From NCBI RefSeq assembly GCF_030457785.1, contig NZ_JAKDUI010000004.1, positions 1-33,101 on the forward strand: a DNA stretch of 33,101 nt. Direction: 5' to 3'. Below the pieces are notes generated by a model. The model ran no database searches, was not told the origin of the DNA, and saw only the letters and a list, made by a program, of their open reading frames with translations. The position numbers and the translations under genes were made by a program. Positions 1-33,101 of the stretch are shown one piece after another (within the stretch, counting starts at the first letter, position 1; each line of letters begins with the position of its first letter). Source of the DNA: Psychrobacter sp. (GTDB taxonomy: Bacteria > Pseudomonadota > Gammaproteobacteria > Pseudomonadales > Moraxellaceae).

Positions 1-254
1 AGTGTAAGAAAGAATGTTTTGTCATGAAACTTCCCATCACTATAGCTTCCGGTTATGGCACTAAAATATCGGTATTTCAATAACTTATCACGCTAGCGCT
101 TGGTGCTGTTTGAATATCTGATTTTTGGGACGCTCTGCTCGCATAATACTTTTATGCCACACAGCCTTCCTTGCTTTGGTGTCGCAATAACAGTTTAGCA
201 TTGCTTTTGTAATAGAAAGCATTATTAGCTAGCAAAAAAGCAACGAGCAAAAAC

Positions 255-275
255 TTTTATTGCTGGGCAATAAAA
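255..275. repeat. 9-bp perfect hairpin, AT-rich
   Basis: TTTTATTGC and GCAATAAAA are perfect inverted copies around a 3-nt TGG loop. On the minus strand the stem is followed by GTTTTTGC, so it could act as a weak leftward terminator. On the plus strand no T-run follows. Function is unknown. Confidence 0.5.
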
Positions 276-524
276 TCACCGATTATTTACTTAAATACTA
301 AAGATTAGAAAAGTAATTATTGGTGGTATTAACGCAAAAATTAGGACAAACCACAGTTGCCAAACCCAACGACGGTATCGTTTAAAGTACTTGCGTATTT
401 ATCTCAATAACTTCTTCATGACCTTACCTGTGTTTAATACACAGTCGATTTTTAACCAGTTCCATTTATTACGACCAGAATATTAGCTGAAAGAACTTTT
501 CAGACTAATTTTTCGTCGTTTGAC

Positions 525-540
525 AATGATATCTATCATT
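525..540. promoter_or_regulatory. Fur-like dyad upstream of the mltF-like gene
   Basis: AATGATA-TC-TATCATT is a 7-2-7 inverted repeat followed closely by CATTATCAT. It resembles the GATAAT/ATTATC building blocks of Fur operators, but the spacing is not canonical and it lies about 225 bp before the nearest start codon. It may equally be a chance AT-rich palindrome. Confidence 0.2.
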
Positions 541-627
541 TCATTATCATACCGATAGACAACTGGCTAAAACACACCGCAAACGTTTATAGATTATTCA
601 TTCGCGGATCGACAGTTTATTAGACGT

Positions 628-672
628 GATGACAGCACACGCAAGCGATCAGTTTAAAAGTGTGTCGTCATC
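628..672. repeat. Imperfect 13-bp inverted repeat in the mltF leader
   Basis: GATGACAGCACAC and GTGTGTCGTCATC pair at 11 of 13 positions around a 19-nt loop, about 90 bp before the start codon. A further partial copy of the motif (CACACGTCAT) follows near 708-717. The cluster could be an operator or an mRNA leader structure. No regulator can be named. Confidence 0.4.
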
Positions 673-763
673 TAAAATGTGATATCGATGTGTGATGATT
701 TTATGAGCACACGTCATACAAGCATTTTACGGTAAGCAGGATGGCTCAAATCAGGAGACATAA

Positions 764-1972
764 ATGCAACGTATTACTTATCGTGTGAAAGTATCTGCGA
801 AAGGGGCTAAACGTCGTATATCTTATTTACTACGTCCATCTAAACGCCTGCTAAACACTAAAAGTAACATCGTTACATCCGTTACCCCTACTAGACAAAG
901 TCGCTTTGTTAGAACCAAAAAGCTAGCGCAGGTTTCTAGTATCGCCCTCCTCTCTCCTCCCGCTGAGAGTCTGATATCAATGGGAGCTCCAGTAGCTGCC
1001 TATGATAATGTTATGCTTGAAAAAACATTAACGGTCGCTGCTGTCCCAGGCAACAGCACTTACTTTGCTACCGATGGTTTCCAGCATGGTTTTGGTTATG
1101 ACTTGGTACGCACTTATGCCGATGAGCTCGGCGTGGATGTCGATCTAAAAGCCTATGCAAATGAAAAGGCTGCACTAAAAGCAGTGAAGTCTGGTGCTGC
1201 TGATATGGCATTAACAACAGCCAGCACGAAGATGAAAAGCCAACTTAATTTATCATCTGTCAACGTTAGCTGTGGTTACGATGCCACACTGACCAACAAC
1301 GGTTTGCACCCCAAGGTGAGCTGGACATTTAATTCAGCCAACGACCCCTTATCGCAAAAAGCTAGCTACTTTTTGTGTGACAGCATCAAGCTAGAAAACA
1401 CACACAAGCTTGCCGCTTTCTATAATCAAAACTTATTAAAAGACGCTTATAGTCAGGATCACTTACAAAAAACACTGACGGAAACTCTGCCAGAATATCA
1501 GTCTTCCTTTGAGGAGCAGGCTCGCAATTACAATCATGACTGGGAGCTATTGGTAGCAATGGGTTACCAAGAATCACACCTCGATGCCAACGCTGTATCA
1601 CCAACAGGTGTACGTGGGCTGATGATGCTGACCAATAATACAGCTAAAGCAATGGGGGTATCAGACCGCGTCGACCCTTATCAAAGTATCGGTGGTGGCG
1701 CGCGTTACCTAGAGCAAATGAAAGATGACTTTGCAGATGTTCCTAAATCTGATCGCATTTGGTTTGCACTAGCAGGCTACAACATGGGGCCCAACGCAGT
1801 GAAAGGCATTCAGCGTAAGCTCAGAGAACAAGGGATTAATGATAAAAGCTGGGCAAACGTATATGCATACCTAGCTGAAAACAGAGCATCTAATAGCCGT
1901 TACGGTCAGGCGATGCACTATGTTAGCAATATCAGAAGCTACCTTGAGACGATCAAGACACAAACCGTCTAG
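764..1972 (+). CDS. MltF-like lytic transglycosylase with a shortened SBP-like domain
   Basis: Predicted murein lytic transglycosylase cleaving the MurNAc-GlcNAc bond in the periplasm. The C-terminal half (about residues 245-395) is an SLT family 1 domain very like E. coli MltF. It has GYQESHLD with the catalytic Glu at about residue 270, then SPTGVRGLMMLT and later AGYNMG. Residues 85-160 resemble the first lobe of a family 3 solute-binding domain (GYDLVRTYADELGV, then SGAADMALT). The second lobe seems missing: 402 residues against roughly 500 for MltF. The N-terminus is long and very basic, with only a weak hydrophobic stretch near 54-79 and no clear lipobox, so export is uncertain. AGGAG six bases before ATG supports the start. 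The gene is convergent with the MltD-like gene. Confidence 0.85.
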   Translation: MQRITYRVKVSAKGAKRRISYLLRPSKRLLNTKSNIVTSVTPTRQSRFVRTKKLAQVSSIALLSPPAESLISMGAPVAAYDNVMLEKTLTVAAVPGNSTYFATDGFQHGFGYDLVRTYADELGVDVDLKAYANEKAALKAVKSGAADMALTTASTKMKSQLNLSSVNVSCGYDATLTNNGLHPKVSWTFNSANDPLSQKASYFLCDSIKLENTHKLAAFYNQNLLKDAYSQDHLQKTLTETLPEYQSSFEEQARNYNHDWELLVAMGYQESHLDANAVSPTGVRGLMMLTNNTAKAMGVSDRVDPYQSIGGGARYLEQMKDDFADVPKSDRIWFALAGYNMGPNAVKGIQRKLREQGINDKSWANVYAYLAENRASNSRYGQAMHYVSNIRSYLETIKTQTV

Positions 1973-2050
1973 TCTTGACTGCCTTATGGGCTTCTAATTA
2001 ATGGCATAAGCAGACAATATTTGGTTAGCCAATCACTACATACTTGACGT

Positions 2051-2084
2051 AAAAAAGCTGCTCTTTTAGAAGAGCAGCTTTTTT
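2051..2084. terminator. Bidirectional rho-independent terminator between the convergent transglycosylase genes
   Basis: AAAAAAGCTGCTCTT pairs perfectly with AAGAGCAGCTTTTTT across a TTAG loop, giving a GC-containing core with A and T tracts on either side. It can serve both the mltF-like gene (plus) and the mltD-like gene (minus). Confidence 0.92.
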
Positions 2085-2129
2085 GTTGTGTTTGAGACAG
2101 CGGGATATGACTCAGTTAACCATGCTTAG

Positions 2130-5100
2130 TTAACGGTTGGGTACTGTTAGACGTTGACCGCGCTGTAGCATGGTGTCCGGTGCTATATCGTTCATCGCTG
2201 CTAACTCACTGGTTGACACGCCATATTTACGAGCCAATCCAATCAGACTATCTCCTGATGCAACGGTATAACTAACAGTCGCTTTTGGCACTTTTAGGGT
2301 CTGCCCACGCTGTAGTTGTGCGTTAGTAGCCAAGTTGTTTGTCGCTGCTAAATCCGCCACTGAGATGCCAAACCGTCTTGCCAGTACAATCAAACCATCA
2401 CCCGATTTGACTGTATAGTTTTCTGTATTACCCAGTTTTTTGCCACTGCTTGCTGTATTGGTCGTAGTACTGGTTGCACTGCTAGAACTAGAGGCAGTTG
2501 CAGCACTACCACTAGATGGAATGGTGATCGTACGACCACGTATCAGATTTGAGCTGGTGGTTAGGTTGTTTGCAGCAGCCAATGTACTCAAGCCAATATT
2601 ATAACGTCTCGCTACCCCTGTTAAAGTGTCTCCTGATTTTACTTTATAACTTACCGTTTTATCATTGAGCTGACGATCCACTGTCTCTTGAGTCGCGGGC
2701 ACTTTAATGGTTTGTCCACGTTGCAGACGTGCTCTGGCATCAAAGCTGCTGTTTACTGCAGCCAGCTCAGTTGCACTCACGCCAACACTATTAGCAATGC
2801 CAATCAAGGTTTCCCCTGACTTGACGGTATAATTGGTTGTCGCTACTGAACTAGTGCTACCAGAGTTACTACTGACAGTCGTACTAGCAGCACTTAAATC
2901 AACACTAGCAGGTATTTTTAGCGTTTGTCCGACATATAGCGAGTCAGTTGTGCCCATGTCATTGAGACTGGCTAATGTGGATGTTGAGATATTGAACCGA
3001 CGCGCAAGCGCAATCAATCCATCACCCGACTTTACACGATAGTTTTGAGTATCAACTGAGGACGTATTTGAGTTAGAAGACGATGAAGTAGAAGAAGTGG
3101 TGGGCGCTGTTGATGTTGACGCAGTTACTTTGCCTGGAATCAACCACAGTCTTTGGCCGCTTAACAAATTAGCACGACTACTGAGGTTATTGTAGTTTGC
3201 AAGCTGCGTCACAGACAAACCAAAGCGGTTGGCTGTCCCAATAAGCGTGTCACCGCTTTGGACAACATAGCTTTCAGGCTGACTCTCTGCTGCGTTACTA
3301 GCAGCACTTAACGGTTCGATTGTCTCTGCATCATACAAGTATAGTGTACTACCAGACAAGATATTGGCACTGGCATCTATTTCATTCCACTCTGCAATAT
3401 CACGCCAGCTCACACCTGCACGACTTGCAATGTTAGACAAAGTGTCGCCACGCTTCACCGTATAAGTCGAACGCGTGCCTTGTGGCTTAGGTTTGCTCTC
3501 CGACGTTTGAGAAAAACTGAGTTTTTTTTCGCCACCACTGGCTTCCAGGACAGACTGCTGTGTCTGTACAGCCGAGAGGTTGATATTACCATCAGCATTA
3601 ATGACATTGGCATCAGGAGTACTGTTGCGGATTTGCTGCGCGATAAAATCACGCTCTTCTTCACTGAGTGGCGGCTCTTGGACAATGGTATTATTTTGTG
3701 TTAACTGAGCTGATGTGGTCGGTAAGTTATTGCTGCTTTTCAGCTCAGCATTGATTTTGTCTGTTTCAGCCTCAGTCAACGGTGGTTCATTGCTAGGTCC
3801 GGTGTTACTGTATGATGAGCTGCCAGTCGACGCGGCTGTCGGAGAGATATAGCTGGTCGTTTGCTGTGGCACACTGGCGGTTGCTGCGTAGTCAGCTAAG
3901 GCGCTGCCAGTGGATGGTAATGAGGAGTTGGTATATGGTTCGCTGTTATAACTTGGTGAGCTAGCCGTACTGCTTGAGCTCGTTGTGCTACTCATGCTAT
4001 TACCTGCAAGTACGTTACTGGTACCGTTACCACGCAATGCACTTAGCTCGGCGTCTTTGTTTGTACTAACGTCGTTGGGAATGATGACACGCTGTGGTCC
4101 TGAGATATCGACACGCCCTGACGTTAAAGCTGTATTCAGTCGCTCCAACTCGCTATAGCTGACACCTGTTATTTGTGCGACTTCCGACAAGCTAACACCG
4201 TAATTTACCGGCACGCTACGAAAATGCTGGCGGTTAGCAATCGCAGGTAGGTAGACACCGTACTGCTCAGGATCGGCAACAATTTCAGCGACCGCTAAAA
4301 AGCGCGGTACATAGTTCATGGTCTCTGTAGGTAGTCTCAACGACCAGTAATCCGTTGGTAATCCACGCGCCGCATTAGCATCTATCGCATTTTGTACACG
4401 ACCTGGGCCTGCATTGTAAGCAGCTAAGGCCAACTCCCAACTACCAAATTGGTTATATAGTGTTGTCAAAAAATCATATGCTGCACGCGTCGATTCAATA
4501 ACATCTCGGCGACCATCGTATGTTCTGCTTTGGTTTAACCCGTAAATTCGTCCAGTACTAGGAATAAACTGCCACAGTCCTGCAGCAGCTGCACTACTGG
4601 TTCCACTTGGATCATATGAGCTTTCGATCACTGGAAGCAAAGCAAGTTCTGTTGGAATGTTACGACGCTCTGCTTCTCGTACCGTATGATAAATATACCG
4701 GCTAGCACGGGCCGTCAAACGGTTTAAATGCTCTTGTCTACTGGTAAACCAACCTTTTTGTCCTTCGATACGCTGATTATAAACAGGCTGACCGCCGTTC
4801 ATACGATAACCAGCTCGCAGACGATTCCACAAATCACCGTATTGCTGAATGGCAAGCTTATTATCCTCAACCATCGTCATGTCTGACGCTTCTAACAAGT
4901 CTGCTAACTCATCCAAACTCTCTGCGTCCAAATACGCGGTAGAATAGTCACCTGTCGTAGAGGGCGTAGCAGCTGTAGCTGACGTTGTTGGTGTAGTTGT
5001 TTGATTGGTTGGAGACTGAGTAACCGTACTTGAAGTGTTTGCCACACCTTGGTTTTTCACTGCTGATGTATTGCTACAAGCACTGATGAGTAACGTCGAT

Positions 5101-5159
5101 ACCGCAAGCGTCAATGGCAACGCAATAAATGAGCGAGAATTTGATGGCACAGTAGACAT
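2130..5159 (-). CDS. mltD: MltD-like lytic transglycosylase lipoprotein with seven LysM repeats
   Basis: Predicted membrane-bound murein transglycosylase D-type lipoprotein. The signal peptide ends in lipobox LISAC with Cys at about residue 28. The SLT domain spans about 165-290, with catalytic Glu in PVIESSYDP (about 179), then AAGLWQFIPSTGR and ALAAYNAGPGRV. A degenerate LysM-like segment at 317-361 is followed by a Ser/Thr-rich linker carrying two copies of an EPPL(T/S)E motif. Seven canonical LysM modules follow at about 566-609, 631-675, 707-750, 777-821, 838-881, 915-958 and 964-1007, each with a YxVxxGDxL-type start. E. coli MltD is much shorter with two LysMs, so this protein is about twice the usual length. 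Low-complexity linkers separate several modules. Function is secure; the number of modules is the odd part. Confidence 0.93.
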   Translation of the reverse strand: MSTVPSNSRSFIALPLTLAVSTLLISACSNTSAVKNQGVANTSSTVTQSPTNQTTTPTTSATAATPSTTGDYSTAYLDAESLDELADLLEASDMTMVEDNKLAIQQYGDLWNRLRAGYRMNGGQPVYNQRIEGQKGWFTSRQEHLNRLTARASRYIYHTVREAERRNIPTELALLPVIESSYDPSGTSSAAAAGLWQFIPSTGRIYGLNQSRTYDGRRDVIESTRAAYDFLTTLYNQFGSWELALAAYNAGPGRVQNAIDANAARGLPTDYWSLRLPTETMNYVPRFLAVAEIVADPEQYGVYLPAIANRQHFRSVPVNYGVSLSEVAQITGVSYSELERLNTALTSGRVDISGPQRVIIPNDVSTNKDAELSALRGNGTSNVLAGNSMSSTTSSSSTASSPSYNSEPYTNSSLPSTGSALADYAATASVPQQTTSYISPTAASTGSSSYSNTGPSNEPPLTEAETDKINAELKSSNNLPTTSAQLTQNNTIVQEPPLSEEERDFIAQQIRNSTPDANVINADGNINLSAVQTQQSVLEASGGEKKLSFSQTSESKPKPQGTRSTYTVKRGDTLSNIASRAGVSWRDIAEWNEIDASANILSGSTLYLYDAETIEPLSAASNAAESQPESYVVQSGDTLIGTANRFGLSVTQLANYNNLSSRANLLSGQRLWLIPGKVTASTSTAPTTSSTSSSSNSNTSSVDTQNYRVKSGDGLIALARRFNISTSTLASLNDMGTTDSLYVGQTLKIPASVDLSAASTTVSSNSGSTSSVATTNYTVKSGETLIGIANSVGVSATELAAVNSSFDARARLQRGQTIKVPATQETVDRQLNDKTVSYKVKSGDTLTGVARRYNIGLSTLAAANNLTTSSNLIRGRTITIPSSGSAATASSSSSATSTTTNTASSGKKLGNTENYTVKSGDGLIVLARRFGISVADLAATNNLATNAQLQRGQTLKVPKATVSYTVASGDSLIGLARKYGVSTSELAAMNDIAPDTMLQRGQRLTVPNR

Positions 5160-5320
5160 GATATTGGAAGTTTCCTAACGACAAAAATAAGTAAGATGGA
5201 GTTGCTTAATAAATGTTACTTAATAATATACCCTGCAATTTGATACAAAGGCTAAAGTTAATTGTAACTACTAGATTATTACTAAATGGAATGATATTCG
5301 ACTAATACTTGATCACCCTT

Positions 5321-5362
5321 TAGTTGACGGTGACTAATTGATGGTGGCTAGTTGATAGTAAC
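5321..5362. repeat. Three tandem 14-bp repeats across the end of the NTF2-like gene
   Basis: TAGTTGACGGTGAC, TAATTGATGGTGGC and TAGTTGATAGTAAC follow each other with no gap. The third copy holds the stop codon and last codons of the minus-strand gene, and the other two lie just downstream of it. A duplication of the gene's 3' end would explain this. Confidence 0.75.
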
Positions 5363-5842
5363 TTGCGATACCGCACGAAGTAGCACAGCGTCGCCTGTCG
5401 ACAACCCTAATGTCACTCTTGATCTGGTAACGAACGAAACTTCCCGACCATCTTTCACCCAACTTTCATTGGTTGTGAAATTTGCTTTGGCCTGTTCACC
5501 GGTAATGACGACATTGTCTACTTTTATATCGTAGCTATAGTTGGAGGTATCGTCCCAGCTATTTTTTAATAGATTCAGGTAAGCTGCTTTGTCTAGGCTT
5601 GTAGACTTGCCTCGTCTAGACAAAGAAATCAGCGCGTCATCTGACACTAGACGTGAAACTTGATTAATACTTTGGCCATTCGCTGATGCTTTCATTGCTG
5701 CAGCATAATCTTGTACTAGAGCTTCTGTCATGGGTGCTGCTTGGGCACTGATACTGACAGCGCTAACAACCGCTCCCAATGCAGCCACACTAGTACTTTT
5801 CATCAATACGGCAAAAAGCCTATTTTTCCATAGTCGTTTCAT
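5348..5842 (-). CDS. Small exported protein, possible NTF2/SnoaL-like fold
   Basis: I do not recognise a named family with confidence. The ORF track extends to 5968, but the ATG at 5842 is preceded by AAGGA at good distance and begins a clean signal peptide (MKRLWKNRLF, a hydrophobic run, then ISAQAAP), so the mature protein is about 127 residues and periplasmic. The mature part has an N-terminal helix (MTEALVQDYAAAMK), a short helical segment, then alternating strands (YSYDIKVDNVVI, AKANFTTNESWV, EVSFVTRSRVTLGL). That pattern suits an NTF2-like cone fold used by many small periplasmic proteins. No catalytic residues are evident. It lies upstream of mltD in the same direction with a 188-bp gap, so co-transcription is possible but unproven. 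Confidence 0.7.
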   Translation of the reverse strand: MKRLWKNRLFAVLMKSTSVAALGAVVSAVSISAQAAPMTEALVQDYAAAMKASANGQSINQVSRLVSDDALISLSRRGKSTSLDKAAYLNLLKNSWDDTSNYSYDIKVDNVVITGEQAKANFTTNESWVKDGREVSFVTRSRVTLGLSTGDAVLLRAVSQVTIN

Positions 5843-6307
5843 GACAATCCTTAGCAATATTGCTTGCGTTGTAGCCAAATACTGACTTTTGACGGTTCTT
5901 TCTCGTCTCATCTGAAAGGCCGCATGCCTATATGACGATGCTGAGTTTAGCATGATGCTTTTAGTCATATTGCTTTTGTAGCAGCCTTTATAACTACCAC
6001 CTTCAGTCTTGATAGATATAAAATCGATTGACTCATACCAATTGAGCGAGTCATTTCCAGTGAGACTTAAAACTTAGAGTCTTGTGACTCAAACAATAGT
6101 ACGTTCACATCATAGTATGAGACTACCATTCAATTCTCACAGCCATGTAAACCCTGTGTAATTATTGAAAGCACCAAGGTTCGAGACCTCTCGTCATTCT
6201 TAACACCGTCTTAACGATTAGTGGATTTTTAATGAGAAGTATCATCGAAGATACCTAGCATATGACATTAAGATATCAATTCAACAAAATCAAGACTTGC
6301 TGTAAAG
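5843..6307. other. 465-bp spacer, AT-rich with GAGTC dyads
   Basis: No gene is supported. Two dyads built on the same core sit close together: TGACTC with GAGTCA at 6029-6053, and GAGTC-TTGT-GACTC at 6077-6090. The minus-strand promoter of the NTF2-like gene should lie here. At its right end is the 18-bp duplication across the stop codon of the CBS-domain gene. I see no good terminator for that gene. Confidence 0.5.
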
Positions 6308-6321
6308 TTAAGACTTGCTGT
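6292..6321. repeat. 18-bp-period duplication across the stop codon of the CNNM-type gene
   Basis: AAGACTTGCTGT occurs twice, 18 bp apart. The right copy encodes the last residues and stop of the minus-strand gene. The left copy lies just beyond, repeating SKS and giving a second in-frame stop (TGA). It looks like a recent tandem duplication. Confidence 0.75.
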
Positions 6322-7534
6322 CAGTGTCATCTTCCTCATGCTGCTCATCATCACTCATTTTCATACCCAGACGCTCCACTCGTCTGTCCATCATTTGGCG
6401 CGCAAGTGCTTGCATATCCTCAACACGATCTATCTCATCGACAATTTCAAGACCAAGTAACGTTTCAAACACATCTTCTAGCGTTACTAGACCTTTGACC
6501 TCACCATATTCACCAACTGTAATAGCAATATGAACACGGTTTTTTAGCATCAGATCCAGAAGATCGAACAACTTCATTTTCGAAAAAACAAAAGTAATCT
6601 CACGTTTGAAATCTGTCAATGGCTTATGCACATTATGGTTTACTTTGGCTAGCAGCATGTCTGTTTTCAATACAAAACCAGTGATACTATCTAAATCACC
6701 ATCATAAATCGGTAAACGTGAAAACGTCAGCTTAGGTCTATCTACCAATAACTCCGCAACGGTTTTATGCTCTTCAAAGGAAAGCATCACAGAACGCGGT
6801 GTCATAATATCTTCGACTTTAATAGCACCAAATGCCAATAGGTTACGAATAATACGAGACTCCAACGGATCAATTTGTCCTGATTCTTCACCGATACTGG
6901 CCAATGCCGCGAATTCACGACGGCTGAATGTTTGAGGCTCTTTACCTCGCACTAGCAGCTTCGTCAGACGCTCCGATACCCAAATCAGCGGGTACAGCAG
7001 CAAAATAATCCCACGAACAAAATAAGCAACCAAGCCACTCATCTGACGCCAGTATAGTGTTCCGAGGGTCTTTGGAATAATTTCAGATATAAATAAGATG
7101 GCCAGCGTCATAATCGCAGAAAACAACCCGAACCAAGCACTACCAAAAACGATAGTGGCTTGCGCACCAGCACCGATGGACCCTAGAGTATGCGCTACTG
7201 TATTCAATGTCAAAATAGCGGCCAGAGATTGGTCGATATTGTCGACCTTTAGCTTTTTGAGCATTCCTGCTTTTTTTGGGTTTGTTTCTTCAACATCCGC
7301 AATAAACGATGGCGTCATGCTCAATAAAACAGACTCAGCCAAAGAACAGGCAAAAGACACGCCAATAGCGAGCGCCACAAAAAATATCAATAATGCCACG
7401 CTAAGTGCAGTTGGTGCTGCCGCAGCGTTTGTAGTTGATACAGCACCAGCAGCCCATGTTAACTGTGGCAACATGAGTACAGCTAAGGTAAATAGCGTAG
7501 TAGGTAATTGAAAGCCAGAACGAGCGATGCTCAT
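6308..7534 (-). CDS. CNNM/CorB-family membrane protein with DUF21 and paired CBS domains
   Basis: Predicted inner-membrane protein of the CNNM/CorC-CorB/HlyC group, implicated in divalent metal (Mg2+/Co2+) export. The ATG at 7534, immediately preceded by GGAGAGG, gives 408 residues. The track's extra 55 N-terminal residues lack a binding site and are unlikely. After a hydrophobic N-terminus (LFTLAVLMLPQL) comes a DUF21 region with CSLAESVLLSMTPSFI and three further membrane segments including AIMTLAILFISEIIPKTLG. Two CBS motifs follow (VEDIMTPRSVMLSF with LPIYDGDLDSITGFVLKTD, and ITVGEYGEVKGLVTLEDVFE). The usual C-terminal CorC_HlyC domain is absent and the tail is short and acidic. Family is clear; the substrate is not shown by the sequence. 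Confidence 0.87.
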   Translation of the reverse strand: MSIARSGFQLPTTLFTLAVLMLPQLTWAAGAVSTTNAAAAPTALSVALLIFFVALAIGVSFACSLAESVLLSMTPSFIADVEETNPKKAGMLKKLKVDNIDQSLAAILTLNTVAHTLGSIGAGAQATIVFGSAWFGLFSAIMTLAILFISEIIPKTLGTLYWRQMSGLVAYFVRGIILLLYPLIWVSERLTKLLVRGKEPQTFSRREFAALASIGEESGQIDPLESRIIRNLLAFGAIKVEDIMTPRSVMLSFEEHKTVAELLVDRPKLTFSRLPIYDGDLDSITGFVLKTDMLLAKVNHNVHKPLTDFKREITFVFSKMKLFDLLDLMLKNRVHIAITVGEYGEVKGLVTLEDVFETLLGLEIVDEIDRVEDMQALARQMMDRRVERLGMKMSDDEQHEEDDTDSKS

Positions 7535-8068
7535 CCTCTCCGGAGGAGGCTCTGCAGATTCATCTTTACGACAAGCTCGCTGCTGACATGAACGAGATTC
7601 AAACATAGAAGTGGAGGACAAGTTAGGTAACCTAAACAAAAAAAGGATAATAAATAATGCTTCATCAATAGAAACATCATAAGTAGACGACAAAACCAAT
7701 GATTCAACATTCTATCCCAAACCCTATTACACCCTGGTTGATAGCCTGCTAAATATAGTCAGTTGTTGTTATTTGATAGTAGCATTGATGATATTATTTC
7801 ACAATAAGTCACTATTTCTATGTCTTGATTTTTTTATTATCTTGTATTACCTAAACCCTACCTCAATAGACACTAAACGACTTTACTCGTCTCATTTTGC
7901 CGGCACTTTCATGATGTAGCAAAATGTTGTCGTACTAACTCTTGACTGCTAGTATGCCTTTACGTTAAGAAAAACATGCTTAGCTTATGATTAACAGTTA
8001 CCAAATCTCGCATTTTTTGTTACTATGCGTTTAATTTTATTTTCATCTATGACTAACTGAGAGAAATT
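7535..8068. other. 534-bp divergent spacer between the CNNM-type gene and yajC
   Basis: It must hold promoters in both directions. A possible yajC promoter is TTGACT near 7943 followed 17 bp later by TTAAGA, with a second TACTAT -10-like box near 8021. Both are weak matches. I see no RNA gene. In many gammaproteobacteria tgt precedes yajC; it does not here. Confidence 0.4.
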
Positions 8069-8401
8069 ATGTTCCTATTTATCCAAGCTGCCAACGCTGC
8101 TGCTGCAGAAACTGCAGGCGCAGCATCTTTATTTGGTCAAATCCTACTACCAGTTGCTTTTTTTGCAATCTTCTACTTCTTGGTCATTCGCCCACAGTCT
8201 AAGCGCACCAAAGAGCATCGTGCTATGGTCAAAGCATTGACCGTTGGTAGTGAGATTATTTTTGCTGGTGGCTTGATGGGTCGTATCAAAGGCTTGGAAG
8301 GCGACTATGCGATAGTAAGCTTAAACAACAATACTGATGTGAAAGTACAACGTGCATCAGTTATCTCAGTATTGCCTGCTGGCACTATCGAAAGCGTTTG
8401 A
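8069..8401 (+). CDS. yajC: Sec translocon accessory subunit YajC
   Basis: Small inner-membrane protein that associates with SecD-SecF and the SecYEG translocon. The 110-residue length is typical. One membrane segment (ILLPVAFFAIFYFLVIRPQ) ends in the family hallmark FFLVIRPQxKR-like sequence. The cytosolic part has VGSEIIFAGGLMGRIKGL, a recognisable YajC pattern, then a strand-rich end with VQRASVISVLP. GAGAG precedes the ATG. The secD gene is 437 bp downstream, and a terminator-like hairpin intervenes, so yajC may have its own transcript. Confidence 0.96.
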   Translation: MFLFIQAANAAAAETAGAASLFGQILLPVAFFAIFYFLVIRPQSKRTKEHRAMVKALTVGSEIIFAGGLMGRIKGLEGDYAIVSLNNNTDVKVQRASVISVLPAGTIESV

Positions 8402-8490
8402 TTCATAGATTAACGATCAATAGCGACGTGTTCACATTGATTTAATAGTCATATTATCCACACTTTTCACACGCGGATATCATGATAAGA

Positions 8491-8520
8491 AATGACCGTA
8501 CATTATCTGCGGTCATTTTT
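8491..8520 (+). terminator. Terminator-like hairpin after yajC
   Basis: AATGACCG pairs perfectly with CGGTCATT around an 11-nt loop and is followed by TTT. The loop is long and the T-run short, so termination may be partial. It would separate yajC from secDF. Confidence 0.65.
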
Positions 8521-8713
8521 CGCTATAAAATAGTGACTTAAAACAGCTGGATAAGCACAAAAAACCGCTGCTTCGAGATTACTCACAGAATCATAGCGTT
8601 CATCAATACCGTTTTAGATGGCTACTATATTTTGCTCAATGTAGGTTTGATCAATATAAATAGATAAATCTGTATTATTTGCTTAACTATTTTACGCTTT
8701 ACTATCACCGCAA

Positions 8714-8836
8714 ATGATTACAATGGTCTATTACCATAATGACAGCCGAAAGGTAATCAACCATTGTAATCGCTTAACTTCCCACCTGCTAACTTGTGGC
8801 CTTCGTCGCCAGTTGTTTATCAACCTAAAGAAGTGA
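8714..8836 (+). CDS. Possible 40-codon leader ORF abutting secD
   Basis: An ATG at 8714 opens a 40-codon frame (MITMVYYHND to RRQLFINLKK) whose TGA ends two bases before the secD ATG at 8839. Such contact is typical of translational coupling. Against it: I see no Shine-Dalgarno sequence before the ATG, there is no signal peptide or obvious arrest motif, and its 5' half is the stem-loop at 8716-8771, whose symmetry constrains the codons. It may be a chance frame. It is reported because SecM and VemP are known leader peptides that tune Sec genes. Confidence 0.22.
   Translation: MITMVYYHNDSRKVINHCNRLTSHLLTCGLRRQLFINLKK
8716..8771. promoter_or_regulatory. Long stem-loop in the secD leader
   Basis: GATTACAATGGT (8716-8727) and ACCATTGTAATC (8760-8771) are perfect 12-bp inverted copies. 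Inside them ATTACC (8730-8735) pairs with GGTAAT (8752-8757), leaving a CT/CA internal loop and a 16-nt apical loop. No T-run follows, so it is not an ordinary terminator. It ends 67 bases before the secD start. It could be an mRNA leader structure, a protein-binding dyad or a dispersed repeat. Confidence 0.75.
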
Positions 8837-8838
8837 TT

Positions 8839-10716
8839 ATGCAATATCCCGCTTGGAAATACTTACTCATTACCGTCGTGCTAATCATTGCCGGTCTCTA
8901 TGCTGCCCCAAACCTCTACCCTGATGAACCTGCGGTTCAGATTACGAGCTCGGCAGCAGGCACGCAGTTGTCTGAGGGTATCTTGACCCAGTCTGAAGAC
9001 TTGCTTGAATCAGCCGGTCTTGACAACCATGACGGTACCTTTGAAGGTAACAGTGCCTTGGTACGACTAAACAATCCAGTCGACCAATTAAAAGCACAAG
9101 AAGTACTACGTCAAAACTTAGGTGACGACTATGTCGTCGCACTCAACTTAGCACAAACGACACCCCAGTGGCTTCGTGATATCGGCGCAAAACCGATGAA
9201 GCTTGGTCTTGATTTGCGTGGTGGTGTCCGCTTTGTACTCGAAGTGGATATGGACAAGGCACTTGAGCAGCGCTTGACCAGCGCTAGTCGTGATATGCGC
9301 CGAGAACTTCGTGCTGAACAAGTTGCTGTAAAAGGGTTGAAGACGGAAGGACAAAGCGTTGTGTTGCATTTTAATGACACAGACACCCGTAACCAAGCAC
9401 AAAACATCTTGCAAGGTACGATGAGTGATACCTTTACCTCGCAGACTTCTATTGATGAACAAGGCCCTGCTCTGATCTTGGCCTATAATGACGCTACGCT
9501 TGATGAAATCAATAGCTATGCGGTCAATCAAAACCTGACTACTTTGCGTAACCGTATTGCTGAACTTGGCGTAACTGAAGCACTGGTTCAGTCTCAGGGT
9601 GCCAACCGTATCGTGGTAGAGCTACCTGGTGTACAAGATACAGCAGAAGCCAAACGAGTACTGGGACGCACAGCAAACCTTGAGTTCCGTATGGTCGCTG
9701 ATGGTGCTGATAGCTACACGGGTGGTATTCCACCAGCGGGCACAGAAGCATTCCCATTCGAGACGCTTGACGGCCCACCTGTCTTGCTTGATCGCCAAGC
9801 AATTGTCACCGGCGACAAAGTCACCAACGCGCAAACAGGGGTTGATGAAAGCGGCACGCCTGAGGTTAATATTACCCTTGATAGTGCTGGCGGTAGACTG
9901 ATGCAAAACGCCACTCGTACTGCCGTTGGTCAACAGATGGCTGTACTGTTCATCGAAAACAAACAACGCATCACTTATGAAGATGATCCAGAAACTGGTG
10001 AAACTGTCGAAGTGCGTACGCCTTATGCTGAGACCAAAGTTATCAACCGCGCCAATATTCAAGCAGTTCTTGGCTCATCTTTCCGTATCACTGGTCTAGA
10101 TAGTAGTGCAGAAGCTGCTGAGCTTGCTCTATTGCTCCGCTCAGGAGCGCTAGCAGCACCGATGTATTTTGTAGAAGAACGCACCATCGGTCCATCGCTG
10201 GGTCAAGAAAATATCGAAAAAGGGTTGTTTTCTACTCAGGTTGGTTATCTATTAGTATTTGCTTTCATGATCGTTTTCTATCGTTTATTCGGCGTGGTTG
10301 CCAATATAGCCCTAGCCGTTAACGTCGTTATCATTATTGCAATTATGTCTATCATGGGCTCATCACTTACCCTACCAGGTATTGCTGGTATCGTATTGAC
10401 CATAGGTATGGCAGTCGATGCCAACGTCCTAATTTTTGAGCGGATACGGGAAGAGCTCGCTAACGGCTCACGGCCAAAATCCGCCATTGTCGCAGGCTTT
10501 GACCGAGCGTTTAGTAGTATTTTCGATGCCAACATTACAACTTTATTGGTCGCGTTTATTCTGTTTGCCATTGGTACTGGTCCGATTAAAGGCTTTGCGG
10601 TTACCTTAGCGATCGGTATTGTCAGCTCGCTGTTTACTGCAATCTTGGTGACACGTGCACTTGTCCAAATTGCTTATGGTAAGCGTAAATCTATCAAACG
10701 TTTGAGCATCGGTTAG
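8839..10716 (+). CDS. secD: Protein translocase subunit SecD
   Basis: Partner of SecF that uses the proton motive force to pull exported proteins through SecYEG. The track starts at a TTG at 8794. The ATG at 8839 begins MQYPAWKYLLITVVL, which is the normal first membrane segment, and gives 625 residues, close to the usual size. Seen in order: TM1, a large periplasmic region with KLGLDLRGGVRFVLEV and later LRNRIAELGVTEALVQSQG, the family signature IGPSLGQENIEKG before TM2, and GIVLTIGMAVDANVLIFERI with the conserved acidic residue in a membrane helix. The binding site is weak (AAAGAAG), which fits coupling to upstream translation. secF follows after nine bases. Confidence 0.97.
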   Translation: MQYPAWKYLLITVVLIIAGLYAAPNLYPDEPAVQITSSAAGTQLSEGILTQSEDLLESAGLDNHDGTFEGNSALVRLNNPVDQLKAQEVLRQNLGDDYVVALNLAQTTPQWLRDIGAKPMKLGLDLRGGVRFVLEVDMDKALEQRLTSASRDMRRELRAEQVAVKGLKTEGQSVVLHFNDTDTRNQAQNILQGTMSDTFTSQTSIDEQGPALILAYNDATLDEINSYAVNQNLTTLRNRIAELGVTEALVQSQGANRIVVELPGVQDTAEAKRVLGRTANLEFRMVADGADSYTGGIPPAGTEAFPFETLDGPPVLLDRQAIVTGDKVTNAQTGVDESGTPEVNITLDSAGGRLMQNATRTAVGQQMAVLFIENKQRITYEDDPETGETVEVRTPYAETKVINRANIQAVLGSSFRITGLDSSAEAAELALLLRSGALAAPMYFVEERTIGPSLGQENIEKGLFSTQVGYLLVFAFMIVFYRLFGVVANIALAVNVVIIIAIMSIMGSSLTLPGIAGIVLTIGMAVDANVLIFERIREELANGSRPKSAIVAGFDRAFSSIFDANITTLLVAFILFAIGTGPIKGFAVTLAIGIVSSLFTAILVTRALVQIAYGKRKSIKRLSIG

Positions 10717-10725
10717 GAGAACACT

Positions 10726-11979
10726 ATGGCGATCGATAAGAACAACCCAGCAGAACAACCAAAAACTCCAGATCGAAATGGTTCAGACGGTTCAACGAGT
10801 GATGCTAGCAGTACTCGCCGCCGTAAAAAACCACGCCGTGATGGTAAAGGCAGCAATACTAAAACCAATAACCCTACCACACCCCAATCGACCAAAAGCA
10901 AGAAGCGCCGTAGTGGCAAAGGCACTGATAACGATGCCCAAGCATTGTCCACTCAGACAGTAGATCCTGGTTCGGATATTGGAGATGCTGAGGACGATGC
11001 AGCAGCACAAGCTGAAGGCGGTATCAAAGCGGTAGGCCATCAGCGTATTATTCCGTTTATGAAGATAGAAAAGCCAATGGCGCTTTTATCATTATTGATG
11101 GTTATCGGAAGCATCATTGCTATCGCCGTAAACGGTCTAAATTTAGGTCTTGATTTCACAGGTGGTGTCTCTGCAGATGTGACTTATGAGCAACCTGTCG
11201 AACAGGTTGAAGTAGTACAAGCACTGGCTGATAGTGGCTTTGATGATGCCGTAGTACAGTACCTCGGCACTCGAGAAGAGCTGTTGGTTCGTTTGCCGCC
11301 GCAGTCTGATAACGTCGACGGACTTAGTGCTGGATTGACTCAAGCTTTAGCATTACCTAGTAACTCGGCAGATATCAGCAATGTAAATATCATCGGTAGC
11401 CAAGTTGGTAATGAGGTTTATCTAAACTCAGTCATGGCATTGGCATTGGCATTGGCATGTATGCTTGGTTATGTAGCACTACGCTTCCAATTCAAACTCT
11501 CTGTGGGTGCAGTACTGTCACTGTTTCATGATGCTATCGTGACCATTGGTGTCTTTGCCCTATTTGGACTGCCATTTGATTTGACAGTATTGGCTGCTAT
11601 TCTGGCCTTGATTGGTTATTCATTGAACGATACGATCGTTGTCTATGACCGTATCCGTGAAAACTTCCGCCGTGTCCGTGGTATCTCTCCGAGTCAGACA
11701 ATTGACTTGTCCTTAACAGAGACTTTACGTCGTACCATCATGACTATTTCGACGGTACTGTTGGTCGTTCTAGCGATGATGTTCTTGGGCGGTGATGGCT
11801 TATACTGGTTCTCAGTAGCGCTGTTTATTGGTCTGCTTGCGGGTACTTATTCTTCAACTTATATTGCGAGCTCTATTCCACTCCGTATGGGTCTGTCACG
11901 TGATGACTTTGTCGTGAAAGTGAAGCCAGAGTTTGAAGAAGAAATCGTTAGTTTCAACGACCCTAAAATGACTGATTAA
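10726..11979 (+). CDS. secF: Protein translocase subunit SecF with a long basic N-terminal extension
   Basis: Membrane partner of SecD. The SecF core begins near residue 102 (IIPFMKIEKPMALLSLLMV), with LGLDFTGGV after TM1, then four or five more helices including LIGYSLNDTIVVYDRIREN, and the final helices through YIASSIPLRMG. Total length is 417 against about 310-325 for typical SecF. The extra 100 residues are hydrophilic, with two basic clusters (RRRKKPRR and KSKKRR) followed by an acidic stretch (GDAEDD), and should be cytosolic and disordered. AGGAGAA precedes the ATG. A GGCATT tandem repeat encodes ALALALA in a membrane helix at about 11436-11458. The gene ends before a dyad and a strong terminator. 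Confidence 0.96.
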   Translation: MAIDKNNPAEQPKTPDRNGSDGSTSDASSTRRRKKPRRDGKGSNTKTNNPTTPQSTKSKKRRSGKGTDNDAQALSTQTVDPGSDIGDAEDDAAAQAEGGIKAVGHQRIIPFMKIEKPMALLSLLMVIGSIIAIAVNGLNLGLDFTGGVSADVTYEQPVEQVEVVQALADSGFDDAVVQYLGTREELLVRLPPQSDNVDGLSAGLTQALALPSNSADISNVNIIGSQVGNEVYLNSVMALALALACMLGYVALRFQFKLSVGAVLSLFHDAIVTIGVFALFGLPFDLTVLAAILALIGYSLNDTIVVYDRIRENFRRVRGISPSQTIDLSLTETLRRTIMTISTVLLVVLAMMFLGGDGLYWFSVALFIGLLAGTYSSTYIASSIPLRMGLSRDDFVVKVKPEFEEEIVSFNDPKMTD

Positions 11980-12082
11980 GCCTGCTTAACTGATTGGTTG
12001 ATTTTTTATCAGTTTTACCAAGCAGTTAACCAACTAAAACAGGATTGAACGCTGTTTTGGTGTAACAATAAAAGTAATATAC

Positions 12083-12120
12083 AAGCACCTGACTCATCCA
12101 TGATGAGTCTAGGTGCTTTT
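12083..12120 (+). terminator. Rho-independent terminator after secF
   Basis: AAGCACCT and GACTCATC pair with GATGAGTC and AGGTGCTT around a CAT loop with one bulged T, ending in TTTT. This 16-bp stem is the strongest plus-strand terminator in the window. Confidence 0.92.
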
Positions 12121-12167
12121 GTCTTTATGGTGCTTTTAGTTACGAAAATCGTTATTGGGTATGCGTA

Positions 12168-12337
12168 GGGCGTGTCTGCGATTCAATCGACAGTTATCTA
12201 AATGGGTTAAAAATAGCTAAATCTTGCCAAACGGCGTCAAATAGCTGACTAATATCTCGATGTTATCTGCGCTATTTTCCTTGTTTGACTACCATTTATC
12301 TCATTTTTATCATCATTTTTAAAATGAAGACACGCCC
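12168..12337. mobile_element. Candidate MITE or IS remnant with GGGCGTGTCT terminal repeats
   Basis: GGGCGTGTCT at 12168-12177 is matched exactly in inverse by AGACACGCCC at 12328-12337, 170 bp overall. Beyond the ten perfect bases the ends still agree at about half the next nine positions. The interior has no transposase. The end sequence resembles termini of IS5-like elements, but I cannot confirm that from memory. No clear target duplication is visible. The right end lies 73 bp before the MATE ATG and could carry its promoter. Confidence 0.45.
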
Positions 12338-12410
12338 CAGGCAACGCCGCACTTTTTGTGAAATTTATCTGCAATACCCTACTTATTGTTTAATTATAAA
12401 TGAGCCACAA

Positions 12411-13835
12411 ATGACAGTAACCAAACCAACCTCAAATGCACTGCCTCCGATTGATACGCGTTACGCGCGCATCATCGCTATCGCGCTGCCGGTATTGCTT
12501 GCCAATTTGGCTATGCCTCTACAAAGCGTCATCGATACCGCCATAGTAGGTAACATGAATGACACCGCAAAACTGGCTGGTATGGGTTTGGCGATACAAC
12601 TTCTATCACTATTGCTTGTGAGTTTTAATTTTTTACAGTATGCCTCTTCAGGATTATCGGCTCAGGCGCTAGGACAACTAGAGAGTCAGACGAATGATCA
12701 TACGAAAAACAAGACAACCTCATCGTCTAAAACCCACTCACCCTTACTGTCCATCTTGCAGCGCGCATTGGTGTTAGCTATTATCATCGGTGCTATTTTA
12801 CTACTGGCAAAACCTTGGTTAATAGATTTGGGTTTGCGGGCTTTATCAGCAAATACTGCCAGTGGTGAGGCCGCTAAAACCTATCTGGATGTGCGATTTT
12901 GGGGTGTTATAGCAGAGCTCATGAACTTTGCTTTTATTGGCTGGTTTGCCGGCCAAGGTAAGACGCGCTATATGCTCTATCAACAAGGCTTTATCGCCAT
13001 ACTCAATATCTTATTGACGTTGTTTTTTGTTTTTGGCCTACAGATGGGTTTGGTAGGTGTCGCACTTGGTACTACCATTGCATTTTGGTCAGGCGTGTTA
13101 TTAGCGTTGTGGCTAAGTAGTCGACATTTACAAATACCTTGGTTGGCTCTACTAAATGCAGATCGGCAGCACTTCACTCAAGAGAAGATGCTTAGGCTAT
13201 TTTCTCTCAATAAAGATATTTTTATTCGCACATTGATCCTGACATTGAGCTTTGCATGGATTACTCGCTTATCAGCCCAAACCGGTGATGTCATACTGGC
13301 TGCAAATGCTATTTTACTGCAAGTATTGAGCATATCTGCGTTTGCCCTTGACGGAGTGGCTGTATCCGCTGAGACACTCAGCGGACAAGCTGCTGGACGC
13401 CGTGATTGGCCGCGTTTTCGAATTATCGTTAAACGGACAGGTATAGTCAGTTATGGTCTTGCTATTGCCTTAAGTGCTATTTGGTGGCTCGGAATGCCAA
13501 CCTACCTACAGTTTATGACCAACATTGATACTGTGTTTACTCTGGCTTTTGACTATCGTTTCTATGCCGTTTTATTGCCTTTCATTGGCGTAGGTGCCTA
13601 TTGGTTAGACGGTATATTTTTCGGCTTAACAGCAGGAAAAACAATCCGTAATGCAGCGCTTATCTTGGCAGCCATTTTCTTCCCGCTCAGCTGGGTACTC
13701 TACACACAGTGGGGTATGACAGGTATTTGGCTAAGCGTATGGTGCTTACTACTACTGAGAATGCTCATTTTAGCCGGTTTTTTATACCACGGCCATAAGA
13801 CATCAAGCTATGAAAACTATCAACCACAGCCATAG
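12411..13835 (+). CDS. MATE-family efflux transporter (DinF-like)
   Basis: Predicted 12-helix inner-membrane cation/drug antiporter. The track begins at a TTG at 12285 inside the candidate MITE. The ATG at 12411 gives 474 residues and puts the family start (RYARIIAIALPVLLANLAMP) near the N-terminus. MATE hallmarks seen: PLQSVIDTAIVGNM in helix 1-2, LLSLLLVSFNFLQYASSGLSAQALGQ, the mid-protein LMNFAFIGWFAGQGKTRYML, and ALDGVAVSAETLSGQAAGRRD in the second half. A hydrophilic insert (SQTNDHTKNKTTSSSKTHS) lies between early helices. It is closest in style to the DinF branch. Substrate cannot be told. azlC begins 85 bp downstream, so a shared transcript is possible. Confidence 0.92.
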   Translation: MTVTKPTSNALPPIDTRYARIIAIALPVLLANLAMPLQSVIDTAIVGNMNDTAKLAGMGLAIQLLSLLLVSFNFLQYASSGLSAQALGQLESQTNDHTKNKTTSSSKTHSPLLSILQRALVLAIIIGAILLLAKPWLIDLGLRALSANTASGEAAKTYLDVRFWGVIAELMNFAFIGWFAGQGKTRYMLYQQGFIAILNILLTLFFVFGLQMGLVGVALGTTIAFWSGVLLALWLSSRHLQIPWLALLNADRQHFTQEKMLRLFSLNKDIFIRTLILTLSFAWITRLSAQTGDVILAANAILLQVLSISAFALDGVAVSAETLSGQAAGRRDWPRFRIIVKRTGIVSYGLAIALSAIWWLGMPTYLQFMTNIDTVFTLAFDYRFYAVLLPFIGVGAYWLDGIFFGLTAGKTIRNAALILAAIFFPLSWVLYTQWGMTGIWLSVWCLLLLRMLILAGFLYHGHKTSSYENYQPQP

Positions 13836-13920
13836 AGTAGTATTTAATTTCTGTTTAAACCACTGAAGATATTACGTCTACTCATAAATAATAACGATAA
13901 CATATCGCTTAGGATGCACT

Positions 13921-14652
13921 GTGACTACTCACGCGAAACAACGACAACAGCCGCATGACTACAGTTATGACTGGGCTGAAGGTTTTAAGAAAAGCTTACC
14001 CGTGGCAATGGGCTATTTACCTGCTGGCATCGCTTTTGGCGTGCTTGCACAAGTTGCTGGTATTCCCGTATGGGCAACCATCATGCTCAGCATATTACTT
14101 TATGCTGGTGCCGCTCAATATGCCTGTTTGCCCATGTTAAGCACTGGTCTACCGATTGCTAATATCGCAACCAATATTGGTGCTATTAACTTGCGGCATG
14201 TGTTTTATGGGCTGCCCTTGTTGCAATATCTACCGAAAAATAAACTGGCTAAAACTTACTGCTTATTTGCCTTAACGGACGAGACCTTTTCGGTCATGAC
14301 CAGCTTGCCTAATGAACGTCGCCAGTCGTTGATACTTCCGATAAGCTTATTCAACCAAGGCTGGTGGGTATCGGCCAGCGCCATTGGCATTATGATAGGC
14401 AGTAGACTGAACGACATGGTGCCACATTTGGACTTTGCCTTGGTTTGTTTGTTTGCGATCTTAGCCTATGAGCAATTTCATAGCATCAAGCGCTATTTTC
14501 CAATTGGCATTGCTGTTGTCGCTTTGGCTATAGCTTCTTTATTCACGAGTAACTGGTTATTGTTAGCCTCAATCTTTATTTGCATGGTGCTGATTTTGTT
14601 ACGCGGATTTTGGGTACAACATACTGCCAAAGGAGACAGTCATGACCAATAG
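13921..14652 (+). CDS. azlC: AzlC-family branched-chain amino acid exporter, large subunit
   Basis: Predicted large membrane subunit of the AzlC-AzlD (YgaZ-YgaH) exporter of branched-chain amino acids or analogues. The start is GTG at 13921, preceded by TTAGGA at proper distance. Residues 23-60 carry the family pattern (KSLPVAMGYLPAGIAFGVLAQ), followed by LLYAGAAQYACLPML and NIGAINLRHVFYGLPLL. Multiple further helices and a short basic end follow, 243 residues in all, which is normal. The 3' end overlaps azlD by 11 bases, indicating translational coupling. Confidence 0.93.
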   Translation: MTTHAKQRQQPHDYSYDWAEGFKKSLPVAMGYLPAGIAFGVLAQVAGIPVWATIMLSILLYAGAAQYACLPMLSTGLPIANIATNIGAINLRHVFYGLPLLQYLPKNKLAKTYCLFALTDETFSVMTSLPNERRQSLILPISLFNQGWWVSASAIGIMIGSRLNDMVPHLDFALVCLFAILAYEQFHSIKRYFPIGIAVVALAIASLFTSNWLLLASIFICMVLILLRGFWVQHTAKGDSHDQ

Positions 14653-15001
14653 CTATCTGATTTTTGCCACTATCGCTATGGCAGCTGTTACCTTTATCAC
14701 ACGTGTACTGCCAGCGTTGATACCAAAAAAGTTACTAGACACACCGTGGCTGCATAGATTGAATGAAAGCTTACCCCTATCCGTCATGGTGTTGCTCATT
14801 TTGACCAGTCTTTCTTACCAAGACCTAACGCTAACTGCAGCTATCCATCGCACCGAAATTCACTTGTTGATGGCCCAAATCGGCGCGTTGTTGTTGGTGT
14901 TATTGACCTATCATCTTAGTCGTCAGCTGCTAGTCAGCATGGTCGTCGGGATAGCCTCCATCAACGGCTTGCTATGGCTATTTAGTAATTTTTTAGCCTG
15001 A
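14642..15001 (+). CDS. azlD: AzlD-family branched-chain amino acid exporter, small subunit
   Basis: Small partner of AzlC: 119 residues with about four membrane helices. The family start pattern is clear (FATIAMAAVTFITRVLPALIPKK), followed by LPLSVMVLLILTSLSY. AAAGGAG within the azlC 3' end provides the binding site, and the ATG lies inside azlC. Together the two proteins should form the transporter. A terminator shared with the convergent purF follows. Confidence 0.93.
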   Translation: MTNSYLIFATIAMAAVTFITRVLPALIPKKLLDTPWLHRLNESLPLSVMVLLILTSLSYQDLTLTAAIHRTEIHLLMAQIGALLLVLLTYHLSRQLLVSMVVGIASINGLLWLFSNFLA

Positions 15002-15021
15002 CTTAATTACGAGCAATAAAA

Positions 15022-15061
15022 AAGGACTGGATCCTTATTAGAATCCAGCCCTTCAGTTTTT
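15022..15061. terminator. Bidirectional terminator between azlD and purF
   Basis: AAGG-A-CTGGAT pairs with ATCCAG-C-CCTT around a 10-nt loop with one A/C mismatch. TTTTT lies shortly after it on the plus strand and TTTTTTATT directly after it on the minus strand. It serves the two convergent genes. Confidence 0.8.
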
Positions 15062-15122
15062 CAGCCAAGATGGGTCGTGGTATTATACTAAAGTAGTTCT
15101 ATACTAAATTAACCAAATCGAC

Positions 15123-16655
15123 TTAAGACTCTTCAACACCTGTCATATCGACCGGAGTATCGGCAACTATTTGCACGCCTTTGTTCGCCTTAGCAGTATC
15201 ACTACGTTGCTGTTGTAGGTTATCAAGATACGCTTCATTGATCTGACCTGTGACGTAACAACCATTGAATACCGCACAATCAAAGCCTTCAACGTTGCTG
15301 TATTTAGTATCTTTAACAGCATCGATCAAGTCATCTATACCTTGGAAAATCAATCGATCAGCACCGATGATATCACGCACTTCGTCTACCGTATGACCTG
15401 AGGCAATCAGCTCATTGCGTACTGGCATATCGATACCATACACGTTCGGATACTTAACTGGCGGCGCAGCACTGGCAAAAAACACCTTGTTCGCACCAGC
15501 GTCTCGTGCCATTTGAATGATTTCGTGACAAGTAGTTCCACGGACAATCGAGTCATCAACTAGCAATACGTTTTTACCTTTAAACTCTAAAGGCACAGCA
15601 CTAAGCTTTTGACGAACAGACTTTTTGCGTTGTTGCTGACCAGGCATAATGAAAGTTCGACCGATATAACGGTTTTTCATAAAACCTTCACGATATTTCA
15701 CATTCATCTTCAGTGCGAGCTCCATTGCTGAAGTGCGCGAAGTGTCTGGAATAGGAATCACCACATCAATATCATGATCGACGCCCCATTCTGCCATGAT
15801 TTTATCTGCCAGTTTTTCACCCATGCGCAAGCGTGCTTTATAAACTGAGATATTGTCCATGATAGAATCTGGACGTGCAAAATACACATATTCAAAGATA
15901 CATGGGGCATGCTCTTTTGGCTCTACGCACTGATGAGTATGTAATTTGTGGTCTAAATCAATAAAAATGGCTTCACCTGGTTTGACGTCACGAACGATGC
16001 TAAACCCTGAGCCTGTCAAAGCGACTGACTCTGAGGCAACCATATATTCAGTACCACCATTTGGCGCTAAGCGCTTGCCAAAAACCAGTGGACGAATACC
16101 GTTTGGATCGCGAAAGGCAAGTAAACCATGGCCTGTAATCAAAGCCACCACACCATACGCGCCTTCACAGCGGCTATAAACTGCCTTTAGTGCTTCAAAA
16201 ATATCATCAGACGTAGGTTTCGTTTTCCCCAAATTTTGCATTTCATGGGCCAAGATATTTAATAGCACTTCAGAGTCTGAGTCGGTATTGAGGTGACGAC
16301 GATCTTCGATATACAGCTCTTTAGCCAGGCTTGCCGCATTGGTTAAGTTGCCGTTGTGCGCTAGGGTAATACCATAAGGTGAGTTTACATAGAATGGTTG
16401 AGCTTCAGCGCTGCTAGAAGTACCTGCCGTCGGATAACGCACGTGGCCAATACCAAACTTACCTACTAGCTTCATCATGTGATGATTTAAAAAAACATCA
16501 CGAACCATACCGTTATCTTTTCGCAGATAGAGTCGACCATCTTGCAGAGTCACAATGCCTGCTGCGTCTTGTCCACGATGCTGTAACATCGTTAGGCCAT
16601 CATAAAGAATCTGGTTGACTGGCTCATGAGCTGCAACCCCAACGACTCCACACAT
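15123..16655 (-). CDS. purF: Amidophosphoribosyltransferase PurF
   Basis: First committed step of purine synthesis: PRPP plus glutamine to phosphoribosylamine. The protein starts MCGVVGVA, so Cys2 is the N-terminal nucleophile of the class II glutaminase domain after Met removal. [10 protein letters not shown]-like ([13 protein letters not shown]), GHVRYPTAG and AHNGNLTNA follow. The C-terminal phosphoribosyltransferase domain shows the PRPP loop [13 protein letters not shown]. 510 residues is normal. AGGAAA sits seven bases before ATG. cvpA lies upstream on the same strand, as in many proteobacteria, but the 328-bp gap between them is unusually long and structured. Confidence 0.98.
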
Positions 16656-16696
16656 AATTATTTCCTATTTTGACTCATACATTAGTATTACAATAA

Positions 16697-16750
16697 CGGC
16701 AAGGATACTGACCATTCGCTGCTTAAAAACAACTACGCTGCCCCTTGCCG
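16697..16750. repeat. 8-bp inverted repeat in the purF leader
   Basis: CGGCAAGG (16697-16704) and CCTTGCCG (16743-16750) are perfect inverted copies with 38 bases between them, 42 bases before the purF start. A leader stem is possible; no T-run follows. Confidence 0.5.
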
Positions 16751-16796
16751 CCTACCTGATAATATTAAGATTGTTAAAACTCTAACTCATAAAACT

Positions 16797-16840
16797 GTCA
16801 TAAATGCGTTATCGACTAAGAATCGATTGTCGTTTATGAC
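16797..16840. repeat. Nested inverted repeat upstream of purF
   Basis: GTCATAAA (16797-16804) pairs with TTTATGAC (16833-16840), and ATCGA (16811-16815) pairs with TCGAT (16823-16827) inside. It could be an operator or an RNA stem in the purF leader. Confidence 0.5.
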
Positions 16841-16904
16841 TCCTAACTGCCATCAAATATTTTTTTATCAAGTGGGCGTTACAAAGATGATGTCACGACG
16901 TTTA

Positions 16905-16952
16905 ACTGATAAATTGTTTGACTGGTAAATTATTTATCTGATAAATTCAGTA
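16905..16952. repeat. Three tandem 16-bp repeats between cvpA and purF
   Basis: Copies ACTGATAAATTGTTTG, ACTGGTAAATTATTTA and TCTGATAAATTCAGTA follow at an exact 16-bp period. The shared core is CTGATAAATT. They could be a protein-binding array or a slippage product just after the cvpA stop codon. Confidence 0.7.
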
Positions 16953-16983
16953 TGAGACAAATCTCAGCAGCACCACGCAAAGC

Positions 16984-17481
16984 TCATGACTGATTGATCT
17001 GATCCCAAGCCATACCAAACACGTCTGAAACTAAAGCCTTGCCCATCGGTGCATACGGCATTAGCTCAGGGGCAATGACTGAGGTCTGCCATTGTGGCAT
17101 TTGTACCAACATCGGTGCACTGACGCTCAAAACAACCAATACGACAAGTATATTTTTGGCCGCACCCAACACGCCACCCGCCATCTTATCCAGCACACTA
17201 AGTCGTAAGGAACTCAGCACGCCCGAGAACACAAATGCCGCTAGATGCATGACAGCCAATACAGCAATCACCACTAACAAAAACGCCAAGGCTATTTGTA
17301 AAACAGGATTTTCTACAATACCAATTAACTGCGGGGCTATGGAGCTGGCCAACCGAGTGGCAACGACTAAGGCGACAAACCAACCTAGTAATCCAACAGC
17401 TGTCTTAATCAAGCCCACTTGAAAACCACGCCATAAGCCAATCAAGACGACAACAGCAATCACTATGTCCAAACCGCTCAT
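16984..17481 (-). CDS. cvpA: CvpA family membrane protein
   Basis: Inner-membrane protein of the CvpA family, required for colicin V production in E. coli and commonly found next to purF. The 165 residues contain four hydrophobic segments, starting MSGLDIVIAVVVLIGLWRGFQVGLI, with the family's GLxRGF-like motif, then LLGWFVALVVATRLAS and a C-terminal helix. AAGG lies nine bases before ATG. It lies 60 bp after pyrD on the same strand. Its precise molecular role is not established. Confidence 0.93.
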   Translation of the reverse strand: MSGLDIVIAVVVLIGLWRGFQVGLIKTAVGLLGWFVALVVATRLASSIAPQLIGIVENPVLQIALAFLLVVIAVLAVMHLAAFVFSGVLSSLRLSVLDKMAGGVLGAAKNILVVLVVLSVSAPMLVQMPQWQTSVIAPELMPYAPMGKALVSDVFGMAWDQINQS

Positions 17482-17541
17482 GTTTTATGCCTTTTTGGAT
17501 TGATCAACATTGATTTCATCAGCTATTTTATCAGCAGCCAT

Positions 17542-18582
17542 TTAGCGTGAAGTGTCCATCGCATCATAATAACCACCGATAGCCTGAATACAAGACTGTA
17601 CTAACCCAGGACCACGATAAATGAGCCCTGAATATAGTTGAACCATGTCAGCACCTGCTTCTATTTTTTTGACTGCCTTGGCTCCGCTATCAATACCACC
17701 TACACCAATCAAAGCCACCTTACCTTCGAGTTGATCAGAGAACTGCTGTAATATTTGCGTACTGATATGGCTAACTGGACGACCTGATAGACCGCCTGCT
17801 TGGTCACCATCTTGCAAGTCTTCAACGCCTACCCGGCTTAGCGTCGTATTTGTCGCAATCAAACCATCAATTTCAAAATTTATTAACTGCTCAGAGATAT
17901 AATCGACTTGTAACGGTTCTAAATCCGGCGCAACCTTCAAGACCAACGGCACATAAAAACCATATTCGGTAGCCAATTGGCTGTGACGGTTTTTAATCGT
18001 ATCCATCAACTTGGTCAACGCCTCGCCACTCTGCAAGTCCCGTAGGTTCTTGGTATTGGGTGATGAGATGTTGACAGTAATATAAGACGCATGTGGATAC
18101 ACACGCTCTAGACAATAAACATAGTCATCCGCAGCCCGCTCTACCGGTGTATCCGCATTTTTACCGATGTTTATGCCGATATTACCTCTATATTTGCAAG
18201 CCTTGACATTTTCAATCAGATGCTCAACCCCTTGGTTGTTAAAACCCATACGATTAATAATAGCGTCCGCTTGTTTGATTCTAAATAGTCTTGGCTTATC
18301 ATTGCCCTCTTGTGGTCTGGGTGTCACCGTGCCCACCTCTATAAAACCAAAACCCAGCTCAGCAAGAGCATCGATGTAATCGCCATTTTTATCCAGTCCG
18401 GCTGCCAGACCCACTGGATTTGAAAACTGCAATCCCATACAGTCTGTTGGCTGCATTGATTGACCGTATGCCAAACCTAAAACGCGCGCCTTATGAGCCT
18501 TGTCTAATAAAGACAAAGTCATCTCGTGGGCGTGTTCGGGATCCATATTAAACAAGAAAGGACGAAGTAAAGCATAAGACAT
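17542..18582 (-). CDS. pyrD: Class 2 (quinone-linked) dihydroorotate dehydrogenase
   Basis: Oxidises dihydroorotate to orotate in pyrimidine synthesis, passing electrons from FMN to the quinone pool at the inner membrane. Class 2 features: the N-terminal membrane-associating helix ([21 protein letters not shown]), [40 protein letters not shown], and [14 protein letters not shown] with the class 2 catalytic Ser. Later [27 protein letters not shown] forms the phosphate/FMN site. Length 346 is normal. The binding site is poor. cvpA follows 60 bp downstream. Confidence 0.97.
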
Positions 18583-18670
18583 AATAGTAGCGGACCCTAC
18601 TCAAAGTTATGGTGGATAAGAAATGCAAACGGTATCAAACGCCGTGATTATATCAGCTTAGCAGAAATAA

Positions 18671-18698
18671 GAGCAAAGTTTTGAGAGCAAAGTTTCGT
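18671..18698. repeat. 14-bp tandem duplication upstream of pyrD
   Basis: GAGCAAAGTTTTGA is followed directly by GAGCAAAGTTTCGT, with 12 of 14 identical. It lies in the 198-bp spacer between pyrD and the small membrane protein. Confidence 0.65.
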
Positions 18699-18780
18699 AC
18701 GCTAATCTTTATGCCAAATCGTTGATATTTACTCACTACTGATTAATCAAGCACGAGCACAAACCATACGCAATTTGTCA

Positions 18781-19221
18781 CTAAGGTACAGGACGACCGT
18801 CTGTTAACGCTATCCAACCTCTGATAATACGATAAAGATGCCAGATGAACGTAAACATCATAATCATAAATCCAAACCCAGCCACTAATATCGAACCAAT
18901 CGCAATGTTATTGCTATCAGCTATCATACTGACACCGAAACCACCGGCTGCAAAAGAAATAACAACGATACCTATAATAAACCAGACAATGCTATACCAA
19001 AAAGTTTTTATTTGCCAATCAAAGTGCGTGGCCATCCACGAGCCACGGGCATCATGTCGCTTCGCATAGTTCATCACAATAGGCACAACCCACAACAGGC
19101 CAGCGGTAAAGTAGCTGACCACATACAATAAGTAGGTAATGTGATTGTAAGTGGTCAGGGAACGGCGTTTGTCGTTACTTAATTCTTCACTTATCATGTT
19201 TCCATCCATATTTGCGCGCAT
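18781..19221 (-). CDS. Small multi-pass membrane protein, DUF4870-like
   Basis: A 146-residue protein of unknown role. It has three or four hydrophobic helices: HITYLLYVVSYFTAGLLWVVPIV, TFWYSIVWFIIGIVVISFA, and GSILVAGFGFMIMMFTFIWHLYRIIRGW. The first helix preceded by TTYNH, the HFDWQIKTFWYSI segment between helices and the final RIIRGWIALTDGRP suit the DUF4870 group of small membrane proteins. Three candidate Met codons lie within the first nine residues. The third (19197) follows GGATGGAA and may be the true start. It sits alone between gspM and pyrD with 198-239 bp gaps. Confidence 0.8.
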   Translation of the reverse strand: MRANMDGNMISEELSNDKRRSLTTYNHITYLLYVVSYFTAGLLWVVPIVMNYAKRHDARGSWMATHFDWQIKTFWYSIVWFIIGIVVISFAAGGFGVSMIADSNNIAIGSILVAGFGFMIMMFTFIWHLYRIIRGWIALTDGRPVP

Positions 19222-19379
19222 ATTTTTATTTTATTATTATCTGTCGTGTTGCGCGGTTAGTTAATTTGACGCTTTACTAACTATTTAATTGTGCCAAACA
19301 TGTCTGTTTTCAATAGGAACCTTGCCCGCAGCTACTTTTGGTGTCGGGTCTAGCTTCTTAGAGTCAGCTTTAGATAGTG

Positions 19380-19421
19380 AAGCGTTTAGGTCGAGGCGTT
19401 TGAGTCGAAGCGCTTAGGCCA
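19380..19421. repeat. Three tandem 14-bp repeats downstream of gspM
   Basis: AAGCGTTTAGGTCG, AGGCGTTTGAGTCG and AAGCGCTTAGGCCA follow without gaps. They lie in the 239-bp spacer between gspM and the small membrane protein. Confidence 0.7.
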
Positions 19422-19460
19422 ATGTCATGGATGCCCACGCACCTTTAGTCAGTGCTCAGA

Positions 19461-20027
19461 TTATGAGCCAACTGTAGCGTTTACTTGAATGGATTTATTA
19501 GCAGGGTCTTGCTGCATAGATAGCTGCGTAAACTGCCAACCCTGCTGTTTTAGCTTCCCCAACGCCGAACTGATCACTGCTTGGCTGGCATGGTTAAAAC
19601 TCAACTGCACCGCATCACCTGCTGCGACAACTTGGGCATTATTGATACCCGATTCATTTAATAATGCATTGATACTATTGGCAGGTGGCAGAGCGGACTC
19701 ACCATCGGCAGCATTCATAACATTCATGTCGATGTTGCTAGCTTGAGCACGTAACCAAAAATAATCAGCCACTTGTTCTTGATAGTTAGCCTTACTATCT
19801 TTTGCTGCTTGATGCACGCTATAACCGCCATAGCCACCGATTAGCAACAACAAGAAGACCGACAACAATACCAGTGCCATCTGATCACGAGAAGGCAACG
19901 CTTGCCAGCGAGACGCCAGTAAGCTCTGATAACGCCTCATAGGCTCTGACAGTGCATTCGTTCCGGCGCGACTGCCTTTATCTAAACTGGCTGTATTGCC
20001 TTTAGCTCGGCGCTGAAATCGTTTCAT
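19461..20027 (-). CDS. gspM: Type II secretion protein GspM
   Basis: Inner-membrane assembly-platform protein of the type II secretion system, partner of GspL. 188 residues: a basic cytosolic N-terminus, one membrane helix (MALVLLSVFLLLLIGGYGGYSV) and a periplasmic ferredoxin-like domain ending in LKQQGWQFTQLSMQQDP. The cytosolic part is longer than usual. RYQSLLASRWQALPSRDQMALV just before the helix is the typical GspM entry pattern. AAAAGG precedes ATG. The gene begins 56 bp after gspL. Sequence conservation in this family is low, so the call leans on topology and on the neighbour. Confidence 0.85.
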   Translation of the reverse strand: MKRFQRRAKGNTASLDKGSRAGTNALSEPMRRYQSLLASRWQALPSRDQMALVLLSVFLLLLIGGYGGYSVHQAAKDSKANYQEQVADYFWLRAQASNIDMNVMNAADGESALPPANSINALLNESGINNAQVVAAGDAVQLSFNHASQAVISSALGKLKQQGWQFTQLSMQQDPANKSIQVNATVGS

Positions 20028-20083
20028 TATTTACCTTTTGCTAACGTTTGACGCTGATTGTCGTCGGATAATTTACAATCAAA

Positions 20084-21349
20084 TTATGATGTTGCCACAG
20101 CTTCTTGTGTGTCGATATTTTCCACAATGCTGACAGTCACTTCCCCACTAAATTGCCCTTGCTCATCATTGCTGACTTGTGCGAGCTTAGCATTCAAACC
20201 TTCTGCTACCAATGTACTAGTAAACTCATCAAGACTATCACGATCAGCAGCAATCAATGTGAAACTCAGCGCCGTTGGTTGCATGACTAATGTCTGTACG
20301 TGTAATGAAGATTGTTTAATTAAAGGTGATATTCGTGATAACGCTGCCATGTGGAGCGTCTGATCTTGACTGCCGGTCTGTAGTTTGGGTTGCAACTGCA
20401 CTTGCAAATCTGTGCGGGCACTTAAAGGCTCATCGGCAAACCAAGATTGATACTGACTAGCAATCTCAGCCTTAGTTGCCGTTGTTGCTTCATTGTACTG
20501 ATACCATTGAACACCATCAGTGACCATCTGTAATACCAGTGCCGATAGTGCTACTATCATTGCCACACGTAAATGTGGTGACAGCTGTGACTCTGTCGAC
20601 TTAACAAAAAAGTTCAGTGCATGACGTTCAGGATTTGCGATGGGAGTCGGTGTCCCGGTTAAAGCAGTCAATAGTAACTGATGCTCAGCAATCAGATCTG
20701 CTGTTTGCGCCATAAAATCGGCTTGCGCTTCTGAGCGGTCATCATCTGAGTCCATTATAGGAGATAAGATATTTACATCACTCAAGTGCGGGAAATGCTC
20801 AAATATTAACGGCAAGTAACTGACCGCCATACCTTGACGCACGGATTGGCGTAGTAGCATGGTTTGGTTGTCTTGATACAGCGTGACTTGCTGACCGCCA
20901 CCTTCCTCTGGTATGGGAAGCAATAAGAAATCCGGCATCAACGCCGTGATGTTCATACCTACTAACTGAGCACTTTGTTGCCAGGATTCAATATCACTTT
21001 GCGCCAATGCGTATAGTTGATGGCTATCAGTATGACTGATTTGTCGAACGGACAACTGCTCGACAGGAGTCAGTGATATTTCTTCAAACAGATACTGCTT
21101 GCCACTATTGCCCAGCTGTTTTAGCTGCGCGGCACTAATTTCAGTAGCTACTTGTAAGACATGACTTGAAGGAAAATATAGACACAGTGATTTTTTCGCT
21201 TTCGGTTGCGCTTTCAGTTGCGCTTTCGATTTATGACCGCCATAGATATCTTGTAGTTGTTGCCAACCATCAACGGTTTTCCATTGCTGGATATCATCAT
21301 GCCAGACAGCTAATGGGCTATGCTGCGCTCTCAACCAAACATGTAACAC
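20084..21349 (-). CDS. gspL: Type II secretion protein GspL
   Basis: Bitopic inner-membrane protein linking the GspE ATPase to the type II secretion platform. 421 residues: an actin-like cytosolic domain (YLFEEISLTPVEQLSVRQ; VGMNITALMPDFLLLP), a membrane helix near the middle (MIVALSALVLQMVTDG), then a periplasmic domain. The start is GTG with AAGGA nine bases upstream. A 12-bp unit repeats three times in the early coding region (21197-21232) and gives a KAQ-rich stretch. gspM follows. The other Gsp genes are not in the window, so the pair is dispersed, as is seen in Acinetobacter relatives. Confidence 0.88.
   Translation of the reverse strand: MLHVWLRAQHSPLAVWHDDIQQWKTVDGWQQLQDIYGGHKSKAQLKAQPKAKKSLCLYFPSSHVLQVATEISAAQLKQLGNSGKQYLFEEISLTPVEQLSVRQISHTDSHQLYALAQSDIESWQQSAQLVGMNITALMPDFLLLPIPEEGGGQQVTLYQDNQTMLLRQSVRQGMAVSYLPLIFEHFPHLSDVNILSPIMDSDDDRSEAQADFMAQTADLIAEHQLLLTALTGTPTPIANPERHALNFFVKSTESQLSPHLRVAMIVALSALVLQMVTDGVQWYQYNEATTATKAEIASQYQSWFADEPLSARTDLQVQLQPKLQTGSQDQTLHMAALSRISPLIKQSSLHVQTLVMQPTALSFTLIAADRDSLDEFTSTLVAEGLNAKLAQVSNDEQGQFSGEVTVSIVENIDTQEAVATS
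21197..21232. repeat. gspL: In-frame 12-bp tandem repeat within gspL
   Basis: CGCTTTCGGTTG, CGCTTTCAGTTG and CGCTTTCGATTT are adjacent. They encode a lysine/alanine/glutamine-rich patch (KAQLKAQPKA) in the cytosolic domain. The unit length keeps frame. Confidence 0.65.
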
Positions 21350-21477
21350 TTAGCATGTCCTTAATTATTGAAGCATTTATAAAAAGACTATTATGACTGC
21401 AGAAAATAACTGCAAAATTTAACTGGGTTGTTCATACCCGAAATTCTTGGATTATTTATAAACACTGATTTGTCATG

Positions 21478-21936
21478 TTAGAACGGCTGATCGGGGACAA
21501 ACCGATCTACTTCTTTTGCCATACCCGTCATCACAAAGTCCATCTCAAATACTCGTGCTTCTGCTAAGGAAAATGACTCGGGATAATCACCCGTCAGTAA
21601 CCCAGCAATGTTAGCAACGATTGACATATGACACACAACGACTATGCAATCAGCGTCAATATCGGCGATGTCTATTATTGCCTGTCGCGCATCATCAGAA
21701 GGCGTAATATTATCCTGAGTGCTAGAGGGTACTTCAGGCGCACTCGACTGAAATGCCGCCAAGGTCTGCTGTGCCCTATCATAGGGACTGACAACAAACT
21801 GACTGGGTTGATAGTGGGTGATGACGTATTCAGCAGTTTGCGCAGCCTGCTGTTGACCAAACGTTGTCAGCTGACGTGCACTGTCAGGACGTGTCTCATT
21901 TTCTGCCTGACCATGACGTACAAGTATAATTTTCAT
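21478..21936 (-). CDS. sixA: Phosphohistidine phosphatase SixA
   Basis: Small histidine-phosphatase-fold enzyme; SixA removes phosphate from phosphohistidine proteins such as ArcB or PTS components. Starts MKIILVRHGQAE with the RHG catalytic motif. SPYDRAQQTLAAF supplies the second conserved region and VVCHMSIVANIAGLLTGD the second catalytic His. 152 residues matches SixA and lacks the insertions of larger phosphatases. AGAGGAAGG lies just before ATG. It begins 39 bases after gpsA and is probably co-transcribed with it. The biological target here is unknown. Confidence 0.93.
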   Translation of the reverse strand: MKIILVRHGQAENETRPDSARQLTTFGQQQAAQTAEYVITHYQPSQFVVSPYDRAQQTLAAFQSSAPEVPSSTQDNITPSDDARQAIIDIADIDADCIVVVCHMSIVANIAGLLTGDYPESFSLAEARVFEMDFVMTGMAKEVDRFVPDQPF

Positions 21937-21975
21937 AACCTTCCTCTACACAGCCTTGGTGCCAACACACTGGCA

Positions 21976-23262
21976 CTATTTGCTGTCATCAGCACTATCA
22001 TTTTTTGATGTTTTTACGTGAGCAGTTAGCGCGTCATTACTGTGGTCATGCGCCATGACAAACTCGACGTCACTACGGAATCCTGCTTCCATCAGGTGCA
22101 ATGCAACCCCTAATGCCGCTTTGTCTTCATAAATAACGGCATAAAGAGCGTGAGTGATAGGCATATAGATGCCTTCTTGGGTCGCCTTTTCATGTACTTG
22201 CTGAATGGTATTAACCCCTTCAGCAGTCTGACCGAGTTTTTTGACGGCCGCATCAATGTTCATGCCACGGCCTAGCATATTACCAACACGGAAATTGCGA
22301 CTGAGCTCTGAACTACAAGTGGCATATAAATCACCCACTCCTGATAGTCCTAAGAAAGTTAATGGGTTAGCACCCGACTCAACACCAAAACGGCTCATCT
22401 CAGCGAGAGCCCGTGTCAGGATCATGGCCTTGGTATTCTCTCCTACTTCATAAGCGGCAGCCATACCCATCGCTATCGCATATATATTTTTGAGAGCACC
22501 GCCCAGTTCAACCCCTTTGACATCGTCACTAGCAAACACTCGGAAAAACGCACTATGCAACGCTGCTTGAACCGCGTGACGAAGTGGCTCAGACTCACTA
22601 GCGATAACCGTAGCGGACGGCATGTTTTTCATGATTTCTATGGCCAAATTCGGGCCTGACATCACACCAAAATTTACTTCTGGTAATTCGTCATTGATGA
22701 TGTCACTCATCAAGGCAAAGGTATCTTTTTCCATGCCCTTGGTTAACGACACAATAGACTGCCCACTCACAAAAGGAGCGATGTTTTTTAGCGTCTCGCG
22801 AAAAGCCAAGCCAGGGACTGCAATAAAGATAATATCTTTGTCTTTGACGGCTGCTTCTAAATCATGACTATACTTTAGGCGATCATCCAGCTTATGCCCT
22901 GGTAAGTATTTTTTGTTGGTTTGGGTTTTTGCCATTGACCTGACAGTACGTTTGTTTCGTACCCATAGCGTCGTATCACAGCCATTACGTGCCGCGAGGT
23001 TTGCCATGGCAGTACCAAAACTTCCACCACCTAAAAATGCCAAACGCAGCTTGGTAGGATTACTGTGAATCTCTTCCATATTTTTTGCAACCGCCGATTC
23101 TACAGCACTAGGATTGAGCTTCTTACGACCAATACCCGACTTAGTTGCCCGATCAATGAGCCCCCCAAGCAAACTGTTTTGCTTATCCGAGGTGCTTTTG
23201 TCCGTTAGACTGGCGTCGTTACTGGTTTTTTTACGACTGTCGTTTGAGCTGCTCATGTTCAT
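21976..23262 (-). CDS. gpsA: Glycerol-3-phosphate dehydrogenase [NAD(P)+] with N-terminal extension
   Basis: Makes sn-glycerol-3-phosphate from dihydroxyacetone phosphate for phospholipid synthesis. The enzyme core begins near residue 72 with the dinucleotide loop FLGGGSFGTAMA. It then has GMEKDTFALMSDII, SGPNLAIEI and GVELGGALKNIYAIAMG with the catalytic Lys, and ends near residue 410. Total 428 residues against about 330-340 for most GpsA. The extra 70 or so N-terminal residues are polar and rich in Ser, Asp and Lys (SSSNDSRKKTSNDAS). A second Met at residue 3 is an equally good start. sixA follows 39 bases downstream. Confidence 0.96.
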   Translation of the reverse strand: MNMSSSNDSRKKTSNDASLTDKSTSDKQNSLLGGLIDRATKSGIGRKKLNPSAVESAVAKNMEEIHSNPTKLRLAFLGGGSFGTAMANLAARNGCDTTLWVRNKRTVRSMAKTQTNKKYLPGHKLDDRLKYSHDLEAAVKDKDIIFIAVPGLAFRETLKNIAPFVSGQSIVSLTKGMEKDTFALMSDIINDELPEVNFGVMSGPNLAIEIMKNMPSATVIASESEPLRHAVQAALHSAFFRVFASDDVKGVELGGALKNIYAIAMGMAAAYEVGENTKAMILTRALAEMSRFGVESGANPLTFLGLSGVGDLYATCSSELSRNFRVGNMLGRGMNIDAAVKKLGQTAEGVNTIQQVHEKATQEGIYMPITHALYAVIYEDKAALGVALHLMEAGFRSDVEFVMAHDHSNDALTAHVKTSKNDSADDSK

Positions 23263-23381
23263 TCATCCATATTGACTGACTTATTGGTTGATAGCATTAT
23301 CATGATTGGAAACCAAGATAGCTGACTCTCTTCTGGATTTTTTATAATGGCCAGCGGCTAAACTAAAAAATCTCATTCGCT

Positions 23382-24026
23382 TTATGATTCAAAGCGTACT
23401 ATTGGTTCGATATCAAAAGGCTTACGTTCTGGATCATCGACAGGGCTCGTACCAGTATAAACAAAAGCCGCTACATAATCATCTGGTCCGACGCCGAAAT
23501 ATGCTTTCACAGCTGGTTCGTTACATAACAAACCAGTCCGCCATACCGTACTAAACCCTTGAGCTTTTAGTGCCAAAATCAAGTTTTGTACTGCAGCGCC
23601 CGTACTTAACATTTGCTCAAACGGAGGTACTTTCTCGTGCGCTTGAATTTTAGTCACGGCCGTGATGATAACTGGTGCTCTTAACGGCATACCACGAGTT
23701 TTCTCTATGGTTGTTTCTGTCACTTCTTCATTTTCTTGCGCCGCTTTTTCTTGTTCCGCTGTTACGAGCGCCTCACCTAGCTGATGGCGGGCAGCGCCTT
23801 CGGTCACGATAAATCGCCATGGATTAAGATTCTTATGGTCTGGAGCCGTTGCAGCGCATTCGATTGCCTTTTCAATCTGTTCGCGAGTGGGCGCTGGCGT
23901 GTCTAAATTGCCCATACTGCGCCTGGACTTAATCCAGCCTATCATCTCTTCACTACTTATTGGCATGCTATCAGTCGTTATATCTTTGGTAGATAACTTT
24001 TGATTACTTGTCTTAGAGGCAGTCAT
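23382..24026 (-). CDS. Nitroreductase-family flavoprotein (YdjA-like)
   Basis: Predicted FMN-dependent NAD(P)H oxidoreductase. Seen: IKSRRSMGNLDTPAPTREQI, then CAATAPDHKNLNPWRFIV (the FMN-binding segment typical of the YdjA group), LSTGAAVQNLILALKAQGFSTVWRTG and FGVGPDDYVAAFVYTG. 214 residues; a 25-residue polar N-terminus precedes the usual start. AAGGAG precedes the ATG at 24026. Physiological substrate is not evident. The gene stands between gpsA and zapE with 84-120 bp gaps. Confidence 0.93.
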   Translation of the reverse strand: MTASKTSNQKLSTKDITTDSMPISSEEMIGWIKSRRSMGNLDTPAPTREQIEKAIECAATAPDHKNLNPWRFIVTEGAARHQLGEALVTAEQEKAAQENEEVTETTIEKTRGMPLRAPVIITAVTKIQAHEKVPPFEQMLSTGAAVQNLILALKAQGFSTVWRTGLLCNEPAVKAYFGVGPDDYVAAFVYTGTSPVDDPERKPFDIEPIVRFES

Positions 24027-24109
24027 TGCAGCTCCTTATTTATTATTGTCTTTGAAGAATTGAAGGCGGGTTTTATATATTTATACCTCTGTGACTGTGA
24101 ATATTTTCA

Positions 24110-25210
24110 CTATGCCACCTCTTCGATACGATGCTCCATGCGCAGATAGTCTTCTGACTGCATTTCCAGCAAACGAGAGCGAGTGCGTTCAATCTCAAAA
24201 GCCAGCTTCTCACCTTGATAGAGATCTAAAATCGATTGCTCAGCGCGCACCAATAACTTAACACGGCGATCATAAAACTCATCGACCAGATAGATAAAAC
24301 GACGTGTCGGATCACGGAAATCATCATCTAATGCAGGAACCGCATTAACCAAGACGGTATTGAACTGTTTGGCGATTTCAATAAAATCTGCAGCAGAGCG
24401 CGGCTCCATACATAAATGCCGGAAGTCACAAAACAAAATATCTTCGGTGCGTGCGTTGATTTTTATCTTTCGCCCATTGATATCGATAGGATCACTGCTG
24501 ATTTTTTGATTGTTAGAAAGACTAGCAAAACGGTTGGCGAGCCAGTGGTGATTAGCCTTCGTCAGAGGTGACTCATACAGCTCAGCTTGCTGTAGTACTC
24601 GCAGACGATAATCGATACCTGAGTCGATATTCATCACTGTGGTATGATTTTCAACCTCAGCGATAGCAGGCAAGAACCGATCACGATGCAAGCCGTCTTT
24701 ATATAATCCAGCTGGCTCAATATTTGATGTAGCGACTAGCGTAACCCCACGATTAAACAGCATCGTAAACAAATCCCCTAAAATCATAGCGTCGGAGACG
24801 TTCGAGACAAAAAACTCATCAAAGCAGATGATAACGGCTTCTTCATGGATAATATCAGCCACTTTTTCTAATGGGTCGCTTTTACCTTGCAGTTTATTCA
24901 GCTCGCGGTGGACACGCTGCATGAAGTGGTGAAAGTGCTGACGCATCTTACGATCATTAGTCAATGCATCATAAAACATATCCATCATCCACGTTTTACC
25001 ACGGCCCACACCGCCCCACATATACAAGCCTTTTGGCACAGTCGGCTTAGCTTTTAAAAAGCCAAAAATACCTTTTTTTTGCGGCTCGCTATTATTGAGC
25101 TGTTGATACAAATCATCAAGGTAGCTCATAGCTTGGTATTGCTGCTCATCTCGAGTAAAGTCATCCGTACTGATGGCTTGCTCGTAACGTTGCAATGGGG
25201 ATAAACTCAT
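24110..25210 (-). CDS. zapE: Cell division ATPase ZapE (AFG1-like)
   Basis: AAA-type ATPase of the ZapE/AFG1 family, which affects Z-ring stability in E. coli. Walker A is GGVGRGKT (about residue 66-73) and Walker B VIICFDEFFV. A conserved TLVATSNIEP sensor and a C-terminal YLVDEFYDRRVKLLVRA match the family. The track begins at a GTG at 25267, which adds 19 residues with no support. ATG at 25210 (MSLSPLQRYEQ) gives 366 residues, like the family; ATG at 25222 is the alternative. The hydrolase gene ends 76 bp upstream on the same strand. Confidence 0.95.
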   Translation of the reverse strand: MSLSPLQRYEQAISTDDFTRDEQQYQAMSYLDDLYQQLNNSEPQKKGIFGFLKAKPTVPKGLYMWGGVGRGKTWMMDMFYDALTNDRKMRQHFHHFMQRVHRELNKLQGKSDPLEKVADIIHEEAVIICFDEFFVSNVSDAMILGDLFTMLFNRGVTLVATSNIEPAGLYKDGLHRDRFLPAIAEVENHTTVMNIDSGIDYRLRVLQQAELYESPLTKANHHWLANRFASLSNNQKISSDPIDINGRKIKINARTEDILFCDFRHLCMEPRSAADFIEIAKQFNTVLVNAVPALDDDFRDPTRRFIYLVDEFYDRRVKLLVRAEQSILDLYQGEKLAFEIERTRSRLLEMQSEDYLRMEHRIEEVA

Positions 25211-25286
25211 AATACGACTCATTATTAAATAAAATAATTGTGTTTTAACCACTCGTACAGTCAACACGGATTAATACCAACCACAC

Positions 25287-25940
25287 CTAGTTCAAAACGC
25301 TATGCTGTTCTAGCAATTTTTTTAATTCAGACAAACGACCATGAAAAAAGTGCCCAGCACCATCTACCACGCTCACATCAATCCCTAAGCGCTCAGCAAA
25401 TGCTTGCATAGAAGCAGGGTCAATGACTTCATCCGCATTGCCATAGACCTCAAAGGTTTTATCAGCAGGCAACTGAATATCACTACTGTCATTTTTTTCT
25501 ACTGATGGCGCGATCAATGCAATGTTGGCAACCTCAAAATCACTCACGTCCCAAATATGCGATGCCTCAAGTACTTGCTCCGCAGCCCGTGCGACGACAT
25601 AGCCCCCAAATGAAAAACCACCAAGCCATAGTTTGCGTGCATTGGTTTGTTCTGCAATCCATTGTAGCACGGTCATCGCATCGACGACTTCACCATCAGC
25701 GTAGTCATGCTCACCTGTTGACTGACCGACACCCCGGAAATTAAAACGCACCACATGCATGCCGTTATCACGGGCAAAACGGTACATCGTAGTCACTACT
25801 TTATTGGTCATCGTACCATCAAACAACGGGTTAGGATGACACAATAACGCCACCGTGTCGGTACTTGGGTCATTGGGATTGTCTTTTTGCCATAGTGCAT
25901 CAACTTCGAGAACACCAGCTGGAGCAGGAATTAATTGCAT
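25287..25940 (-). CDS. Alpha/beta hydrolase
   Basis: Small single-domain alpha/beta hydrolase of 217 residues. Seen: CHPNPLFDGTMTNKVV as the oxyanion-side HPxP loop, FNFRGVGQSTGEHDYADGE, nucleophile elbow GGFSFGGYV with the Ser, a late Asp in YGNADEVIDP and His in GAGHFFHGRL, so the triad is complete. It has no signal peptide and is cytosolic. The close resemblance is to the conserved proteobacterial CocE/YjfP-like esterases of unknown substrate. It is the first gene of the zapE-side minus-strand group. Confidence 0.9.
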   Translation of the reverse strand: MQLIPAPAGVLEVDALWQKDNPNDPSTDTVALLCHPNPLFDGTMTNKVVTTMYRFARDNGMHVVRFNFRGVGQSTGEHDYADGEVVDAMTVLQWIAEQTNARKLWLGGFSFGGYVVARAAEQVLEASHIWDVSDFEVANIALIAPSVEKNDSSDIQLPADKTFEVYGNADEVIDPASMQAFAERLGIDVSVVDGAGHFFHGRLSELKKLLEQHSVLN

Positions 25941-26517
25941 ATAATTGCTTATTGGTTAAAAGTGAATGTCTCAATTATCCTAGATATGGTTTATATTTCA
26001 AGTGGTTTGCTGTACCTGCATAGGGTTTACTTGGTTTTTAACCTCAATATAACGAGCTTGCTATCTATCAAACCGGTTTTTTTGTCAAAAAAACCATATC
26101 CGTATTATCAATATCGGCGCCAAACTGCTTTTTAACCATACCCTCCACTCATAGCTTGCTTTTTTACCTTGATACAATCATCACGATACTGCATAGATAT
26201 ATGCAACATAGCTGTAATACAAAACACATTAACGGTCTAGACACGTAAGAGTTGAATAGGGTAAATTTGCAATATTAACAAAGCGTCGTTGATAATAAAG
26301 CAATGTCATTGATAATAAAGCAATATTGGCGATATCGATAAAAACTGATACCGACACGGATAAGAATGAATGGATATCAAAGCCGGTAAAATAGTAACGT
26401 TCATCAATTTTTCTCTTCTTTGAATCAACACTTTGATTTACATGCACCTACAGATAGTCACGGGCAGCGCTGTGGTGATACTCAACACACCCTAACTGAT
26501 AAAACTGGAGACAACTT
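25941..26517. other. 577-bp divergent spacer
   Basis: Promoters for the minus-strand hydrolase and the plus-strand lipoprotein should be here. A 20-bp-period direct repeat lies at 26289-26328. Track ORFs at 25935-26135 and 26229-26447 lack a binding site or family resemblance. I see no RNA gene or terminator. Confidence 0.5.
26289..26328. repeat. Direct repeat TTGATAATAAAGCAAT, two copies at 20-bp period
   Basis: The 16-bp unit occurs exactly at 26289-26304 and 26309-26324, with GTCA and ATTG after each. The spacing is two helical turns, so a protein-binding pair is possible, about 200 bp before the lipoprotein gene. Confidence 0.7.
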
Positions 26518-26886
26518 ATGAGTACTTTCAATAAAACAGCTGGCTTAACCGCTACTTTAGCCGCTGCCCTCGCACTCAGCGCCTGCCAAAGCACGCCCTC
26601 TTCACCAGTTATTCAGCGCGACAACTCAACTTATGAAACCACCGGCATCGCTGAAACCAAAGTTCAAGCACAGCAAAACGCTTTAGATAGCGCACAAAAC
26701 ACCTGCCGAAATGACCAAGTAATCGTCGTTGAGGACACGCTCACGTACAATGGCATTTTAGATGAACGCACAGGCCGTATGGTAGGACAAGCCAGTGCTG
26801 TTATCGGCTCAATATTTGGTACAGGTTCGCCAGACTTAACGCGTGACGACGACTATGAGTACACCATTAGCTTCCGTTGCCAGTAA
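26518..26886 (+). CDS. Predicted lipoprotein of unknown function
   Basis: I do not recognise a family. 122 residues with a lipoprotein signal: MSTFNKTAGLTATLAAALALSAC, lipobox LSAC with Cys at residue 23. The mature part has TTGIAETKVQAQQNALDSAQNTC, an amphipathic helix, then strands (DQVIVVEDTLTYNG), and a short glycine-rich hydrophobic stretch (VGQASAVIGSIFGTG). It ends DYEYTISFRCQ. Cys at the helix end and near the C-terminus could form a disulfide in the periplasm. CTGGAG lies well placed before ATG. A terminator follows, so it is a single-gene unit. Confidence 0.85.
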   Translation: MSTFNKTAGLTATLAAALALSACQSTPSSPVIQRDNSTYETTGIAETKVQAQQNALDSAQNTCRNDQVIVVEDTLTYNGILDERTGRMVGQASAVIGSIFGTGSPDLTRDDDYEYTISFRCQ

Positions 26887-27217
26887 CTATCCCGGGTAGA
26901 TAATCGTTGAGACACAACCAGTGCTTTGTTCAGATCATGATATAAGACATGACAGCAAAGACAACTATAAAAGACCATATAAAGTGTAAGACAGCACAAC
27001 CACAAAAATAATCGCTATACAACCTTTAGCCAACAAGTACGATAGATAGCCCTATCAATCACATACTTGTTGGCTTTACTTTTTGTATCAACGCTTTTGA
27101 GTTAAACTATACTATCTTAACTTTCATACCTTTTAACCAATTTGTTCTCGTACATTTATAGGTAAGCGGACTATTAACCGTCAGCTTCTAAGTTCTTATT
27201 ATCTTTGGTCTTATATT
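26887..27217. other. 331-bp spacer with lipoprotein terminator and xseA promoter region
   Basis: Contains the strong hairpin at 27028-27085. Beyond it, TATACT near 27108 is a plausible -10 box for xseA, without a convincing -35. The first 140 bases hold nothing I can identify. Confidence 0.45.
27028..27085 (+). terminator. Terminator after the lipoprotein gene
   Basis: AGCCAACAAGTA (27028-27039) pairs perfectly with TACTTGTTGGCT (27064-27075), with inner GATAG/CTATC, followed by TTTACTTTTTG. It lies about 140 bp after the stop codon, leaving a long 3' untranslated region. Confidence 0.82.
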
Positions 27218-28783
27218 ATGCGCAAACCCAATCTCTCAAATGCTCAAAAAACCAAAGTCTTAGCACCCGCCAAGGATTTAGAAACATTAGAAGCCGAGCT
27301 TGCTGAGAAAGAAAACAGCCCTGAAAACAGCTTAGAAGACACCGTTTTGCGCTTGAGCGATTATTTATCAGCAGTAGAGATGGTCATCAAACAAACCTTT
27401 AATCACCGAGTGTGGGTCAAAGCGGAAATTCGCAACCTATCGAGTAAAGGCGGTCATTATTACTTTGAGTTGGCAGAAAAAGACGACGATGGCAAGGTCA
27501 TCGCCAGCTGCCGAGGCAATCTTTGGCGATTCAAAGCTGCACGCGTGCTAGCAAAGTTTGAGCGAGCAACAGGTATGCCACTCGAGCGCGACTTAACCGT
27601 GCTACTCAAGGTATCGGCAGGGTTCCATGCGCAATATGGCTTTTCGCTCACTATCGAAGATATTGACCCTAGCTATACGTTGGGCGATCTAGCACGGCAA
27701 TACGCTGAGATGGTCGACCGTTTAACAGGCGAAGGCTTACTACATCTCAATCAGCAACTGCCTGCCCCATTTGATATCGAGCACGTCCTTGTGATTGCAC
27801 CCGAAAAGGCTGCTGGATTAGGGGACTTTCAAGCAGATGCGGATCGTTTGGCCAGCACAGGTGCCTGTCATTTTCATTACCATAACGCCACCTTTCAGGG
27901 CAATCATGCGCCTGCCGAAATTCGCCAAGCCATCGTCAGTGCTCAGCAGCAGTTTTACGACACCTATCAGCGCTTGCCGGATTTATTAGTGATTATTCGC
28001 GGTGGCGGTGCCGTTGGTGATTTGGCTTATCTAAACGACTATGAGCTGGCCGCTTTAGTGGCTGAACAACCTGTCCCTGTATGGGTGGGTATTGGACATG
28101 AACGTGACAAAGTCATATTAGATGAAGTCGCACATACCAGCTTTGATACCCCGTCAAAAGTGATCGCTGCGATTGGTGCGCATCTATCGCAATTAGTCGC
28201 TCAGACTTTACAATATCAAGCGCAAATCAAGCAGGCTGCCCATCGACAACTGAATCTAGCAACACAGCAAACCTCTCGCCAACTGAGCCAAATACAATCT
28301 CAGACGATCGGACAATTGACCGCACTGCGAAAAGACAGCGACTATGCATGGCGAAACATCCAGCAAAGCGCCCAACGCCAAGTGAAGCAAGCCGTTAGAC
28401 TGACAAATGAGCTGCGCATACAGACCCAAGCCTCGGCTTATCAACAACTAGCAACGGCTGCTAATTATAGTCAAAACCATCAAAAATCTGTCATGAAAAA
28501 TGCGCAGCAACAAGTCATACAAGCACAACGTGATAGTGTACATCTACGTGATATTGTGCTGCTACATCGGCCATCTCGCGTGCTTAAGCAGGGCTACACT
28601 ATGCTTACTGATAATAAAGACAAGCAAATACTGACCAGTAGCACACAGCTCTCTGCTGAGCAAACTGTGCATATCGTCCTAAAAGACGGCAAGGCAAAAG
28701 CACAGATTATGGATGTTGAGACGAATAGTGATATTGCGAAAGGCTATATAGAAAAAACAGAACTCGCAAACACGTCAGACTAA
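27218..28783 (+). CDS. xseA: Exodeoxyribonuclease VII large subunit
   Basis: Catalytic subunit of exonuclease VII, which degrades single-stranded DNA. Residues 1-40 form a polar extension. The OB-fold domain follows (VWVKAEIRNLSSKGGHYYFELAE), then the catalytic core with LLVIIRGGGAVGDLAYLNDYELAALVAEQPVPVWVGIGHERDK and the DEVAHTSFDTPSK segment. A long Gln-rich coiled-coil region (about 325-440) precedes a C-terminal HRPSRVLKQGYTML motif. 521 residues is above the roughly 450 of E. coli XseA; the extra length is the N-terminus and the C-terminal tail. xseB follows after 49 bases. Confidence 0.96.
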   Translation: MRKPNLSNAQKTKVLAPAKDLETLEAELAEKENSPENSLEDTVLRLSDYLSAVEMVIKQTFNHRVWVKAEIRNLSSKGGHYYFELAEKDDDGKVIASCRGNLWRFKAARVLAKFERATGMPLERDLTVLLKVSAGFHAQYGFSLTIEDIDPSYTLGDLARQYAEMVDRLTGEGLLHLNQQLPAPFDIEHVLVIAPEKAAGLGDFQADADRLASTGACHFHYHNATFQGNHAPAEIRQAIVSAQQQFYDTYQRLPDLLVIIRGGGAVGDLAYLNDYELAALVAEQPVPVWVGIGHERDKVILDEVAHTSFDTPSKVIAAIGAHLSQLVAQTLQYQAQIKQAAHRQLNLATQQTSRQLSQIQSQTIGQLTALRKDSDYAWRNIQQSAQRQVKQAVRLTNELRIQTQASAYQQLATAANYSQNHQKSVMKNAQQQVIQAQRDSVHLRDIVLLHRPSRVLKQGYTMLTDNKDKQILTSSTQLSAEQTVHIVLKDGKAKAQIMDVETNSDIAKGYIEKTELANTSD

Positions 28784-28832
28784 CCGTATTCTCCGATTAC
28801 TTACCTATTCACTTTTAAAATCAGGAAAAAAT

Positions 28833-29078
28833 ATGACCACCCCTACTCGCCGACGCAAAAAAGCCGCCCCAAAAACCTTTAAGGCGGCTTATAACATTCT
28901 AAAAACCAATGCCGCTGAATTACAGCAGCAGGACGAGCCAGATATTGATAATCTAATGACCACGGTTGAAGAGTCGATTGCGGCTTATCGCGTTTGCGAG
29001 ACACGCATCAATGCCGTGCAACAAGCATTGGATGCCGCCTTTGCTGAAGAAGATCCAGCTACTAGTATTGATAGTTAA
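28833..29078 (+). CDS. xseB: Exodeoxyribonuclease VII small subunit
   Basis: 81 residues. A basic N-terminus (TTPTRRRKKAAPKTFKAAY) leads to two helices: YNILKTNAAELQQQDEPDIDNLMTTVEESIAAYRVC and TRINAVQQALDAAF, the XseB pattern of a helical hairpin that binds the XseA coiled coil. CAGGAAAA lies before ATG. Its position directly after xseA supports the call more than the weak sequence conservation does. Confidence 0.9.
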   Translation: MTTPTRRRKKAAPKTFKAAYNILKTNAAELQQQDEPDIDNLMTTVEESIAAYRVCETRINAVQQALDAAFAEEDPATSIDS

Positions 29079-29080
29079 AT

Positions 29081-29114
29081 AAAAAACTGCCAGCAGATAG
29101 CAGGTAAAGGCAGT
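29081..29114 (-). terminator. Terminator for pncB (minus strand)
   Basis: On the minus strand ACTGCC pairs with GGCAGT across a 17-nt loop and is followed by TTTTTT. The stem is short. On the plus strand there is no T-run, so xseB is not clearly terminated here. Confidence 0.6.
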
Positions 29115-29212
29115 GAAACAAATATAAAATTGGTACAAGGATAATGAGCGTAGGTAGATAGTACAGCTAGTACATCAAGCTCATTTGACACCGTAACAGC
29201 TTTGTATTTGGT

Positions 29213-30439
29213 TTACTCTGGTTCGTCAACTTCAAAGACTTGACGCAGATAGGCAAGATACGTGTCATTATTGATCATGGTCTTGCCTGGACTGTCAGAC
29301 AATTTAGCGACTGGCTGACCATTGCACTCAACCAATTTGAGTACAATGTTAATCGGTGTAATCCCCATGTCATTGGTGAGATTGGTACCAATACCGAAAC
29401 TGGTTCTAATGCGATCTTTGAAGTATTGATGCAGCTCCCAAGCCTTCTCAAGATCTAGCCCATCACTAAAGGTGAGTATTTTAGTTTTAGGGTCTATCTT
29501 CAATTTATCATAATGGGCAATCGCTTTATCACCCCAAACATATGGATCGCCACTATCATGACGCAGACCGTCAAAAAGCTTGGCAAAATACAAATCAAAG
29601 TCACGTAAGAACGCAGCCATCCCAACAACATCCGTCAATGCAATACCCAAGTCACCACGGTACTCATGTACCCACGCTTCAAGCGCGGCTTTTTGTGAAT
29701 CACGCAAACGCACATCTAATGCCTGAAATGCCTGCATAAACTCGTGCGCCATAGTACCGATTGGCGTCATGCCTAACGTTTTGGCCAAATATACGTTGGA
29801 TGTACCACTGATAATTTTTGGTTGAGCGTGATGTAACGTCTGTACCACATGCGCTTGCCAACTTTTACTAAACCGTCTACGAGTACCAAAATCAGCGACG
29901 ATAAATGGCGGCGTGTCTTCACTTTCTTTTGTCTGTTCCAATGCATATTGGTGTAATAACTCGACTTTTTCGTCTAGTCTCCGCTGTCCTTCTTTGATGA
30001 TGGTGTCATCTGATAATGCATCAAAATATAGCTCATTGACAATCGCTAGAACAAACACTTCAAAAAACATCGCCTGAATCATCGGCCCTTCGATATCGAT
30101 AAACAAGCGACCTTCGCCATCGGTACTGACAGTAATAAAACGGCGCTTGAGTTTAAATAGCTCCAGATAGTCGACAAAATCTGAACGCATAAAGCGTAAA
30201 CCGCGCAAGTATTCCAACTCATCTTCTAAAAAGCGCAGCTCGCACAAACTATCTAATTGCTGCTCTAATTGCTCTTTGATATCCGCCAATGGATAAAGAG
30301 TGTCTTCATTATTACGGCAGCGAAAACGATAGACACCATGAGTCTGCGGAAACTGATGCAGCATGGCTTGTAACATCGTAAATTTATATAAGTCGTTATC
30401 AAGTAACGAGGTAATAATAGGTGAATAGGTAGCGGTCAT
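29213..30439 (-). CDS. pncB: Nicotinate phosphoribosyltransferase
   Basis: Joins nicotinate to PRPP in NAD salvage. Starts near [22 protein letters not shown], a family signature. [36 protein letters not shown] (the His-containing loop that is phosphorylated in the family), [20 protein letters not shown] and [12 protein letters not shown] are all present. 408 residues is normal for the short bacterial form. AAGG sits before ATG. The gene is convergent with xseAB. Confidence 0.97.
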
Positions 30440-30678
30440 GCTATGGCCTTAAAAAACGCAAAAATAAGAAATAAACGTCACCTAATCAATAAAGCGACAT
30501 CATATACGGACAATAAACAGAGCACTTTCACTCATGATGACTCATCAATAAGCCGTTAAGTATAACGAAGTTTACAGCTTATTTCAGAAATCGCTATTAA
30601 TGGCAGCATATTTACTACGATTACTCATACCTTCTATAAAAATATTATGTCCAGCTATCAGTAACGATTTCATTCATT

Positions 30679-31563
30679 TTATGCATTTGCACGCATAAAC
30701 TGTGCAACATAGTTATCAACTGGATTGTCGCGTAGATCACTGGGTGTCCCTGTTTGCACTAAACGTCCTCCATTCAAAATACTAATACGCTGACCAACTT
30801 TGATCGCCTCATCTATGTCATGAGTAATAAAGACAATGGTCTTATGTAGCCGCTCTTGTAGCTCAAGTAGTTGATCTTGTAGCTGAGCACGAATGAGGGG
30901 GTCAAGCGCAGAGAACGCCTCATCCATCAGTAAGATTGGATTATCCGTTGCCAGAGCTCGTGCTAACCCCACACGCTGCTGCATCCCTCCTGATAGCTCG
31001 TCAGGATAGTTATGCTCTAGATTAGGCAGCCCCACCTCATTTAGCCAATACCGTGCCACCTCGTGGCGCTGTTTGGTACTCATTTTTCGCACGCGTAAAC
31101 CATAAGCAACGTTTTGCATAACGGTCATATGTGGCACTAGCCCAAAGTGCTGAAAGACCATACTAACGGTTTGTTGGCGATAATGTTGCAGTTCCTTATC
31201 ATTCAGCGCCAACACATTGATAGCTGTAGATGGTTGTTGATTAGCTGCAGGTACATTGTGATCTGTAATCGTAGTTTGTGCATCAATACTCGTATCAACC
31301 CATATCTTGCCATTGGTTGGGTCAATGAGACGATTTATATGCCGTATCAATGTTGATTTACCAGAGCCTGATAGACCCATAATACAATGTAACTCGCCCG
31401 CCTTAATATCTAAATTGATATCATACAACCCAACCGAATAGCCTGTTTGCTCTTTTACCGCCACACTATCCATGCCTTCCGCCAATAATGCCATCACAGA
31501 CTTCGCTTGCGCACTGCTGGCATTATAAATTTTACTGATATTTTCTAGCCGGATGTGATTCAT
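30679..31563 (-). CDS. proV: Glycine betaine/proline-type ABC transporter ATP-binding protein
   Basis: ATPase subunit of an osmoprotectant importer. Walker A GLSGSGKST, Q-loop VFQHFGLVPHMTVMQNVAYGL, signature LSGGMQQRVGLARAL, Walker B ILLMDEAFSALDPL and H-loop THDIDEA are all seen. The N-terminal EGMDSVAVKEQTGYSVGLYDI insertion is typical of ProV/OpuAA proteins. 294 residues, shorter than E. coli ProV because the C-terminal CBS pair is absent. GAGGA precedes ATG. It follows the permease gene by 89 bp and should be in the same transcript. Confidence 0.92.
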   Translation of the reverse strand: MNHIRLENISKIYNASSAQAKSVMALLAEGMDSVAVKEQTGYSVGLYDINLDIKAGELHCIMGLSGSGKSTLIRHINRLIDPTNGKIWVDTSIDAQTTITDHNVPAANQQPSTAINVLALNDKELQHYRQQTVSMVFQHFGLVPHMTVMQNVAYGLRVRKMSTKQRHEVARYWLNEVGLPNLEHNYPDELSGGMQQRVGLARALATDNPILLMDEAFSALDPLIRAQLQDQLLELQERLHKTIVFITHDIDEAIKVGQRISILNGGRLVQTGTPSDLRDNPVDNYVAQFMRANA

Positions 31564-31652
31564 TGCAGTCCTCGCTATTGGTGGCTTCTATTATGTTTTC
31601 TTTGAGTACTGATAGTGACTATCTGTTATGATTGGATAGACCGCTAGCCAAT

Positions 31653-33049
31653 CTAGTGTCTGCTAGCGTCAATAGTTTTTTGACGGGCACGCTTGCCTTG
31701 ACCAAATGCCTGAGTAATACGGTCAATAATAATGGCAACAATGACAATAGCCATACCTGCTTGTAAGCCTTGACCAATATTAAGGGTTTGAATAGATTGC
31801 AACACATCTTCGCCAAGGCCAGGTGCGCCAATCATAGAAGCAAGCACCACCATAGATAGCGACATCATTACTGCCTGATTGACACCTGCCATGATACTAG
31901 GCAATGCTTGTGGTAACTTGATCCAAATAAGTAGCTGCAAGTGTGTGCTACCAAATGAGCGCCCTGCCTCCACCATCTCATGATTGACCTGCGTAATCCC
32001 TAATGTCGTCAGACGAATCAGTGGCGGCAGTGCATAAATAATGGTGGCAAACAATGCAGGCACTTTACCAATGCCAAACAACATGAGCACTGGTATGAGA
32101 TAAACAAAGCTTGGCATGGTCTGCATGATGTCCAATATCGGTGTCACAACCTTACGCAGCAGCTTGCTGCCTGCCATCGCAATACCAATCGGAATACCAA
32201 TAGCTACCGTCACCAACACTGATACGATGAGCAGGGCAAAAGTATCAATCAAGGCACCCCACAAACCAAAAGCACCAATCAAAAACAACCCTGCACCACA
32301 TGCCAGCGCAAACCAAACCTTGCGGACACCGAACCACCCCAACACTGTGACAAGCGCAATAATCACCCATGGTGGAATGACCGTCAATAGGCGCTCAATT
32401 GGTAACAGTAAATAGGTTAATGCCATCGTACTAATACTACGAAATACGTCGCCGTAATTCTGGACAACACTTGCTAATGTGTTATTGAGTGGCGTCTCAA
32501 GTGACCATGAAGGGAAGCTTGATGCAAGACCGAGTTGGTTATTACTGGCGGAGTTCTTATTAGCAGCCGTACTATCAATAGAATCACCTGTTAAGCTGAT
32601 ACCTAATTTGGCCGCTAGATTAGCGGCAGCCTCATCGGATAGCCATGCTTGCCAAACGTTTGGGTTCTCGCGCAAAAACACCAATGCTTGATCATCCCCG
32701 CTACGTTTACTTTCACTCATCTCTAAAATAGCGCCATTGAGCTCATCAGAGGTAAATTGCACCTTTTCAAAGACAGCTGCTAGTTCAGGGTTGGATTCGA
32801 TAAATGGCGTAGAAACGGCAATACCTAATGGTGATATAGGAAACCCTGACACACAGTCCATCTTACCATCAGCGAGCAACAGATCTTGCCAACAAGCATC
32901 TTCATAAGCTGGAAACTTTAATGGTTCAAAGTCGTATTTCGCCATTAAACCCGTAGGCTGCCAGTAGTAAAACAACAGTGGTTTATGCTGCTCGAAAGCA
33001 GAAGCAATCTCTGCATCAAGCGCCGCACCGGTACCAGGATGAGCATTAA
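31653..33049 (-). pseudogene. Substrate-binding/permease fusion of the glycine betaine transporter, 5' end interrupted
   Basis: The visible 3' part encodes the last lobe of an OpuAC-type binding domain joined to a ProW/OpuAB-type permease. Open coding homology starts before the track's TTG at 32975: codons for HPGTGAALDAEIASAFEQHK lead into LLFYYWQPTGLMAKYD, a binding-domain segment. Upstream of that an in-frame TAG and an IS-like end appear, so the N-terminal lobe and signal are missing. The permease has about seven helices, with EAGRSFGSTHLQLLIWIKLPQ as the EAA loop and MVVLASMIGAPGLGEDV near the end. Transport could fail for want of a complete binding protein, unless another is encoded elsewhere. 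Confidence 0.7.
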
Positions 33050-33101
33050 TGAACTACCCACTACCTTAGAGGTAGGGGTTTCTTAGGTAATGCTCATACT
33101 T
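33050..33101 (-). mobile_element. Right end of a putative IS200/IS605-family (TnpB-type) element
   Basis: Read on the minus strand the window edge shows ACCTAAGAAACCCCTACC, then TCTAA, then GGTAGTGGGTAGTTCA. The CCCCTACC/GGTAG-T-GGG hairpin followed by TAGTTCA is the form I associate with right ends of IS200/IS605 elements that carry tnpB. There is an in-frame TAA just before the hairpin (AGC ATT ACC TAA), where a tnpB end would be expected. The element body lies beyond the window. The boundary placed at 33049/33050 assumes the element ends in TTCA. Confidence 0.6.

Follow-up and report, generated by a model that had tools for sequence, protein, structure and literature searches.

A multicopy IS200/IS605-family right end in Psychrobacter that probably doubles as the 3' end of a TnpB omegaRNA

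Known IS200/IS605 elements and the Psychrobacter element

Transposition in the IS200/IS605 family requires the terminal hairpin in any case, as has been established for IS608 and ISDra2. In the model put forward for ISDra2 of Deinococcus radiodurans, about 16 nt of the flank serve as the guide part of the RNA, and the donor joint with its adjacent TAM is cut by the nuclease (PMC8612924). The pentanucleotide TTTAA is the established TAM of other TnpBs, namely those of ISAam1 and SisTnpB1 (PMC12433972, PMC10640517). Gene-less derivatives that retain their ends, known as PATEs or ends-only IS605 elements, have been described for example in Halanaerobium hydrogeniformans, whose PATE retains the tnpB 3' end together with the right end (PMC7290912).

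The DNA analysed here (the window) comprises all 33101 bp of contig C45 in a draft Psychrobacter genome of 296 contigs. Its terminal bases very probably represent the right end of a tnpA/tnpB-type IS200/IS605 element with about 26 copies, the same DNA forming the 3' part of an omegaRNA for which the adjoining flank would be the guide. As read in its complete relatives, the element resembles ISDra2 in its TnpA/TnpB/reRNA organisation, in TnpB homology, in a predicted right-flank guide and in insertion 3' of a pentanucleotide that would also be the TAM (PMC8612924); it differs in its target, TTTAA instead of TTGAT, and in a divergent scaffold sequence, and the Psychrobacter element is known here from sequence. 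ISAam1 TnpB and SisTnpB1, which act in other hosts and with other scaffolds, are compared by TAM only, TTTAA being their TAM and the putative TAM of the element (PMC12433972, PMC10640517). The closest complete element is that of P. piscatorii T-3-2 (NZ_CAJHAR010000022.1, locus L084; 1.76 kb, with tnpA and tnpB), identical at 49/49 positions of the left end and 51/53 of the right end, and a second one, from Psychrobacter sp. FME6 (L085, also with tnpA and tnpB), matches at 48/49 and 51/53. Both have the TTTAA target, the TTCAT end and the 116-nt scaffold in common with the window element, and a single compensatory change in the hairpin, from C-G to T-A, accounts for both right-end differences; one copy with such ends was seen in each of these genomes, against 26 here. 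In other respects the element is an ordinary insertion sequence, a new example of the already known IS200/IS605 TnpB elements.

The right end and its copies

The initial annotation had taken a minus-strand hairpin followed by TAGTTCA for a TnpB-type right end, and this reading is supported, both junctions of the element having been found and relatives carrying TnpB, in several cases with a Y1 TnpA, before the same end. The hairpin reads CCCCTACC-TCTAA-GGTAGTGGG, and upstream of it the window contains 23 nt more of the element (to 33101). The window has no second occurrence of it when as many as 3 mismatches are allowed, shuffled sequences giving an expectation of 0, and the hairpin is not due to chance. 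Within the same genome a 29-mer that includes TAGTTCA has 26 exact matches and one with 3 mismatches, a contig end lying 20-25 nt away in nearly all cases, and alignment of these contig ends shows that all 26 copies are identical through TTCAT and that their flanks diverge directly afterwards. The left end, taken from contig C88 and used as query, returned 26 identical left ends, every one at a contig end, with TTTAA(C) at the junction in 26/26. The window stops at 33101 because the assembler halted at every copy of the element, and its right end belongs to one of about 26 near-identical IS200/IS605-family copies in this genome. The features of the locus are collected in Table 1.

The position of the element at the very end of a contig, and the 31-nt imperfect inverted repeat around the hairpin, are also what an assembly fold-back would produce. 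Against this, the same 53 nt terminate 25 other contigs beside unrelated flanks, the host side fits the intact gene of 18 relatives, and C88 holds the complementary left junction; the fold-back was rejected on these grounds, its probability being close to nil.

Table 1. Features of the element end, its flank and the neighbouring genes in the window (contig C45).
Feature	Position	Strand	Basis and remarks
IS200/IS605-family right end, terminal 53 nt	33049..33101	-	equals the last 53 nt of the putative omegaRNA/reRNA scaffold (model positions 64-116), 5' side cut by the contig end; 57 bits, E 7e-11 (cmsearch); 26 identical genome copies
Right-end hairpin CCCCTACCTCTAAGGTAGTGGG, predicted omegaRNA helix 5	33057..33078	-	sequence; 5/10 pairs changed on both sides among relatives
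Terminal bases TAGTTCAT, including the right-end cleavage position; element end TTCAT	33049..33056	-	26/26 copies TTCAT, then divergence; frame tests at two insertion sites
Guide-equivalent flank TAATGCTCATCCTGGTACCG, host-gene bases, would-be 3' guide of the omegaRNA	33029..33048	-	boundary from copy alignment and frame test; role by ISDra2 precedent (PMC8612924)
Scaffold stretch ATGAGCATTA, fully complementary to the first 10 guide nt (33039-33048)	33088..33097	-	sequence comparison
OpuAC (PF04069) and permease (PF00528) fusion gene, interrupted, 3' part	31653..33048	-	about 207 N-terminal codons on contig C88
ABC transporter ATPase-like gene, downstream of the OpuAC-permease fusion gene	30679..31563	-	ORF; name from position and sequence

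Insertion site and element boundary

Insertion of the element broke a compatible-solute transporter gene, and its two junctions lie in the window and on C88. The latter contig carries the missing N-terminal part of the gene and then the left end, its terminus reading ...GACAGTACTTTTAAC-ATTTTACCGCAGAAAT-hairpin-GATGAATG, and the left end on C88 and the right end in the window share one hairpin, equally oriented; subterminal hairpins at both ends, with no terminal inverted repeats, are characteristic of IS200/IS605 elements. The ATPase-like gene probably shares an operon with the interrupted gene, as predicted.

The OpuAC-permease gene is uninterrupted in 18 Psychrobacter relatives, in which the site consists of TT[TC]AA[CT] joined directly to AA[TC]G (AGTG in two), encoding FNN (FNS in two). 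Judged on this intact gene, the frame is restored solely by joining TTTAA to TAATGCTCATCC (TTTAA/TAATGC). At a second site, on contig C281, the sequence of a relative (L156) is TTTAAATCTAGATGC, and the present genome has ATCTCGAAGCG as the right flank after TTCAT; here only TTTAA followed by ATCTC is in frame. From the frame tests at these two sites it follows that the target is TTTAA and that the element extends from C(ATTTTACCG) to TTCAT. The boundary therefore falls at 33049/33048 and the guide starts with TAATGCTCATCC at 33048, not with TTAATGC as had been annotated at first; the right-end boundary lies one position further out than first placed. At both frame-checked sites TTTAA abuts the flank with no target duplication, and insertion is 3' of a fixed short left motif.

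The base after TTCA is T in all 26 copies and in the 30/30 loci first examined. A fixed right-flanking base is a mark of IS607 (PMC10711439), and an IS607-type element was considered and rejected as the main reading, given the Y1 TnpA of relatives and the frame tests, which put this T inside the element.

Elsewhere in the genome, the left end on C140 (L088) and the right end on C281 (L118) are located in one coding gene with intact orthologues. They were rejected as the two junctions of a single insertion, the distance between them in the orthologues being about 40 bp, and the arrangement would have arisen by two separate insertions or by a deletion of the DNA between the junctions.

Scaffold structure and covariation

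A 116-nt covariance model was built from the right ends and the sequence upstream of them. The first such alignment contained changes on both sides in 12/33 pairs; with 53 distinct sequences, paired cells make up 98.7% and 14/33 pairs have changed on both sides, counts that lean towards structure, as the alignment was fitted to it. None of 500 shuffles was as good, and when the partners were slid in the 53-sequence alignment, pairing dropped to near 30-50%. The model has matches in 25/105 Psychrobacter genomes, and tnpB adjoins nearly every match examined, the exceptions being 278-bp short elements, cases cut by a contig end and one weak match. Rfam yielded no match. The window matches the downstream half of the model, the upstream half falling beyond the contig.

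With respect to the anatomy of an OMEGA system, the covarying RNA overlaps both the 3' end of tnpB and the right end, and a guide whose first base is the host base next to the element agrees with the divergence of the flanks right after TTCAT. The proposal, already made at annotation, that an omegaRNA has its 3' end at this right end is supported by this covarying RNA, which is found beside tnpB in nearly all matches within the genus; on sequence grounds the right end would thus have a double role. It is conceivable that the right end acts only as a DNA hairpin for TnpA, any RNA being a by-product and the copies no longer having a working guide RNA, and the guide seed of the window copy is indeed sequestered in silico (see below). 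The helices upstream of the hairpin, as far as is known dispensable for TnpA, nevertheless covary in 53 distinct sequences and adjoin tnpB almost every time, and such a loss of the RNA function is regarded as very unlikely.

The first 10 guide bases of the window's copy, TAATGCTCAT, are the exact reverse complement of the scaffold stretch ATGAGCATTA. This complementarity was noticed post hoc; matches of at least 10 nt occur among random 20-mers of the window at a frequency of about 1.5e-4, or about 0.4% over 26 copies. When folded with the P. piscatorii 5' part as a stand-in, the window's guide has a predicted occlusion of 0.89, the highest of the 26. The guide of this copy, with its predicted occlusion by the scaffold, may work badly, and the match is taken as a coincidence with a possible functional cost.

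tnpA and tnpB in relatives and in the present genome

Relatives encode a TnpB of about 384-388 aa with RuvC (DED) and zinc-ribbon domains (PF12323, PF01385, PF07282), the gene stopping about 90 nt short of this right end; a Y1 TnpA (PF01797) accompanies it in several copies. The P. piscatorii TnpB (L084) is homologous to the structurally solved one of ISDra2 (PDB 8bf8, 8h1j; E about 1e-72). In the present genome, where contigs below 3 kb read as N, the readable contigs contain no PF01797 and no intact PF01385, and the sole tnpB-like sequence is a degenerate relic of another copy (L001, G000:C294, 81-830) with stop codons and an internal deletion. This absence is little counter-evidence, because a collapsed 1.76-kb repeat would fall among the masked contigs, and it was rejected as a refutation of the TnpB reading. 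Plasmid searches with the nucleotide sequence of the L009 element and with the 278-bp form gave no match; the tnpB protein has thousands of plasmid relatives below 60% identity, and the protein family is therefore common.

Another Psychrobacter genome (G132) contains 33 omegaRNA scaffolds (L165, L191, L195-L226), nearly all beside a full-length tnpB, with tnpA at just one of the scaffold loci read, a tnpB-only expansion.

Short derivatives are also present in the genus. Copies of 278 bp, with no match to tnpA or tnpB, number six in the complete Psychrobacter genome G002 (L023, L027, L029, L031, L060, L064) and one in G022 (L055/L005). They keep the left end, a promoter-like TTGACA-17-TAAATT or TTGACA-17-TAAGTT, the covarying scaffold of the omegaRNA and a right end followed by a flank of its own, and TG precedes the -10 in 10/12 (G002); it is possible that they are stand-alone guide-RNA elements serving TnpB in trans. 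Together with forms of about 50 bp they recall the Halanaerobium PATE and ends-only IS605 in having lost genes and retained ends, although the 278-bp form, unlike the PATE as described, has a promoter-like site and a covarying scaffold, and RNA is unmentioned in that description (PMC7290912). The forms of about 50 bp (L014, L016, L020, L021, near 1480-1530 in right-end orientation) have a single hairpin and join TTTAAC and a left-end foot to a right-end tail, as if one hairpin had arisen by recombination of the left with the right.

The 26 copies could themselves be such short elements without tnpB, provided with both ends, the promoter-like site and the scaffold, and moved and served in trans by TnpA and TnpB encoded elsewhere. 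The occurrence of the short form in G002 and G022 is consistent with this, and the interior of the present copies falls in the unreadable contigs below 3 kb. The ends, however, differ from the complete P. piscatorii element at 2/102 positions and from the short form at 6-8/102, the contigs stopping just before the position that separates full and short forms, and the short-element reading is judged improbable. A comparably small chance is given to the reading that the 26 copies are guide carriers lacking tnpB, a design already seen in the 278-bp form of relatives; each would produce, under an internal promoter, an omegaRNA with a separate guide, and one TnpB source would be directed in trans to 26 empty sites. 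The same comparison of ends suggests that the window's copy is a full-length element with tnpA and tnpB inside.

Proposed mechanism and significance

For the favoured tnpA/tnpB-type element, a Y1 (HUH) TnpA would mobilise the element as single-stranded DNA by recognising the terminal hairpins, and insertion would occur 3' of TTTAA with the target not duplicated. Transcription of the same right-end DNA, on the window's minus strand, would yield the 3' part of the omegaRNA of TnpB, with the adjoining host bases (TAATGCTCATCC...) as its guide. If TTTAA serves as the TAM, TnpB would cleave the TTTAA/TAATGCTCATCC site once it is empty, which would favour copying-back of the element. The suggestion, made at annotation, of a nuclease aimed at its own empty site is the published general model (Karvelis 2021, PMC8612924) and not a special property of the window's copy.

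Taken together, the data describe a TnpB element that occurs naturally in high copy number in a genus both cultivable and cold-tolerant; it has a TTTAA target that would also be its TAM, a scaffold structure and 26 different natural guides. With one of these guides predicted to be bound up in the scaffold of its copy, the element would be a good system in which to ask whether guide quality affects the retention of individual copies.
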